From: Gelidibacter sediminis
Lineage (GTDB): Bacteria; Bacteroidota; Bacteroidia; Flavobacteriales; Flavobacteriaceae
Reading direction: 5' to 3'
NCBI RefSeq assembly: GCF_004364975.1
Contig: NZ_SOBW01000008.1
Location: 1,389,200 to 1,453,199 of the forward strand
DNA length: 64,000 nucleotides
Below are positions 1 through 64,000 of this stretch, in pieces. How positions within the stretch are numbered: position 1 is the first letter of the stretch; the number at the start of each line of letters is the position of its first letter. The notes beneath the pieces are model-generated. The model was not told where the DNA came from and made no database searches. It saw only the letters and a program-made list of their open reading frames with translations. A program made the position numbers and the translations under genes.

Positions 1-687
1 CATTATGGTCGACTTTTAGATTTTGACAATGGAAGCACATGGCTTCCTATTGAGGCAAGCAACCCTTCTAGCATCCATTATCAAGTAGACCTAAAGATAA
101 CAGACCAACTGGTAAATGGCGAGGTAAAAGCTCATTATCTAGGTTATGATGCCTTGAGTAAAAAGAAGGAATTTTTTGTCAATAAAGATGCCTATATCAA
201 AAATAATGCTGACAGACAATCTGATATTACCGTAACAAATCATGAGGTTCCGGTTGCTGATAAAAATTCAGAAGCGTTTCATGAGACTTATGATGTTGTA
301 TTAAATGACAGCCATAATACCCAAGATATGGTTTATTTGAATCCTTTTATTTATAAATTTTTCAAGGAGAATCCATTTAAATTGCAACAGCGTACCTATC
401 CCATAGATTTTGGGCATCAGAAGACATACCTGTATAGTGTACAAATAGATTTTGGAGAAACTTACGACATTGTAGAAATACCAAAATCAATCCAAGCCAA
501 ACTTCCAAATAATGGTGGAGATCTCATCTTAAATACGACGGTAAACGCACAAAAAGTAATGTTGTTCTTTAAGTTTAGTTTAAAAAATAGTATTTATGAG
601 CCTGAACACTATGAACTATTTAAATTATACCTTAACAAGGTATTGGAAGTACAGCAAAATTCATTAGTCGTATTAAAGAAGAAATAG
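1..687 (+). CDS. DUF3857/DUF3858 transglutaminase-like protein, C-terminal part (5' end outside window)
   Basis: The reading frame is open from base 1, so this is the tail of a longer gene that begins before the window. An internal TTG at 154 would give a 177-residue product but is not a believable start, because the same frame codes cleanly upstream (HYGRLLDFDNGSTWLPIE...). The visible 228 residues are beta-rich, with the pattern of the C-terminal DUF3858 domain that follows the DUF3857 and transglutaminase-like domains in Bacteroidota exported proteins. The catalytic core is not in view, so activity cannot be judged. It ends 25 bases before the ion-channel gene. The family assignment is from recognition of the sequence style and is moderately sure; the 5' truncation by the window edge is certain. 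Confidence 0.7.
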   Translation, partial: HYGRLLDFDNGSTWLPIEASNPSSIHYQVDLKITDQLVNGEVKAHYLGYDALSKKKEFFVNKDAYIKNNADRQSDITVTNHEVPVADKNSEAFHETYDVVLNDSHNTQDMVYLNPFIYKFFKENPFKLQQRTYPIDFGHQKTYLYSVQIDFGETYDIVEIPKSIQAKLPNNGGDLILNTTVNAQKVMLFFKFSLKNSIYEPEHYELFKLYLNKVLEVQQNSLVVLKKK

Positions 688-712
688 GCAATCTTTTATT
701 ATTTTTGAGCAT

Positions 713-1579
713 ATGCGTGATAAAGATCAGAAAAGAGATTGGAAGTTTAAGCTTCATGAGATCATCTACGAAGCAGATACACCAACGGGCAAACTATTTG
801 ATGTTGTCCTTCTTATTACCATTATTGCGAGTATTATTTTTGTGATGTTAGAAAGTGTCAAGGAGTTTGACGCCGAGTATCACAATTACTTAAATATTGC
901 TGAATGGGTAGTAACCATCATTTTCAGTATAGAATATATATTGCGAATTATATCCGTTAAAAAGCCTTGGAAATATATATTCAGTTTTTATGGTATTATA
1001 GATTTCCTTTCTACCATACCAAAATATCTATCCTTAATTTTTATGGGTACCCAAGTGCTTATCGCGCTTCGTGCATTACGGTTGTTAAGGGTTTTTAGAA
1101 TCTTAAAATTGGCACGATATGTAGGTGCTTCCAATTTGTTGGCCAATTCATTAAAGGCCAGTCGCGCTAAAATCCTAGTATTTTTATTTACCGTCCTAAT
1201 TATCAGTGTTATTTTTGGCACCGTAATGTATTTTGTAGAAGGCGATCAAAGTGGTTTTACCAGCATTCCAGTAAGTGTATATTGGAGTATCGTTACTTTA
1301 ACAACTGTAGGTTTTGGTGATATTGCCCCAGTAACGCCATTAGGTCAATTTATAGCCTCAATGATTATGATTTTAGGTTACGGAATTATTGCCGTACCTA
1401 CTGGCATTGTATCGGCGGAATATGCTGCCCAACATAGAGGTCAACTTCCACAAGTGCCACCGCAGCTTCCTAAGGTAGATATGAACACAGAATCTTGCCC
1501 TAATTGTTCGGCAGAAAGACATAAAGATAACGCCAAATTTTGCTACAATTGCGGTCACATATTAAATGAGCATCGGTAG
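713..1579 (+). CDS. Voltage-gated potassium channel (Kv/Kch type) with C-terminal zinc ribbon
   Basis: This is a 288-residue six-helix potassium channel subunit of the inner membrane, expected to form a tetramer. Helices S1-S4 lie at about 27-135. S4 carries a regular arginine ladder (R120, R123, R126, R129, R135), which marks a voltage sensor. S5, the pore loop and S6 follow at about 153-236, and the selectivity filter TVGFGD is at 198-203. After S6, where many bacterial channels have an RCK domain or simply end, there is a proline-rich linker and a four-cysteine zinc ribbon (C262, C265, C277, C280). The stop overlaps the first possible ATG of the next gene, so co-transcription with miaA is likely. 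Channel identity is sure. The zinc ribbon is seen directly, but its role is unknown. Confidence 0.95.
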   Translation: MRDKDQKRDWKFKLHEIIYEADTPTGKLFDVVLLITIIASIIFVMLESVKEFDAEYHNYLNIAEWVVTIIFSIEYILRIISVKKPWKYIFSFYGIIDFLSTIPKYLSLIFMGTQVLIALRALRLLRVFRILKLARYVGASNLLANSLKASRAKILVFLFTVLIISVIFGTVMYFVEGDQSGFTSIPVSVYWSIVTLTTVGFGDIAPVTPLGQFIASMIMILGYGIIAVPTGIVSAEYAAQHRGQLPQVPPQLPKVDMNTESCPNCSAERHKDNAKFCYNCGHILNEHR

Positions 1580-1595
1580 GAATAGTTCAATACAC

Positions 1596-2507
1596 ATGTC
1601 AAATCAAAAGCATCTTATTAGTATTATTGGGCCAACAGCCATAGGTAAAACCAATTTGAGTATTGCCATTGCAAACCATTTTAAAACCGAAATTATTTCA
1701 GCCGATTCACGCCAATTTTTTAAAGAAATGCAAATTGGCACTGCTGCGCCTACAGCGGAAGAGTTAAATGCTGCACCTCATCATTTCATTCATCATAAAT
1801 CTGTATTAGAAAACTATAATGTTGGCACATTTGAAAAAGATGCACTTCATAAATTGGACCAACTCTATAAAACACACCAAAGCGTCGTAATGGTTGGTGG
1901 GTCTGGCCTTTATATTGATGCGGTAACCAAAGGACTCGATTATTTTCCACAAATAGATCCTACTATTCGCAAAAAATTGAATAGAGAGCTTGCAATATCC
2001 GGATTGGAACCTCTTCAGCAACAACTGAAATCTGTAGATCCACAATCATTTGAAAATATTGCCCTTAACAATCCACAGCGTGTTATCAGAGCTTTGGAAA
2101 TTTCTATTGGCAGCGGTCAGCCTTATTCGTCATTTTTAAAGAAAGACAAATCGAAACGATCGTTTAAAACCATCACTATAGGGCTAACGGCGGAACGTGC
2201 TATTATTTACCAACGCATTAATGAACGGGTTGATTTGATGATGAGTAACGGTTTATTAGCGGAGGCTGAAAGTCTAAGGCAACTACAACACCTAAATGCG
2301 CTCAACACAGTAGGCTATAGTGAATTGTTTAAGTACTTGAATGGTGAATGGACTTTAGAATTTGCTGTTTCAGAAATTAAGAAGAATTCTAGAAGGTTTG
2401 CGAAGAGACAATTGACTTGGTTTAAAAAGACAGAAGATACGCATTGGTTTGACTTCCAAACTCCTGTTGCAAATATAATAGCAACCATCTCTCAGGAAAT
2501 GAACTAA
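1596..2507 (+). CDS. miaA: tRNA dimethylallyltransferase MiaA
   Basis: MiaA transfers a dimethylallyl group to N6 of adenosine 37 in tRNAs that read UNN codons. The P-loop GPTAIGKTNLS sits near the N-terminus, followed by the family motif with ISADSRQF, which contacts tRNA and pyrophosphate. Later motifs include VGGSGLYIDAV and NPQRVIRALEI. Length is about 303 residues, normal for the family. An in-frame ATG at 1566 would add ten residues and overlap the channel gene by 14 bases. I prefer 1596 (MSNQKHL), because the homologous N-terminus begins just before the P-loop and the extension MSIGRNSSIH is not family-like. It follows the channel gene and ends about 110 bases before the cold-shock gene. 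Confidence 0.95.
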   Translation: MSNQKHLISIIGPTAIGKTNLSIAIANHFKTEIISADSRQFFKEMQIGTAAPTAEELNAAPHHFIHHKSVLENYNVGTFEKDALHKLDQLYKTHQSVVMVGGSGLYIDAVTKGLDYFPQIDPTIRKKLNRELAISGLEPLQQQLKSVDPQSFENIALNNPQRVIRALEISIGSGQPYSSFLKKDKSKRSFKTITIGLTAERAIIYQRINERVDLMMSNGLLAEAESLRQLQHLNALNTVGYSELFKYLNGEWTLEFAVSEIKKNSRRFAKRQLTWFKKTEDTHWFDFQTPVANIIATISQEMN

Positions 2508-2562
2508 GAAAGTTTCAACTAGACAACAAATAATTTAAAATTGAAATTAAAATTGAAAATAC

Positions 2563-2592
2563 CTGTATTTCAATTAATTAATTCTACCTTTG
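2563..2592 (+). promoter_or_regulatory. Bacteroidota-type promoter of the cold-shock gene
   Basis: The -7 element TACCTTTG at 2585-2592 matches TAnnTTTG exactly. A CTG at 2563-2565, one mismatch from the -33 TTG, lies exactly 19 bases upstream. The predicted transcript starts about 20 bases before the ATG at 2619. Confidence 0.7.
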
Positions 2593-2618
2593 TCGCTTAA
2601 TTAACATTAATATTTATT

Positions 2619-2810
2619 ATGAATAAAGGTACCGTAAAATTCTTCAATGACGCTAAAGGTTTTGGTTTTATTACTGAAGAAGGAAACAACAATGAACATT
2701 TTGTACACATTTCTGGTTTAATCGACGAAGTTCGTGAAGGTGATGCTGTGGAATTTGATTTAACAGAAGGAAAAAAAGGTTTGAACGCAGTAAACGTAAG
2801 AGTTATATAA
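2619..2810 (+). CDS. Cold-shock protein, CspA family
   Basis: This is a 63-residue single cold-shock domain, a five-stranded OB fold that binds single-stranded RNA and DNA and acts as an RNA chaperone in the cytoplasm. Both RNA-binding motifs are present: RNP1 as KGFGFI and RNP2 as HFVHIS. The N-terminus MNKGTVKFFN is the normal family start, and the length is typical. It has its own promoter (2563-2592) and terminator (2831-2861), so it is a monocistronic unit. Many flavobacterial cold-shock proteins are constitutively abundant, so cold induction is not implied. No 5' UTR long enough for a cold-responsive RNA thermosensor is visible. Confidence 0.97.
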   Translation: MNKGTVKFFNDAKGFGFITEEGNNNEHFVHISGLIDEVREGDAVEFDLTEGKKGLNAVNVRVI

Positions 2811-2830
2811 TCGCTTCAATTTTTTAAAAC

Positions 2831-2861
2831 AAAAAGCCTATCTTATCGATAGGCTTTTTTT
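2831..2861 (+). terminator. Bidirectional intrinsic terminator between the cold-shock gene and the response regulator
   Basis: Perfect 12-bp stem (2831-2842 with 2848-2859) and a 5-base loop, followed by a T-run on the plus strand. The minus strand also has TTTTTGTTTT after the stem, so it can serve the convergent response-regulator operon too. Confidence 0.9.
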
Positions 2862-2876
2862 ATGGCTTGATTTGAT

Positions 2877-3587
2877 TTAATCATTTCTATTGACTACCAA
2901 TCTAAAACCTTCTCCATGAATGTTCAAGATTTCAACATTCTCATCTGGTTTTAAGTACTTTCTTAATTTGGCAATATACACATCCATACTCCTAGATGTA
3001 AAATAGTTATCATCTCTCCATATTTTTGTCAGCGCTAATTCGCGCGGCATCAAATCATTTTCATGTAATGCCAGTAAGCGTAGCAACTCATTTTCTTTAG
3101 GAGATAGTTTCACGGGGGTCTCGTCTTTAAATTTCAAGAAACGTAGTTTGGAGTTCAAATCAAAATTACCAATCTTAAATTCAAACTGTTTACTGTCTGC
3201 TACAGTATCTGTAGCCTTACGCTGCATGATAGCCTTGATTTTCATTAAGAGCACCTCACTATCAAACGGTTTATTTAAATAATCATCTGCACCAACTTTG
3301 TAACCTTTTAAGACATCTTCTTTCATCGCTTTTGCGGTTAAAAAAATGATGGGAACATCACTGTTTTTTTCCCTAATTTCCTTAGCTAAAGTAAATCCAT
3401 CTTTATATGGCATCATCACATCCAGGATGCAAAGGTCATAATCATCCTTTTTAAACTTTTCAAAACCTTCCATTCCATTCTTAGCATGAACCACATCGTA
3501 ATCATTCATATTAAGGTAATCTTTTAGGACGGTTCCGAAATTTGGATCATCTTCTACTAATAAAATCTTTTTGTTTTGTTCTTCCAT
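2877..3587 (-). CDS. OmpR/PhoB-family response regulator (RprY-like)
   Basis: This is a 236-residue two-component regulator. The receiver domain (about 6-125) has acidic residues E12-D14, the phospho-acceptor D56 (LCILDVMMP) and conserved K106 (LNKPF). A winged-helix DNA-binding domain (about 140-232) follows, with the LSPKENELLRLL and YFTSRSMDVYIAKLRKYL patterns of the OmpR class. It starts 3 bases after the stop of the sensor kinase gene, so the two are translationally close partners. The architecture resembles the RprX/RprY pair of Bacteroides, which is why I mention that name, but orthology is not proven. Target genes cannot be read from this window. Confidence 0.95.
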   Translation of the reverse strand: MEEQNKKILLVEDDPNFGTVLKDYLNMNDYDVVHAKNGMEGFEKFKKDDYDLCILDVMMPYKDGFTLAKEIREKNSDVPIIFLTAKAMKEDVLKGYKVGADDYLNKPFDSEVLLMKIKAIMQRKATDTVADSKQFEFKIGNFDLNSKLRFLKFKDETPVKLSPKENELLRLLALHENDLMPRELALTKIWRDDNYFTSRSMDVYIAKLRKYLKPDENVEILNIHGEGFRLVVNRND

Positions 3588-3590
3588 AAT

Positions 3591-5168
3591 CTATGATATT
3601 AATGGTAGTTTAATTATAAAAGTGCTACCTTTTCCTTTTTCACTTTCAACGCTAACATGCCCTTGGTGGTCTTCAACCATGCGTTTAACATAGGCTAATC
3701 CTAACCCATGACCTTTAACATTGTGCACATTTCCGGTATGTTCTCGATAAAACTTCTCAAACACTCTTTTTTGAACCTGTTTTGACATACCATTGCCATG
3801 ATCGGCAATTTTCACTATTATATTATTTCCTACATTTTCTGTAGTGATATCTATTTTTGGAGCATCATCTGAATATTTTATCGCATTGTCTAAAATATTG
3901 ACCAATACATTCGTAAAGTGGGTCTCGTTTGCCAAAACTGAAGATTTTTCAGCTTTTAAATCGGCATTAACATAACCTTGCCTATCTTCAATAATTAATT
4001 CTACATGACTTATGGCATCTTCAATTAGGTCGTGAAGCTTTACTCTATCCTTACTAATATTGAGTTCATTTCGTTCTAACTTAGAAATCCGTAACACATT
4101 TTCTACTTGGGCATGCATCCGTTTATTTTCATCCTTAATCATCTGCAAATAACGGGCTGTTTTCTCCTTATCTTCAATCATCTTAGGATTTTTCATCGCA
4201 TCCAATGCTAGATTTATCGTGGCAATTGGTGTTTTAAATTCGTGCGTCATATTATTTATGAAATCCGTTTTAATTTGGGATATCTGACGTTGTTTGATAA
4301 TTTGATAAATAGCATTGGTATATGCCAAAATGATAATTATTGTAAAAATGATTGATAAAACCGTCATCGTGAGGATAGAAGACCACAAAAATTTTCTACG
4401 CTCAGGAAAATTAACATACAAATTAAAATTACTTTCATTGTTGTTATTCAAGAACATGGGTACACCATAAGTGGTTGCCGGATCCAAATCAAAATTACTT
4501 GACTGTACTTTTGTGGCTAAGTCTTTATCATATATAGCAAATTCAAAATCTATCTCGATCCCGTTCTCATTAAACTGTCTAGATAAATAGCGTTCAATAT
4601 CTTCAGTTTTTATTCTTTTATATATAGGATAGTTATTGAATAAATCTCGATAACTAATTTCAAACATCTTTTTATCAAGCTCATCCATCCTCCTGTATTC
4701 TGAAATTGTTTTCTCAGGAGCTATATTTATGGTATTTTCAAAGGTATTCTTTTTAAACACCTTCATTTCCTTTTGGTTTGTTATACGGCTGATATTCAAA
4801 CTATCTAATCCTCCAATGTCAAAGAACAGGGATGGTACTTTAAAACTCTCTTCAAGAATTCCATTTTGATATACAGTTGTTTCATTAGAAACATCGTCAT
4901 AGCTGTACAAGAGTATACCTCTAATATTAGTGGTATCGGGACTTTTGCCGCTATTTAACATTTCCTGATACTTATCACTATACAACTTAAACTCCCTGTC
5001 TTCTACCAATTTAGAAACATTACTCAAAGCGCGTTTAACGTTTAGTGTAAATTGCTTCTTCTCGTTAGAAAGGGTGTTATCAATAAAATAAATCTGAACG
5101 AAAATGATTCCTATAAGCGATAAACTCATCAGAATCACTAATAAAATGAATAGCTTTCTGCCCATCAT
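3591..5168 (-). CDS. Membrane sensor histidine kinase (RprX-like), partner of the OmpR-type regulator
   Basis: This is a 525-residue sensor kinase. Helix 1 (about 6-29) and helix 2 (about 262-285) bracket a periplasmic sensor region of some 230 residues. The dimerisation domain carries the phospho-acceptor H309 in NNMTHEFKTP, followed by an ATPase domain with N box (DNAIKYSD), G1 (DHGNGM) and G2 (GHGLGLAYV). There is no HAMP domain between helix 2 and the histidine, as is common in this Bacteroidota subgroup. The regulator follows after 3 bases. Upstream, coaE ends 66 bases away, so the pair could be read from the glycosyltransferase-YbbR-coaE run. The sensed signal is unknown. Confidence 0.95.
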   Translation of the reverse strand: MMGRKLFILLVILMSLSLIGIIFVQIYFIDNTLSNEKKQFTLNVKRALSNVSKLVEDREFKLYSDKYQEMLNSGKSPDTTNIRGILLYSYDDVSNETTVYQNGILEESFKVPSLFFDIGGLDSLNISRITNQKEMKVFKKNTFENTINIAPEKTISEYRRMDELDKKMFEISYRDLFNNYPIYKRIKTEDIERYLSRQFNENGIEIDFEFAIYDKDLATKVQSSNFDLDPATTYGVPMFLNNNNESNFNLYVNFPERRKFLWSSILTMTVLSIIFTIIIILAYTNAIYQIIKQRQISQIKTDFINNMTHEFKTPIATINLALDAMKNPKMIEDKEKTARYLQMIKDENKRMHAQVENVLRISKLERNELNISKDRVKLHDLIEDAISHVELIIEDRQGYVNADLKAEKSSVLANETHFTNVLVNILDNAIKYSDDAPKIDITTENVGNNIIVKIADHGNGMSKQVQKRVFEKFYREHTGNVHNVKGHGLGLAYVKRMVEDHQGHVSVESEKGKGSTFIIKLPLIS

Positions 5169-5234
5169 CCAAATTTAACATTTTAACATTTAGATGTAAC
5201 TTGCTTTAACCTTACCTTAACACATTATGAAGAT

Positions 5235-5828
5235 TTAAGTGTTATCAATGGTTTTTAGTAGATATTGATGAATTATATTTACTTGATCTTTAGTTTGATC
5301 TAAATCGTGATTGGTAATTACAAAATCTGATTGTTTGGATTTCACTTCATCCGGTAATTGGTTATTAACGATAGCCATAATCTTGTCTTCAGTAGTGTTA
5401 TCGCGCTGTTTTACACGTGCAATCCGTTTATCAAGATCAGCTACCACATTAATTATGAAATCATATTGTGAAGCCATGTCATTTTCAAAAATAATTGCGG
5501 CTTCTTTTAACACATACGGGAAGTTTTGTTCCGATTGCCATTTTAAGAAATCCTCACCTACTCTAGGATGGATAATACCATTCATTTGCTTTAAAAGCTC
5601 TGGATTGTCAAAAATTTTAGACGCTAAAAAAGGACGGTTCGGTTGGTTGTCTTTATAAGCTTCCTCCCCAAACAAGGCTATGAGTTCGTTTTTGACTGCT
5701 TTAGAAGTGTTCATTAAATGTTTTGCCCTTTCATCTGCAATATATAAAGGCACCCCCAGACCTTGAAATATTTTTGCTACAGTAGTTTTACCACTACCAA
5801 TACCCCCCGTAATTCCAATAATTTTCAT
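5235..5828 (-). CDS. coaE: Dephospho-CoA kinase CoaE
   Basis: CoaE phosphorylates the 3'-hydroxyl of dephospho-CoA, the last step of coenzyme A synthesis. The P-loop GITGGIGSGKTTVA opens the protein. The substrate-binding pattern IADERAKHLM and the later KEAAIIFE and RVKQRDNTT stretches fit the family. At 197 residues it has normal length. It begins 3 bases after the YbbR-like gene ends. CoaE and the CoaBC enzyme encoded at 11.5-12.7 kb act in the same pathway but in separate operons. Confidence 0.97.
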   Translation of the reverse strand: MKIIGITGGIGSGKTTVAKIFQGLGVPLYIADERAKHLMNTSKAVKNELIALFGEEAYKDNQPNRPFLASKIFDNPELLKQMNGIIHPRVGEDFLKWQSEQNFPYVLKEAAIIFENDMASQYDFIINVVADLDKRIARVKQRDNTTEDKIMAIVNNQLPDEVKSKQSDFVITNHDLDQTKDQVNIIHQYLLKTIDNT

Positions 5829-5831
5829 ATC

Positions 5832-6800
5832 TCATTGCATTAAAATAAATTCCACTTTATGCTGTTTTAGGCGGGCACTTTTAACAATTTCAGGCACTTT
5901 GACCAATTTGGGGATTAAAAATGATTTTTCAGTATTATCAATATCCTTATAATTACATTCAACCCTAAAATCTGAAGGCTTTACCATCTTATAATTATTT
6001 AAACTAACATTGTAAGCCACCGGAATGGTTTTAGGGAAGAAATTGATATTAGTATCGGCCGGCAAATTAATTATCGTAACAGGAACATTAAAAGTACCCT
6101 CAGTAAATTTCTCAACATGCCCTGTTACAGTCACGGTTTTATCAGATATTTTTAACTGTTTGAGAGCTTCTGTCATTTCAATTTGTATCACATTTTTTAT
6201 ATCAGACTTGATATTTTTTAGGTCCACTTTTTTGGTCGTGACCTCGTCAATATTTGCGATTATTTTTTTCGAACCTATTATACGGACGGAATCCGGAGTT
6301 ATTTTTAATTTAGAGGACATATCGTATCCTGGTGTGTAAGCAATTGAAATATTTGTTTTAACCGGAACCTTTTTAACCGCTAAAGATTGATACGGAAAGC
6401 GCAAAGTATCGGGCTGAATGGACAGCACATCTACTGAGTTTTTAAACTTAGCATTTATCTTAGCTACATTTTGCTTAGCATTCCAGATATACATGTTATT
6501 TTTAAGGGATACGTCAGATTTAAAATCTATCTGAAAAGTGGGTTTAAAAAATGAATATTTAAGTAGATTGAACCCATAAGCCTTAACGCCTACCTTCACT
6601 TTTTTGCTACTGTCAATTTCTACATGATGCTGTTCTGGAACATTTTTGTAAATAATCTCAAATGCAATGGTCTCAGTATAACTTTTAGACAATTTTGTCA
6701 ACGCCCAAAAACAAAAAGATAATACCAAAAAAGCTCCGAAAACATTTAATTTTCGACTTTTTAAAGATTTAGAGAGCTGAGCCTTAAGTTTATTGAACAT
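5832..6800 (-). CDS. YbbR-like domain protein, single-pass membrane
   Basis: This is a 322-residue protein with one N-terminal membrane helix (about 19-38, preceded by basic residues) and an extracytoplasmic part of repeated beta-rich YbbR-type segments, for example around VKAYGFN, SVRIIGSK and VTVTGHVEK. In Firmicutes the YbbR protein CdaR regulates the cyclic-di-AMP synthase CdaA. No cdaA is seen here, so that role cannot be assumed. Its fixed place beside coaE is typical of flavobacteria. It overlaps the glycosyltransferase gene upstream by 11 bases and is followed by coaE after 3 bases, so translation of the three is probably coupled. Confidence 0.85.
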   Translation of the reverse strand: MFNKLKAQLSKSLKSRKLNVFGAFLVLSFCFWALTKLSKSYTETIAFEIIYKNVPEQHHVEIDSSKKVKVGVKAYGFNLLKYSFFKPTFQIDFKSDVSLKNNMYIWNAKQNVAKINAKFKNSVDVLSIQPDTLRFPYQSLAVKKVPVKTNISIAYTPGYDMSSKLKITPDSVRIIGSKKIIANIDEVTTKKVDLKNIKSDIKNVIQIEMTEALKQLKISDKTVTVTGHVEKFTEGTFNVPVTIINLPADTNINFFPKTIPVAYNVSLNNYKMVKPSDFRVECNYKDIDNTEKSFLIPKLVKVPEIVKSARLKQHKVEFILMQ

Positions 6801-7797
6801 GTTTGAAAAACAATTTAGGGAACCTTTTTCGGGGATCTACTTTTAAAAATTTTATAGCTACGGTCGATTTAAGGAACCCATAACCATAACCAAAAAACTG
6901 AATAAATATTGCCATTACAGACAATCCTGCTATAATCAGGCTTTTTGAACTAGCAAGGGCAACTATAAACGCAACAAGAATATATAATATATAAATGTAC
7001 ATCAACCATTCCATATTAAAAACAAGTAAAATTATGCCGAGCACAAAGCCAAGCGAAAATAAGGTTGGAAGCCAAAACACAAGCCGTTCTGAGGTAGGGT
7101 GCCACAAATTTAATATTGGTCTAACCAAACCAAATTTATAAACTTGCTGATAAAATTTACGCCAAGAAATTCTTCTTTTATGATAGACATAGGCGTTTTT
7201 AATAAGTTGCGTTTTAAAGCCCAACTTTGTCAAGCGTAATGCAAGGTCAGGATCTTCACCTGGATGAATAGACCCAAAGCCTCCCGACGCTTCAAATGCC
7301 TTTTTTGACAGCCCCATATTGAAACTACGCGGTTGAAACTTTTTAGACTCCTTCCCTCCGCGTATACCACCAGTCGTAATAAATGAGGTCATTGCAAAAT
7401 TAATAGCTTTCTGCAACTTTGAAAATGAAGCGTGTGCGGCATCTGGTCCACCGTAGCAATCTGTATAAGTTTCAGTTAAACTAGCATGAACAATCTGCAA
7501 GTAATCTTCAGGAAGTAACACATCAGAATCCAAGATTATAAAATAATTTCCAGAGGCTCGAGACATACCGTAATTGCGAGAATCGCCAGGCCCAGAATTT
7601 TCCTTAACATAGTAGGAAATGTCTAACTGACCATACTGTTTGATAATGTCATATGACGGAATTGTGGAACCATCCTCTACAATACATATACTATAGTTAA
7701 AATCGCCTTTTAATTTGCCAAAGCTTTCCAAAAGCTCACCAATTTCGTCAGGTCTATTGTAAACAGGAATAATAAATGAAAAATGTAAGGGCTCCAT
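6790..7797 (-). CDS. Family 2 glycosyltransferase, membrane-bound
   Basis: The N-terminal GT-A domain starts with FSIIPVYNRPDEI. It carries the nucleotide-sugar motif IVEDGS, a metal-binding DSD (LDSDVLL) and the acceptor-side motif GEDPDLALRL. C-terminal membrane helices are at about 240-310. The sugar and acceptor are unknown. An upstream ATG at 7806 is possible, but it lies inside the -7 promoter element (7806-7813), so the start at 7797 (MEPLHFS) is the only one that fits. The transcript would then be leaderless or nearly so. The gene overlaps the YbbR-like gene by 11 bases. Confidence 0.88.
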   Translation of the reverse strand: MEPLHFSFIIPVYNRPDEIGELLESFGKLKGDFNYSICIVEDGSTIPSYDIIKQYGQLDISYYVKENSGPGDSRNYGMSRASGNYFIILDSDVLLPEDYLQIVHASLTETYTDCYGGPDAAHASFSKLQKAINFAMTSFITTGGIRGGKESKKFQPRSFNMGLSKKAFEASGGFGSIHPGEDPDLALRLTKLGFKTQLIKNAYVYHKRRISWRKFYQQVYKFGLVRPILNLWHPTSERLVFWLPTLFSLGFVLGIILLVFNMEWLMYIYILYILVAFIVALASSKSLIIAGLSVMAIFIQFFGYGYGFLKSTVAIKFLKVDPRKRFPKLFFKHVQ

Positions 7798-7805
7798 AAC
7801 ATACA

Positions 7806-7813
7806 AAGGTAAC
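7806..7813 (-). promoter_or_regulatory. -7 promoter element of the glycosyltransferase gene
   Basis: TACCTTTG on the minus strand, an exact TAnnTTTG. A TTG (plus-strand CAA at 7838-7840) lies 24 bases upstream, slightly longer than usual spacing. Predicted RNA start is near 7799, two bases before the chosen ATG. Confidence 0.6.
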
Positions 7814-7882
7814 GAATCAAATCACAAATTTTATCCAATTGCATGCTTTCAAATCTAAAAATATGGAAGCATCGCCTTACAA

Positions 7883-7914
7883 ATAAAAAACCCTTTCAAA
7901 TATTTGAAAGGGCT
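7883..7914 (-). terminator. Intrinsic terminator downstream of fabI
   Basis: Perfect inverted repeat CCCTTTCAAATATTTGAAAGGG (7891-7912), followed on the minus strand by TTTTTTATTT. It ends the fabI transcript, whose stop is at 7944. Confidence 0.88.
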
Positions 7915-7943
7915 TAATAGTTATGTTTGATTTCGAATTAAAA

Positions 7944-8759
7944 TTATTCTTTTACAAAAGCCTCCATGACCTCATTACTTACACCCATATTGCTGAAACC
8001 TCCATCATTAAACAAGTTTTGAAGTGTTACTCGTTTTGTAAGGTCACTAAATAAAGTCACCGTATAATTTGCGCAATCTAAAGCTGTAGCGTTGCCTAAT
8101 GGAGACATCTTTTCAGCATACGCTATAAACCCATCAAACCCTTTAACACCTTGACCAGCCGTTGTAGGTGTTGGTGATTGAGAGATGGTATTGACTCTTA
8201 CCTTTTTATCCTTTCCGAAGAAATAACCGAAACTACGCGCTATACTTTCTAAGTATGCTTTATTATCAGCCATATCGTTATAATCAGGAAATACACGTTG
8301 CGCCGCCATATACGTTAACGCCACGATACTACCCCACTCATTCATAGCATCTGCTTTATAAAGGGTTTGCATCACCTTATGAAAAGACATTGCAGAAACA
8401 TCAGTCCCTTTTTGCGTCCAATCATAATTTTGGTCAGTATAGTGCTTGCCTTTTCTCACGTTAACAGACATTCCAATGGAATGTAGCACAAAATCAATCT
8501 TACCGCCTAAAATTTCTGTAGACTTAGCAACTAAATTCTCCAAATCCTCTAAAGAAGTAGCATCTGCAGGAATGATTTGGGAACCGGTTTTCTTTGCCAA
8601 TTCGTCAATTTGTCCCATACGCATAGCAATTGGTGCGTTTGTTAAGACAAAAGTACCGCCTTCTTCATGAACGCGTTCTGCAGTTTTCCAAGCAATTGAA
8701 TTCTCATCCAACGCTCCAAAAATAATTCCTCGTTTTCCTTTTAATAAATTGTATGCCAT
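7944..8759 (-). CDS. fabI: Enoyl-[acyl-carrier-protein] reductase FabI
   Basis: FabI catalyses the last reductive step of each fatty-acid elongation cycle, using NADH to reduce trans-2-enoyl-ACP. It is an atypical short-chain dehydrogenase. The Rossmann start GIIFGALDENSIAW has the FabI spacing, and the catalytic pair Y160 and K167 sits in PDYNDMADNKAYL with the expected six-residue gap. A second FabI tyrosine, Y150, is also present. Length 271 is slightly above the usual 260. The gene stands alone, with a terminator just downstream and a -7 element (8802-8809) upstream. Confidence 0.97.
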   Translation of the reverse strand: MAYNLLKGKRGIIFGALDENSIAWKTAERVHEEGGTFVLTNAPIAMRMGQIDELAKKTGSQIIPADATSLEDLENLVAKSTEILGGKIDFVLHSIGMSVNVRKGKHYTDQNYDWTQKGTDVSAMSFHKVMQTLYKADAMNEWGSIVALTYMAAQRVFPDYNDMADNKAYLESIARSFGYFFGKDKKVRVNTISQSPTPTTAGQGVKGFDGFIAYAEKMSPLGNATALDCANYTVTLFSDLTKRVTLQNLFNDGGFSNMGVSNEVMEAFVKE

Positions 8760-8801
8760 GTTTTTAAATGTTTTTTAAGTAATGCTAAGCAATTGAGAAG
8801 T

Positions 8802-8809
8802 CAAAGTTA
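8802..8809 (-). promoter_or_regulatory. -7 promoter element of fabI
   Basis: TAACTTTG on the minus strand, an exact TAnnTTTG 42 bases before the ATG. I could not find a clear TTG at the matching -33 position. Confidence 0.5.
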
Positions 8810-8913
8810 ATAAAACTTTAAACGTATCGCTCTCTTTTGATTTGTAAATCTTCAATTAATTGATTGCTTCCTCCCCTCAAAATGCCCTTTGGATACGACT
8901 TTTACCGAAAATA

Positions 8914-10566
8914 TTAATTCAGTAATTGTTTGGCATGTTCAATGGCCGAAGTCGACATATTTAAGCCTCCTAACATTTGAGCAATCTCTACTACGCGCTC
9001 GTCAGGATTTAAACGTTTTAACTGCGTTTGGGTCACTTCATCAATATCTTCTTTAAACACTTTAAAATGTGTGTCTCCTTTAGCTGCAATTTGAGGCAAA
9101 TGTGTAATCGTAAACACTTGCATGGTCGTACTCATTTGTTGCATAATGGACGCCATTTTATTTGAAATTTCGCCAGATACACCAGTGTCAATTTCATCAA
9201 ACATAATGGTTGGAAGTTGGGTGTAATTGGTTAAAATAGATTTTATGGCCAACATTATTCGAGACAACTCGCCACCGGAGGCTGCTTTTTTCAGTTCATT
9301 TAATTGTCCACCTTTATTAGCAGAGAATAAAAATTTCAACTCATCTTTACCGTTACTTAAAAAAGAATCTGACCTATTTAACTCAACATTAAAGCGGGCA
9401 TTAGGCATCCCTAAGGTATCTAAAAGCACTTCCAACTGTTTGACCAACCCAGGAATAGCTTTTTCTCTATTTGTATGTAATTGCAATGCCAACGTATTGA
9501 GTTGGTTTTCAACAGTCAACATTTCATGCTCCTTATCTTCAATAACTGCGTCCAAATTTTCTGTTACCGCAACATTTTCTTTAAGCGCATTCTTAATTTG
9601 AATCAGATCAGCCACCTCTGCAACAGCATGTTTCTGCAACAAATTGTTAATGATCTGCAATTTTGCATTCACACTGTTCAATCGATTTGGATCAGCCTCA
9701 AGAGTGTCCTGAAGAGCTTCTATTTCAGCAAAAATATCGTCTAGTTCAATTAAACTGCTACCAATCCGATCAGAAACAGATTTGTAATCAGCAGCATAGG
9801 GCGCCAGTTTGGACAATTGATTTTTAACTTCTGTCAGCTGTGTCAATACACCTATTTCTGTATTTCCCAATAGTTCGTGAGTGGCTGTAAGGCGCTCACC
9901 TATTTCTTCAATATTATTTAAGGTTTCATATTCTTCCTCCAAAGCTTCCAATTCACCTTCAACCAAATTGGCATCTTCTAATTCTTTTAATAGAAACAAA
10001 TTATAATCCAATTCTTTTGCAGCTTCAATCTTTTGGTTTTGAAATTTTTTCAGTTCAGATTTTACCCGCTTGAAAGTCTGTAACTGTCTAACGTAATCTT
10101 GTAAAACCGCAGCATTGTTAGCTAGAGCATCTATAACCTGAAATTGGAAATCGTCATTGGTTAATTGTAAGGTTTGATGCTGCGAATGGATATCCAGCAA
10201 CTGTGCTCCTAACACTTGCAAACTATCTAAATTTACTGGGGTATCATTAACAAATGCTCTCGATTTTCCAGATGGCAATATTTCTCTACGGATGATGGTT
10301 TGCGGTTCATAATCTAAATCTTCTGTTTTGAATAGTGCTTTTAGATTGTAGTTGGAGATATCAAAGGTAGCCTCAATAACACATTTTTCTGATGGATTTT
10401 TGACACTACTCAAATCCGCACGTTTGCCTAAAATAAGAGATAATCCTCCTAATAGAATTGATTTACCTGCACCTGTCTCTCCTGTGATAATGGTCAATCC
10501 GTTGTTGAAGTTGACTTGAAGGCTGTCAATTAACGCATAGTTTTTTATAGAGAGAGCTGTAAGCAT
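8914..10566 (-). CDS. recN: DNA repair protein RecN
   Basis: RecN is an SMC-like ATPase that acts early in double-strand-break repair. The N-terminal Walker A is GETGAGKSILLGG. The middle is a long helical coiled-coil region (about 150-380) split by a short hinge. The C-terminal half has the ABC signature GGELSRIMLA and Walker B TIMFDEIDTG, then the switch region ITHLPQIAA. The 550-residue length is normal. It is the last gene of the bamD-rpoZ-coaBC-porD-recN run, 66 bases after the DUF4835 gene. No LexA-type box was recognised nearby. Confidence 0.97.
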   Translation of the reverse strand: MLTALSIKNYALIDSLQVNFNNGLTIITGETGAGKSILLGGLSLILGKRADLSSVKNPSEKCVIEATFDISNYNLKALFKTEDLDYEPQTIIRREILPSGKSRAFVNDTPVNLDSLQVLGAQLLDIHSQHQTLQLTNDDFQFQVIDALANNAAVLQDYVRQLQTFKRVKSELKKFQNQKIEAAKELDYNLFLLKELEDANLVEGELEALEEEYETLNNIEEIGERLTATHELLGNTEIGVLTQLTEVKNQLSKLAPYAADYKSVSDRIGSSLIELDDIFAEIEALQDTLEADPNRLNSVNAKLQIINNLLQKHAVAEVADLIQIKNALKENVAVTENLDAVIEDKEHEMLTVENQLNTLALQLHTNREKAIPGLVKQLEVLLDTLGMPNARFNVELNRSDSFLSNGKDELKFLFSANKGGQLNELKKAASGGELSRIMLAIKSILTNYTQLPTIMFDEIDTGVSGEISNKMASIMQQMSTTMQVFTITHLPQIAAKGDTHFKVFKEDIDEVTQTQLKRLNPDERVVEIAQMLGGLNMSTSAIEHAKQLLN

Positions 10567-10632
10567 TGTTAGGATTTGAATTTTGCTAATATAGAAATAA
10601 AATATGACGGCAATCTGAGCTAATCACTTAGA

Positions 10633-11520
10633 CTAGAATTTAATTTCGCGCCATTTTGCAGCGTGCATAGGCGCTACCTTATTAAGAATATCTTTAACGT
10701 CTGTAATGTTGACTTTTGGGCCATCACTGAAAATATCAAGAATTTCATTGGCTTTGGCATCAAAAAATACACGCATTAAAAAAGAATTTGGTCGTCTACT
10801 GTTCATTGTTGACAAATCATCAAAAACATCAGCAATAGTTTCTTTTGCTTTTTTATCATTCTCGGCCATGACATCCAATCCTTTTCGATGGTAGTTATAC
10901 ATCACCGTTCTAAATTCCTTGAAGGTTGGAGAGAGCACATTATCAATCAGGGCAAACCTTGATTGCTGGCCATCTTCCAATTTCCACCCTTTAAAATTAC
11001 CTTGTTGAGAATAATTGGTAATGGTTTGCGCCTGTTTGTAATATGGATCGCCACCATTCAGCTCGAAGGTGTCTGCGTCCAATCCTAAAATCATAAAAAC
11101 ATGATATGCCAAAACGGACACGAGGTTAGATTCAAATTGTGTGGGATTATACACGAGATTTTGAAACTCTAAATATTGAAACGTAAAATTCCTATCGTTA
11201 AAGTTGTATACTGGTGTATTGTACGAAGAGTTAAAAACAGGTCTTGACGACTGCACCTGAATGGTAGCCTGAAACGAATCACTGTTATAATCTACCACAT
11301 TAATCACCATACTGCAATCAATACGCTCTTGTGGACCATACGTTTTATTAGTCCATTGCGTATTATTGATAAACTCTGTTAATTGACGTTCTAAGGTTTT
11401 AAAAACCTGCACATTTTCATTACCTGTTTGTTGCGCATTAACCACCAAATTACAATTCAATTCTTGCGAAAACATGAATGAAGTGCAGCACAAAAAGAAT
11501 ATACAAAGAAATTTATGCAT
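10633..11520 (-). CDS. DUF4835 family secreted protein (PorD-like)
   Basis: This is a 295-residue protein with a clear signal peptide (MHKFLCIFFLCCTSFMFSQ) and a mature part starting ELNCNLVVNAQQ. This N-terminus and the position between coaBC and recN are the hallmarks of the DUF4835 family of Bacteroidota. Proteins of this family have been linked to type IX secretion under the name PorD. I take that name from memory of family annotation rather than from any motif seen here. Its start overlaps the end of coaBC by 8 bases, so the two are probably translated in a coupled way. T9SS cargo genes occur elsewhere in this window (58.0 kb), which agrees with a working T9SS. Confidence 0.85.
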   Translation of the reverse strand: MHKFLCIFFLCCTSFMFSQELNCNLVVNAQQTGNENVQVFKTLERQLTEFINNTQWTNKTYGPQERIDCSMVINVVDYNSDSFQATIQVQSSRPVFNSSYNTPVYNFNDRNFTFQYLEFQNLVYNPTQFESNLVSVLAYHVFMILGLDADTFELNGGDPYYKQAQTITNYSQQGNFKGWKLEDGQQSRFALIDNVLSPTFKEFRTVMYNYHRKGLDVMAENDKKAKETIADVFDDLSTMNSRRPNSFLMRVFFDAKANEILDIFSDGPKVNITDVKDILNKVAPMHAAKWREIKF

Positions 11521-12724
11521 GGATTTGCTTTATAATTTGATTCATTAAATCTGCAGCGACGTCTTCTTTAGATTTTAAGTCGTGCTCAATGATGTCTTGT
11601 CCGTCAGTTATAAATGTAACCTTATTTGTGGCCCCTCCAAAACCAGCGCCATCATCATTTAACGAATTTAATACAATTAAATTTAAATTCTTCGCTTTTA
11701 ATTTTCCTTTTGCATTTTCCAATTCGTTATTAGTTTCCAATGCAAAACCAACCAGAAATTGATGTTTCTTAATCTGCCCTAAGGATTTGAGTATGTCTTG
11801 GGTTTTCTCCATTTCAATAGTGAATGAGTCCGCCTGTTTCTTAATTTTTATATCAGACACATGCTTCGGTCTATAATCTGCTACTGCTGCCGAAAGAATA
11901 GCAATATCTACATACTCGAAATGCTCATGCACCGCAGCATACATTTGTGCGGCGCTCACCACTTTAATGACTTTTATAAGACTGTGTGACACGGTTTCGT
12001 GTGATGGTCCCGAAACTAAAATAACCTCAGCTCCTAAATTAGCGGACGCCTTGGCAATTTCGAATCCCATTTTTCCACTAGAATGATTCCCTATAAAACG
12101 GACGGGATCAATAGCTTCAAAAGTTGGACCTGCAGTAATTAGAACTGTTTTTCCTTTAAGCGGTAATTGATCTAAAACGTCTTGCTCAATAAAAGAGACT
12201 ATATCTTCAGGCTCTGCCATACGGCCCTCTCCTACCAATCCACTTGCCAGTTCGCCACTGGTAGCAGGGATCATGGTATTTCCAAAACTTTTAAGAATGT
12301 CAAAAGATGATTTAGTACTCTGATGTTTATACATATCCAAGTCCATTGCAGGCGCAAAATACACCGGGCATTTAGCGGATAGATAAGTGGCCATCAACAA
12401 ATTATCGCACACCCCATTGGCCATTTTAGCCATAGTATTTGCAGTAGCTGGTGCAATCACAAAAAGATCCGCCCATAACCCCAATTCGACGTGGTTATTC
12501 CAGGTACCATTTTCATCATCGTCATTGACAAATGAAGAGAAAACAGGGTTTTTAGATAAGGTAGAAAGTGTTAAAGGTGTAATGAAGTCTTTAGAAGCAG
12601 GCGTCATCACAACCTTTACGTGTGCGCCTGCTTTTATAAATAACCTAACTAGGTTTGCTGTTTTATAAGCAGCAATACCGGCACTAATGCCTAGGAGTAT
12701 ATGTTTGCCGCTTAAAATTGACAT
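11513..12724 (-). CDS. coaBC: Bifunctional phosphopantothenoylcysteine decarboxylase/phosphopantothenate-cysteine ligase CoaBC
   Basis: CoaBC carries out steps two and three of coenzyme A synthesis. The N-terminal CoaC flavoprotein domain (about 1-180) contains GISAGIAAYK, the catalytic histidine in NNHVELG, and the FMN-site PATANTMAKMANG. The CoaB ligase domain follows from about 185, beginning VLITAGPT and with the conserved NHSSGKMG and AAVADYRP motifs. The 403-residue length matches a fused enzyme. It lies 5 bases after rpoZ and overlaps the DUF4835 gene by 8 bases. Confidence 0.97.
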   Translation of the reverse strand: MSILSGKHILLGISAGIAAYKTANLVRLFIKAGAHVKVVMTPASKDFITPLTLSTLSKNPVFSSFVNDDDENGTWNNHVELGLWADLFVIAPATANTMAKMANGVCDNLLMATYLSAKCPVYFAPAMDLDMYKHQSTKSSFDILKSFGNTMIPATSGELASGLVGEGRMAEPEDIVSFIEQDVLDQLPLKGKTVLITAGPTFEAIDPVRFIGNHSSGKMGFEIAKASANLGAEVILVSGPSHETVSHSLIKVIKVVSAAQMYAAVHEHFEYVDIAILSAAVADYRPKHVSDIKIKKQADSFTIEMEKTQDILKSLGQIKKHQFLVGFALETNNELENAKGKLKAKNLNLIVLNSLNDDGAGFGGATNKVTFITDGQDIIEHDLKSKEDVAADLMNQIIKQIHA

Positions 12725-12729
12725 CTTAA

Positions 12730-13062
12730 TTATGCTTCTGTAATGTCGTCTTCAGTATTTCTGAAATAGATTTTATCATCTAACCATTCTTGCACAGCAA
12801 GCGCGTGCGGTTTTGGCAATTTTTCATAAAATTTAGACACTTCAATTTGTTCTTTGTTTTCAAAGATTTCTTCAAGGCTATCATTGTAAGTTGCGAATTC
12901 TTCCAACTTATCAACAAGTTCTCTACGGATGTCTGTATTGATTTGTTCCGCTCTTCTTGAGATGACAGAGATGGCCTCATAGATGTTTCCGGTTGGCGCA
13001 TCAATTTCATTACGGTTGTAAGTTATAGAACTTACTGGAGCATTTGTCTTTTTTAAATCCAT
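12730..13062 (-). CDS. rpoZ: DNA-directed RNA polymerase omega subunit, Bacteroidota type
   Basis: This is a 110-residue protein matching the divergent omega subunit of Bacteroidota. The core GNIYEAISVISRRAEQIN corresponds to the conserved omega helix that clamps the beta-prime C-terminus. The C-terminal extension (LPKPHALAVQEWLDD and onward) is characteristic of this phylum. It sits between bamD (13 bases upstream) and coaBC (5 bases downstream), which is the standard gene order and supports the call. Confidence 0.93.
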   Translation of the reverse strand: MDLKKTNAPVSSITYNRNEIDAPTGNIYEAISVISRRAEQINTDIRRELVDKLEEFATYNDSLEEIFENKEQIEVSKFYEKLPKPHALAVQEWLDDKIYFRNTEDDITEA

Positions 13063-13075
13063 CGTATATATAAAA

Positions 13076-13891
13076 TTAACTTTGTGTATTATAGGTTTGA
13101 ATTGCTGCCTGCAATTCTTTATTCATTTTTTCAGCTTCAGCGCTGTACTTAGATTCTGGATATGCTTTGTTAAAAGCGTTGTAATATTTTGCGGCAATAT
13201 CCAAACGCTCTTTACGCTTGTATTCAACACTGTTGATTCCTAATTTAAAAGCAGAATCAAATCGGTAATACATTGCATCTTCTCGAAAACTTGTTCCTGG
13301 GTATTCTACTAGAAAATTATCGAAAGCCTTAATGGACGCTTCGTAATCTTCAGATTCAAAATTGGCAATTTGATTGTAAAGCTTGGCAATTTCAAAAGCT
13401 TTCTTTTCCAATTTATAATCCAATTCCTTAATTAATGAATTTGCTTCTGGCAGGTACTCAGAATCTGGGTATTTATTAATAAACAATTGCAATTTTTCAA
13501 TTGCAACTTTAGTTTCTTTTTGCTCTTTACTATAAACCGGAGACAGTTTGTAAAAGCTTTTAGCCGCTAAAAACAAAGCTTCTTCAGCCTTCTCACTTTT
13601 GGGATATTGACTTTCAAAACGCTCAAAGTGATATCCTGCAAGATAATAATCCCTCATGTTGTAAAATGAGTTCGAGTACATATATATCAACTTCTCAGCT
13701 TGTGGTTTTCCTCTGTATTGCGGAACGATTTGTGCAAATAATCTGTTGGCTTTGCCATATTTTCCAGCATCATATAATTCGGTACCCATTTTAAATTTTG
13801 TGGCAATATCTTCAGATTTCAAGGCCTTTTGATATTCGCTACATGAGGAAAATAATACTGTGATCAATAAAATATAACAAATGTTCTTCAT
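13076..13891 (-). CDS. bamD: Outer membrane assembly lipoprotein BamD
   Basis: BamD is the essential lipoprotein partner of BamA in outer-membrane beta-barrel assembly. The chosen start (M at 13891) gives a lipoprotein signal MKNICYILLITVLFSSC with the lipobox LFSSC. An ATG at 13948 would add 19 residues that spoil the signal, so I reject it. The mature protein has tetratricopeptide-like helical repeats, including KYGKANRLFAQIVP, DYYLAGYHFERF and YEASIKAFDNFL. Length is 271 residues, normal for the family. It is the first gene of a five-gene operon ending with recN and has its own promoter at 13997-14030. Confidence 0.93.
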   Translation of the reverse strand: MKNICYILLITVLFSSCSEYQKALKSEDIATKFKMGTELYDAGKYGKANRLFAQIVPQYRGKPQAEKLIYMYSNSFYNMRDYYLAGYHFERFESQYPKSEKAEEALFLAAKSFYKLSPVYSKEQKETKVAIEKLQLFINKYPDSEYLPEANSLIKELDYKLEKKAFEIAKLYNQIANFESEDYEASIKAFDNFLVEYPGTSFREDAMYYRFDSAFKLGINSVEYKRKERLDIAAKYYNAFNKAYPESKYSAEAEKMNKELQAAIQTYNTQS

Positions 13892-13996
13892 CCAATAAAT
13901 GTGCTTATCTGTATTTTTAAAATGTACTACCTGATTCAATGTGTTCATAAAATAGAATTATGTTTCAACGGTACTTCGACATTTTTAAACAGAATG

Positions 13997-14030
13997 CAAA
14001 AGTACACATTTATAACGTATAATAAAACAA
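13997..14030 (-). promoter_or_regulatory. Promoter of the bamD-rpoZ-coaBC-porD-recN operon
   Basis: Minus-strand TACTTTTG (14004 to 13997), an exact TAnnTTTG, with TTG 23 bases upstream (plus-strand CAA at 14028-14030). It lies about 106 bases upstream of the bamD start. Confidence 0.65.
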
Positions 14031-14102
14031 AAAAATTTAAGCTAAAATAAGGGTTGAATTCACGCAAGCCGGACGTTTAAGTATAATTTAACGTTTCTCG
14101 TA

Positions 14103-14981
14103 CTAATTAAGTTGTGCAACACTTTTCTTAATTTTTAATTTCAGTGCATCAGAAGCGACAACTAGCGGCAACCTCACTGTATCTCTGGATAAGTTTAGCG
14201 CCTCAAACACCGCTTTAATACCTGCTGGATTGTTTTCCTCAAATATTTGGGACGTAACCTCCATGAATTTAAAATGAATTGGATAGGCTTCCTTGGCATT
14301 TCCTTGTAATCCTAGGCGGATCATATGTGAAAAATCTTTAGGAAAAGCTTGCCCTAATACCGAGATAACACCTGCACCACCAGCCAGGACTACGCCTAAA
14401 GCCAAATCATCATCGCCTGAAATAATTAAAAAGTCTTCAGGTTTAGCTTTTAAAAGTTGCAAATACTGTCCTATATTATTTCCTGCTTCTTTAATTCCGA
14501 TAATATTTTTAAAATCATTGGCTAAGCGTAAGGTTGTAGTTGGCAACATATTAACCATCGTTCTCCCTGGCACGTTATACAATATGATAGGTTTAGGTGA
14601 TACAGCTGCAATAGCTTTAAAATGTTGGTAAATTCCTTCTTGTGTTGGTTTCGTGTAATATGGGGCTACTGATAGGATGGCATCTATCCCGTCAAAATCT
14701 GTCGTTTCAATTTCTTCAATAATAGCTCCAGTATTACTGCCTCCAATACCAAGAACCAACGGAACCCTTCCATTGGTAGCATTCTTTATAGTTGCTGTCA
14801 CATCTTTCTTTTCCTGTTTCGAGAGCGTCACACTTTCTGCAGTGGTTCCACAAATGACCAAATACTCTGTACCATTGTCAATATTGTAATTAACAATTGT
14901 AGCAAGCGCATCATGATCAATACTCAAATCAGAATTGAACGGTGTAATCAAGGCTACACCGGTTCCAAGAAATTTTGTCAT
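14103..14981 (-). CDS. dapA: 4-hydroxy-tetrahydrodipicolinate synthase DapA
   Basis: DapA condenses pyruvate with aspartate semialdehyde, the first committed step of lysine and diaminopimelate synthesis. It is a TIM barrel with the Schiff-base lysine K164 in IIGIKEAG, the proton-relay tyrosine Y135 (ILYNVPGR) and threonines T46-T47 (CGTTAES). Length 292 is normal. The ATG overlaps the stop of the DUF6913 gene by one base. DapF, the later pathway enzyme, is encoded at 35.7 kb in this window. Confidence 0.97.
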   Translation of the reverse strand: MTKFLGTGVALITPFNSDLSIDHDALATIVNYNIDNGTEYLVICGTTAESVTLSKQEKKDVTATIKNATNGRVPLVLGIGGSNTGAIIEEIETTDFDGIDAILSVAPYYTKPTQEGIYQHFKAIAAVSPKPIILYNVPGRTMVNMLPTTTLRLANDFKNIIGIKEAGNNIGQYLQLLKAKPEDFLIISGDDDLALGVVLAGGAGVISVLGQAFPKDFSHMIRLGLQGNAKEAYPIHFKFMEVTSQIFEENNPAGIKAVFEALNLSRDTVRLPLVVASDALKLKIKKSVAQLN

Positions 14982-15499
14982 TATATTTTATTTAATATGG
15001 TTAAGTACTTTTGTAGTTCTGTTTTAAATAAATCAAACTGGTGTGTAGTGACATCCAGAATAAAATCATAGAGTCTGTCATCAACATTTGAAAGTCCAAT
15101 TCTGAAATTTGCTTTAGATACTGCAGTAGTCAATTTTAATTCTAAAGCATCATTGTTATAGAAACTGATTAAGGCGTCAAATTTGGTATCTAAAAAAGAT
15201 TGAAGTTCAGCATGTTTAATGCCTCCATTCCAACCAAAATCCTTTTTGCTGAAATAATTACCCCACAATTTTTCAGTCTTTTTCTCATCCTCAACAAAAA
15301 TGATGATTTTAATTTTGGGCAATTGCACCCCCAATTCATTAAAATAATTTTTAAATGCTTCAGCGTCAGAAAACTCGCGTGCATCAAGGATAACCCCTAC
15401 TGATTCCAATTTTTTATCGCTAATTGCAACGTTCTTAGAATTTAACAGTCTGTTGGTGTATTTTTGAATGGATTTTGTCCTAAATGCCTTTAAAATCAT
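14981..15499 (-). CDS. DUF6913 family protein, function unknown
   Basis: This is a 172-residue soluble protein without a signal peptide. The pattern is alternating strands and helices: VGVILDAREF, KIKIIIFVED, LISFYNND and FRIGLSN. Position directly upstream of dapA (one-base overlap) and divergent from a 5'-nucleotidase gene is conserved in flavobacteria as far as I recall. The family name is recalled, not derived, and no catalytic motif is visible. Its ATG lies about 16 bases from a minus-strand TACCTTTG element, so its leader is only a few bases long. Confidence 0.75.
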   Translation of the reverse strand: MILKAFRTKSIQKYTNRLLNSKNVAISDKKLESVGVILDAREFSDAEAFKNYFNELGVQLPKIKIIIFVEDEKKTEKLWGNYFSKKDFGWNGGIKHAELQSFLDTKFDALISFYNNDALELKLTTAVSKANFRIGLSNVDDRLYDFILDVTTHQFDLFKTELQKYLTILNKI

Positions 15500-15500
15500 T

Positions 15501-15508
15501 TACTTTTG
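15501..15508 (+). promoter_or_regulatory. -7 promoter element of the 5'-nucleotidase genes
   Basis: TACTTTTG, an exact TAnnTTTG, with a TTG 23 bases upstream at 15475-15477. It drives the lipoprotein gene starting at 15567 and overlaps the initiation region of the divergent DUF6913-dapA promoter. Confidence 0.65.
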
Positions 15509-15514
15509 TTTTCA

Positions 15515-15522
15515 CAAAGGTA
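15515..15522 (-). promoter_or_regulatory. -7 promoter element of DUF6913-dapA
   Basis: Minus-strand TACCTTTG (15522 to 15515), an exact TAnnTTTG, 15 bases before the ATG at 15499. No good TTG lies at the usual -33 distance. It sits only 6 bases from the oppositely directed plus-strand element. Confidence 0.55.
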
Positions 15523-15566
15523 CTAAACACGCTACATTTATCTATAATCATTTGACAAGTTATTCA

Positions 15567-16325
15567 ATGAAATTTAAAAACTTTTTATTGGTTTTGGGAC
15601 TTCTATTAAGCGTCTCCTGTAAAACACCAACTGATATATTCAAAATTGAAGCTAAAAATGTAAATATTAATGATAGTCTACAAGCTGACGCCAGCATCGA
15701 AAGCTTCATTAAGCCGTACAGAGAACACATTACGAAAGATTTGGATAGCGTTTTAGGTTATGCCGTGGACACTTATTCTAAAACTGACGGCCATTTAAAT
15801 ACCGCTATTGGAAATCTTATGGCAGATGTGGTTCTTCAAGAAGCTGACCCTGTGTTTTTTAAGAAAACAGGAGAACACATTGACTTTGTATTGTTGAATC
15901 ATGGTGGCATCCGCTCTATTATTTCTAAAGGACCAATTACAAAAAGAACCGCTTATGAAATTATGCCTTTTGAGAATTCAATTGTTGTTTCAAAATTACC
16001 AGGTGCACAGATCCAAGAATTATTGGAGTATCTATCTAAAGCCAAACGCGCACATCCTATTTCTAAATTAAAAATAGTTTTGGATAAAGATGCCAGGGTG
16101 GTAAAAAGTACTGTGAATAACACGCCTATAGATTTCAATAAAACCTATTATATTGCCACTAATGATTACCTCATTAATGGTGGCGATGGCATGGACTTTT
16201 TTAAAGGTAGTGAAGAGGTCATTATTTTAGACTACAAGATTAGAAACGCACTCATTGATTATTTTATGAAAACTGACACTATAAATCCTGTGGCCGACGA
16301 CCGATTTATACAGTTAAACGATTAG
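15567..16325 (+). CDS. 5'-nucleotidase C-terminal domain lipoprotein
   Basis: The product is a 252-residue lipoprotein (MKFKNFLLVLGLLLSVSC, lipobox cysteine C18). It consists only of the C-terminal substrate-binding domain of UshA-type 5'-nucleotidases. Recognisable family stretches are LGYAVDTYSK, TAIGNLMADV, HGGIRSII, YEIMPFENSI and TNDYLINGGDGM. The start at 15567 is chosen because the upstream frame (from 15468) would put 33 non-signal residues ahead and would begin before the promoter. The catalytic metallophosphatase half is encoded by the next gene, 29 bases downstream, so the usual single enzyme is split, with the halves in reversed order. Confidence 0.92.
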   Translation: MKFKNFLLVLGLLLSVSCKTPTDIFKIEAKNVNINDSLQADASIESFIKPYREHITKDLDSVLGYAVDTYSKTDGHLNTAIGNLMADVVLQEADPVFFKKTGEHIDFVLLNHGGIRSIISKGPITKRTAYEIMPFENSIVVSKLPGAQIQELLEYLSKAKRAHPISKLKIVLDKDARVVKSTVNNTPIDFNKTYYIATNDYLINGGDGMDFFKGSEEVIILDYKIRNALIDYFMKTDTINPVADDRFIQLND

Positions 16326-16354
16326 CTCCCATATTGTAAGTAAAATGTAAAATT

Positions 16355-17266
16355 ATGAAAAGAAGAGAATTTATTCAGCAAACAACTGCTGCTTCCGCTT
16401 TGATAGGTTTGGGAGGAATAGGTCTGCAATCATTTACTAGTCCTCCTAAAAAGATTACTATTTTACATACCAATGATGTGCATAGTCATATAGACGCCTT
16501 CGGACCAGAAAATGGACGAAACCCTAACCAAGGTGGTGTTGCAAGACGGGCTACTCTAATAGAAAGCATCAGATCTGAAAATCCGCATACCTTATTATTG
16601 GATGCAGGCGACATTTTTCAAGGCACGCCATATTTTAACTACTATGGTGGCGAATTGGAATTTAAACTTATGAGCATGCTTAAATATGACGCTGCCACCA
16701 TAGGCAATCATGATTTTGATAATGGATTGGACGGCCTCTATGCCCAATTACCGCACGCTAAATTTGATTTTGTAAGTGCCAATTATGATTTCTCAAATAC
16801 GATAATGGACAGCCATTCTAAACCCTATAAGACTTTTGTGAAAAACGGTATTAAAATAGGCGTTTTTGGCTTAGGAATTGAACTTGCAGGTCTAGTTGAT
16901 AAACAAATGTATAAAGAAACGGTTTATCTTGACCCTCTTGAAATTGCCCAAGACATGTCGCGATTATTAAAGGAAAATGAAAAATGTGATTTAATAATTT
17001 GCCTGTCGCATTTAGGATATAATTATAGAAACAACGATCAGAAGCCAAGTGATCTTTCATTGGCAAAGCAAAGTAAGGATATTGATCTATTTATTGGTGG
17101 CCACACCCATACCTTTCTTCCAAAGCCAACCATAGTTAAAAACAGCATTGGCAAAAACGTTCTGGTAAATCAGGTGGGTTGTTTTGGAATTAATCTCGGT
17201 AAAATTGATTTCTATTTTGATCGTGCTAAGAACAAATCGGCCGAAGGCACATCAATTTTAATCTAA
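16355..17266 (+). CDS. 5'-nucleotidase metallophosphatase domain protein, likely Tat-exported
   Basis: The product is a 303-residue calcineurin-like phosphoesterase. The N-terminus MKRREFIQQ followed by a small hydrophobic stretch looks like a twin-arginine signal. All di-metal motifs are present: HTNDVHSH, DAGDIFQG, GNHDFDNG, LSHLGY and GGHTHTF. It ends where the substrate-binding domain of UshA would begin. That domain is the preceding gene, so the two proteins probably act together outside the inner membrane on nucleotides or related phosphates. The gene converges with a minus-strand membrane-protein gene and overlaps it by 4 bases, with no terminator hairpin between them. Confidence 0.94.
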   Translation: MKRREFIQQTTAASALIGLGGIGLQSFTSPPKKITILHTNDVHSHIDAFGPENGRNPNQGGVARRATLIESIRSENPHTLLLDAGDIFQGTPYFNYYGGELEFKLMSMLKYDAATIGNHDFDNGLDGLYAQLPHAKFDFVSANYDFSNTIMDSHSKPYKTFVKNGIKIGVFGLGIELAGLVDKQMYKETVYLDPLEIAQDMSRLLKENEKCDLIICLSHLGYNYRNNDQKPSDLSLAKQSKDIDLFIGGHTHTFLPKPTIVKNSIGKNVLVNQVGCFGINLGKIDFYFDRAKNKSAEGTSILI

Positions 17267-18027
17267 CTTTGAATGGTTAGATGGTTAGAATTATTGAGCG
17301 ATTTTCTGCGTTCTTTTAAAAACTCATCTTTAGAAAGTTGTTGGTGGTTAAACACGTATATACAAAGCATGAACAAACCAAGTCCTTGTAGTATATTATG
17401 GAAGCTCTCAAACAACCAAAACTGAACATATACCGTTGTGGTAAAGCTTAAAACATCAGCAAACACAAAACAGCAAACAATAGACAGGAATAGTATAGAT
17501 TGTGACGTTTCCTGACTTAAGTTGACGGCAAAAGCTACAAATCCCATTATTAACAAAGCAATGCCTTTACATACCGCTAAGGTTAAAATGACACTGTCCA
17601 TAAAATTATCCTGGACATTGGAAAACATAGCATACATAAGATAGGCATTAACCAATAGCACGATAATAAGATACCAAGATACTACGCCCTCAAATTTAAT
17701 GTGTTTTAAACTTCCCAATAACACAAAGATCATCATTAAATATGTGCCTAATAGGAATGACTCAGATAGTTTAGTTGATAGGGCAAAATTATCAAACACC
17801 TGAAATATAATACCTAAAAAATAGAGTAGAAATATGGAGAAAAAAACATTCGCCATAAATCGTTGTCTGTAAAAGTATAATGTGAGTAGCGCAGGAATTA
17901 ATAGTAAGGCTATCGCATTGGATAATGGTAACACATTATAGAAATATGCAAGGAAATTGCAGATTACAATAATAGTGAGCAACGTAATTATTGCCCAATT
18001 TGAGAATAAGGCATGCCATCTTTCCAT
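17263..18027 (-). CDS. Multi-pass membrane protein, possibly YhhN-like
   Basis: This is a 254-residue protein with about eight hydrophobic helices covering nearly its whole length and a basic, polar C-terminal tail. Helix 7 contains FVFADVLSF, which recalls the aspartate-bearing helix of YhhN/TMEM86 lysoplasmalogenase-type proteins, but other family residues are not clear, so I leave the function open. The next gene upstream (18355-19113) encodes a protein of the same size, topology and sequence style, probably a paralog. They are separated by 327 bases containing a 21-bp spaced direct repeat. Confidence 0.8.
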   Translation of the reverse strand: MERWHALFSNWAIITLLTIIVICNFLAYFYNVLPLSNAIALLLIPALLTLYFYRQRFMANVFFSIFLLYFLGIIFQVFDNFALSTKLSESFLLGTYLMMIFVLLGSLKHIKFEGVVSWYLIIVLLVNAYLMYAMFSNVQDNFMDSVILTLAVCKGIALLIMGFVAFAVNLSQETSQSILFLSIVCCFVFADVLSFTTTVYVQFWLFESFHNILQGLGLFMLCIYVFNHQQLSKDEFLKERRKSLNNSNHLTIQS

Positions 18028-18354
18028 GGTAGATTTGGGTTAAGTAGGTCCTACAAATATAACAAAAAAACTGAACTTTATCGCCATTATTATGCGTTTC
18101 ATCGAATAAAATGTTAAATTTTAAAGATAAAATGTTAAATCTAATTTGGGCAACACACTGCAAATTCTAACTTGTAACTGATGTGAGTTTGGTAAGCTTT
18201 AAAAGTTAAATGTTGAAGATTGCCTTAAAGAAAGAATGCCAATAAATTAATTTATTGAGGAAACAATTATAGTCTAGAGCATATGAAAGTTATGAGTAAA
18301 TACTTTACCATTTCGATACCTAGCTCGGTATAATCTCAGGAATTTTTGTTGGTA
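18028..18354. other. Intergenic region with a 14-bp repeat on a 21-bp spacing
   Basis: No coding frame is supported here. Two identical copies of ATAAAATGTTAAAT lie at 18106-18119 and 18127-18140, exactly 21 bp (two helical turns) apart. They lie 80-110 bases upstream of the membrane-protein start at 18027. No clear TAnnTTTG element was found next to them. They look like a tandem protein-binding site. Confidence 0.5.
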
Positions 18355-19113
18355 TTAGGAGATCAAGTCTTGGTAAATAGGACCTCTATCATGTTTTTCA
18401 TAACCTAATCTTGATTGCTGGTAGAAAAACCAAAATGCTATAACAAGAAACAGAGAACAACATACGTTTAGAATATTAATATCAGTAATATAAAAATAAG
18501 CCAATTGTATAACTTCAGAAAACACTATAAAAATGGAACCAATAAGCAAATTGATGGATTTTAAATCATCTTTGTGCAAATAGTTGATTAAAGCCACCGT
18601 CAATAAAATCATGACTACGGCATTGTATAAAAATTCCATAAAATATTGTGCATAAGAAAGTCTGTGAAGCGCTGTATCTGTAACTATCACTACGAAAAAC
18701 ACATCCAATACTATCATAATAAAAATATGGAATGGGAATTTTTTAATAATTTCAAAAAAGTCCATTGTTCTTAACATCAACAATATTAAAAATACATAAG
18801 ACAGGATATATAAGGAGTTGACGGTATAATAGAGATAATCTATTTGTACGGCACGCATTTCTGGAAATAGCAAACTCACGAAGTTTATTATTTCAGCGAC
18901 ACAGAAGGTCACTAGAAAGGATAAAAAAAGTGGGCGTTTGTAATTAACGTAATAATAATATAACACGTTAAGAAGAATCAATAACGATACCCTTAAACCA
19001 GCAGCTCCTACTTCTAATTGCATAATTTGAAAAGCTACAAATAGTAGGGACAGCGCAATTAAAACGCTTGATAAAATTCTTTTTATAATCATAAATACTG
19101 CTTGATTATTCAA
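18355..19113 (-). CDS. Multi-pass membrane protein, paralog of the 17263-18027 product
   Basis: This is a 252-residue integral membrane protein with about eight helices and a short polar C-terminus. Helix 7 (GSIFIVFSEVIQLAYF) aligns with FVFADVLSF of the neighbouring protein, and both start with a hydrophobic helix soon after the N-terminus and share overall spacing. That suggests an old duplication and perhaps a distant YhhN-like fold. The ATG at 19113 is used; an internal ATG at M8 (MIIKRIL) at 19092 is also possible and would give a cleaner basic start before the first helix. Function is unknown. Confidence 0.78.
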   Translation of the reverse strand: MNNQAVFMIIKRILSSVLIALSLLFVAFQIMQLEVGAAGLRVSLLILLNVLYYYYVNYKRPLFLSFLVTFCVAEIINFVSLLFPEMRAVQIDYLYYTVNSLYILSYVFLILLMLRTMDFFEIIKKFPFHIFIMIVLDVFFVVIVTDTALHRLSYAQYFMEFLYNAVVMILLTVALINYLHKDDLKSINLLIGSIFIVFSEVIQLAYFYITDINILNVCCSLFLVIAFWFFYQQSRLGYEKHDRGPIYQDLIS

Positions 19114-19198
19114 ATAAACAAGGACAAATATATAAAATTTTACATATAAACCGAAAAGATAGACACTTAATCGATAAAATCATCAATTATGTAAGTAA

Positions 19199-21313
<2,115 letters not shown>

Positions 21314-21340
21314 CTATCATCTTATAATTTAAAAAAGTCT

Positions 21341-22066
21341 ATGATCCTCGAAATTTGCGCCTCCAATTACCAATCAGCCATCAATGCAGAGGCGGCCGGT
21401 GCGCACCGTATTGAATTGTGTTCTGAATTAGCCGTTGGAGGTGTTACCCCCTCTTATGGATTACTAAAACAGGTTATGCAGAAACTTACAATTCCTGTAT
21501 TTGTACTTATCAGACCTCGAAGTGGTGATTTTAATTATTCCGAAGCAGATTTTGGAATAATGAAACAGGATATTCAATTGTGCAAAGAATTGGGCTGTCA
21601 AGGTATCGTTTCTGGGGTTTTAAATCCCGACAACAGTATTGATATAGACCGCACAAAAGAACTCATAGCATTAGCAAGACCAATGAAGTTTACCTTTCAT
21701 CGCGCATTTGATTGGACGCCAAACCCGTTTGAAGCCTTGGATACACTGATTGATTTAAAGGTGGATCGCATCCTCACTTCAGGCCAGTGTAGTTCAGCTG
21801 AAAAAGGTATTTTAATCTTAAATCAATTGCAGAAATTGGCGCAGGGCAAGCTGATTATTTTACCAGGATCAGGAATTAACCCAAATAATGTATTAATTTT
21901 TAAAGGCGCCGGATTCTCAGAAGTACATTGTTCTGCCGTACTTTCGCCAGATGTACCAACCAGCCCACCACTGCCAATGAACACTCAAAAACTTTTAAAT
22001 GATGGGCAAGAAATGGCTTCCAATCCTGAAGTAATGATTTCCATATTGCAACGAATCAATGATTAA
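21341..22066 (+). CDS. cutC: CutC family protein
   Basis: This is a TIM-barrel protein of 241 residues, starting MILEICASNYQSAINAEAAGA, the standard CutC N-terminus. Other family motifs are RIELCSELAVGGVTPS, VLIRPRSGDF, TFHRAFDW and LPGSGIN. CutC was first linked to copper homeostasis, but its biochemical role is still unclear, so I give no reaction. A frame extension to 21254 exists but lies upstream of the predicted promoter. It overlaps the beta-mannosidase gene by 8 bases; the pairing of CutC with glycoside hydrolases is common in Bacteroidota. Confidence 0.93.
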   Translation: MILEICASNYQSAINAEAAGAHRIELCSELAVGGVTPSYGLLKQVMQKLTIPVFVLIRPRSGDFNYSEADFGIMKQDIQLCKELGCQGIVSGVLNPDNSIDIDRTKELIALARPMKFTFHRAFDWTPNPFEALDTLIDLKVDRILTSGQCSSAEKGILILNQLQKLAQGKLIILPGSGINPNNVLIFKGAGFSEVHCSAVLSPDVPTSPPLPMNTQKLLNDGQEMASNPEVMISILQRIND

Positions 22067-24536
22067 CCGTTTATTTTTTATTGCCCTTGTAGTATTATGT
22101 TGTGGATGTCAGCATAAGGATATGCCAGACACCATTGCCTTAGTTAACAATTGGCAGTTTAAAAACTATACGGATTCTACTTGGTCCAAAGCGAGTGTAC
22201 CGGGAAATATCCATTCTGACCTTTTGAGAAATAATTTTATTAAAGATCCATTTATAGGCAGCAATGCTTTGGAATTACAGTGGATTTCAGATACGGACTG
22301 GGAATACCGTACAGAATTCCAACTTGATAATGCAACATTAAGTAAAAAACATGTTGAACTTACTTTTGAAGGTCTGGACACCTACGCTACGGTCTATTTA
22401 AATGACAGTATCATTCTGAAATCGAATAACGCTTTTCGGACATTTAAAATAGACGTCACTAAATTGCTGAGAAAGGATAATTATTTACACATCATATTTG
22501 AAAAAACGTCAACTTATGAAACCTTGGCAAAAGCCAAATTACCCTATGAACTCCCAGAAGGCAATCGTATATTTACCAGAAAGGCTCAATTTCAATATGG
22601 CTGGGATTGGGGACCCGTACTCAACACCTCTGGAATCTGGAGACCTATAACTCTTTCTTCTTGGAATGATTTTAAAATTCGTAATGCGTATATTGAACAA
22701 ACTGAACTTTCAGAGGACCTTGCTACTTTTCGAGTCGATTTAGAAGTTTCTTCAACCCTTCAAGACCCTATTTCGTACGAAATTTACATTAATGACACCC
22801 TGAACGCTGAAGTTTTAACAACAAACCCTTCTGAAATAAACTTTCAAATTGAAAACCCAACCTTATGGTGGCCACACAACATAGGCACACCTTATTTGTA
22901 TGATATTAAAATCATCGCTAAAAAAAACAGAACCGTACTTGATACTATTTCTATAAAAAAAGGTATCCGAACCATTGAACTTATTACCGAAAAAGACAGC
23001 ATCGGTCAATCATTTTATTTTAAAGTGAATGGTGTAGACGTTTTCATGAAAGGTTCTAATTATATTCCGCAACACAGTTTACAAGATCAGGTATCACCTG
23101 CCCATTATGAACAACTCATCCAGAACGTGGTTGATGCCAATATGAACATGCTTCGAGTTTGGGGTGGCGGCATATATGAGGACGATTTGTTTTATGATCT
23201 TTGCGATGAAAAAGGCATTTTAGTTTGGCAAGATTTCATGTTTGCTTGCGCCATGTATCCCGGTGACACGGAATTTTTAGAAAATCTAAAACAAGAAGCG
23301 ATAGACAATGTAAAACGCCTGCGCAACCATGTTTCTATTGCGCTATGGTGTGGAAATAACGAAATTAATGAGGCTTGGCATAATTGGGGCTGGCAACGAG
23401 GACGTTCAGCCGAAGAGAAAACTGAAATTTGGGACAATTATTTGAAGGTTTTTGACACCCTGCTTCCTAATATTGTAAAATCACACACAAACACTGATTA
23501 TTGGGAGAGCTCGCCAAAATACGGACGCCTGAACCCGTTATATAAAACAGAAGGAGACGCCCACGATTGGTGGCTTTGGCACAGTGGCTATCCGTTTGAA
23601 CATCTGGAAGAAAACGTACCGCGGTTTATGAGCGAATTTGGATTTCAAGGTTTTCCAAGCCATGAAGTGATGCGCTATATAAATCAATCGGAAGCGATTA
23701 GCATGTCATCTATCGGGTTTATGTCCCATCAAAAACATAATCGTGGTTTTGAATTGATAAAGGAATACATGCAGCGTGACTTTCCTGTTCCTAATCAGCC
23801 CGAAGATTATGTTTACATGAGTCAGTTGTTACAAGCTTACGGAATGACCAAAGGACTTGAGGCGCACAGGCGCGCTAGACCCTATACCATGGGTACTTTA
23901 TATTGGCAGCTCAATGACGTTTGGCCCTCCGTATCTTGGTCAAGCCTTGACCATTTTGGCAATTGGAAAGCCCTACATTATTTTACGAAGAAAGCATTCA
24001 AAAATGTATTGATTTCTTCTCACACTCAAAACGATACCTTAAAAACTTACGTCATCAATGACATGCCTCATCCTTTACAAGGTGAACTGCATATACAAAT
24101 TAAAGATTTTAACGGGCATGAATTATGGTCGAAAAAGAGCACTATTGATGTTGCAAAAAATAGCAGTGAAGTGAAACATGTTTTAGATTTAAAACACTTA
24201 GAATTTGATTATAGCAGCATTATTATTGTGTCCTCATTTAATAATGAAACTTCCTATTATTATTTAGAAAGCCCTAAAAACTTAAAATTAAAGAAGGAGG
24301 AAATCAAGAAGCGAATTACTAAGACAGAATCAGGTTTTACCGTAGAAATGACTTCGAAAACCCTGCAGAAAGGAGTGTTTTTGCACACCTCGGAACAAGG
24401 ACATTTTAGCGACAATTTTTTCGATCTACTCCCAAACCAAATCCATCAGATTGATTTCAAAACTGACGCAACAACCCTGAAAGATTTAAAAATTAAAACA
24501 CTTAATGATTTTATTGATGTTGAAGAAAATTTATAA
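22059..24536 (+). CDS. GH2 beta-mannosidase, lipoprotein
   Basis: This enzyme releases terminal mannose from beta-mannosides. The 825-residue protein begins with a lipoprotein signal (MINRLFFIALVVLCCGC). A sugar-binding jelly-roll (about 30-205), an Ig-like domain and a TIM barrel (about 310-650) follow in GH2 order. The acid/base glutamate is E435 in CGNNEINE, and the nucleophile is E526 in FMSEFGFQGFPS. The stretch with WGGGIYEDD and WQDFMFACAMYP is typical of beta-mannosidases rather than beta-galactosidases. It is coupled to cutC by an 8-base overlap and converges on prmC, whose stop is one base away. It is probably attached to the periplasmic face of a membrane. Confidence 0.92.
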   Translation: MINRLFFIALVVLCCGCQHKDMPDTIALVNNWQFKNYTDSTWSKASVPGNIHSDLLRNNFIKDPFIGSNALELQWISDTDWEYRTEFQLDNATLSKKHVELTFEGLDTYATVYLNDSIILKSNNAFRTFKIDVTKLLRKDNYLHIIFEKTSTYETLAKAKLPYELPEGNRIFTRKAQFQYGWDWGPVLNTSGIWRPITLSSWNDFKIRNAYIEQTELSEDLATFRVDLEVSSTLQDPISYEIYINDTLNAEVLTTNPSEINFQIENPTLWWPHNIGTPYLYDIKIIAKKNRTVLDTISIKKGIRTIELITEKDSIGQSFYFKVNGVDVFMKGSNYIPQHSLQDQVSPAHYEQLIQNVVDANMNMLRVWGGGIYEDDLFYDLCDEKGILVWQDFMFACAMYPGDTEFLENLKQEAIDNVKRLRNHVSIALWCGNNEINEAWHNWGWQRGRSAEEKTEIWDNYLKVFDTLLPNIVKSHTNTDYWESSPKYGRLNPLYKTEGDAHDWWLWHSGYPFEHLEENVPRFMSEFGFQGFPSHEVMRYINQSEAISMSSIGFMSHQKHNRGFELIKEYMQRDFPVPNQPEDYVYMSQLLQAYGMTKGLEAHRRARPYTMGTLYWQLNDVWPSVSWSSLDHFGNWKALHYFTKKAFKNVLISSHTQNDTLKTYVINDMPHPLQGELHIQIKDFNGHELWSKKSTIDVAKNSSEVKHVLDLKHLEFDYSSIIIVSSFNNETSYYYLESPKNLKLKKEEIKKRITKTESGFTVEMTSKTLQKGVFLHTSEQGHFSDNFFDLLPNQIHQIDFKTDATTLKDLKIKTLNDFIDVEENL

Positions 24537-25409
24537 TTAGGTTTTTTTGACACCAGATACCATTCGGTCGTTCCCAAACATGTCCTTTTTAAGTATAACA
24601 TTCTCAAATCCTGATTGTTTAAGTAATGCTACCATCTCATCTCCTAAATATTGGTTGATTTCAAAAAATAGTCGTCCATTTTTCTTGAGATACTTGTTGG
24701 AAAATTCAGTAATGGCAGAATAGAAAATAAGCGCATCGTCATCTTCCACATAAAGTGCCAAGGCTGGTTCATGTTTTAATACGTTGGCATCCATCTCTGC
24801 CTTTTCCAATTCCCTAACATAGGGAGGATTTGAAACAATGACATCAAAAAAAGAATGGTCAACTGCTAAGTCAGTCTTATGGTGTTTCCAATTGAGGATA
24901 TCAAACTCCATAAACTGTGTTTGAACCCCGTTTAATTTAGCGTTTATTTTAGCTACATCCAATGCCTTTTTACTAACATCCATCGCATATACAGTGGCAT
25001 CTTGATGGTGTTTTGCCAAGGAGATGGCAATGCACCCAGTTCCCGTACCAATATCCAAAATAGAAATCGCATCCATTCTATCGGTTGTTTCTGTAACCCA
25101 TCGCACCAATTCTTCGGTTTCTGGTCTAGGTATTAATGTGTTTTCATTAACCTTAAACGGAAGTCCGTAAAATTCTGTAGCCCCAATAATGTATTGAATA
25201 GGCTCATGTTTTTTGAGTCGCTTAATGGCGTTATCAAACTTATCATACTTCTTTCCGGAAATGGACGCGTAAAGATTCAAAGGAACTTCAAAACCTTTCA
25301 GTTTTAAAAAACATTCAGACAATAAATTAAAAAATGACTGTATTTCTGTTTCTGGATAGTCGTTTTCTAATGACGCATAAAAATGATCTCGTAGTGTTTT
25401 TAATAGCAT
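24537..25409 (-). CDS. prmC: Peptide chain release factor N5-glutamine methyltransferase PrmC
   Basis: PrmC methylates the GGQ glutamine of release factors RF1 and RF2, using S-adenosylmethionine. The SAM-binding motif ILDIGTGTGCIAISLA and the catalytic NPPYV (in DVIVSNPPYV) are both present after an N-terminal helical domain. Length is 290 residues with the start at 25409. The open frame reaches 25430, but starting at 25409 gives a one-base TAATG overlap with the upstream acetyltransferase gene, typical of coupled translation, and a family-like N-terminus MLLKTLRDHF. Confidence 0.95.
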   Translation of the reverse strand: MLLKTLRDHFYASLENDYPETEIQSFFNLLSECFLKLKGFEVPLNLYASISGKKYDKFDNAIKRLKKHEPIQYIIGATEFYGLPFKVNENTLIPRPETEELVRWVTETTDRMDAISILDIGTGTGCIAISLAKHHQDATVYAMDVSKKALDVAKINAKLNGVQTQFMEFDILNWKHHKTDLAVDHSFFDVIVSNPPYVRELEKAEMDANVLKHEPALALYVEDDDALIFYSAITEFSNKYLKKNGRLFFEINQYLGDEMVALLKQSGFENVILKKDMFGNDRMVSGVKKT

Positions 25410-25900
25410 TATAAAGTTTTTATCATCCAAACATTACAAGAATAATGTCCTGTGTCTCCTAATGGGCCATCCAAATTCTTGAAACCAGATTTAGCGTAAA
25501 GTTTTGTGGCATCTTTCATATACGGCAAAGTTTCTAAATAGCATTTTTCATAGCCAAGAGATTTCGCCTTTTCTAGGCACACTTCCATCATCTTAGCGCC
25601 ATACCCCTTACCTCTAGCCTCGGGTAAAAAATACATTTTTTGCAGCTCACAAATAGAGCCTTCAAAGTTTTGGAGGGGCGCAACACCGGCACCTCCTATA
25701 ACTTTGCCGTTACCATGTATCACAAAATAGGCACTGTCATCCTTGGCATACGTAGCTGTCATCATATCTAGCGCTTTATCAGCATAAGCAGTTCCCACTT
25801 TTGGGACTCCCATTTCAATCAATACAGTACGAATAACCTTTGCAACCTGTGCATCATCTTTCGTTTTAATTTCTCTGATAAGGAAAGCTGCTTTGCTCAC
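25409..25900 (-). CDS. GNAT family N-acetyltransferase
   Basis: This is a 163-residue single-domain acetyltransferase. The acetyl-CoA pyrophosphate loop is visible as PEARGKGYGAKMME, preceded by the substrate-strand region GGAGVAPL and followed by YLETLPYMKDATKLYAKSGF, the usual beta5-alpha4 pattern. The acceptor substrate is unknown. It is the first gene of a two-gene minus-strand unit with prmC (one-base overlap) and diverges from ribD, only 36 bases away. A promoter for this direction was not recognised. Confidence 0.92.
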   Translation of the reverse strand: MSKAAFLIREIKTKDDAQVAKVIRTVLIEMGVPKVGTAYADKALDMMTATYAKDDSAYFVIHGNGKVIGGAGVAPLQNFEGSICELQKMYFLPEARGKGYGAKMMEVCLEKAKSLGYEKCYLETLPYMKDATKLYAKSGFKNLDGPLGDTGHYSCNVWMIKTL

Positions 25901-25910
25901 GATATTATGT

Positions 25911-25935
25911 TATTTTTGTCCCGATAATTTTCGGG
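25911..25935 (+). promoter_or_regulatory. ribD promoter -7 element and adjoining small inverted repeat
   Basis: TATTTTTG (25911-25918) is an exact TAnnTTTG. Directly after it lies CCCGATAATTTTCGGG (25920-25935), an inverted repeat with 5-bp arms that ends one base before the ribD GTG start. The transcript start would fall inside or just before the repeat. No FMN riboswitch fits in this space. Confidence 0.5.
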
Positions 25936-25936
25936 A

Positions 25937-26989
25937 GTGAATATACATGAAAAATACATAAAACGCTGCATAGACATTGGCAAAAATGGTTTGGGCACAA
26001 CAGCTCCTAATCCTATGGTGGGATGCGTTATTGTTCACGACCACAAGATAATTGGAGAGGGCTACACAAGTCCCTATGGAGGCGCTCATGCTGAAGTAAA
26101 TGCTATAAACAGCGTTAAAAATCTAGCGCTACTCTCATCTGCAACACTGTATGTTACTTTAGAACCTTGCTCCCATTTTGGTAAAACACCACCCTGCGCT
26201 GATGCAATAATAAAATATCATATTCCTAAGGTCGTAATTGGCACCATTGACACCCACAGTAAAGTTGGCGGTAAAGGTGTGGAGAAACTCAAATTTTCTG
26301 GATGCGATGTGATTGTTGGGGTTTTGGAGGACGAAGTAAAATTACATCACAAACGCTTTTTTACATTTCATAATAAGAAACGCCCTTACATCATTTTAAA
26401 ATGGGCAGAAACGGCGGATGGTTTTATCGCACCACAAACTAAAAGTGAAAAGAAACCAGTTTGGATTACCAATCCTATATCTAGACAATTGGTTCATAAA
26501 TGGCGCGCTGAAGAACACGCTATTTTAGTGGGGACCAATACCGTCTTAGAGGACAATCCGAGTTTAACGGTAAGAGATTGGACAGGTAAAAATCCTACAC
26601 GCGTGGTTTTGGACAAGCAGTTAAGGATTCCAAAAGATTTGAGTATATATGACAACCAAGCACACACCATCATAATTTCAGATAAAGAGTCTGCCGAAGT
26701 TGTTCAAACTGGCAACACAGTATTTAAACACATAAATTGGAATTTAAAAAACACCATTGCACAACAAATTTGCGATGTGCTATTTGACAATGACATCAAT
26801 TCCGTAATCATTGAAGGTGGATGCCAAACCTTGCAAACTTTTATAAATGAAGGCTTATGGGATGAAGCGCGCGTATTTACAGGTCCTACAACTTTTGGCT
26901 CAGGAACTAAAGCGCCACAATGCATGGGTAAACTACTATCAGAAGAAACTATATTAGACGATAATTTAAAAATTTTTGTAAATGATTAA
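25937..26989 (+). CDS. ribD: Bifunctional riboflavin biosynthesis protein RibD
   Basis: RibD deaminates and then reduces the pyrimidine intermediate of riboflavin synthesis. The deaminase domain (about 1-145) has the zinc and catalytic motifs HAEVNAI and PCSHFGKTPPCADAI. The reductase domain (about 146-350) has the strand ILKWAETADGFIA and the NADPH-site IIEGGCQTLQTFI. The start is a GTG (25937), since the N-terminus MNIHEKYIKRC matches the family and no ATG fits. A GA-rich GGGA precedes it. It overlaps the HAD hydrolase gene by 8 bases and is first in a four-gene overlapping run. Confidence 0.96.
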   Translation: MNIHEKYIKRCIDIGKNGLGTTAPNPMVGCVIVHDHKIIGEGYTSPYGGAHAEVNAINSVKNLALLSSATLYVTLEPCSHFGKTPPCADAIIKYHIPKVVIGTIDTHSKVGGKGVEKLKFSGCDVIVGVLEDEVKLHHKRFFTFHNKKRPYIILKWAETADGFIAPQTKSEKKPVWITNPISRQLVHKWRAEEHAILVGTNTVLEDNPSLTVRDWTGKNPTRVVLDKQLRIPKDLSIYDNQAHTIIISDKESAEVVQTGNTVFKHINWNLKNTIAQQICDVLFDNDINSVIIEGGCQTLQTFINEGLWDEARVFTGPTTFGSGTKAPQCMGKLLSEETILDDNLKIFVND

Positions 26990-27593
26990 AAATTTAATTT
27001 TTGATTTTGGTGATGTGTTTATCAACCTCGACAAAAATGGCGCCATGGAAAGGGCTCTCAATTTATTTGGAATGGACACGCTATCAGAAGAAATTAACGC
27101 CATAAACATCCTGTACGAACAAGGATTAATGTCTACAGAAGAATTTGTAGAATTCTATATGGACAACTTTCCTCATCTTGATGAAGATGAGATTGTGGGC
27201 ACTTGGAATTATATCTTAAGAGATTTTCCAAACCATAGATTGGAATATGTACAACAATTGGCCTCCGAGAAGAAGTACAAATTAATTTTATTGAGCAATA
27301 CCAATGAATTGCACATCAATTGGATAAAAGAAAATGTGGGCTTTTTTGAAGAATTTAAGGCGCATTTTGACGCCTTCTACCTGTCTCACGAAATTCAATT
27401 GCGCAAACCAAACCCTAACATCTACGAGTTTGTTCTAAATGAAAACAATTTAAAAGCGGAGGAATCCTTGTTTATTGATGATACTGAAGAAAATATCATT
27501 TCAGCTGCCAAATTAGGCATCCATACCTGGCATATCAACCCGGAAACTGACGACATTACTTCATTGTTCTCAACCAAAAGCGAGTTGTTTTGA
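26982..27593 (+). CDS. HAD-superfamily hydrolase
   Basis: This is a 203-residue haloacid dehalogenase-like phosphatase. The nucleophile motif is IFDFGDVFINLD (first aspartate D9). Motif II is LLSNTNE, the motif III lysine is in EIQLRKPNPNIYEF, and motif IV is FIDDTEENI. The DFG form of motif I, without the usual second aspartate two residues on, is the variant also seen in YihX-type sugar-phosphate phosphatases, so the substrate is open. The start overlaps ribD by 8 bases. In many bacteria a HAD enzyme supplies the missing dephosphorylation step of riboflavin synthesis, so this one is a reasonable but unproven candidate. Confidence 0.92.
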   Translation: MIKNLIFDFGDVFINLDKNGAMERALNLFGMDTLSEEINAINILYEQGLMSTEEFVEFYMDNFPHLDEDEIVGTWNYILRDFPNHRLEYVQQLASEKKYKLILLSNTNELHINWIKENVGFFEEFKAHFDAFYLSHEIQLRKPNPNIYEFVLNENNLKAEESLFIDDTEENIISAAKLGIHTWHINPETDDITSLFSTKSELF

Positions 27594-28453
27594 CATATCT
27601 AATTCTCAGTGTTGCAGCATCCGTACTTATTGTAGTCATTTTTAAACTGCTGCAAAAATTTGAGGTCAACACTTTTCAAACCATCGTAGTTAATTATTTG
27701 GTAGCCTTTGGTTTTGGAATAAGCGCCAATACAAGTGCTATAGGGGTTGCTGACGTATTTGAAGCCAAATGGTTTTATGGCAGTGTGATTGTTGGCGCTA
27801 TGTTTATTGGCCTTTTCAATCTAATGGCCTGGACGGCTCAAAAGAACGGGCTTTCAGTAGTGTCAGTTGCTTCAAAAATGAGTGTGATTATTCCCATTGT
27901 TTTTGGGATATTTTTGTATCAAGAAAGTGTCGGTTATCAAAAAATTATCGGAATTATTTTAGCATTGCTATCGGTTTATATGGTTTCTGTAAAATCAAAA
28001 ACCAGCATCAACTTTAAAAAAAACCTATTACTACCGCTGTTACTCTTCTTCGGCTCCGGAATTAGTGATACTTATATTAACTACCTTCAGAATACGGCCA
28101 TTTCAGAAGATAACATTCCGTTGTTCTTAGCTTGTGTATTCGGTTTTGCAGGCAGCATAGGCCTCATCATCTTAGCCATTAAGAAATTCCGTAATGAGAT
28201 TCAACTGGATGCGAAAAGCATTGTGGGAGGCCTCATTTTAGGCTTAACCAATTATGCATCCTTGTATTATGTGATCAAGTCTCTACAATTACCTAATATG
28301 GAAAGTTCGACGTTTTTTACCTTAAATAATGTTGCCATCGTAATGGCGTCAACACTTACTGGACTTTGGGTTTTTAAAGAGCATTTGACCAAGAAGAATT
28401 GGATAGGGATTGGAATGGCCCTCATTGCCATATTTTTAGTAACTTTTGCCTGA
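27590..28453 (+). CDS. EamA/DMT-family transporter
   Basis: This is a 287-residue inner-membrane protein with ten hydrophobic helices arranged as two five-helix EamA repeats, with MSVIIPIVFGIFLYQE in repeat one and NVAIVMASTLTGLWVFKE in repeat two. These are the classic drug/metabolite transporter signatures that end each repeat with a conserved glutamate. The start is a TTG overlapping the stop of the HAD gene by four bases; no ATG is available before the first helix. The substrate is unknown, and association with ribD may be simple co-expression. Confidence 0.9.
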   Translation: MTYLILSVAASVLIVVIFKLLQKFEVNTFQTIVVNYLVAFGFGISANTSAIGVADVFEAKWFYGSVIVGAMFIGLFNLMAWTAQKNGLSVVSVASKMSVIIPIVFGIFLYQESVGYQKIIGIILALLSVYMVSVKSKTSINFKKNLLLPLLLFFGSGISDTYINYLQNTAISEDNIPLFLACVFGFAGSIGLIILAIKKFRNEIQLDAKSIVGGLILGLTNYASLYYVIKSLQLPNMESSTFFTLNNVAIVMASTLTGLWVFKEHLTKKNWIGIGMALIAIFLVTFA

Positions 28454-28454
28454 A

Positions 28455-29075
28455 ATGATAGAAAAAGACACCTATAAAACAATTACCAAAGCATCACCGG
28501 AAGTGTTGTTTAAGGAGAAAAATAGCAAATTCTTTGGCTACGCATTTCCAGTCCACTCAGAAGACGTTGTAAAGCTTCATATAGAAGAACTGAAAAAACA
28601 GCACCATTCCGCAAGACATTGGTGTTATGCGTATCAATTGGGAAAAGAAGAACGCAATTATCAATTTAGAGCAAATGACGATGGCGAACCTAACAACAGT
28701 GCAGGCATGCCTATTTATGGACAAATTCAGTCATTTGACGTTACCAATGTACTGATTGTAGTAGTGCGCTATTTTGGCGGCATTAAACTGGGTGTTGGCG
28801 GGTTAATTTCCGCATATAAGACCACAGCCCAAATGGCCTTAGAGCAATCAAAAATTGTTAGGCGCACCATTAATCAGGACATAGAACTGAAATTTGAGTA
28901 TAAGGACATGAACAAAGTAATGCGGGTCATAAAAGAAAAGAATCTAAAAATTAAATCACAGACCTTAGAGTTAGATTGTAAAATCATTATTTCAGTACGC
29001 TTAAAAAACTCAGAAGCCGTTTTTGAGGCTTTCCAGTCTATATTCGGAGTTCAGGTAAAATGTCTGGAATCTTAA
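28455..29075 (+). CDS. YigZ family protein (IMPACT/UPF0029 fold)
   Basis: This is a 206-residue protein with the two conserved YigZ motifs DDGEPNNSAGMPI and VVRYFGGIKLGVGGLI, in an N-terminal IMPACT-like domain (about 1-125), followed by a small ferredoxin-like C-terminal domain. I use the ATG at 28455 rather than the TTG at 28446, because it directly follows the transporter's stop (28451-28453) and gives the natural N-terminus MIEKDTYKTI. Family members are thought to act in translation or its stress control, but there is no firm reaction. It converges with the thioesterase gene, the ends overlapping by 4 bases. Confidence 0.93.
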   Translation: MIEKDTYKTITKASPEVLFKEKNSKFFGYAFPVHSEDVVKLHIEELKKQHHSARHWCYAYQLGKEERNYQFRANDDGEPNNSAGMPIYGQIQSFDVTNVLIVVVRYFGGIKLGVGGLISAYKTTAQMALEQSKIVRRTINQDIELKFEYKDMNKVMRVIKEKNLKIKSQTLELDCKIIISVRLKNSEAVFEAFQSIFGVQVKCLES

Positions 29076-29482
29076 TTTTGAAGTTTGTCCATTAAAAACT
29101 TTGGACATCGCGTAGGCCTATTTGTTTCGACATCCATGAACACTAAAACTGTATTTCCCAAGGTTAAAATTTCGCCTGATTGGTTGGTGATTTCGTAGTT
29201 GAATTCTATACTTGCAGAAGGTAATTTTACCAATTGGGTTTTTACTTTAATTAAGTCGTCATAAAGCGCTGGCTTTTTGAACTCTACAGTCATTTTGATT
29301 ACGGGAAGCATCAAACCATCTTGTTCCATCTGCTTATACGAAACCCCTAATTTTCTTAACCATTCCACGCGTCCTACCTCAAAATACTGCGCATAATTGC
29401 CATAATATACGATACCCATCTGGTCGGTTTCGCCATAACGTACTCGAAGTTGTATTTCGTCGGAAAATAAAGGTTTTGACAT
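29072..29482 (-). CDS. Acyl-CoA thioesterase, hot-dog fold (YbgC/4HBT type)
   Basis: This is a 136-residue single hot-dog domain. The diagnostic motif is RYGETDQMGIVYYGNYAQYFE, whose aspartate is the expected catalytic residue in the 4-hydroxybenzoyl-CoA thioesterase family. The start at 29482 (MSKPLFSDE) is chosen over 29512, since the ten extra residues are not family-like. The acyl substrate cannot be deduced. The gene is divergent from dnaA, with about 190 bases between the starts. It overlaps the convergent yigZ end by 4 bases without an intervening hairpin. Confidence 0.92.
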   Translation of the reverse strand: MSKPLFSDEIQLRVRYGETDQMGIVYYGNYAQYFEVGRVEWLRKLGVSYKQMEQDGLMLPVIKMTVEFKKPALYDDLIKVKTQLVKLPSASIEFNYEITNQSGEILTLGNTVLVFMDVETNRPTRCPKFLMDKLQN

Positions 29483-29673
29483 GTTTCTTTGATTTATTTT
29501 TTGTACTTTCATCGGGATTTAAACATGGGGAAAAAATACTGTAAATTCAAGAGCATTTGATTTTTTTTTTCAGAATTTTGTTCACATATTTGTCTCAGAA
29601 AATATTCTAGAGAAAACACGAATTTCTCTTCATTTTGCTAATCTGACTAACAAACAAAAAACTAACTTTTATA

Positions 29674-31101
29674 ATGGAGATAACTGCGCAATCGGTTTGG
29701 AATAATTGTCTGTCTTTTATAAAGGACAATATACAACCCCAAGCATACAAAACTTGGTTTGAACCTATTACAGCAGTCAAGCTCACTGACAAGGCTTTAA
29801 GTATTCAGGTACCTAGTAAGTTCTTTTACGAATGGTTGGAAGAGCATTACGTCAAAATTCTTAAAGTAGCACTAAATAAGGAGCTTGGAGAACGCGCAAA
29901 ATTAGTATATGTCATTAAGATGGAAAACACTTATGGCAATAAACAACCTTTTACGGAAAGAATCCCAAGTTCAAACAGAGGCGCCGTAAAATCTCAAAAT
30001 GTTGATATCCCCTTAAAAAATAAGAATCCAGAATTAAAAAATCCATTTGTAATTCCTGGAATTAGAAATGTTAAGATTGAATCTCAACTCAATCCTAATT
30101 ACAGTTTTGATAACTTTTTAGAAGGAGACTCCAACAGATTGGCGAGAAATGCAGGTCTAGCAGTTGCCAACAAACCAGGTGGAACCTCATTTAATCCGTT
30201 ATTAATCTTTGGCGGGGTCGGTTTGGGCAAAACACATTTAGCACATGCTATTGGTATTGATATTAAGGATAAATATCCTGAAAAGACTGTTCTTTATATA
30301 TCCGCTGAAAAATTTACACAACAATACATTGACTCTGTAAAGAAAAATAACAGAAATGATTTCATACATTTTTATCAAATCATTGACGTTCTAATTATTG
30401 ATGATGTTCAATTTCTATCAGGAAAGTCAGGTACTCAAGATGTATTCTTCCATATCTTTAATCACTTGCATCAAAACGGCAAACAAGTCATTTTAACCAG
30501 TGACAAAGCACCTGTAGACATGCAGGATATTGAACAACGCTTATTATCAAGGTTTAAATGGGGATTATCGGCAGAATTACAAAGTCCGGATTTTGAAACA
30601 CGTGTTTCTATTTTAAAGAACAAACTTTATCGTGATGGTGTAGAAATGCCGGATGATATTATTGAGTACGTTGCAAAACACATTAAGACTAACGTTAGAG
30701 AACTGGAAGGCGCTATCATTTCATTAATCGCACAATCATCATTTAACAAAAAAGAGATCACAATTAATCTTGCTAAGGAGATTGTTGAAAAATTTGTTAA
30801 GAATACAAAACGTGAAGTATCCATTGATTACATTCAAAAAGTAGTTTCAGATTACTTCCAAATGGATGTGAGTACATTACAATCTAAAACCCGTAAAAGA
30901 CATATAGTTCAAGCAAGGCAGCTTGCAATGTTTTTCGCCAAGAAATTTACCAAAGCATCATTAGCAAGTATCGGATCGCAGATTGGCAAACGCGATCATG
31001 CTACTGTATTGCACGCCTGTAAAACTGTGGATAACCTCTCCTCTACTGACAAACAATTTAGAAAGTACGTTGAAGATATTTCCAAAAAATTGGCACTTTA
31101 A
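29674..31101 (+). CDS. dnaA: Chromosomal replication initiator DnaA
   Basis: DnaA binds origin DnaA boxes and melts DNA to start replication. The 475-residue protein shows the N-terminal domain I (about 1-85), a linker, and the AAA+ domain with Walker A FGGVGLGKTH (from residue 179) and Walker B IIDDVQFLSG. The arginine-finger region is EQRLLSRFKWGL. Domain IV carries the box-binding signature KRDHATVLHACKTV. The upstream 190 bases contain no recognisable cluster of DnaA boxes (TTATCCACA-like), so the origin is probably not here. The phosphatase gene follows after 47 bases. Confidence 0.98.
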   Translation: MEITAQSVWNNCLSFIKDNIQPQAYKTWFEPITAVKLTDKALSIQVPSKFFYEWLEEHYVKILKVALNKELGERAKLVYVIKMENTYGNKQPFTERIPSSNRGAVKSQNVDIPLKNKNPELKNPFVIPGIRNVKIESQLNPNYSFDNFLEGDSNRLARNAGLAVANKPGGTSFNPLLIFGGVGLGKTHLAHAIGIDIKDKYPEKTVLYISAEKFTQQYIDSVKKNNRNDFIHFYQIIDVLIIDDVQFLSGKSGTQDVFFHIFNHLHQNGKQVILTSDKAPVDMQDIEQRLLSRFKWGLSAELQSPDFETRVSILKNKLYRDGVEMPDDIIEYVAKHIKTNVRELEGAIISLIAQSSFNKKEITINLAKEIVEKFVKNTKREVSIDYIQKVVSDYFQMDVSTLQSKTRKRHIVQARQLAMFFAKKFTKASLASIGSQIGKRDHATVLHACKTVDNLSSTDKQFRKYVEDISKKLAL

Positions 31102-31148
31102 TCTAACTTCTACACAAATAAGTTCGTAAATAAAATTCACAAAGTATC

Positions 31149-31604
31149 ATGACAAAAATACTAATGGTTTGCTTAGGCAACATTTGCCGATCGCCATTAG
31201 CGCACGGTATTTTAGAATCTAAACTTCCTTCAGATACGTTTATAGTAGACTCTGCTGGCACAGGAGATTACCACATAGGAAAATCACCAGACCACCGTTC
31301 TATTGCCACTGCAAAACAAAATGGTATTGACATTTCCAATCAGAAATGCCGCCAATTTAAACCCTCTGATTTTGATACTTATGACATCATTTACGTGATG
31401 GACCAGTCCAATTATGCCAATGTCATAAAACTGGCGCGAGATACTGATGATAGAGCTAAAGTTAAACTCATTTTGGAAGACGCTGAAATTGAAGATGGTT
31501 TAGAGGTTCCGGATCCGTATTGGGGTGATGCTGAAGATTTCGACAAAGTCTATGCACTTTTAGATGACGCCTGTACTAAAATAGCAGCAAAATTAACCAC
31601 CTAA
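31149..31604 (+). CDS. Low-molecular-weight protein tyrosine phosphatase
   Basis: This is a 151-residue phosphatase. The active-site loop C8-LGNIC-R14-S is at the N-terminus, and the general-acid aspartate is in VPDPYWG near the C-terminus, together a complete catalytic set. In bacteria such enzymes often act with tyrosine kinases that control exopolysaccharide export, but no such kinase lies nearby. The gene follows dnaA closely and is probably transcribed with it. The following methyltransferase gene starts 94 bases later. Confidence 0.95.
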   Translation: MTKILMVCLGNICRSPLAHGILESKLPSDTFIVDSAGTGDYHIGKSPDHRSIATAKQNGIDISNQKCRQFKPSDFDTYDIIYVMDQSNYANVIKLARDTDDRAKVKLILEDAEIEDGLEVPDPYWGDAEDFDKVYALLDDACTKIAAKLTT

Positions 31605-31698
31605 AAATTTCATAATCAAACAATTATTTTAATTTGAGTTTTGATTAAAATCTATTAGAGCCTGAGAATAGCGTACGTCTCAATCATAAAAGAAACAT

Positions 31699-32415
31699 AT
31701 GGATACACAATTTGGAAAACTCTATTTAATTCCTACTGGTTTAGGTGATAATCCAATGTGGGACGTTTTGCCACAATCGATCCAAAAAATTATCGACTTT
31801 ACAGATGATTATATTGTTGAAAACGAAAAAACAGCACGCCGATTTATAAAACAGGTACATCCTGAAAAATCACAACCTGCCTTACACTTTAAAGTTTTAA
31901 ATAAATATACAGAAGATTCAGAAAAATCGACATTTTTAGAAGCATGTAAAACTGGGAGACCTATGGGGTTACTCTCTGAAGCGGGATGTCCTGCAATTGC
32001 TGATCCGGGTTCTGATATTGTCAAATTAGCACACGACAATAACATTCAAGTAGTTCCACTGGTTGGCCCTTCTTCAATAATTATGGCCCTTATGGGGTCT
32101 GGGATGAATGGCCAGAGCTTTGCTTTTAATGGCTATCTTCCCATAGACAAGCAAGACCGGAAAGCAGAATTAAAACGTTTAGAACGACTTTCACAAGAAC
32201 AAAATCAAAGTCAACTGTTCATAGAAACCCCCTATCGTAACAATAAAATGCTGGAAGATTTATGCAATGTATTACACCCTCAAACCAGAATTTGCGTGGC
32301 CTGCGATTTAACCCTTTCTACAGAATATATTAAAACCTTTATCGCGAAAGATTGGAAGCATACAAAAGTAGACTTACACAAACGCCCAGCAATCTTCATC
32401 ATTCACAAAGACTGA
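31699..32415 (+). CDS. SAM-dependent methyltransferase, RsmI-like tetrapyrrole-methylase fold
   Basis: This is a 238-residue enzyme of the tetrapyrrole methylase fold. It carries the RsmI-type signatures LYLIPTGLGD and GLLSEAGCPAIADPGSDIV, then VPLVGPSSIIMALMGSGM and the FIETPYRNN segment. RsmI methylates the ribose of cytidine 1402 in 16S rRNA. This protein is shorter than Escherichia coli RsmI and lacks its C-terminal part. Bacteroidota often have a second, short paralog of this type, so I do not give the symbol. It converges on the lysozyme-like gene with only a base or so between the stops. Confidence 0.88.
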   Translation: MDTQFGKLYLIPTGLGDNPMWDVLPQSIQKIIDFTDDYIVENEKTARRFIKQVHPEKSQPALHFKVLNKYTEDSEKSTFLEACKTGRPMGLLSEAGCPAIADPGSDIVKLAHDNNIQVVPLVGPSSIIMALMGSGMNGQSFAFNGYLPIDKQDRKAELKRLERLSQEQNQSQLFIETPYRNNKMLEDLCNVLHPQTRICVACDLTLSTEYIKTFIAKDWKHTKVDLHKRPAIFIIHKD

Positions 32416-33084
32416 TTAAAGTACCGCTTTCGCCTTTCGGTTTGGTTTGATAAATGAAGTATCATACCCCGAAAAACGCTTCATATAATGTGAGATAGAA
32501 GAACCATAAGCATCAGAAAAATTATAACCTCCAAAACTCCTTAGAAATTTCTTAACACTTCCTGGTCCTGCCAAATGTGCAGCGGCTAGAATGCCTGATT
32601 CTGTGATGGTGATTCCGTGAATTTCTTTACCTACAAATCGAGCTATATCTTTTCGTAATATCCATTTGTTACGCTCTGAATTGGCTAAAAATGCCTTTTC
32701 CTGCAATTCTGGGGTGTACAAAAAGAATTGGGGATTGTAAACACCCAACAACTTTAGCGTTTCCGCACCAAATTGGTACTTTCCTAAATACCCAAAATCA
32801 TTTACAGTAAAATAATTACCTCTAGATTCTTTAAAAGCAAGTGCTTCTTTAAAGCCTAAGTAGGATTTTCCCAAATAAGGAAAATATTTATCATATGTAA
32901 GTGTTGGGTTTGTTCCTTCTGCTGCAGACAATAGTGCGATGTCTTCAGAAACGGTGTAATTTAGTTCTAATCCTTCCGTAGAAAAATTAGTCATATCCAC
33001 AGTCGTTTTTGGAAAAAGTGCCGTCATTAATATGACACAAATTGCAAAAGGAATAACAAAATAATTAGTGATTTTTTTTAACAT
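32416..33084 (-). CDS. Lysozyme-like (SLT-fold) exported protein
   Basis: This is a 222-residue protein with an N-terminal membrane or signal helix (about 8-24) and a lysozyme-like domain. The segment ALAFKESRGNY (probable catalytic E86), then NDFGYLGKYQFG and later ILAAAHLAGPGSVKKFL, match the pattern of transglycosylase SLT-type folds: a catalytic Glu-Ser, a GxYQF strand and a GxxxV helix. It would act on peptidoglycan from the periplasm. A strong promoter lies at 33142-33171. Whether it cuts glycan strands as a transglycosylase or a muramidase is not decided by sequence alone. Confidence 0.75.
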   Translation of the reverse strand: MLKKITNYFVIPFAICVILMTALFPKTTVDMTNFSTEGLELNYTVSEDIALLSAAEGTNPTLTYDKYFPYLGKSYLGFKEALAFKESRGNYFTVNDFGYLGKYQFGAETLKLLGVYNPQFFLYTPELQEKAFLANSERNKWILRKDIARFVGKEIHGITITESGILAAAHLAGPGSVKKFLRSFGGYNFSDAYGSSISHYMKRFSGYDTSFIKPNRKAKAVL

Positions 33085-33141
33085 TTTTCCTAATATTTGT
33101 AAAGCCTTTTATAGTTTTAAGCAGACTTAAATTTCAGCGTG

Positions 33142-33171
33142 CAAAGATACACCATTTTATTAAAGCCTCAA
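33142..33171 (-). promoter_or_regulatory. Promoter of the lysozyme-like gene
   Basis: Minus-strand TTG (plus CAA at 33169-33171), exactly 19 bases, then TATCTTTG (33149 to 33142), a perfect Bacteroidota promoter. Predicted leader is about 50 bases. Confidence 0.8.
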
Positions 33172-33190
33172 AATTAATCGATTAAGCTCT

Positions 33191-34102
33191 CTAAAAATAG
33201 ATACCGCGTAGCTTTATGCCATTTTTATCGGTAAACTCCACGGTAGGAAAAGGCACCTTAATTACGTTTAAAACGTCAAAAACAGATCTCCAAAAATGAG
33301 ATTTTGTTTTGATCCGCGACATGTCAATATCCAAACTTAAATAGAACTGTCGGGTCCTGTTTTTACTCATATTAAGGTCATTAACAACCCCACTATTACT
33401 AAACATCATGCCATCAGCCCCATAACCCACGGCAACATTCAACCACTTAGGAATATGATCGTTATTTATGAAAGAATAAATATTAAAACTCAACCAATAA
33501 GTCTGACCGTTATAGTCCTTAAGAAGTTCTTCTAAGAACCCGTCACCTAATTTGTCAGGTTGAGAGGAAGCATATTTAGTTTGATGAAAGGAGTATTTTA
33601 AGGTGATACGCTGCTCCTTCCACAGGATATCTTGACCAACGTAAAGTCCAGTACCGGTAGCATTGGCTATCATATCTCCCCAAGAGAAACCCCATTCTTT
33701 ACTAAAGCCATCCAAAACCTCAACAGCGGTTAAAAATGTAAAGCCCAGCGTAGCTCCATATAATAATTGATCCTTTTTACTTGCCCCACTCCACTGTAGT
33801 GCATTGGCACCTATATTGCCTAATTGATAAGATGAGAAAACATGTCCCATTTTATCCATTTGCAACCATTGATTATTATCATTAACAGTATGAAACTTAG
33901 ATTGCTCATAATCTGCATACCATAACTGTTGCAGACCTAATAAGGCAAGTCCACCTACAGCTGCTTCAGTTACGTATACTGATGTACGACGCGCCACATG
34001 TAGTGTATCGCTAGGTTGAAGAAATTGTTCAAGTTTTGATTGAGAAAATGATTCTGCGGCCACTAGTAAGAATACAAATGAACCTAGTAATAGCCGCCTC
34101 AT
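33191..34102 (-). CDS. DUF2279 family exported protein
   Basis: This is a 303-residue protein with a signal peptide (MRRLLLGSFVFLLVAAESFSQ). The conserved DUF2279 core is visible from MDKMGHVFSSYQLGN through EVLDGFSKEWGFSWGDM and ANATGTGLYVGQ. These small motifs are typical of outer-membrane-associated proteins of unknown function related to YfiM. It starts 2 bases after mltG ends and is the last of the dapF-GNAT-mltG-DUF2279 run. There is no experimental role I can name. Confidence 0.85.
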   Translation of the reverse strand: MRRLLLGSFVFLLVAAESFSQSKLEQFLQPSDTLHVARRTSVYVTEAAVGGLALLGLQQLWYADYEQSKFHTVNDNNQWLQMDKMGHVFSSYQLGNIGANALQWSGASKKDQLLYGATLGFTFLTAVEVLDGFSKEWGFSWGDMIANATGTGLYVGQDILWKEQRITLKYSFHQTKYASSQPDKLGDGFLEELLKDYNGQTYWLSFNIYSFINNDHIPKWLNVAVGYGADGMMFSNSGVVNDLNMSKNRTRQFYLSLDIDMSRIKTKSHFWRSVFDVLNVIKVPFPTVEFTDKNGIKLRGIYF

Positions 34103-34104
34103 GT

Positions 34105-35148
34105 TTACCTATTTACACCTTGCTGATTGATCCAGCGCACATATTCCTGTCTATTGACATTATGCTGAGCCAAGGTTTTAGCGAATTTGTGATAGCCAAA
34201 ATTCGTTACGTCAGCCACAAAATAAAGGTAATCATGCTTTTCATAATTCAGCACCGCATCTATGGATGAAATATCAGGCATAGTAATTAAGCCTGGAGGT
34301 AATCCCGCATATTTATAGGTATTATAGGGTGAGTCTAAAACCAAATCTTTGTAAAGCACACGTTTAATGACCTGGTCAAAATTTCCTGAAGTCTTTTTGA
34401 TGGCATAGATAACTGTTGGATCGGCCTGAAGTGGCATACCTATATTTAATCGATTCATATACACTCCGGCAACCCTTTTGCGCTCATCTACTTTAGCGGT
34501 TTCCTTTTGTACAATAGAGGCCAGTGTCATCACCTTTTCTGGTGTCAGACCAATCGTTTTGGCGTTAGCTAAGCGCGCATCATTCCAAAAACGATGGTAT
34601 TCCTTAAGCATACGTTCTCTAAATTGTTCTGCAGAAGTGTTCCAAAAGAACTCGTAGCTATTCGGAATGTACATTCCCAATGCTGTTTGTGAAGAAAAGT
34701 TATTTGCCTTTAAAAATTCAGGAGAAGACATTACGGTAAACAATTCTAAACTATCTGCTTCAATTTGGGTGGATATACGTCCTGCCAAACGTTCTAAAGA
34801 TTCCTGATTATTAAAGGAAAGTTTAACGGGAATATTATTACTGCGGATGGAATTGACAATATCATTGTTATTCATCCCTTTTTTAATAACAAATTTCCCT
34901 GCTTTGATATTGTTTGGGTATTTTTTGCGCTCCGCCAGAGCATCAAACTTATCCAAATCCTTTAAAAGCGGCTCCAATTGTACTCTCACATCCTGATAGG
35001 TCGCATTTGTTGGAATAAACACGTACGCCTCGTCATTGTTAAAGGCTGTATTAGAGACAAACATGGTTTGGTAAATGTTGTAAGCGATGATTGCAGCTAC
35101 AACCAATCCAATAAGCGCTATGGCTACGAAAATTTTCTTGAAATACAT
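34105..35148 (-). CDS. mltG: Endolytic murein transglycosylase MltG
   Basis: MltG cuts nascent peptidoglycan strands inside the chain and so sets glycan length during synthesis. The 347-residue protein has one N-terminal membrane helix (about 7-27), a LysM-like part, and the YceG catalytic domain. The catalytic glutamate sits in LASIVQKETAKVDE, followed by VYMNRLNIGMPLQADPTVIYA and SPYNTYKYAGLPPGLI. It directly follows the GNAT gene without a gap and precedes the DUF2279 gene by 2 bases. Confidence 0.96.
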   Translation of the reverse strand: MYFKKIFVAIALIGLVVAAIIAYNIYQTMFVSNTAFNNDEAYVFIPTNATYQDVRVQLEPLLKDLDKFDALAERKKYPNNIKAGKFVIKKGMNNNDIVNSIRSNNIPVKLSFNNQESLERLAGRISTQIEADSLELFTVMSSPEFLKANNFSSQTALGMYIPNSYEFFWNTSAEQFRERMLKEYHRFWNDARLANAKTIGLTPEKVMTLASIVQKETAKVDERKRVAGVYMNRLNIGMPLQADPTVIYAIKKTSGNFDQVIKRVLYKDLVLDSPYNTYKYAGLPPGLITMPDISSIDAVLNYEKHDYLYFVADVTNFGYHKFAKTLAQHNVNRQEYVRWINQQGVNR

Positions 35149-35673
35149 TTATTTATTGATAAGTTGTAAAAGATATTCGTTTTTATATACTTTATTGCTG
35201 AAGAGCCAATCTTTTTTTACACCCACTACCTCAAAGCCTTGATTAGTGAATAAGTTCATGCTGGCCTGGTTACCTTCAGTAATATTACAATAAAGCTGAT
35301 GCAAATTTAAATGATTAAAACTGTAATTGACCAACAATTGCAGTGCTTCCTTCCCAAATCCCTGTCGCCTGTCTCCGGGTTCCCGAATTAAAATACCCAC
35401 ACCCGCATGACTGTTTTGAAAATCAAAATCGAACAAATCAATTAGCCCAATGGCTTTATGTTGATAATTGGAGATTACCAATCGCAATTGCTTTACCTCA
35501 TAGAGATCTCTATGCGAATTTTCTAAATATTGCTCAAGAATGTATCTCGAATATGGAATTTGGGTACTGCTAAGCTCCCATAGATGTTCATCGTTTTCTA
35601 TGGCATAAAGAAAATGTATATCTTCAGGCTCTAATGCTCGCAAATAGATATGGGCTCCTTTTAAGGTCTCCAT
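35149..35673 (-). CDS. GNAT family N-acetyltransferase (RimJ/RimL-like)
   Basis: This is a 174-residue acetyltransferase beginning METLKGAHIYLRALEPEDIHFLYAIEND, the usual start of the RimJ/RimL subgroup. The acetyl-CoA loop appears as GDRRQGFGKEAL and the C-terminal part as ASMNLFTNQGFEVVGVKKD. It overlaps dapF by one base and abuts mltG, so it belongs to the same operon. The substrate is unknown; in this subgroup it may be a protein N-terminus or an amino sugar. Confidence 0.92.
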   Translation of the reverse strand: METLKGAHIYLRALEPEDIHFLYAIENDEHLWELSSTQIPYSRYILEQYLENSHRDLYEVKQLRLVISNYQHKAIGLIDLFDFDFQNSHAGVGILIREPGDRRQGFGKEALQLLVNYSFNHLNLHQLYCNITEGNQASMNLFTNQGFEVVGVKKDWLFSNKVYKNEYLLQLINK

Positions 35674-36446
35674 TAAATTGTTCCTTTAAAAACCTGAATT
35701 GCAGGACCTATGAGCCAAATATCTGAATACCCACCTCCTTTTTTCTTAAAAGTAACCTTTAATTCGCCACCTTCTGTATTTAGACTTATTAAATTTTTAT
35801 CTGTTTCTCCCAAATAATTCATTGCAAGTGCTACAGCGGTTACACCTGTTCCACAAGACAAAGTTTCATCTTCAACACCCCTCTCATAGGTTCTAACTGA
35901 AAATTTGTCATCTGATATTTTTGAAACAAAATTTACATTCGTACCGCTTTGATGATAAGGAGAACCATATCTTATATTACTCCCGGATTCCTTAATATTA
36001 AGCGCTTGAAGATCTGATTCCATCTGTACATGGTGGGGAGACCCAGTATTCAAAAACACATGCGAATCAAATTTTTCTATTGTTGATACATTTTGCATTT
36101 GCAATTGCACATGATCTGCTTCAATCTTAGCGTGGTGTGTGCCGTCTATAGCCTCAAAAGTTGTCGTTTTCTCAATAATGCCAAGAAATTTAGCAAAGGC
36201 TACAATACATCTACCGCCATTGCCACACATAGAACTTTCATTCCCATCAGCATTGTAATACACCATTTTAAAATCGAAGTCATTATGACGTTCCAATAAG
36301 ATCAAACCATCCGCACCAATGCCAAATCGTCTGTTACATAAGAATTTAACATAATTGGTATCATTTTTGTCAAATGTTAAATGACGATTATCAATCATCA
36401 CAAAATCATTACCGGTTCCTTGGTATTTGTAAAAAGTCTGTTTCAT
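35673..36446 (-). CDS. dapF: Diaminopimelate epimerase DapF
   Basis: DapF interconverts LL- and meso-diaminopimelate for lysine and peptidoglycan synthesis. The two catalytic cysteines are C74 in SSMCGNGGRC and C198 in LSCGTGVTA. The N-terminal motif KYQGTGNDFVMID is complete. Length is 257 residues. It is the first gene of a four-gene operon (with GNAT, mltG and DUF2279) and has a minus-strand TATATTTG element at 36455-36462. That places the transcript start almost at its ATG. Confidence 0.97.
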   Translation of the reverse strand: MKQTFYKYQGTGNDFVMIDNRHLTFDKNDTNYVKFLCNRRFGIGADGLILLERHNDFDFKMVYYNADGNESSMCGNGGRCIVAFAKFLGIIEKTTTFEAIDGTHHAKIEADHVQLQMQNVSTIEKFDSHVFLNTGSPHHVQMESDLQALNIKESGSNIRYGSPYHQSGTNVNFVSKISDDKFSVRTYERGVEDETLSCGTGVTAVALAMNYLGETDKNLISLNTEGGELKVTFKKKGGGYSDIWLIGPAIQVFKGTI

Positions 36447-36454
36447 AGATTTGA

Positions 36455-36462
36455 CAAATATA
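36455..36462 (-). promoter_or_regulatory. -7 promoter element of the dapF operon
   Basis: Minus-strand TATATTTG, an exact TAnnTTTG, 8 bases upstream of the dapF ATG, implying a near-leaderless transcript. No TTG at standard spacing was found. Confidence 0.45.
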
Positions 36463-36611
36463 GCAAATATCGATGGTTTATTACCGAACTCCGCATGCGT
36501 TAAAAATCGTTAAATGGAGGGTTTGCAATCACATAAAAATTTAATTTTAATCGTTAAATTATAGAACATCTATATCATAAATACATACAACACTAATAAA
36601 TTCTAATTAAA

Positions 36612-38033
36612 ATGAAGAAGATTTTAACCCTAATTTTAGTATCTGCATTAGGTGGAATCATGACATTATCTGCCTATAAACTATTTTTAGAAGAAGATTA
36701 TACCAATAATTCAGAGCAGAACACTAGCTCTAAATCTAGTGTATCCTATTTTCCAACCAGTAATACTGCCGTAACCTCATATGGTACTCTTAATGCTCCT
36801 GATTTTACAGAAGCCGCTGAAAATGCCGTACATGCTGTTGTACACGTAAAAAATACAACTATAAGTAGAGCACCAATGACATTGCAAGATCTGTTTATGG
36901 GCAGAAGTACAGAGCGTGCCCAGGTAGGAACTGGTAGTGGCGTTATCATTTCGCCTGACGGTTATATCATTACAAACAATCATGTAATTAATGGATCTCA
37001 AAAATTGTCCATCACATTAAATGATAATAAAACTTATGACGCCGAATTGATTGGAACTGATGAAAAAACGGACATTGCATTATTGAAAATTGATGCCAAT
37101 GAAGATTTACCTTTTGCTACATTTGGTAACTCAGATCAAGTTAAGGTTGGCGAGTGGGTATTAGCAGTTGGAAATCCATTTAATCTTACCTCTACAGTAA
37201 CTGCAGGTATTATTAGTGCCAAATCTAGAGATTTGTCCGGCATCAATTCGCAATCGTTTCTTCAGACGGATGCTGCTGTTAACCCTGGAAACTCAGGTGG
37301 TGCGTTGGTGAACACCCGTGGTGAACTTATAGGAATCAATACAGCCATTACCAGTCAAACCGGTTCTTATATTGGTTACTCCTTTGCCGTTCCTAGTAAC
37401 ATTGCCAGAAAAGTTGTGGAAGATATCATGGAATTTGGAAATGTTCAAAATGGTATTTTAGGAGTAAGAGGCGGCGAACTCAATAGTAAATCGGCTGAGT
37501 CTTTTGAAGTGAACACCACACAAGGATTTTATGTAAGTGAAGTTGAAGAACGTTCAGGGGCAGATAAAGCCGGCATTAGAAAAGGCGATATTATAAAGAA
37601 AATAGACAACATTACAATTTCAAAATTTTCTGACCTTAGTGGTTACTTAAGTACCAAACGACCTAATGACGTTGTTGATTTGGTAATTATTAGAAATGGT
37701 TCTGAAAGAAAGGTGCCTGTTACCTTATCTAAGAGTGAAATTATGACTATAGAATTTTTGGATATGCAATTAAGAAACATTCCAAGTGAAGTTAAAGAGA
37801 GAAATAAGATCAACAATGGCGTTGCGGTGATCAAAAATGAGAATTACGCACTTTACAAGAATTTGGGCATCAATTCAGGATACGTTATTACGGAAATTAA
37901 CGGAGAGGTGATTAAAAATGTCGATGACATCATGAAACTTAAATTAAAGTATGGTGATGATTTAGAAAAGAATATCAAAAAACTTTCTGTTATTACAAGT
38001 TCAGGTCAAAAAGAGAGTTTTATTTTTAGATAA
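36612..38033 (+). CDS. HtrA/DegP-type serine protease with two PDZ domains
   Basis: This is a 473-residue periplasmic protease/chaperone. It has an N-terminal signal or anchor helix (about 3-24). The catalytic triad is H124 (ITNNHVING), D154 (KTDIALLKI) and S228 (PGNSGGAL). PDZ1 lies at about 275-370 (GILGVRGG, GADKAGIRKGDIIKKID) and a second PDZ-like domain at about 385-470 (NLGINSGYVITEING). It quality-controls misfolded envelope proteins. It is monocistronic with a terminator at 38059-38094. Its upstream region has no TAnnTTTG element, so another sigma factor (for example an envelope-stress one) may drive it; that is a guess. Confidence 0.96.
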   Translation: MKKILTLILVSALGGIMTLSAYKLFLEEDYTNNSEQNTSSKSSVSYFPTSNTAVTSYGTLNAPDFTEAAENAVHAVVHVKNTTISRAPMTLQDLFMGRSTERAQVGTGSGVIISPDGYIITNNHVINGSQKLSITLNDNKTYDAELIGTDEKTDIALLKIDANEDLPFATFGNSDQVKVGEWVLAVGNPFNLTSTVTAGIISAKSRDLSGINSQSFLQTDAAVNPGNSGGALVNTRGELIGINTAITSQTGSYIGYSFAVPSNIARKVVEDIMEFGNVQNGILGVRGGELNSKSAESFEVNTTQGFYVSEVEERSGADKAGIRKGDIIKKIDNITISKFSDLSGYLSTKRPNDVVDLVIIRNGSERKVPVTLSKSEIMTIEFLDMQLRNIPSEVKERNKINNGVAVIKNENYALYKNLGINSGYVITEINGEVIKNVDDIMKLKLKYGDDLEKNIKKLSVITSSGQKESFIFR

Positions 38034-38058
38034 TCATGCTCTTAATTATATATTTCTA

Positions 38059-38094
38059 ACCCTTTGGAGCATTATGCTTTCAAAGGGTTTTTTA
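38059..38094 (+). terminator. Intrinsic terminator of the HtrA protease gene
   Basis: Stem AACCCTTTG with CAAAGGGTT around a GC-poor loop, then TTTTT. It lies 26 bases after the stop codon. Confidence 0.85.
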
Positions 38095-38129
38095 GTTCTA
38101 AAAACTTTACGAAAACGTTTGAAATATAT

Positions 38130-38137
38130 TACTTTTG
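38130..38137 (+). promoter_or_regulatory. -7 promoter element of the GAPDH gene
   Basis: TACTTTTG, an exact TAnnTTTG, 73 bases before the ATG at 38211. A proper -33 TTG was not found at 17-23 bases. Confidence 0.5.
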
Positions 38138-38210
38138 CACTTCCGAATAGTCGGTTAAACACAACAACCCGTTTGTCCTAAAATAGACAAGCACACTAAA
38201 CTTTGAAACA

Positions 38211-39659
38211 ATGAGTTTGAATGGAACTTATGAGAATGAATTAGCTTTTCAAGCAGACAGACGAAAAGCAACAGTCGAATTTATCAAAATAGTCAGTGAT
38301 TTGTGGTATGACAAATCCATAGAACTGGTATTATTTAGAAATCAGTTAATTGACAGAAACGTCAGTGAAATTTTAAACTTGCACGAATATGCAGGTGCTT
38401 TTGTTCAAAAGCCAATTTCGATATTTGATTCTGTTGAAATTGCTCAGGCCATCAAGACCTTAGATGTACCACCCGCAAAATTAGACATTGGTAAATTAAC
38501 ATATGAATACCATTTAGAGGATCAAAAATATAATAACGCCACAGCTTTTGTAGCCAGTAGACTCAAGGGGGCTAGTAAAAACGAAAGCATAAAACCCAAA
38601 GATGTTATTCTTTATGGTTTTGGACGCATTGGAAGATTGGTTGCACGAGAACTGATGACCAAAACAGGAAAAGGGAGTCAAATGCGCCTAAGAGCTATCG
38701 TAACCCGAGGCAAAGTTGATCAAACTGTTTTAGAAAAACGAGCTTCATTATTACGCAACGACTCTGTACATGGCGAGTTTTCAGGAACTGTTATTGCTGA
38801 TTTGGAAAACAGTGCCTTAATTATTAATGGCACTACTGTCAATATAATATCTGCCAATGCACCAGAAGAAATTGATTATACTAAATATGGTATCAATGAC
38901 GCCTTGGTAATTGACAATACAGGTGCCTTTAGAGACAAGGAAGCATTAAGCAGACATCTGCAATCAAAAGGTGTAAGCAAGGTATTATTGACCGCACCAG
39001 GCAAAGGCATTCCTAATATTGTACACGGCGTTAACCACTTAGAACACAATCCGGATACTGTGGATATCTTTTCTGCCGCATCATGCACTACAAATGCCAT
39101 TACGCCTATATTAAAGGCTATAGAAGATACCTTTGGAGTTAAATACGGACATTTGGAAACCATACACGCCTACACCAATGATCAGAACTTGGTAGATAAC
39201 TTTCACAGCAAATACCGTCGAGGTCGCGCTGCAGGGTTAAATATGGTGATTACCGAAACTGGAGCAGGAAGCGCCGTAGCAAAAGCATTGCCTTCTTTAG
39301 AAGGTAAGCTGACATCCAATGCTATTCGCGTTCCCGTACCAAACGGTTCTTTGGCCATTTTAAATCTTGAATTAGACAAAGCAACCTCATTGGAAGGACT
39401 AAATACGACCATGAAAAAATATGCTTTAGAAGGCAATCTTGTTGAGCAAATTAAATATGAACTCAGTGATGAATTGGTTTCGAGCGATATTGTAGGCAGC
39501 TCTGCTCCTGCCATATACGATAGTAAAGCGACAATTGTGAGGCCAGATGGCAAAAATGTAGTATTATATATATGGTATGATAATGAATATGGTTACAGTC
39601 ACCAAGTAATCCGATTGGCAAAATATATATCAAAAGTAAGACGTTATACATATTATTAG
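38211..39659 (+). CDS. gap: Glyceraldehyde-3-phosphate dehydrogenase, long form
   Basis: This enzyme interconverts glyceraldehyde-3-phosphate and 1,3-bisphosphoglycerate. The protein has 482 residues against about 335 for ordinary GAPDH: a helical extension of roughly 130 residues precedes the nucleotide-binding GFGRIGR (136-142). The catalytic C292 is in SAASCTTNAITP, and the paired histidine follows in THAYTNDQ-like context (IHAYTNDQ). The strand after the nucleotide loop reads RAIVTRGKVD and lacks the acidic residue typical of NAD-specific forms, so NADP use or a gluconeogenic role is possible but not shown. It is monocistronic, with its own promoter and terminator. Confidence 0.93.
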   Translation: MSLNGTYENELAFQADRRKATVEFIKIVSDLWYDKSIELVLFRNQLIDRNVSEILNLHEYAGAFVQKPISIFDSVEIAQAIKTLDVPPAKLDIGKLTYEYHLEDQKYNNATAFVASRLKGASKNESIKPKDVILYGFGRIGRLVARELMTKTGKGSQMRLRAIVTRGKVDQTVLEKRASLLRNDSVHGEFSGTVIADLENSALIINGTTVNIISANAPEEIDYTKYGINDALVIDNTGAFRDKEALSRHLQSKGVSKVLLTAPGKGIPNIVHGVNHLEHNPDTVDIFSAASCTTNAITPILKAIEDTFGVKYGHLETIHAYTNDQNLVDNFHSKYRRGRAAGLNMVITETGAGSAVAKALPSLEGKLTSNAIRVPVPNGSLAILNLELDKATSLEGLNTTMKKYALEGNLVEQIKYELSDELVSSDIVGSSAPAIYDSKATIVRPDGKNVVLYIWYDNEYGYSHQVIRLAKYISKVRRYTYY

Positions 39660-39697
39660 TAGGCTGAACATCTAAAATATAAATTGAATCGTATATT

Positions 39698-39731
39698 AAA
39701 TAGCCTCCAAAATGTGAGGCTATTTGTTTTA
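39698..39731 (+). terminator. Intrinsic terminator of the GAPDH gene
   Basis: AAATAGCCTC pairs with GAGGCTATTT around an 8-base loop, followed by GTTTT. It lies 39 bases after the stop codon. Confidence 0.85.
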
Positions 39732-39801
39732 AATAACAGCCAAGATCTCTTTTAATTTTTTATCTTGTTCAAATTTTAACCATATCAGTAAATCTAAACG
39801 A

Positions 39802-40419
39802 ATGCATTCATTAAAAACTCTAACGTTCACATTTCTCGCCTGTCTATTTTTTGTGGTAGCCAATGCTCAAGAAACATCTACTGAGGATGATGACAAATTA
39901 TCTTTAACTGAAGGAACCATCGACAATCAATTTGAATATGTAATTCAAAAATCTTATAACTATCAAGAATACAAGAATGTCAAAAAAACCTGGTTATATC
40001 AATTAAAGGCTCATACACTCGATTCTTTAAAAGCGATTCAAAACAATTTAACTAGAACCCAAAATACAGTCGATAGTTTAGTTCAAGAAATTACTACCTT
40101 AAAAAGCAACCTCTCTGAAACCAAAACGACACTGGCAGAAACCAATGAAGAAAAGGATAATATGGCGCTCTTTGGTTTGCAGATGAGCAAAAGCAATTAC
40201 AATGTGTTGATGTGGAGTATTATTGGGGGACTTTTTGCTTTATTATTATTGTTCATCTATAAATATCGAAACAGCAATTCAGTTACCAAACTTGCAAAAA
40301 AATCTTTAGTTGAAACAGAAGAGGAATTTGAAGAACACCGACGTACGGCACTTGAGCGTGAACAAAAAGTAAGACGACAACTGCAAGATGAAATCAATAA
40401 ACAGAAAAGCATAAAATAA
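39802..40419 (+). CDS. Exported single-pass protein with coiled coil, function unknown
   Basis: This is a 205-residue protein with a signal peptide (MHSLKTLTFTFLACLFFVVANAQ). A predicted coiled coil follows at about 70-125, with heptad-like LKAIQNNLTRTQNTVDSL. Then come one membrane helix at about 136-153 (MWSIIGGLFALLLLFIYKY) and a strongly charged cytoplasmic tail with many Glu, Arg and Lys. This makes a type I membrane protein with a periplasmic coiled coil. Such genes are often found just upstream of trmD in flavobacteria, and automatic annotation sometimes wrongly transfers the methyltransferase name. I see no enzymatic motif. Confidence 0.85.
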   Translation: MHSLKTLTFTFLACLFFVVANAQETSTEDDDKLSLTEGTIDNQFEYVIQKSYNYQEYKNVKKTWLYQLKAHTLDSLKAIQNNLTRTQNTVDSLVQEITTLKSNLSETKTTLAETNEEKDNMALFGLQMSKSNYNVLMWSIIGGLFALLLLFIYKYRNSNSVTKLAKKSLVETEEEFEEHRRTALEREQKVRRQLQDEINKQKSIK

Positions 40420-40429
40420 ATCAATTCAA

Positions 40430-40459
40430 AATCTGTAAGTAACCTTACAGATTTTTTTT
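40430..40459 (+). terminator. Intrinsic terminator upstream of trmD
   Basis: AATCTGTAAG pairs with CTTACAGATT around a TAAC loop, followed by eight T. It ends the coiled-coil protein transcript. Confidence 0.9.
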
Positions 40460-40521
40460 CTCTAGTCGGAAGCTAGAACACAACACACTTTTTTGCATCT
40501 TTGCAGTGAAGATACAATACC

Positions 40522-41199
40522 ATGCGCATAGATATTATTACAGTTTTACCCGAATTACTCAAAAGTCCGTTTGAAGCTTCCATTTTAAAACGTGCCATTT
40601 CCGCTGGATTGGTAGAGGTACATTTGCATAATTTGAGAGATTACACTACTGATAATTACAAATCTATTGACGATACTCAATTTGGTGGTGGTGCAGGCAT
40701 GGTGATGATGATTGAACCCATTGATAAATGCATAAGTCAACTCAAAGCTGCACGAACTTACGACGAAGTCATCTATATGACTCCAGACGGCAAGACATTA
40801 AATCAGGGTATGGCCAACACCTTGTCTTTAAAGGAAAACATCATTATTCTCTGCGGACATTATAAAGGTGTAGATCAACGTGTCAGAGACCTCCTCATTA
40901 CCAAAGAAATCTCAATAGGTGATTATGTCCTTTCTGGTGGGGAATTAGGTGCGGCTGTATTATGTGACGCCGTGATAAGATTGATCCCCGGAGTGTTGGG
41001 CAATGAAACGTCTGCATTGACAGATTCTTTTCAGGACAATTTATTGGCACCGCCCATCTACACAAAACCAAGGGAATATAAAGGCATGAAAGTGCCTGAA
41101 ATTTTATTCAGTGGACATTTCGCAAAAATTGAAAAGTGGCGCGAAGACAAGGCCTATGAGCATACCAAGGAAAGACGCCCGGATTTGTTGGAAGATTGA
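40522..41199 (+). CDS. trmD: tRNA (guanine37-N1)-methyltransferase TrmD
   Basis: TrmD methylates G37 next to the anticodon to prevent frameshifting. It has the deep trefoil knot SPOUT fold. Visible motifs are [14 protein letters not shown], the knot region [12 protein letters not shown] and the SAM-pocket [15 protein letters not shown]. The 225-residue length is normal. It sits before rplS, as in most bacteria, but the 260-base gap and the strong rplS promoter show the two are separately started here. Confidence 0.97.
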
Positions 41200-41356
41200 A
41201 TTAGAATGCAGTTGGCAGTACTCAGTTGGCACTATGCAGTGCGCGATAATAAAAAGTCAAAATTCGATGGTTAAAATTTAGGTATCGATAGTTAATCTTC
41301 CATGTCTACAATAGACATATGGCATCAAAATTCCTTAACATTTTATGACAATACTC

Positions 41357-41386
41357 TTGCCAATTATTATTTATTGATTACTTTTG
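41357..41386 (+). promoter_or_regulatory. Promoter of rplS
   Basis: TTG at 41357-41359, exactly 19 bases, then TACTTTTG at 41379-41386. This is the closest match to the Bacteroidota consensus in the window, as expected for a ribosomal-protein gene. The predicted leader is about 67 bases. Confidence 0.85.
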
Positions 41387-41459
41387 CATCCAATTTCAGG
41401 TTAACCTCTGGCGATCTCCGTGAATGTTGGTTTGGATTAAAATTTAAAAATTAAAAGAG

Positions 41460-41810
41460 ATGAATTCTTTAGTAAAATTTGTACAAGACGAATTTGTAGA
41501 AAAAAAAGAATATCCTCAATTCGGCGCTGGTGATACCATCACGGTGTATTACGAAATTAGAGAGGGTGAAAAGAAGCGTACACAGTTCTTTAAAGGTGTA
41601 GTATTACAACGCAAAGGTTCTGGGAGTACAGAAACATTTACAATCCGTAAAATGTCAGGAACTATTGGCGTTGAGCGTATTTTCCCTATTAACCTTCCAG
41701 CGCTTCAAAAAATTGAAGTGAACAAAAAAGGTAAAGTGAGACGCGCACGTATCTTCTACTTTAGAGGTCTTACTGGTAAGAAAGCGAGAATTAAAGAAAG
41801 AAGAGGATAG
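41460..41810 (+). CDS. rplS: 50S ribosomal protein L19
   Basis: L19 sits at the interface of the ribosomal subunits. The 116-residue protein shows the family motifs FGAGDTITVYYEIREG, FKGVVLQRKG, TIRKMSGTIGVERIFPI and the basic C-terminus RARIFYFRGLTGKKARIKER. The leader before the ATG may hold room for control, but I found no convincing structure in it. A strong promoter precedes and a strong terminator follows, so it is monocistronic. Confidence 0.98.
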   Translation: MNSLVKFVQDEFVEKKEYPQFGAGDTITVYYEIREGEKKRTQFFKGVVLQRKGSGSTETFTIRKMSGTIGVERIFPINLPALQKIEVNKKGKVRRARIFYFRGLTGKKARIKERRG

Positions 41811-41831
41811 AATTCTTAATTTACAGCATAT

Positions 41832-41862
41832 AAAAGCCTTGAGAATTTCAAGGCTTTTTTTT
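41832..41862 (+). terminator. Intrinsic terminator of rplS
   Basis: AAAAGCCTTGA pairs with TCAAGGCTTTT around a 5-base loop, then further T. It closes the rplS unit 22 bases after its stop. Confidence 0.93.
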
Positions 41863-41869
41863 ATGAACA

Positions 41870-42411
41870 TATGTTAATTAGTAAAGTTCATAACATGTTG
41901 AAAACTAAACCCTTGGTTCTCTTTGGCATTACAACAAATTTTTGTATCTTAGTAAAACGATTCAGAAACAACCTTGTGTTGGTTTCAAATTAAGACATTG
42001 AATTTAATTTGAATTTAGAAAATACGTTCTTAGTTTGTTTTTTGAGATGATTATAAATAGCATATGAAGATGTGTCTAATTATAACATCATGACATTTTA
42101 AAAAGTGCACCACATGTAAATAGGGTGTAACTAGTAAAGCCGAAAGTTTCCAAAGATGGTCGCAACGAAAGTGTACACCAAGGTAGGAAGCAATGTATTG
42201 TTAAATGTTATTTGTGAAAATGGATGACATTAATATCACATCAAGAAAAACAACATACTGAAACATTTTATTAACAGGTCAATACATTTTGAAAGTTAAA
42301 AAATGTTTTATTGAAATAGGATAACTTGAATTGAAAAAGACGATTGTAAAACGTGAGTTTTAGTCGGCTGATTTAGCAGAAATGTTAATTAGATCACGTT
42401 ACTATTTCAAA
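41870..42411 (+). other. Long non-coding gap; possible untranslated transcript
   Basis: No coding frame of believable length is present; the best is a 23-codon frame at 42156. A weak promoter candidate reads TTG (41913-41915), 21 bases, then AATTTTTG (41937-41944), one mismatch. A perfect 6-bp long-range pair GGTGTA/TACACC (42124-42129 with 42174-42179) encloses about 44 bases. A strong terminator hairpin follows at 42413-42462. These together could mark an RNA gene of about 500 bases, but its identity is unknown and it resembles none of tmRNA, RNase P or 6S that I can recognise. Confidence 0.3.
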
Positions 42412-42412
42412 G

Positions 42413-42462
42413 AAAGCCATGTCAAGGTAGTTTAGCTACAATGATATGGCTTTTGTTTTTTT
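42413..42462. terminator. Branched hairpin terminator between the orphan gap and the glycosyltransferase-hydrolase gene
   Basis: AAAGCCAT (42413-42420) pairs with ATGGCTTT (42446-42453), with inner pairs TCA/TGA and GTAG/CTAC. The plus strand continues TTGTTTTTTT. On the minus strand the run after the stem is weaker (CTTTCTTT), so it may end the plus-strand transcript, the minus-strand one (stop at 42492), or both. Confidence 0.75.
42445..42461 (+). repeat. 17-base direct repeat, copy 1 (downstream edge of the synthase locus)
   Basis: TATGGCTTTTGTTTTTT, identical to the copy at 47772-47788. This copy is also the 3' arm and T-tract of the terminator. The two flank the synthase-hydrolase gene pair. 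Confidence 0.5.
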
Positions 42463-42491
42463 AAGTAATTAATAGAAGTTATTCAAGTAAA

Positions 42492-45400
42492 TTATGGTAT
42501 ATACGGTGTGTTTAATGTCGTTATCTTAGACATCACTTTTTTGTCTTTAATAATTGATAACTGTATGCGGTAATCTTCATAATTTTCAGGTATTGTTAAC
42601 AGTAGAGTTCCTTTATCACCTACATCTTTAATTGTTTGATAATTGCCATAAAGATCGCATTTGACCAGTGCCCATTCAATTTCATAATAATCCTCTGACT
42701 CAACACGCTCCCAGCCCTTTAGCGGATCATAAAGCATGGCATAAAAATACGCTTGTTGCCCTGGTTTAAGTAAATCAATTGTCTTTAATATTCCAACCCC
42801 ATTTGTCATATTGTAATCTTCCTTACTATCCAAAATGGTTTTTAAATTCTGATAATCAGGTTTTAGCCTACCTTTCCGATCTATGAGTCCATCAAATGAT
42901 AGTTTGTCAATTTGATGCTGATCTTGCCAATTTTTCACGAAAAATCCTTTTGATAATGAGGCTTTTTCCAATTCCCCTAACATTTCAACAGAAATATCGG
43001 TAAAGATATGGGGCCCTTCTAATGATTGAACTGCTTTTAATATGATATCTGTATTGAGACCCTCGTTTACGATTATTCCTAAACCATCTACATTTACTAG
43101 GGCTCTTAAAAAATCATTAGCCTCAGAACTTTCTAAGTTGTTTAATTTATAGTCAATTATAATTGGTCGGGACGGATCTATTTTTTTTATTTCAGAGGTC
43201 AGTTGTTGCAACCATAACACATACGCACGTCTATGATACGACCTAACAGGTTCGTCAAAAGAGGAATTGTATTTTGTCATTAAATTATTCTGTAGGCGCC
43301 AAGCTTTTATATGTTCTTCGCTTTTATGCTTCTCTACCAAATGGACTATCTTATCTTTGTATAGTATTGATGCACTTAAATCTTCATAGAAATTGATGTG
43401 ATCGGGGATCCAAAATCCAAATGATAGGTTTAGCCCAAACTCTTTAGTTATGTTAACCACGTTATAATCGTAGGTGTCATTTGAAGTATAGTTTATTGTA
43501 TTCAATCCCAAATCTTTAATCATTCTAAAATGAGATTCAAGATTCTTCCGGGTTAATACGTGGTAATCTCTATTCCATCCCTGGCTGTTTTTTAGATTTA
43601 CGCCCCGTGTATTTTCGAGTTTTTTAAATTGATTTGTAAGTCTTAATGGGGCGGTATCGATTTTAGGTGTATTTTTAAACAAATACGGCGGAATATTTTC
43701 TGATTTAAAGCTGAGATCAATATTATTGATATCTGCAATGGTCCAATTCAGATAAGAATCTCCTTCAGTACCATCGGGCATATTATTATCAACGTTAGAG
43801 TTAAAATAAACAATGGCCCTAATTTCATTGTAGTTAGTATCTATTTGCAACATGGCGTTCTCCAACCACTGTTTCTGAAAATCAGGATCAAAATAGGTTC
43901 CAAATTCTGATAACATAATGGGATAAGTTCCCAGTTTTTCAAATTCGTTGTGATAGGGCTCATAAAGCGATTCAAACGAATTATATAGATCTGGTTGATC
44001 ATATGTGGCATAATTTAACAAATTTACACTTAGCCAATCTACATAACGATGACCCGGAAAATAATGCATTACATTTTCAGGTTTCCACGGGTTATAGATC
44101 CATACCACATTATCTGCACCTTGTTCTTCAAAGATATTCCAGATGTGAATCCAAGATTTTTTAAATTTATCTGCAGCATCGTCACGATGGTCATACCATG
44201 GATAAAACGGATTATCAAATTCATGTGCAAATCTCAGAAATACCGGTTTTTGCAGGTTTTTCAGACGTACTGCAAAATCTGCTATAAATTCATCAAAATA
44301 CCCACTGTATATAGAGTCAACTACATGGCCTTGCAAACTTTTACCGCTAGTAAATGAATTGATCCAAGGTTCCCAAGTAATCATTGGAAATGCCTTTTCC
44401 TCATAGACCTGAAGTAATTCTTGCTCTGGAAAGGTATTTGCAAGCGATTTATCCCATGCCAAATAAAAGGAAATAATACTTACCTCTTGCCCGATAGATT
44501 GTGAGAACTCTGACACTAATGAAAAGTCGCTAAGCCCATTATCAATCTTTGGAGCAAACACCCCAACATATGTTGTAGTTTGATCCAGTTCCGGCTCGTA
44601 GGCCATACCCTCAAGTTTAGTTTGTTCTTGCTTATAATTAAAATACCCAGCTGAAATGAGAATAAAACCGGTGATAACTAACGCTGATTTTTGCCAAATA
44701 TTAAAAATAATTTTCTCAAATTTCGATTCATTATTAAAATTGGCATCTAATTTCTTTCTATCGGGAATGGAAGTACGGTTGAATTGATAAGCGAAGTGTA
44801 AAGTGTAAAACATTATCATGGCATTCCATAATGCAAACCCAGACATAAATATAGAAAATGGAGTAAGATCTCTATATAAACCATAAATTATTGCCAATAT
44901 ACTGATGAGACCTACTATAATATTTGGTAGTACTATTAACACATCAGTCTTTTGATCATCTTCTTTAACCGTAGGAAGATATGGCACCTTTTTTCTGATA
45001 ATCGTGTAAAACATTCCCATGAGGTAAATACTCCAGGTAATTTGCATTAATAGACCACCCAAAAGGTGCATTCCACGTTCCCCTTTGTTTATTACCCATT
45101 TTTGCACATAAAATCGAATTCCTAATATAGACACCAACACTGGCAACAATATTAATCCATAATTGATAACATTTCCCTTCCATGGGGTTGTAGAAGTAAA
45201 TAGAGCTATAATTGGTATTAAAATGCTGAACAGAAAAATAAAACCCGTTAAGTAATGTAAGGGTAGTATACCATAATGCAATTTCTGACGCCATGACAAT
45301 TTATTAATCAATTTAGGGAAAGTGGAAACCAATAATTCCAAAGTACCTCGCGACCATTTTAATTGTTGTTTAAAATATGAAGTTAATGTAGCGGGCGCCA

Positions 45401-46250
45401 AGCCTTCTGATAATGCTTTTGGCACATATATAGATTTCCATCCTTTGGCATGCAATTTCATTGCGGTATGCATATCCTCTGATAAACCGGCCGCATGGCC
45501 ACCAATAGAATCGAGTGCTGATCTTCTGAAAATACAATTCGCCCCAATGGCATTAACGGTGCCATAGGAATTCATACACATCATTACTGGTCCGTAAAAA
45601 TGAAATGTCTGCTCTGCAGCCGCTCGGGCTACCAATGATTCGTTAAGATTGTAATACGATTGAACGGTTTGAACAAAACCAATTTCGGGATCATTAAAAT
45701 ATGGAATAATCTCCTTTAAAAAGTTGTTGTGTGGAATATGGTCTGGATCAAGAATCAGGCAAATCTCGCCTTTGGCTTGTCGTAATGCGTTATTAATATT
45801 CCCCGCCTTTGCATCCTTACGATTATCCCGTGTAACGTGAATAATTTGATGTAGACGACAAAATTCAATCAATTCAATATCATTTGCTTCATCACATAAA
45901 TAGGTCGTGTGAGGATAATCCATTTGCTGTATTGCCAACAAGGTATCCTTGAGCATATGTTTAGGTTCTCCTGGAAAATACGTTGTAAATACATCTACAG
46001 TGAGATGGTTATGAGAAGTAGGTTTATGCGGTACTGATAAATTCCAATAATGATACCATATGTAGATAAGCCTAAAGGTGTCAAAACATATCAGCATCAT
46101 CAGCATCCAATACAACACCTGATTATCTATCAGTTCAAATTCAAAAAACCAATAAAAAAAATTGACAAGACTAGCCAATCCAAACACAATAAGAATCCTA
46201 ATTTTAAATTTCTCAAGCCTTGTAGGTGCCTTTAACATACTATTATTCAT
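42492..46250 (-). CDS. Membrane GT2 polysaccharide synthase fused to a GH26-like domain and a degenerate glycoside-hydrolase barrel
   Basis: This is a 1252-residue fusion. Helices at about 17-36 and 43-64 precede a cytoplasmic family 2 synthase domain (about 85-310) with DPD (D168, D170), SED (257-259) and QQLKW (295-299). More helices lie at about 331-353, 362-380, 436-458, 465-488 and 522-538. The segment 394-416 may be an interface helix, since the following VPYLPTVKED resembles a gating loop. Residues about 545-840 look like a GH26 beta-mannanase/lichenase barrel, with acid/base E677 (RFAHEFDN) and nucleophile E782 (MLSEFGTY). Residues about 880-1145 are a second barrel in which the expected GNE is QNN (988), so it is probably inactive. 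A beta domain ends the protein. It overlaps the partner hydrolase by 8 bases. The polymer is unknown; mannan or mixed-linkage glucan are my guesses. Confidence 0.85.
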   Translation of the reverse strand: MNNSMLKAPTRLEKFKIRILIVFGLASLVNFFYWFFEFELIDNQVLYWMLMMLICFDTFRLIYIWYHYWNLSVPHKPTSHNHLTVDVFTTYFPGEPKHMLKDTLLAIQQMDYPHTTYLCDEANDIELIEFCRLHQIIHVTRDNRKDAKAGNINNALRQAKGEICLILDPDHIPHNNFLKEIIPYFNDPEIGFVQTVQSYYNLNESLVARAAAEQTFHFYGPVMMCMNSYGTVNAIGANCIFRRSALDSIGGHAAGLSEDMHTAMKLHAKGWKSIYVPKALSEGLAPATLTSYFKQQLKWSRGTLELLVSTFPKLINKLSWRQKLHYGILPLHYLTGFIFLFSILIPIIALFTSTTPWKGNVINYGLILLPVLVSILGIRFYVQKWVINKGERGMHLLGGLLMQITWSIYLMGMFYTIIRKKVPYLPTVKEDDQKTDVLIVLPNIIVGLISILAIIYGLYRDLTPFSIFMSGFALWNAMIMFYTLHFAYQFNRTSIPDRKKLDANFNNESKFEKIIFNIWQKSALVITGFILISAGYFNYKQEQTKLEGMAYEPELDQTTTYVGVFAPKIDNGLSDFSLVSEFSQSIGQEVSIISFYLAWDKSLANTFPEQELLQVYEEKAFPMITWEPWINSFTSGKSLQGHVVDSIYSGYFDEFIADFAVRLKNLQKPVFLRFAHEFDNPFYPWYDHRDDAADKFKKSWIHIWNIFEEQGADNVVWIYNPWKPENVMHYFPGHRYVDWLSVNLLNYATYDQPDLYNSFESLYEPYHNEFEKLGTYPIMLSEFGTYFDPDFQKQWLENAMLQIDTNYNEIRAIVYFNSNVDNNMPDGTEGDSYLNWTIADINNIDLSFKSENIPPYLFKNTPKIDTAPLRLTNQFKKLENTRGVNLKNSQGWNRDYHVLTRKNLESHFRMIKDLGLNTINYTSNDTYDYNVVNITKEFGLNLSFGFWIPDHINFYEDLSASILYKDKIVHLVEKHKSEEHIKAWRLQNNLMTKYNSSFDEPVRSYHRRAYVLWLQQLTSEIKKIDPSRPIIIDYKLNNLESSEANDFLRALVNVDGLGIIVNEGLNTDIILKAVQSLEGPHIFTDISVEMLGELEKASLSKGFFVKNWQDQHQIDKLSFDGLIDRKGRLKPDYQNLKTILDSKEDYNMTNGVGILKTIDLLKPGQQAYFYAMLYDPLKGWERVESEDYYEIEWALVKCDLYGNYQTIKDVGDKGTLLLTIPENYEDYRIQLSIIKDKKVMSKITTLNTPYIP

Positions 46251-47562
46251 GATTTAATACGTAAAATGGCATATTAGCTGTCGCAAAATTACCTTTCAAA
46301 TCATGTACAGTTACGAAAACTCTATAAGGACCTTCCTTATTGGGGGATTTGAACTTCAAACTATTTGAAAAAGTTGAGTTGTTAGCAACTATTCGTAAAG
46401 AATCTATTTCAGAGTTCCATTGTTTTCTACCCCAAGCTTCCCTAAAAATTTTATAATGAAAACTTAAGGTGCTGTCAATAGCTTTTTGCATAGTTATTTC
46501 AGCATTGATGACACTACCTGTAGAAAACACTTGATGATTTAATTCCAAATTATTTAAAGACATACGTTTAATTTCGGGTAATATCTTCTGAACTTCTTTT
46601 CCCGTCCATAGAGACGTTAATTCATAATACACGTCTGATTTTCTACCATACTGATCAAAAATATTGAACCAAGTTGGTGTACCTTCTTGTTTGTACCCCC
46701 AATAAAATGCGAGGCTACCAAGACAATTTTGATCCGCTTCAATATAGGATGTGTAAACTTCATTATATATACCACTTTTTAAGGTACTGCTAGGCTCCAA
46801 AATTGATTTCCAAATGTTAATTGGTGCTTCCCATGGACCGTGATTGCCCCATTCCATTATAAAATATGGCTTTGGATTTGTGATTAATTTAATATTATTC
46901 ATTACTGATTCCACACGAGTAATACTTCCAAAGGCATTAAATCCAATCAAGTCTAGTTTGGGCGAACTCAAATGGATTCCCAATGTTTGTGCTCTTGATG
47001 TTCCACTAACACTGGTACTTACGGGGTGATTAGGATCAATATTATGTATGAGATCTACAAGATCATTAAATACTTTAATGAAATTGTTATTCTTGATGGT
47101 TAATGGAAAAATAAGTTCATTACCTAAATTCCATGCCAGAATTGAAGGATGGTCTTTGTATTGACTTACTAAATTTTTTACTTTAAGTTTTAAATTGCGA
47201 ACCGTTACCATATCAGAATAATAAGTTTTGGCGTGGCCACTAGTGGGCAATGGAATATCTACAATCACTGCAATATTATATTTTTGTGCTTCATCCAAGA
47301 GTGTTTTTAAATTAAGAGTGTCATAAACACGTAACGTATTCCCTCCTGCTTCAGCCATCTCTTTTAGATATCCCGTACCACTAGCTCCTTTAATGTAAAA
47401 CGGCTTACCATTTCTATATAATTTAAATTTATTGTTAACCTTTTCAATATAAACTGTACGTGTTTTGTCCAGAACCCTCCCCCGATCTCTATGTAAATAA
47501 ACATAAGCAGCTAGAAGAATTAAGATTGTAGTGAAAAAAAATATCAAAATCGCTTTCCTCAT
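46243..47562 (-). CDS. Membrane-anchored GH2/GH5-like glycoside hydrolase, partner of the synthase fusion
   Basis: This is a 439-residue protein with an uncleaved N-terminal anchor (about 3-21) and a periplasmic TIM barrel (about 35-325) of the GH2 C-terminal or GH5 kind. The acid/base is E149 in AWNLGNEL, and the nucleophile is E237 in YFIMEWGNHG. A C-terminal beta-sandwich (about 335-439) follows. Its barrel aligns by eye with the third module of the adjacent fusion, where the catalytic residues are replaced. It is the first gene of the minus-strand pair and overlaps the fusion by 8 bases. I infer that it trims or releases the polymer made by the synthase. The sugar specificity cannot be read from sequence. 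Confidence 0.82.
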   Translation of the reverse strand: MRKAILIFFFTTILILLAAYVYLHRDRGRVLDKTRTVYIEKVNNKFKLYRNGKPFYIKGASGTGYLKEMAEAGGNTLRVYDTLNLKTLLDEAQKYNIAVIVDIPLPTSGHAKTYYSDMVTVRNLKLKVKNLVSQYKDHPSILAWNLGNELIFPLTIKNNNFIKVFNDLVDLIHNIDPNHPVSTSVSGTSRAQTLGIHLSSPKLDLIGFNAFGSITRVESVMNNIKLITNPKPYFIMEWGNHGPWEAPINIWKSILEPSSTLKSGIYNEVYTSYIEADQNCLGSLAFYWGYKQEGTPTWFNIFDQYGRKSDVYYELTSLWTGKEVQKILPEIKRMSLNNLELNHQVFSTGSVINAEITMQKAIDSTLSFHYKIFREAWGRKQWNSEIDSLRIVANNSTFSNSLKFKSPNKEGPYRVFVTVHDLKGNFATANMPFYVLNHE

Positions 47563-47836
47563 ATTATGTTCAATTATTCAAAACTTGGCAATGTAAAAAG
47601 GATTTTATACACGGATTGATTTACTCGATGAACAAATCATTTATGGAGATTAATAGTAATATCTGCACTATAACTCATTTAAACCTTAGTTAACATTTTA
47701 AGAATATACATAAATATAATAAAACATAAAATGATATCTTTTGGGGTTTTATTTAAAAAAATTGATATGTTTATGGCTTTTGTTTTTTAATCATCTATGA
47801 CTTAACTTCCCCCAATCAACTTATCAACTAAGCTAT
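47563..47836. other. Divergent intergenic region of the synthase pair and the pentapeptide gene
   Basis: This is AT-rich, 274 bases, with no supported coding frame and no exact TAnnTTTG element in either direction. It contains the second copy of the 17-base repeat and several A/T runs. Promoters for both genes must lie here but I cannot place them. Confidence 0.4.
47772..47788 (+). repeat. 17-base direct repeat, copy 2 (upstream edge of the synthase locus)
   Basis: Identical to 42445-42461 (TATGGCTTTTGTTTTTT). Unlike copy 1 it is not part of a clear terminator hairpin, since the matching left arm is absent. Confidence 0.5.
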
Positions 47837-48409
47837 ATGACACCAACCCTTATAGAATCAACCGAATTCAATAACATGAATTTTTCAGATATGGCGCTAC
47901 AAAAAGCGGAATATGATTATTGTACTTTTACAAATTGTAATTTTACGGGATCAGACCTCTCATCCATAACTTTTATAGAATGTGTTTTTGACACGTGTAA
48001 TCTAAGTAATGCCAATATTAAAAATACCATATTCAGAGATGCCGAATTTATTGATTGTAAACTGACCGGAGTTCAGTTTCAAGATTGTAATTCTTTTTTA
48101 TTGTCCTTCAGCTTTAATAATTGTCATATGCAATTCGCTTCCTTTTACCGGTTGAAACTGAATGAAACCAAGTTTGTCAATTGTAATCTGAACCATTCCA
48201 ATTTCACGGAAACCAATTTGATGGCTTCCGTCTTTGAGAGCTGCGATTTTAAACATGCAATTTTTGATCATACGAATCTTAGCAAAGCTGATTTAAGCAC
48301 TTCCGAAAATTTTATACTCAACCCTCAACACAACAATGTAAAACATACTAAATTCTCTAAGGAAAACGTCTTTGGTCTATTGCAGCACTATCAAATTGAT
48401 ATTATATAA
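47837..48409 (+). CDS. Pentapeptide-repeat protein
   Basis: This is a 190-residue soluble protein made of A(D/N)LXX-type repeats that form a right-handed square beta-helix. Examples are CTFTNCNFTGSDLSS, CVFDTCNLSNANIKN and CNLNHSNFTETNLMAS. Many cysteines in the centre positions resemble the Qnr/McbG subgroup, whose members mimic DNA and protect gyrase. That role is not shown for this protein, and its dimerisation motif was not recognised. It has no signal peptide. It diverges from the polysaccharide pair and is followed by icd after 96 bases. Confidence 0.9.
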   Translation: MTPTLIESTEFNNMNFSDMALQKAEYDYCTFTNCNFTGSDLSSITFIECVFDTCNLSNANIKNTIFRDAEFIDCKLTGVQFQDCNSFLLSFSFNNCHMQFASFYRLKLNETKFVNCNLNHSNFTETNLMASVFESCDFKHAIFDHTNLSKADLSTSENFILNPQHNNVKHTKFSKENVFGLLQHYQIDII

Positions 48410-48448
48410 TTGGAGGCTATTCAATTTTATATGCTAATGTCAATTTTG

Positions 48449-48456
48449 TATATTTG
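48449..48456 (+). promoter_or_regulatory. -7 promoter element of icd
   Basis: TATATTTG, an exact TAnnTTTG, 49 bases before the icd ATG at 48506. No TTG lies at the normal -33 distance. Confidence 0.5.
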
Positions 48457-48490
48457 CACTGCCTAATTTGGGGCCAATCATAAACATTAA

Positions 48491-50731
<2,241 letters not shown>

Positions 50732-50786
50732 TCCTTAATAAATTTTATTGTTTACTGTTTTATTAAAAATATTAAACAAATTAACT

Positions 50787-50816
50787 AAAAAAGCTCCTTT
50801 TATCGAGGGGCTTTTT
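50787..50816 (+). terminator. Intrinsic terminator of icd
   Basis: AAAAAGCTCC pairs with GGGGCTTTTT (one G-T pair) around a short loop, then T-rich sequence. It lies 56 bases after the stop. Confidence 0.88.
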
Positions 50817-50839
50817 CTATTTTTGAAGAAAAATAACAA

Positions 50840-53215
50840 ATGCCCATTAAATTAAAGGTCTTCTTATGCTTTCTTTTATGCCAGTCGGCATTTATAATTG
50901 CACAGGAAAAATTCACGCTCAGTGGTAAAATTTCGGATCAAGCCAGTAATGAAACTTTGATTGGGGTCAATATTATCTTTCCAGAGGTTCAAACCGGAAC
51001 TGTAACGAATGAGTATGGGTTTTACTCTATCACCTTAACAGAAGGCACTTATACATTTCAGATTAGTTATCTCGGATATAATAGTATTTTGGACACGATT
51101 ACCGTTACCAAGAATAGAACCTTAAACTTTCAAATGATTGAGTCAACTGAAAGTTTACAAGAAATAATAATCACTGAGAATGTAGAAAAGTTAAATATCC
51201 GAAAACCCCAAATGAGTGTCAATTCACTCTCCATTAATACGATAAAACAGATGCCAGTGGTATTAGGAGAAGTAGACGTCATAAAGTCCATCACCTTACT
51301 ACCCGGCGTAACAAATGCCGGTGAAGGTTCTTCAGGCTTTAACGTTAGAGGTGGTGCAGCAGATCAAAATTTGATACTTTTGGATGAAGCCACAATTTTT
51401 AATTCTTCTCACCTTTTCGGTTTATTTTCTGTGTTTAATCCTGATGCCATTAAAGACCTCAAACTATATAAAGGCGGCATTCCCGCAAAATATGGTGGAC
51501 GTGTATCTTCTGTTTTAGATATCTACCAAAAAGAAGGCAATAGCAACAAATTCCATTTAAGTGGCGATCTGGGTATTGTCTCAAGCCGACTTTTAGCTGA
51601 AGGACCAATCACAAAAGGAAGGGGCTCCTTTTTATTGGGTGGCCGTTCCAGTTATGCACATCTCTTTCTACCTTTATTTGATATTGACAGTAAGGCGTAT
51701 TTCTATGATTTGAACACAAAACTCAGTTATAACATAAATAAAAATAACAACATCTATCTCTCCGGCTATTTTGGTCGTGATGTCTTCAATATTTCTGACA
51801 GTTTTGAGAACACTTATGGAAATACGGTTTTAAATTTTAGATGGAATCATCTATACTCTGATAAACTATTTTCAAATTTATCAGTAATTTACTCTGATTA
51901 TTATTACGGTCTGGCATTAAATTTTGTTGAATTTGACTGGACATCAGGAATTAGAAATTTCAATCTCAAATATGATCTAAAACATTATATCAGCACAACC
52001 TTTAAATTAGATTATGGATTCAATAGCTTGTATCTCACTTTTAACCCTGGAGAAATAACTCCCACATCAGATAGTTCTGGTATTAATCCGTATAATCTTA
52101 TTAAAAAATATGCCTTTGAGAATGCTATATATGTGGATGCTGAGCACCAATTAAACACAAAATTCGCGATGTCTTATGGATTGAGATTAAGTACATTTCA
52201 TCGTCTTGGTCAAACAGAGCTCAATCTTTATGATAATGACCAAGCTGTCAGATTCAATGAAGATTTTCAAATCTATGAAACATCAGAACCTATTGGCACC
52301 ATTAATTACAATCGATCTGACGTTATAGAATCGTTCGTTAACTTGGAGCCCCGGTTAGCCCTAGCCTATCAATTAAATGATAATGCGTCTATAAAAGCGA
52401 GTTATAACAGAATGAGTCAATACCTACACCTCCTCTCCAACACAAGTTCTCCCACCCCTTTAGACGTTTGGGCTCCTAGCGGTAAATATATTAAACCACA
52501 GCTATTGGATCAAATGGCTCTAGGGTATTTTAGGACATTTACTGACAACAAATACTCTTTGGAAGTTGAAACATTCTATAAGGACATTAAAAACCGCATA
52601 GATTATATTGACGGTGCCAACTTAATTGCAAATGATGCTATTGAGCAAGTCATTTTAAATGGTAAGGCCCGAGCATATGGATTAGAATTTTTATTTAGAA
52701 AAAACGAGGGAAAATTGACTGGCTGGATTGCTTATACACTTTCAAAATCAGAACAAAAAACGCCAGGAAGGACACGAGTCGAAACAGGAATCAATAATAG
52801 TGAATGGTACGATACACCTTACGACAAAACACATGATTTATCCTTGACTGCTAACTACGAGTTGAATAAAAAGTGGAGTTTAAGCAGCACTTTTATTTAT
52901 CAAACAGGCCAACCCACCACCTTTCCAAATGGGCAATATTCTTACAATGGTATTACCATTCCCAATTATGAAGCTCGCAATTCGAGCCGTTTACCTAGTT
53001 ACCACCGCCTGGATATTGCAGCAAACTATACTCCAAAATCTAATACAAATAAACATTGGAAAGGTGAATGGGTCTTTGGCTTATATAATATTTATGGACG
53101 AAAAAATGCGGCCTCCATCAGCTTTAGTGAAAATAGAAATACAGGCGTCAATGAAGCCAATAGATTGGCATTATTTGGGATTATCCCATCCATATCCTAT
53201 AATTTTAAATTTTAA
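50840..53215 (+). CDS. TonB-dependent receptor with carboxypeptidase-regulatory-like domain
   Basis: This is a 791-residue outer-membrane receptor. It starts with a signal peptide (MPIKLKVFLCFLLCQSAFIIAQ). An N-terminal CarboxypepD_reg-like beta domain (about 24-105, with SGKISDQASNETLIGVNI) follows. The plug (about 120-225, with SGFNVRGGAADQNLILLDEA) and a 22-strand beta-barrel ending in a C-terminal phenylalanine (FGIIPSISYNFKF) complete it. It is the FecA-like type with no SusD partner. The next gene, two bases on, is a DUF4249 lipoprotein, its usual companion. The transported ligand is unknown. Confidence 0.95.
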   Translation: MPIKLKVFLCFLLCQSAFIIAQEKFTLSGKISDQASNETLIGVNIIFPEVQTGTVTNEYGFYSITLTEGTYTFQISYLGYNSILDTITVTKNRTLNFQMIESTESLQEIIITENVEKLNIRKPQMSVNSLSINTIKQMPVVLGEVDVIKSITLLPGVTNAGEGSSGFNVRGGAADQNLILLDEATIFNSSHLFGLFSVFNPDAIKDLKLYKGGIPAKYGGRVSSVLDIYQKEGNSNKFHLSGDLGIVSSRLLAEGPITKGRGSFLLGGRSSYAHLFLPLFDIDSKAYFYDLNTKLSYNINKNNNIYLSGYFGRDVFNISDSFENTYGNTVLNFRWNHLYSDKLFSNLSVIYSDYYYGLALNFVEFDWTSGIRNFNLKYDLKHYISTTFKLDYGFNSLYLTFNPGEITPTSDSSGINPYNLIKKYAFENAIYVDAEHQLNTKFAMSYGLRLSTFHRLGQTELNLYDNDQAVRFNEDFQIYETSEPIGTINYNRSDVIESFVNLEPRLALAYQLNDNASIKASYNRMSQYLHLLSNTSSPTPLDVWAPSGKYIKPQLLDQMALGYFRTFTDNKYSLEVETFYKDIKNRIDYIDGANLIANDAIEQVILNGKARAYGLEFLFRKNEGKLTGWIAYTLSKSEQKTPGRTRVETGINNSEWYDTPYDKTHDLSLTANYELNKKWSLSSTFIYQTGQPTTFPNGQYSYNGITIPNYEARNSSRLPSYHRLDIAANYTPKSNTNKHWKGEWVFGLYNIYGRKNAASISFSENRNTGVNEANRLALFGIIPSISYNFKF

Positions 53216-53217
53216 AC

Positions 53218-54030
53218 ATGAGAAAGTTTATAGCCATACTCTGCACACTTTTTTGTTATACCTCATGTACAGATCCTATAGAAGTTGACCTAAACACTGC
53301 AGCTCCAAAATTAGTTATTGAGGCATCCATCAATTGGACTAAGGGAACTCTTGGCAATGTACAAACAATAAAACTATCCTTGACGGCCCCATATTTTGAT
53401 TCTGAAATTCCACCTGCAAATGGCGCTATCGTAACCATCATTAACGAAAACAGCACCTATAATTTCTATGAAATTGGAATGACTGGTCTCTATAGAAATG
53501 AAAATTTTGTTCCACAACTTAATGCTAAATATACACTTAAGATAACTTATGACGGTGAAGATTACGTCGGAACAGAAGTTTTTAAACCTGTAGCTTCTAT
53601 AAATCGTATAGAACAAAACAACGAAGGTGGCTTTTCAGGAGAAGATATAGAGTTAAAGGCATACTACACCGATCCAGTCGATGAAAAGAACTTTTATCTA
53701 TTTGAATTCATTAGCGATATACCAGCTATCCCTTCTCTATCAGTATATGAAGATAAGTTTACTAATGGTAATGACATTTTTGGTTTCTATACCGAAGAGG
53801 ATTTAAAATCAGGAGATGAGGTGCTTATCAAAAATTACGGTATTTCAGAACGATTCTACAAGTATATGTATATCTTATTACAGCAAAACAACAATTCGGG
53901 GGGCGGACAATTTGAGCCACAACCTACTATAGTAAGAGGGAACTGCGTTAATACCACAAATCCTGAAAATTATCCTTTGGGATATTTTCGACTATCAGAA
54001 GTATCTGAAGTACTATATACGGTACAGTAG
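53218..54030 (+). CDS. DUF4249 family lipoprotein
   Basis: This is a 270-residue protein with a lipoprotein signal MRKFIAILCTLFCYTSC (lipobox cysteine C17). The mature protein begins TDPIEVDLNTAAPKLVIEASINW, the standard DUF4249 opening. Beta-strand-rich segments run through the rest. It starts two bases after the TonB receptor, so the two genes are one transcriptional unit; DUF4249 proteins occur almost only beside such receptors. The function, presumably ligand capture at the outer membrane, is inferred from this context alone. Confidence 0.9.
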   Translation: MRKFIAILCTLFCYTSCTDPIEVDLNTAAPKLVIEASINWTKGTLGNVQTIKLSLTAPYFDSEIPPANGAIVTIINENSTYNFYEIGMTGLYRNENFVPQLNAKYTLKITYDGEDYVGTEVFKPVASINRIEQNNEGGFSGEDIELKAYYTDPVDEKNFYLFEFISDIPAIPSLSVYEDKFTNGNDIFGFYTEEDLKSGDEVLIKNYGISERFYKYMYILLQQNNNSGGGQFEPQPTIVRGNCVNTTNPENYPLGYFRLSEVSEVLYTVQ

Positions 54031-54248
54031 ATGAAGATTAAAGTCAGATTTATGTATTTCTTACATGTTTCGGATAACTATTTGATGTAAATACATATAT
54101 TGCTTCGTCCTTATTTATCTATCCAACGCACAAAAATGATTATTTTTGATTAATAAAATTGTGACAAACATATATTGCCATACTTAATCAATTAGACATA
54201 TAAGAAAGTATAGCGTGTACGCATAGATCAAAGAAAAATTACTAACAC

Positions 54249-54479
54249 ATGGAAACTAAAAGAACAGACAAGAACTTACTTTTTAAAGGCGTTCAAAATA
54301 TGGTAATTTGTTTATTACTGATGTTTGTTGGCCCCACAATACTGTATATGGCGTTTAGCAACCAGGATAAACCTACATATATCTTGGTTCTTTGTATAGG
54401 CATTGCACTCTGTTTGGGTGCCATTTTCTTTCTATTTCGAGGAATCTTTATCATCATGAAAAGTTTATTTAAAGACTAA
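54249..54479 (+). CDS. Small DUF6095 family membrane protein
   Basis: This is a 76-residue protein with two membrane helices (about 15-37 and 42-68) and a polar, charged N-terminus METKRTDKNLLFKGVQN. Size and helix order match DUF6095, a family I recall from flavobacteria; no function is known. It stands alone. A TATTTTTG element at 54141-54148 lies 100 bases upstream and may be its promoter. An imperfect hairpin (54480-54508) follows the stop directly but has no T-tract. Confidence 0.8.
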   Translation: METKRTDKNLLFKGVQNMVICLLLMFVGPTILYMAFSNQDKPTYILVLCIGIALCLGAIFFLFRGIFIIMKSLFKD

Positions 54480-54508
54480 ATCCTCCAGTTATAATTAACT
54501 CTGAGGAT
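54480..54508. terminator. Imperfect hairpin after the DUF6095 gene
   Basis: ATCCTC pairs with GAGGAT and the inner AGTTA with TAACT around a TAAT loop. No T-run follows, so it may only stabilise the mRNA end. Confidence 0.35.
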
Positions 54509-54968
54509 ATATGAACATTAATTATTAACTGACAGTTTCACAATAGTTCTTATTCTCTTTCTCCTTATAGCACATTTTCTACTTTAACAACGATTAGATT
54601 GCCACAGATCATACTTCAAGAGTGCCATATTTTACCATATATTTAAATTTTCACCAAATACTTGAGTATACAACACCAGCAGACATGTAGACCCCTACTT
54701 CAGGCCCACCTTGTTTAAATCATATAAAAAAACAAATGTATCTAAAATTAAAACTTATATTGGATTATTAAAGTGCAATCGTTTTACGACATATGATTGT
54801 GAGATCTAATACTTCGCATTAAAGAGTTTATAAAGAAAACAACACAAAAGCACTGTGTAAATCATATCTTTTGTTTATTTTTTTTTATGTCAACTTTCCT
54901 GTTGTTGTTCGAGACAGTTGAAACGAGGTTATTTTTACGCAGTTAAGGTTATCTCGTAAAATCATTTT
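54509..54968. other. Non-coding decayed region
   Basis: About 460 bases with no supported coding frame, no exact promoter element next to a gene and no hairpin of note. It borders two pseudogenes and is probably decayed sequence of the same kind, but I could not recognise a parent gene. Confidence 0.4.
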
Positions 54969-55455
54969 TCAAAATAACAACTGCAATTTGTTTACAATCA
55001 ATTTCTTATGAATAATATATCCATTGTGGTCAAACCGTAAAAAGTAAACGCTATTGGGAAAATTGGATGTATCTATCCTTCCGGTTTCAGTATTTGCTAT
55101 TTTTGAAATAATTACTTTTCCATTTATATAAAAAACTATCATTAGTAGTGCTCCATAAGGCAAATTGGTAATAGTTACAAAATCTTTAGCAGGGTTTGGG
55201 TACAACAACAATTGGTTACCAATAGAGTCTTCATAACCAAAGCTTAAGGTTTCTCCAAGAACTTATAAATCCTTCGGATATAAATACGTTACCTGCATTG
55301 AGTTCTTGTACGTTTACTTCGCCTATGGTATAAAGTACAGTTATATTGTTGTTTGAGGTAGTCTAACCCCCACTATCAATAGAAAATTTTTCGATGGTTT
55401 GAGCTTGAGCCTATAAGCACCCAAAGCCAATGATGAATGTTAGCATATGTTTCAT
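54969..55455 (-). pseudogene. T9SS-cargo pseudogene (signal peptide to sorting domain) with two nonsense codons and a frameshift
   Basis: The reading begins at an ATG at 55455 with MKHMLTFIIGFGCL. It is broken by TAG at 55413-55411, then continues AQAQTIEKFSIDSGG. A second TAG follows at 55365-55363, then TTSNNNITVLYTIGEVNVQEL. A +1 shift near 55255-55257 separates ISS from GETLSFGYEDSIGNQ. The last part, LLLYPNPAKDFVTITNLPYG onward, is an intact type A T9SS C-terminal sorting domain. The whole corresponds to a small secreted protein of about 160 residues. The sorting domain closely resembles the one of the intact gene at 58014-59408. The disruptions are read directly; the parent family is inferred. 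Confidence 0.88.
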
Positions 55456-55567
55456 GTGTTAATATTTATTGTTTTTTAAGTCTATGTTATTACTACGCTC
55501 AGCTCAAGCAAGTTTATCTCTAATCTCTTTTTTCGCAAAAATTCGACTAACAATGGCGATTAATTAG

Positions 55568-56480
55568 TTAAAAAGCGCGAATAGCACGTATCCTAAGTAT
55601 GTAGTTCTTATAGCTGACGTACAAGTTGCTGCCAGTTGGGTAGTCTTGGAACCAAGCGTAGTTGTTACTGTCCTCGGTAGAACTCCAAAAAGAGGTACTA
55701 ACAAAACTGCTGCCTCCATTTGTTGTTGCCTTGGCATCAATGGTTGCTATATTTTGATACATCAAATTTAGTTATTCTTTTAAAGGTAAATACCAATCGA
55801 CATAAGTATTACCGTCTTCTGTAATCTGTAATTCATTACAAATACAAGCTGCATAGGTTTTACCATCATCGCCAATGGCTACTTGTGCCGCAATAATGAT
55901 TGATGTGTTGGCTTTGCCAGCATACAAGTCATCGCCATATGCTCGTGTATTTCCAAAAGTTCCGGCATGCCCACCTTACTCCCGTGCTTTGGTCTTCTTT
56001 TGCACATCCCAGTCCGTGTTGCCCTGTTTCGTCAACCCAAAATACAATGCCTCCGTAAGCAAAATCACCTACAGAATAGGTGGTTACACTGCTTACACTT
56101 TCTGCATTTTGTGCATGCACAGCATAAAGCACTGCCATAAACTGCGTCCTCCCCATATCGGTAAGCCCGCCTCCTGTATTTATCTGCACATTCAAATAGT
56201 GGTCGTATTTAATCCAATCAATGGTGTTAAATACGCCAGAAATGGGTGTACCCTCATCAATGTTTAGGAAAACAATGCCATTATCATCAGTGGATGGACT
56301 TGGGGTTTCTTGATATACACTTGTAGCCTATTGTAAAATAGTAAACGGTACCTGTAGTAAAGCGCTAGCAAATACGCTACCTCAACCATTTGTAATAACA
56401 GCCCTACAATTAATGGCTTGTTGCGCAAATTAGTTTCTATAGGCCAAAGATCATAATTTGTAATATGACTTCTATTTCGT
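55568..56480 (-). pseudogene. Lcl/DUF1566-type secreted protein pseudogene with at least four nonsense codons and a frameshift
   Basis: A single ancestral protein can be followed on the minus strand across breaks. The order is: signal-peptide end and FAQQAINCRAVITNG; nonsense codons at 56432-56430 (TAA), 56384-56382 (TGA) and 56330-56328 (TAG); then TSVYQETPSPSTDDNGIVF up to GDFAYGGIVFWVDETGQHG. An extra C in the run at 55970-55972 shifts the frame within VRWHAGTFGNT. Next is YAGKANTSIIIAAQVA, a TAA at 55774-55772 in place of a glutamate codon, and finally FVSTSFWSSTED to the end RIRAIRAF. The last part is the typical C-terminus of Lcl/DUF1566 proteins. The start is uncertain (about 56480). 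It sits directly upstream of the T9SS pseudogene. Confidence 0.85.
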
Positions 56481-56527
56481 TTATATAATTGTATAGCTTA
56501 TTCTTTTACCGAACCCATTTTAAGGCA

Positions 56528-57127
56528 TCAATCCTTTACAAAATCGATTTTTTCTAAATCGGTTTTTGCCTGTAAAAGTTTTTTGCTATCATATCTCCTA
56601 CCATTTAAAGTCATGTGGAAACGGTTTTGTTTGAGGTATTGCAGTTCCGAAAATTGGATATCTTTAACACGCTCTTCTTTTAGTAAAATCCTAACGCCTT
56701 GATGGTCTTGGGTTTTTGCCCAATTATTATCTCCCTTGTTGTTTACCTCCAGAGAAATCATTTTATGGACGGCATTGACATGCCCAAAACCATAATTTCC
56801 GGCACCATCCAAAATTTGGACTGTAATGTTTTCGGTTTCATGATTAGGGTCTGTACTTAAACTATAAGTTCCTACAACGGTTTGCGGTGCTGGCGAATCG
56901 GAACTTCTTAACGGCAAACCTGCCAATTGTTTAGGCAGTTTAGCCTTTAGTTGATCTAGTTGCAAAGCTTCTGTAGTTATTAAATTTTGTTGCCAAGAAC
57001 CAACTTTAGTGGAATTTTCGAGCGCATCAATCTTTTCTTCAAACACATTATTTTCCTTATCAGAAGATTGCTTGCATGAACTTGTCACAAATAAGATGAA
57101 TATTAGTATTAAAAAAAAAGGTCTCAT
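56528..57127 (-). CDS. Lipoprotein of unknown function
   Basis: This is a 199-residue protein with a lipoprotein signal MRPFFLILIFILFVTSSC (cysteine C18). The mature part is mixed alpha/beta with a beta-rich middle (PQTVVGTYSLS, ITVQILDGAGNYGFGHVNAVHKM) and a basic C-terminal helix. I do not recognise the family. It is the last of five minus-strand genes for exported proteins and starts 54 bases after the preceding gene. Its neighbours point to envelope or surface work. Confidence 0.8.
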   Translation of the reverse strand: MRPFFLILIFILFVTSSCKQSSDKENNVFEEKIDALENSTKVGSWQQNLITTEALQLDQLKAKLPKQLAGLPLRSSDSPAPQTVVGTYSLSTDPNHETENITVQILDGAGNYGFGHVNAVHKMISLEVNNKGDNNWAKTQDHQGVRILLKEERVKDIQFSELQYLKQNRFHMTLNGRRYDSKKLLQAKTDLEKIDFVKD

Positions 57128-57181
57128 AACATTTCTGTATTAAAATTTAACATGTTCATCTCATCTTGGTGTTTCCAATTG

Positions 57182-57880
57182 TTAAAAATATTTTGCTATC
57201 CATTTAATACCATCTTCTGCTTTAACATTTTTAACTACAACCTTACTAGGTTTATTGGAGATAACTTTTGAATTCATTTTATGGATATCTTCAATGGTAT
57301 AGGCTATAAAATTCAACCCTGCTTCCAGTTCCAATTGATAGTGGTAGCTGGCGTTTACCGTCTCTTCTGAAAACTGAAATGTGGTAGCACACTCGGTCTG
57401 AAATGTAGTAGCTTCAGCAACGTAAACCACATCGTAAAATGTGCCCTTTACGGGACTGTTGTAAGCTTCGTCTTCCAACCAGTGCACCAGGGCTTCGTCG
57501 GTAACGGGAAACAGCACGCCCACATAGCGTTCTTTGTACCATAACGAAATGGGACTTATACTAGTTGCCATAACATTTGGGTACATAGGCTCGCCCTGCC
57601 CAATACAATTAAAGCGGAGTGCATATTTAAAATCGTTCACTATAATCTGCTTATCCTCATTGGTAGAATGAAATGCTTCTTTTTTCGGAAAATCAAATTC
57701 TAAAGTTCCATTGGCGGTCAATTTCCCAATGTTTACAGCGCTGTCCATACCCATAGGCCAAAGTACTATGTCCATTTCGGGCATATTCTTTAACGGGTTT
57801 TCAAGCTTTCCAGTATGGGTTTGTGTATGCCCTAAAATACATAAAAGTAGACCAAGAAATGTAAATAATTGTTGTTTCAT
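57182..57880 (-). CDS. Secreted protein of unknown function
   Basis: This is a 232-residue protein with a signal peptide (MKQQLFTFLGLLLCILGHTQ). The mature part is beta-rich with many aromatic residues (WPMGMDSAVNIGKL, SLWYKERYVGVLFPV, ATTFQTECATTFQF) and ends with a lysine-rich stretch. No catalytic motif or sorting domain is visible, so it probably stays in the periplasm. It is in the same direction as the T9SS cargo gene, with 133 bases between. Upstream, TTTAGAATTGTC (57900-57911) is a partial match to the 12-bp site found at 60813-60897. Confidence 0.8.
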   Translation of the reverse strand: MKQQLFTFLGLLLCILGHTQTHTGKLENPLKNMPEMDIVLWPMGMDSAVNIGKLTANGTLEFDFPKKEAFHSTNEDKQIIVNDFKYALRFNCIGQGEPMYPNVMATSISPISLWYKERYVGVLFPVTDEALVHWLEDEAYNSPVKGTFYDVVYVAEATTFQTECATTFQFSEETVNASYHYQLELEAGLNFIAYTIEDIHKMNSKVISNKPSKVVVKNVKAEDGIKWIAKYF

Positions 57881-58013
57881 TGTATGTTTTTTAATATTTT
57901 TAGAATTGTCATTGTAAACTTCAAAGCAGTCAAAAACGAAACATTTTTAATTGTAGGTTATCATTTGTGAAAAGTGCTTCGTTGTTCGTGTCTCACACCT
58001 AAAGATGACAGCC

Positions 58014-59408
58014 TTAAGCTTTATTGCTTATCACCAATTTTTTATAGGTTATTTTCTCCTTATGACCAATGCGCACAAGATAGATTCCGTTGGTAAAATT
58101 GGTTGTGTCAATGGTTTCTATTCCTGTATTTGCGTTGATTGAAAACACTTCTTTTCCCGTAATGTCAAAAACTTTTATGTCCGTTTCTCCATAGGGTAGA
58201 TTTGTTAAGGTTACCAAATCATTTGCTGGGTTGGGATATAAAGAAACCCTTGAAACTTCGTTGTCTTGTACACTCATGGTGTTTGTGAATTTCATGACCG
58301 AAGCTCTTCGGTAGGATAAACCTATTAAAGACGTTTCGCTAATTGCCAAATAAGGCTCGTCACTACTGTTTAGCAATAAAGATGAGTGAAATGCCCTACC
58401 TTCTGAAAACCCATGGCTTCCAACTGTTTCCCAATTAGTTCCATTAAATTTGACCACGGTAGCCTTGTCTTCATTATCTCTGTCCATGTAAGCTAAATAT
58501 GGCACTCCAACACTACTAAATGTGAGTGAGAAATTAAAAGCCCTATCAGGAGAAAATCCAGCCAAACCTACCGTTTCCCAATTGCTACCATTAAATTTCA
58601 TGACAGTAGCCTTAAATTGATTGGCTTTATCTGTAAAAGCCACATAAGGTTCGTCTGTATTACTAAACGCAAGCGTACAATAATCTGCTTCATCATTCGA
58701 GAATCTAGGCATACCTACTGTCTCCCAATTAGAGCCATTAAATTTCATTACAGTAATCCTCTCCCTTTCCGAGTAGGCACCTCCGTAGTCTTTAAAAGCC
58801 ACGTAAAGTACCCCTGAAGCATTGAGCTTTAGGGAAACATCGGTTACCTGACCATCTGAGAACCCAGGACTCCCTACATTCTCCCAATTAGCTCCATTAA
58901 ACTTCATAACGGTTAACTTGGTTAAATTACCATGGTCTCTGTAAGCTACATAAGGGACTCCGCTGTTACTCAATGCTAACGAAACAGAAAAAGCACCACC
59001 TGCAGAAAAACCAGGCGATCCAACGTTTACCCAGTTGGTTCCATCAAACTTCATCACCGTAGCTTGGTTTGCGAGAAATGATCTGTCTTGGAAAGCTACG
59101 TAAGGCTCCCCACTATCATTGATAGCAAGGGAACAAAAATCTGCCTGATTAGTAGAAAAACCTCGTGCTCCCACGGCTTCCCAATTAGTCCCATTAAATT
59201 TCATCACAGAGACTTTATTCAAATGTAAAGAATCCAAAAAAGCAACATAAGGCTCATCGGTACTATTGAGAGCAAATGAAGTATAATCTACACCTCCACC
59301 TGAAAACCCAGGCGTTCCAACATATTCCCAACTTTGTGCATTGGAGAATGGTATAATGCATAGCGTTAAAATTATAAAAAATGTAAAATTGTGTAGAGTT
59401 GTTTTCAT
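58014..59408 (-). CDS. T9SS cargo with a seven-repeat (beta-propeller-like) domain
   Basis: This is a 464-residue secreted protein. A signal peptide (to about residue 24) is followed by seven tandem repeats of about 52 residues. Each has the consensus WExVGxPGFSxGxAxxxSLAxxxxxxPYVAFxDxxxxxKxTVMKFNGxN, matching a seven-bladed propeller. A type A T9SS sorting domain (about 390-464, YPNPANDLVTLTNLPYG) closes the protein and should lead to cell-surface attachment. The repeat sequence is near-identical from copy to copy, a sign of recent internal duplication. No catalytic residue is evident; the propeller may be a binding platform. Confidence 0.92.
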   Translation of the reverse strand: MKTTLHNFTFFIILTLCIIPFSNAQSWEYVGTPGFSGGGVDYTSFALNSTDEPYVAFLDSLHLNKVSVMKFNGTNWEAVGARGFSTNQADFCSLAINDSGEPYVAFQDRSFLANQATVMKFDGTNWVNVGSPGFSAGGAFSVSLALSNSGVPYVAYRDHGNLTKLTVMKFNGANWENVGSPGFSDGQVTDVSLKLNASGVLYVAFKDYGGAYSERERITVMKFNGSNWETVGMPRFSNDEADYCTLAFSNTDEPYVAFTDKANQFKATVMKFNGSNWETVGLAGFSPDRAFNFSLTFSSVGVPYLAYMDRDNEDKATVVKFNGTNWETVGSHGFSEGRAFHSSLLLNSSDEPYLAISETSLIGLSYRRASVMKFTNTMSVQDNEVSRVSLYPNPANDLVTLTNLPYGETDIKVFDITGKEVFSINANTGIETIDTTNFTNGIYLVRIGHKEKITYKKLVISNKA

Positions 59409-59439
59409 AATTTTAATGTTTTTAATTCTAATCTAAAAA

Positions 59440-59910
59440 TCAACCTACATTAAATGAAAACGTGGTATTTATGGATTCTGAATTTATCTTTACAGGTTTC
59501 ATTTCCAGTTGTATCTCATAATTTCCAGGTGCAAGTGTTCCTTGGTTTTTATTGGCTGCTTTTTGAAGTAACGGGATAAGATCGAAAGCTTCAATAGGCA
59601 CGTACATATCACCTGGTAACCATGGCCAATCGTTACGGCTGCTGCTCCCAATGGCTTTTCCGTTATAAGTAATGGTAGTTTTCATTTGAAAGAGCACTAA
59701 CCCCTCGTTTCCCGAAATATTCTTAAAGCGGAACAGGATTTTGTGCTTGCCGTCTCTAAAGTTTTTGAACAGAGCTACTGGTTCCTGTGATTTCAATGTG
59801 GTGGTTTTACCCCAACCTTCAACAGTAAGTTTGCCTGAAAGTGATTGCCCTAAAGCGGTAGTACCAAACATGCTGAGCATAAAAACAATAGAATAGATAA
59901 AAGATTTCAT
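59440..59910 (-). CDS. Small secreted protein, function unknown
   Basis: This is a 156-residue protein with a signal peptide (MKSFIYSIVFMLSMFGTTALGQ). The mature part is all-beta in style (KLTVEGWGKTTTL, HKILFRFKNISG, VLFQMKTTITYNGK, YEIQLEMKPVKI), perhaps an immunoglobulin-like or jelly-roll domain. I recognise no family. It lies between the DUF4412-like gene (15 bases upstream) and the T9SS propeller gene (31 bases downstream), so it is most likely in one transcript with both. Confidence 0.82.
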   Translation of the reverse strand: MKSFIYSIVFMLSMFGTTALGQSLSGKLTVEGWGKTTTLKSQEPVALFKNFRDGKHKILFRFKNISGNEGLVLFQMKTTITYNGKAIGSSSRNDWPWLPGDMYVPIEAFDLIPLLQKAANKNQGTLAPGNYEIQLEMKPVKINSESINTTFSFNVG

Positions 59911-59925
59911 ATAGTCAATCGTATT

Positions 59926-60759
59926 TTATAGTTTTAAATAATCTTTGGTGCTAAACTTATAATCTACAGCTTCAATGGCCACACACTCCATAGTTCCCGA
60001 AGTGTTTTTTTTACCTTTGTTTTTTTTATCGATCATTTCCATATGCATCATAAGTGCACCCTTATAATTTTTAAATTGTTCTTTTATGGGTTCAGGATAA
60101 CGATCCATTTCAGACTTGAAAACTTGATCAAAACTCACGGGCGCATCTACGGTAAAGTAGGATACAAATGCATACTCATCATTTTCAAACTTTTTACCTA
60201 TGCAATCGTAACCCAAAAATGTTTTGTTGGGCAAGTCTGTTATGGTAAAATCCTCCAGCGATGGAGATTCAATGTCTTCAATATCATCCATAGTTTCATC
60301 CATATCAATCGAAGTTGCCGTTACCACTTTATTGCCACCGCTTTCCATAAACATAAAAGTAGTATTTGCATCATCATCAATGACCATAAAAAACGGTACG
60401 CCAGCGTTCATTTTCATGCCCATATATGTGGCATCAGGCTCAAGAAAATAGTCTAAGTCCATCTCTCCGCTTGCAGTAGTCATCTTTAATTGGTATTTAT
60501 ATGAAAATTGATAAGAATCTGGAACATTTTTGGCATCTACCTTTTTGCCCTTTGCCTGAGGACTATTGAGGTTAACATCAAAAATTCTGTCTAAAGAATT
60601 AGAAGCTTTTTCGGAGGCTTTTTCGGCAGTTTTCTCTACAACAGTCTGTTCTACCTTCTCTTCAATCCTTTTCTTGAGTTTTTTTAAAAATTGAGCCTCT
60701 GAGGTTTGTGTAAAACCCACCACCAACAAAAGTAATATTATGTACCTTGACCTTTTCAT
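59926..60759 (-). CDS. DUF4412-like exported protein, first gene of the secreted operon
   Basis: This is a 277-residue protein with a signal peptide (MKRSRYIILLLLVVGFTQTSEAQ). Next come a basic/acidic helical stretch (FLKKLKKRIEEKVEQTVVEKTAEKASEK) and a beta-rich domain (about 80-277, with YKYQLKMTTASGEMDLDYF, FMVIDDDANTTFMFM and LPNKTFLGYDCIGKKF). This is the DUF4412 pattern, a family of unknown function in Bacteroidota. It is the first gene of the run down to 56528. A minus-strand -7 element (60783-60776) precedes it, and a pair of 12-bp sites (60813-60845) lies just upstream of that. Confidence 0.85.
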   Translation of the reverse strand: MKRSRYIILLLLVVGFTQTSEAQFLKKLKKRIEEKVEQTVVEKTAEKASEKASNSLDRIFDVNLNSPQAKGKKVDAKNVPDSYQFSYKYQLKMTTASGEMDLDYFLEPDATYMGMKMNAGVPFFMVIDDDANTTFMFMESGGNKVVTATSIDMDETMDDIEDIESPSLEDFTITDLPNKTFLGYDCIGKKFENDEYAFVSYFTVDAPVSFDQVFKSEMDRYPEPIKEQFKNYKGALMMHMEMIDKKNKGKKNTSGTMECVAIEAVDYKFSTKDYLKL

Positions 60760-60775
60760 AATTATTGTTTTGAAA

Positions 60776-60783
60776 CAAACTTA
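60776..60783 (-). promoter_or_regulatory. -7 promoter element of the secreted operon
   Basis: Minus-strand TAAGTTTG, an exact TAnnTTTG, 17 bases before the ATG at 60759. No TTG stands at the expected -33. The nearest 12-bp operator copy begins 30 bases upstream, as expected for an activator-dependent promoter. Confidence 0.6.
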
Positions 60784-60812
60784 ACCATCAATAGTTGTTT
60801 TAAAAACACGTA

Positions 60813-60897
60813 TTTAGAATTTGGCAGATTCCATTTAGAATTTGGAAAAAGTAGCTTTGGCTAACCAAATTCTAAACTCAGACAGCCAAATTCTAAA
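60813..60897. promoter_or_regulatory. Mirror-image double operator: four copies of TTTAGAATTTGG, 21-bp spacing
   Basis: Copies on the plus strand lie at 60813-60824 and 60834-60845. Copies on the minus strand lie at 60865-60876 and 60886-60897. Each pair repeats every 21 bp (two helical turns), and the pairs face opposite divergent genes in the same relative orientation. Paired direct repeats with this spacing are the known binding format of LytTR domains, and a LytTR regulator is encoded at 63015. The exact protein-site match is inferred. Confidence 0.75.
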
Positions 60898-60930
60898 TTT
60901 TGTATAAAGGAGTAAAAATCATTTTTTATA

Positions 60931-60961
60931 TTGTGTAAAATTGAATGGATAGATGATTTTG
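60931..60961 (+). promoter_or_regulatory. Candidate promoter of the LytS-type kinase gene
   Basis: TTG (60931-60933), 20 bases, then TGATTTTG (60954-60961), one mismatch from TAnnTTTG. The predicted start is about 16 bases before the ATG at 60984. Confidence 0.45.
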
Positions 60962-60983
60962 GCTTTTAAAAAAATATGGCAAA

Positions 60984-63011
60984 ATGAAGAAACTGGTTAT
61001 CATTACGCTTCTCTATCTTTTAACTTTTTATACCTTATCTGCCCAGATAAAGGTTGATGCTATTGACTCAAGTTTCAAACTTATTGGCAATCCAGAGGTG
61101 CAAGCCTTAAAAAGCGTTAGCGATGTTTCGATTAATAATATTATAAAAAGTACTTCTTGGAAAGCTTACGACTCCACTTTTACGGCAAGTAGAGACACAG
61201 CTGTTTGGATGAGTTTCAAACTAAAAAATACTACTCAAGAGATACTTTCAACCTATCTTTTTTACGATGGACATTACATCGATATTTACCTTGAAAAAGA
61301 GGATGAGTATAAACATTACAAAAATGGCTACTTCAGACCATTAAACCAACGCCCTGAACCTAAATCGTACTTTTTTACCGAACTTAAACTTTCACCATTG
61401 CAACAATCGCAATGTTATATTAAATTGAGTACTAATTATAAAAGCACAAGATTTACCGCTCCCATTTTGTACTCAAAAATTGGACATCTGGAGTTTACGA
61501 ACAATTTGCAAAAAATTCATGGCCCACCCATAGCATTTATCTACGTCTATTTGATTTCGATGTGCTGTATTGCTTTTTTTGTATTAGTATTTTATTTTCG
61601 ATTGCAGAAACGAATTTATATCTACTACTTTGGCTATCTGTTTTTTCAAATTATTTATGCGCTATTGGTCTTACAAACTACACCAGCCACCATAGCAAAC
61701 TTTGCGGTTCACTTTCCTTATTTTTCAAACCTGATTTCGGAATCGGCACAATTTATCTTTATTGGTTTTTATATTTTGTTTATACTGCATTTGCTTACAG
61801 TAAAAATGTTTGACCGTAAACTGGCCAAAACATTAACAATATTTGCTATTATTTGCTTCACTTATGCCATATTATGGTTTGGGTTTAATCTTGTTTGGGT
61901 TGATATGGATGTTAGAAGAATAGCATCTATAATAATACGAGTCATTGTTTTACCTCTTAATCTATTCTTGTTTTTCTGGATAATTTACAAGGTAAAACAT
62001 CCATTACTCAAATATTTTGTTGTGGGACAGAGTCTTTTTTTCATAGGTTCTGCTCTTTCATCCATTGTTTACTACAGTGGCTTATACCAAGTACCCAATG
62101 GCATTTTTAGTTTCCCATACTCGCAAAACGTCATCTTTATGGGGGGGCTTTTGGGCGAAGTACTGTGTTTTTCAATAGCTTTAGGAGAAAGTATGTTTCT
62201 GGTGCAAAAAGATAAAGAAAAGACGAGTCAAAAATTGATTGAGCAATTACAGCGCAACAAGATTATGGAAAGCAACATGCGCAAAGAATTGGATAAACAA
62301 ATCAACCAAAAAACTAAAGAACTGGTACAGGTCTATTCTAAAATTGAAAAACAAAAAGAAGAACAACTAAATAAATCGTTTAATGAACGTTTACGAAACA
62401 TGAAAATGTTGGCATTACGCTCGCAAATGAACCCACATTTTATATTCAATAGCTTAAATGCTCTTAAAAATTTAGTCATGCAGTCACGAGAGGAAGATGC
62501 AATTAGCTATTTGGATAATTTTTCATTATTGCTTCGTAACATATTGCAAAATAGCAGTAAAAACAGTATTACCGTAGAAGATGAACTTGAAATATTAGAA
62601 CTATACCTTTCTCTAGAAAAAAGAAGGTTAGGGAATAATTTTTCCTATGTCATCCAATGTGATTCCCGTGAAATACTATCACAATATAACATACCACCCT
62701 TATTGTTACAACCTTTCGTAGAGAATGCCATATGGCATGGGCTTTATCCGAGTAATAAACCTGAAAAAAAACTTACCTTGGTGTTTGACACTTCCAAACA
62801 ACTGCAAATTATTATTGAAGATAATGGAATTGGACGAAAAGAAAGTAGTAAGACAAAAAAAACACATCAATCTGCTGGAACCAATATTACAAAGGAACGG
62901 TTAACACTTTACAACCATGTAAGTCATACCCAAATGCAACTCAGCATTTTGGACTTGGAAGATAACGGTAAACCTTCTGGAACGCGCATAACAATAACTT
63001 ATAACGATTAG
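60984..63011 (+). CDS. 7TMR-DISM/LytS-type sensor histidine kinase
   Basis: This is a 675-residue sensor. A signal peptide (to about residue 20) precedes an extracytoplasmic 7TMR-DISMED2-like beta domain (about 30-175), which in this family often binds carbohydrate-like ligands. Seven helices follow at about 182-405, then a coiled coil (about 408-475). The His_kinase domain has the phospho-acceptor H485 in RSQMNPHFIFNSLNALKN, and the ATPase domain has PPLLLQPFVENAIWHGL. The regulator gene starts 3 bases after the stop, so the two are a dedicated pair. The ligand is unknown. Confidence 0.94.
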   Translation: MKKLVIITLLYLLTFYTLSAQIKVDAIDSSFKLIGNPEVQALKSVSDVSINNIIKSTSWKAYDSTFTASRDTAVWMSFKLKNTTQEILSTYLFYDGHYIDIYLEKEDEYKHYKNGYFRPLNQRPEPKSYFFTELKLSPLQQSQCYIKLSTNYKSTRFTAPILYSKIGHLEFTNNLQKIHGPPIAFIYVYLISMCCIAFFVLVFYFRLQKRIYIYYFGYLFFQIIYALLVLQTTPATIANFAVHFPYFSNLISESAQFIFIGFYILFILHLLTVKMFDRKLAKTLTIFAIICFTYAILWFGFNLVWVDMDVRRIASIIIRVIVLPLNLFLFFWIIYKVKHPLLKYFVVGQSLFFIGSALSSIVYYSGLYQVPNGIFSFPYSQNVIFMGGLLGEVLCFSIALGESMFLVQKDKEKTSQKLIEQLQRNKIMESNMRKELDKQINQKTKELVQVYSKIEKQKEEQLNKSFNERLRNMKMLALRSQMNPHFIFNSLNALKNLVMQSREEDAISYLDNFSLLLRNILQNSSKNSITVEDELEILELYLSLEKRRLGNNFSYVIQCDSREILSQYNIPPLLLQPFVENAIWHGLYPSNKPEKKLTLVFDTSKQLQIIIEDNGIGRKESSKTKKTHQSAGTNITKERLTLYNHVSHTQMQLSILDLEDNGKPSGTRITITYND

Positions 63012-63014
63012 ACA

Positions 63015-63776
63015 ATGAAAAAAATTATAATTATAGATGATGAAACACATTGCATAAACGTTCTGACAAGTCTTATAAAAAAAGTACATACTGACTATGA
63101 AATTATCGGAACATTTAGCAACCCAGAATCAGGTTTGAAGTTTATTAAAACTAATCCACTAGACCTTCTATTTTTAGATATCGAAATGCCCAATCTTAAT
63201 GGTTTTGCTTTGTTGGATAAAATATTACCCATAGATTTTGACATTATTTTTACAACAGCTTATGACCAATATGCCATTCGCGCCTTTGAGTATAGTGCCA
63301 TTAACTACTTGCTAAAGCCTATAACAGAGAAAAGCATCGTAAAGGCACTATCCGGCTGGGAAAAACGACGCAAAAAGACCACTATAGAACAATGGCAATT
63401 ATTACATAATAATATAAACAGCCCGGAAATTAATGCTTCTAGAATTGCATTGCCGACAGCAGTAGGCTACCATATTGTGGACATAAAAAATATTGTACGT
63501 TGTGAATCAGATAACAACTATACTTATTTTTTTTTAGTAAATGAAAATAATCTACTTATATGTAAAACCCTTAAAGAAATAGAAAAAATGCTTTGTGATT
63601 ATGGTTTTTTACGTGTACATCAATCGCATTTAATCAATCCACAATATGTTAAAGCCATTCTTAAACAAGATGGAGGAACAGTACTTATGAACGATAAAAA
63701 AGAAATCCCAGTTTCAAGGCAAAAACGAAATGAAATTAACAATATCTTGGAATCTATGCTGAGATTTGGGCAATGA
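63015..63776 (+). CDS. LytTR-family response regulator
   Basis: This is a 253-residue regulator. The receiver domain (about 1-120) has acidic residues D8-D9, phospho-acceptor D55 (LLFLDIEMP) and the conserved lysine in NYLLKPI. A LytTR DNA-binding domain (about 145-250) follows, with IVRCESDNNYTYFFL, GFLRVHQSHLINPQYV and the C-terminal IPVSRQKRNEI. This domain binds paired direct repeats about 21 bp apart, which is the arrangement found in the intergenic region 60813-60897. It is coupled to the upstream kinase. No terminator was found directly downstream before the rRNA terminator on the other strand. Confidence 0.96.
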   Translation: MKKIIIIDDETHCINVLTSLIKKVHTDYEIIGTFSNPESGLKFIKTNPLDLLFLDIEMPNLNGFALLDKILPIDFDIIFTTAYDQYAIRAFEYSAINYLLKPITEKSIVKALSGWEKRRKKTTIEQWQLLHNNINSPEINASRIALPTAVGYHIVDIKNIVRCESDNNYTYFFLVNENNLLICKTLKEIEKMLCDYGFLRVHQSHLINPQYVKAILKQDGGTVLMNDKKEIPVSRQKRNEINNILESMLRFGQ

Positions 63777-63906
63777 AAAATTTTTATCATTATTCAAAAA
63801 AATCACTTCAAAAAGCACAATAACATACAAATTGATTAAATGTGATTTCACTTAAAAAACATAGAGAGTGAAGGCTTATTATCATATCATTTGAAAAGCA
63901 TAAAGC

Positions 63907-63940
63907 AAAAAAAATCCCCAACAAATAAATGTTGGGGATT
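63907..63940 (-). terminator. Terminator of the rRNA operon
   Basis: AATCCCCAACA pairs with TGTTGGGGATT (63913-63940). On the minus strand the stem is followed by TTTTTTTT. It lies 10 bases beyond the 5S rRNA 3' end. Confidence 0.92.
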
Positions 63941-63950
63941 CTCTAAAAAA

Positions 63951-64000
63951 GGCGATGTCCTACTCTCCCACGAGGTGCAGTACCATCGGCGCAAACGGGC
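63951..64000 (-). rRNA. rrf: 5S ribosomal RNA, 3' part (gene continues beyond the window)
   Basis: The minus strand reads GCGCCGATGGTACTGCACCTCG and then GTGGGAGAGTAGGACATCGCC, the conserved 3' third of bacterial 5S rRNA. The 5' end lies to the right of the window. A 5S gene followed by a terminator means that the rRNA operon (23S and 16S) lies further right on the minus strand. Confidence 0.96.

Follow-up and report, generated by a model that had tools for sequence, protein, structure and literature searches.

A GT2 synthase of the BcsA type with fused GH26 and degenerate GH158-like barrels in Gelidibacter sediminis: a candidate glucan-making and glucan-processing machine of Bacteroidota

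The window analyzed here is a stretch of 64,000 nucleotides from Gelidibacter sediminis (contig NZ_SOBW01000008.1, positions 1,389,200 to 1,453,199). It carries a gene for a 1252-aa protein, in which a synthase of glycosyltransferase family 2 (GT2) is followed by two barrels, and next to it a gene for a hydrolase of family GH158:

42492..46250, minus strand: GT2 - GH26 - pseudo-GH158 fusion gene (ORF, 1252 aa; Pfam GT2 and GH26)
44787..46250, minus strand: BcsA-like GT2 core with transmembrane helices TM1-6 (residues 1-488)
44943..44999, minus strand: gating loop with YLPTVK (residues 418-436; aligned to BcsA FAVTAKDE)
44610..44723, minus strand: extra helix TM7 (residues 510-547; helix in the structure model)
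43716..44585, minus strand: GH26 domain (residues 556-845; PF02156)
44220..44222, minus strand: E677, predicted GH26 acid/base (matches HE in the alignment with endoglucanase H)
43905..43907, minus strand: E782, predicted GH26 nucleophile (matches the Glu of AEF in the alignment with endoglucanase H)
42495..43715, minus strand: degenerate GH158-like barrel and Ig-like domain (residues 846-1252)
46243..47562, minus strand: GH158-family glucanase gene, 439 aa (PDB matches), upstream of the fusion gene

That a polysaccharide synthase, a GH26-like domain and a second barrel share one chain, as proposed in a first-pass annotation, is confirmed by the open reading frame, by Pfam and by PDB matches; those listed include a cellulose synthase and, from GH26, endoglucanase H. 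A chance fusion or an assembly error was rejected: 116 relatives were found, of which 80 loci (some of them two per genome) were kept, and a protein search gave 381 hits. The window and these 80 loci make up a set of 81 sequences, from which alignments of 51 (A3), 49 (A5) and 17 (A7) sequences were built; a further alignment (A1) holds the query and 48 of the 120 matches listed out of the 381, and the GH158 alignment (A4) comprises 40 sequences and a second GH158 copy from the same genome, giving 41. For structure prediction, two parts of the 1252-aa fusion were modelled with AlphaFold.

The structure model and its comparison assign a BcsA-like fold to the GT2 core, and BcsA is the closest solved structure among the matches listed. 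All motifs of processive GT2 enzymes (D, DxD, ED, Q(Q/R)xxW) are present: D120, D168/D170, E258/D259 and Q295/Q296/W299 align with those of BcsA. E258/D259, Q295/Q296 and W299 occur in 81/81 sequences, D168/D170 in 80/81 (with one gap), and D120 is invariant across 49 aligned sequences. The gating loop that follows the interface helix (FxVTxK) takes the form YLPTVK, of which Y424, T427 and K429 are kept in all 81 sequences. The initial assignments of the synthase motifs, the interface helix and the gating loop therefore hold. A cellulose synthase proper was nevertheless rejected: against the NCBIfam CelA equivalog the fusion scores 173 bits, below the cut-off of 699; a Pfam scan to E 1 finds no PilZ domain in it; and its own genome has no homologue of BcsB (PF03170, detected in the E. 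coli control) or of BcsC. Positions reported to set GT2 linkage are given in the available portion of one article (PMC6821405); as far as that portion goes, and read by eye from the alignment, those of the fusion are mostly unlike both BcsA and the curdlan synthase CrdS, Q197 being the sole CrdS-like one, so that they favour neither beta-1,3 nor beta-1,4 linkage. Among the 55 listed of 852 records from a plasmid collection, identity is at most 35.2%, and these 55 are named cellulose synthase, NodC or glycosyltransferase, or are unnamed.

In the profile alignment, TM5-6 match the last two helices of BcsA, up to BcsA chain position 575, just before the PilZ domain, and TM7 lies beyond the stretch that aligns to the last BcsA transmembrane helix. 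TM7 would thus be one extra helix that flips the side of what follows. Averaged over the 81 sequences, its hydrophobic core spans residues 523-533, and the loop ahead of it (488-516) contains 5.6 K/R vs. 1.6 D/E. With an odd number of helices, seven, the hydrolase domains are predicted to be extracytoplasmic, which agrees with the early suggestion of an odd helix count and would place both fused barrels outside the inner membrane; this placement comes from topology prediction; the AlphaFold models give the fold and not the membrane side.

The GH26 domain scores 34 bits against PF02156, above the curated cut-off of 20.2, and both Pfam and PDB comparisons place it in GH26, in line with the original assignment of a GH26 barrel with E677 and E782. 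Its profile (A7) matches the PDB entries named endoglucanase H, which we take to be CtLic26A, at E 6.6e-41, vs. E 8.1e-13 for the next other GH26; of the chains that bear the name mannanase, the best reaches E 6.6e-10. In bits, endoglucanase H scores 143.9 and the best named mannanase 42.1, a gap of about 100. Since the domain is far nearer to a lichenase than to mannanases, the polymer may be a beta-1,3-containing, perhaps mixed-linkage, glucan. E677 and E782, the predicted catalytic pair, are both kept in 81/81 sequences. Two sequence patterns, FAHEFDN and W[IV][WY]NPWK, served to collect the loci, so that the conservation of E677 is partly built in; E782 lies outside both patterns, and in the 34 of 80 loci in which FAHEFDN is absent, E677 is still kept.

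The third domain folds as a GH158-like barrel with an Ig-like domain. The second barrel of the first-pass annotation is thus real, but its degenerate GH158-like nature and the overlapping GH158 gene had been missed. At position 989, the 81 rows have D (42), T (12), N (10), A (4), P (3), L (2), S (2) or a gap (6), so the acid/base Glu occurs in 0 of the 75 rows having a residue there, and a normal GH158 enzyme was rejected on this ground. Position 1085 holds D (19), E (17), S (12), G (10), R (7), K (6), A (3), Y, Q and N (2 each) or a gap (1). The window itself has N989 and D1085; Asp989 and Asp/Glu1085 come together in 29/81 rows, where weak activity is conceivable.

The GH158 gene, in contrast to this domain, encodes a protein with the features of its family: a barrel with an Ig-like domain, an N-E acid/base motif and a Glu nucleophile. 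Near full-length PDB matches are GH158(Pro) (9oro, E 3.7e-54) and BuGH158 (6pal, E 5.4e-50), a protein from a glucan utilization locus; the family includes endo-beta-1,3-glucanases. N148, E149 and E237 are invariant in 41/41 GH158 sequences, E149/E237 being aligned with BuGH158, whose catalytic residues are E137/E220, and the catalytic pair is also kept in 14/14 neighbours from a sample of the phylum; the 41 already include one of these 14, L002, and probably a second. The protein carries a hydrophobic N-terminal anchor; a crude lipobox pattern is found in 24/77 relatives, so that the enzyme could sit at the outer membrane there. In the window, the GH158 gene lies upstream of the fusion gene on the same strand and overlaps it by 8 bases. 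The same immediate upstream position and strand recur in 79/80 loci, the 80th being interrupted by a contig end, and the two genes overlap in 64 of the 79, by exactly 4 bases in 28; as ORF starts were set mechanically at the first ATG, GTG or TTG after a stop, these overlaps are approximate.

The fusion family is recurrent yet patchy in Bacteroidota. A search with the GT2 part alone was positive in 15/392 sampled genomes (the window's own included), with 17 loci, four of which (L120, L122, L117, L123) apparently equal members of the 80 (L013, L009, L069, L012). The genera that carry the pair include Gelidibacter, Chitinophaga and Pedobacter. Four architectures are found: the full GT2-GH26-pseudoGH158 fusion; a GT2-pseudoGH158 protein with a separate tandem GH26; a GT2 fused to a GH26 without catalytic Glu; and a GT2 with a separate GH26. 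Shorter GT2 relatives (about 600-700 aa) in which Pfam detects no GH26 exist as well, e.g., in several Pontibacter. Counting the window, 12/17 loci have a GH26 with both Glu, fused or neighbouring, and 15/17 have a neighbouring GH158 that keeps its two Glu. Where the fused GH26 is absent, an adjoining GH26 gene with both Glu is found (3/3 sampled loci). One or both Glu of the fused GH26 are lost in 5/17 loci, all of one related architecture, which implies that the fused barrel can function even when it does not cut, and that cutting is not universal in the family.

Beyond these domains, their kept and lost catalytic residues, the gene pairing and the re-shuffling of parts, which are evident in the loci themselves, sequence comparison suggests that the products of the gene pair probably work together at the inner membrane, synthesizing a glucan with beta-1,3 linkages and cutting or rejoining the chain on exit. 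By homology to BcsA, the cytoplasmic GT2 would polymerize glucose from UDP-glucose and pass the chain through TM1-6, and TM7 is predicted to set the two fused barrels in the periplasm at the channel exit. There, the GH26 domain could cleave or transglycosylate the nascent chain, as its conserved E677/E782 suggest; among the matches listed, the solved structure nearest to this domain is that of a lichenase. The degenerate GH158-like domain might bind or steer the chain, and the membrane-anchored GH158 enzyme would presumably make a second cut at beta-1,3 linkages. The "self-processing" of the polymer that had been suggested at the outset is likewise a putative property.

Alternatively, the locus might encode a secreted-exopolysaccharide synthase for a cellulose-like or mixed-linkage biofilm polymer, with GH26 and GH158 confined to the removal of stray chains, the part that BcsZ plays in cellulose synthesis. 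We regard this as unlikely, but it draws on the closeness of the GT2 to BcsA among the solved structures listed and on the accessory glucanases that cellulose operons usually carry. Moreover, outer-membrane genes are not absent: SusD and TonB-receptor families, which are of import type, are found close to the two genes (in 8, 7 and 6 of 80 loci). However, no BcsC-type exporter appears among 31 other families that recur in at least five loci (one representative each, Pfam scan; five without a Pfam family), the genome lacks BcsB and BcsC homologues, and the hydrolases are fused or overlapping instead of loosely linked.

It is less probable still, though conceivable, that the fused barrels are mainly non-catalytic chain guides or docking modules and that the separate GH158 is the true enzyme. 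The third domain without acid/base Glu in all 75 rows and the Glu losses of the fused GH26 would suit such a role, as would the retention of both Glu in 15/15 loci having a GH158. Yet the architecture of the window keeps E677 and E782 throughout the 81 sequences, and a missing fused GH26 is matched by an intact adjoining one in all three cases. Finally, GT2 also includes mannan synthases, and two large mannanase branches are found among characterized GH26 enzymes in the available portion of PMC6556568, but a beta-mannan or glucomannan with GH26 as mannanase is highly improbable and was rejected on the GH26 profile, which favours endoglucanase H by about 100 bits, and on the constant partner GH158, a family with beta-1,3-glucanase activity.

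Starting from the machine for a beta-1,3-containing glucan, a wider and rather doubtful reading is that the two genes are a Bacteroidota counterpart of NdvB/OpgGH and yield periplasmic glucans that contain beta-1,3 linkages and are either short or cyclic. The lichenase would be built into the synthase, and a beta-1,3-glucanase domain, dead in the fusion, would guide the chain beside a live copy. As the same parts are repeatedly fused, split and inactivated, the fused barrels might form a general "exit vestibule", and a gene of the sulfatase/LtaS/MdoB superfamily, close to the pair in 7/80 loci, might decorate the glucan. Should the proposed machine itself be real, Bacteroidota such as Gelidibacter, Chitinophaga and Pedobacter would have a beta-glucan in the periplasm or at the surface. 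With fused, split and inactivated forms available in nature, the role of a hydrolase at the channel exit could also be probed, a question that equally concerns BcsZ and OpgG. Among the articles listed from the open-access literature (PMC), none was found to describe a GT2-GH26 fusion, and, judged by title and abstract start, none of such a synthase in articles on Bacteroidetes and cyclic or osmoregulated periplasmic glucans.

Among known systems, CtLic26A for the GH26 domain and BuGH158 for the partner gene belong, within the matches listed, to the nearest relatives with a solved structure. CtLic26A is a catabolic enzyme, as is BuGH158 in its utilization locus, whereas here the GH26 and GH158 parts lie in or beside a synthase. 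With BcsA, the fusion shares the GT2 fold, the D/DxD/ED/QxxxW motifs, the gating loop and the transmembrane arrangement, but it differs in its fused hydrolases, the lack of PilZ, BcsB and BcsC and the low CelA score. The mixed-linkage glucan synthases BgsA and RiGT2 are likewise BcsA-related GT2 enzymes, and BgsA, without PilZ, is tied to a beta-1,3/1,4-glucan cut by lichenase; unlike in the fusion, no fused hydrolase is described for them in the available portion of the source (PMC10374906). The BgsA class is characterized by a mixed-linkage product and a c-di-GMP-binding C-terminus. In E. coli OpgGH, as far as the consulted excerpt describes it, a GT2 synthase gene is similarly paired with a hydrolase-family gene for periplasmic glucan synthesis (PMC10514313). 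The OpgGH glucans are linear and beta-1,2-linked, and the OpgG/MdoG family (PF04349) is absent from the genome of the window, with the E. coli control detected.

The closest known kind are the GT2-GH17 synthases; the one treated in PMC10514313 is NdvB of Bradyrhizobium. The available portions of two articles describe NdvB and the BcsA-like "orphans" of pseudomonads as cyclic beta-glucan synthases, for which synthesis of a beta-1,3-glucan followed by its cleavage or cyclization has been proposed (PMC10237404; PMC10514313). A fused GH26 is unusual, as first noted, when compared with textbook synthases, but less so given its recurrence in 80 loci and the GT2-hydrolase fusions already known with GH17. 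In both kinds, by prediction in the case of the fusion, a single inner-membrane chain has its GT2 in the cytoplasm and a hydrolase domain of barrel type in the periplasm. In the GT2-GH17 proteins of these excerpts, GH17 precedes GT2, while a Pfam scan to E 1 finds no GH17 in the fusion, where GH26 and the degenerate GH158-like barrel follow GT2 at the C-terminal side, and a coupled GH158 gene and carriers from Bacteroidota set it further apart. If the proposed machine is real, the combination of a synthase with its own cutting enzyme arose with hydrolase families beyond GH17, and in another phylum.

The chain predicted at 42492..46250 by the first-pass annotation was borne out as one minus-strand gene of 1252 codons, in which a GT2 synthase, a GH26 domain and a degenerate GH158-like barrel with an Ig-like domain (pseudoGH158, residues 846-1252) share a single frame. 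It is coupled to an upstream partner:

42492..46250, minus strand, GT2-GH26-pseudoGH158 fusion gene
46243-47562, minus strand, GH158 partner gene, 8-base overlap with the fusion gene

A scan of species genomes returned 116 relatives, 80 of which were kept. All 80 loci hold GT2, GH26 and the third domain in a single frame (two are truncated by contig ends), and a same-strand GH158 gene lies directly upstream in 79, the record of the 80th stopping short of that place. The gap between the two genes ranges from -155 to +36, with overlap in 64 of the 79; the most frequent other neighbour family occurs in 16 of the 80 loci. Carriers, assigned to classes by organism name, include Flavobacteriia, Sphingobacteriia, Chitinophagia, Cytophagia, Prolixibacteraceae, Neolewinella and Balneolia. 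Across the phylum the trait is patchy: a GT2-only query (E <= 1e-100) found 15 of 392 genomes and 12 of 179 genera, own genome counted; the hydrolase part as query found 11 of 392, and four of nine genomes within the genus are positive. The window's own genome has two such operons. In the second (L002:1489-5250; GH158 plus GT2-GH26-pseudoGH158), an in-frame TGA where TM4 ends interrupts the fusion gene; decay of this copy, a gene split in two or an error in sequencing could each account for it. A relative in the same genus (genome G398) has an uninterrupted frame of 1253 codons.

Pfam assigns GT2 families and GH26 (PF02156, 34 bits against a cut-off of 20.2) to the fusion protein, and no family C-terminal of residue 808. 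Among solved structures, residues 577-823 find GH26 entries labelled endoglucanase H (E about 1.5e-19), which we take to be CtLic26A, the lichenase of Clostridium thermocellum, an enzyme that a cited reference names together with its activity. A profile built from 17 relatives favours the same protein (E 6.6e-41, 143.9 bits) over other GH26 entries, the next at 8.1e-13 and the top mannanase-labelled chain at 6.6e-10. The catalytic pair proposed earlier, E677 and E782, is upheld as a prediction, both residues aligning with the glutamates of endoglucanase H's HE and EF stretches. The pair is kept in 49/49 sequences of one set and 81/81 of a second, 80 loci of which were fetched by the patterns FAHEFDN or W[IV][WY]NPWK; E677 is retained despite the absence of FAHEFDN in 34 of these 80, and E782 lies outside both patterns.

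The partner protein matches GH158 structures over nearly its full length (9oro, E 3.7e-54; 6pal, E 5.4e-50), and its E149 and E237, invariant in 41/41 sequences, align with the catalytic E137 and E220 of BuGH158. Its N-terminal hydrophobic segment lacks Cys; a crude lipobox pattern occurs in 24 of 77 GH158 relatives. At L028:7009-8339, the GH158 gene is split over two frames beside an otherwise full-length fusion gene.

Seventeen loci from the GT2-alone phylum sample fall into four architectures. The first, GT2-GH26-pseudoGH158, comprises nine loci, all with the GH26 pair intact (in one, L118, amid altered surroundings) and eight with GH158 upstream, the ninth being truncated by a contig end; stops occur in the own-genome second copy (in-frame TGA) and within the match in genome G080 (TAA). 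In the second (two loci), GT2-pseudoGH158 without GH26 is preceded by GH158 and followed by a separate tandem GH26 gene with both glutamates in its second half. The third (five loci, L111-L115, about 820-870 aa) is GT2-GH26 without the third domain; the fused GH26 has lost one glutamate (L111) or both, making it a fused pseudo-hydrolase, and an adjoining opposite-strand GH158 gene has both. In the fourth, a single locus, GT2 stands alone and a GH26 gene that keeps both glutamates comes after it, with no GH158 within the 14 kb fetched. Summed over the architectures, a GH26 with both glutamates, fused or adjacent, is present in 12/17 loci and an adjacent GH158 with both in 15/17. These re-shuffled yet jointly kept parts make the best case for synthase and hydrolases working together, and equally for cutting by the fused domain being dispensable in one branch. 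Relatives listed in the GT2-alone protein search also include proteins of about 600-700 aa in which Pfam finds no GH26; several of them come from Pontibacter.

Pfam scans of one representative from each of the 31 other families that occur in at least five loci gave mostly housekeeping functions, besides SusD and TonB-receptor families (8, 7 and 6 loci); five lack a Pfam family, and no BcsC-type exporter was found among the representatives. In 14/80 loci the stretch around the operon encodes a member of an unannotated family, about 570 aa long and built of two GH26-like barrels, of which the first lacks and the second has the catalytic pair. Three members gave no Pfam match at E 0.001; the family profile matches endoglucanase H (E 7e-10). 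Seven of the 80 loci, all with the tandem GH26 gene, also encode proteins of about 833 aa near the operon; the one scanned belongs to the sulfatase superfamily, weakly resembling LtaS and phosphoglycerol transferase, and these are possibly glucan-decorating enzymes.

L036:12046-13752, L039:12067-13773, L078:12058-13788, L109:3469-5148 and others, two-barrel GH26-like genes
L005:3010-5511, L008:863-3364, L010:339-2840, L015:2578-5088, L023:14228-16738, L025:12293-14779, L026:186-2693, genes for the proteins of about 833 aa

In the proposed working, GT2 would synthesise a glucan and thread it across the membrane, where the GH26 domain at the exit would cut or transglycosylate the emerging chain, the degenerate GH158-like domain would hold it, and the separate GH158 enzyme would make a second cut. 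The product is probably a beta-1,3-containing glucan, because of the two hydrolase families and not of GT2. Residues 16-411 match bacterial cellulose synthase structures (E 7.7e-39 to 1.1e-38); read off the alignment, among the linkage positions listed in PMC6821405, Q197 is like curdlan synthase (CrdS), and the residues at BcsA Leu309, Asn412, Glu477 and Glu480 resemble neither BcsA nor CrdS. BcsB, BcsC and MdoG were looked for in the own genome and are absent, which, with the lack of a BcsC-type exporter among the recurrent neighbours scanned, leaves room for a periplasmic product, a bold reading rather than a result.

The open papers searched yielded no description of the GT2-GH26-pseudoGH158 family. 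Among fused synthases, one GT2-GH17 protein is rhizobial. According to PMC10514313 it acts in cyclic glucan synthesis, and for the pseudomonad orphans (NdvB), in which GH17 precedes GT2, PMC10237404 proposes cyclic beta-1,3-glucans as product. Synthase and hydrolase are fused there as here, but the present family differs in its hydrolase families, its domain order, its fused degenerate barrel, its coupled GH158 gene and its phylum.
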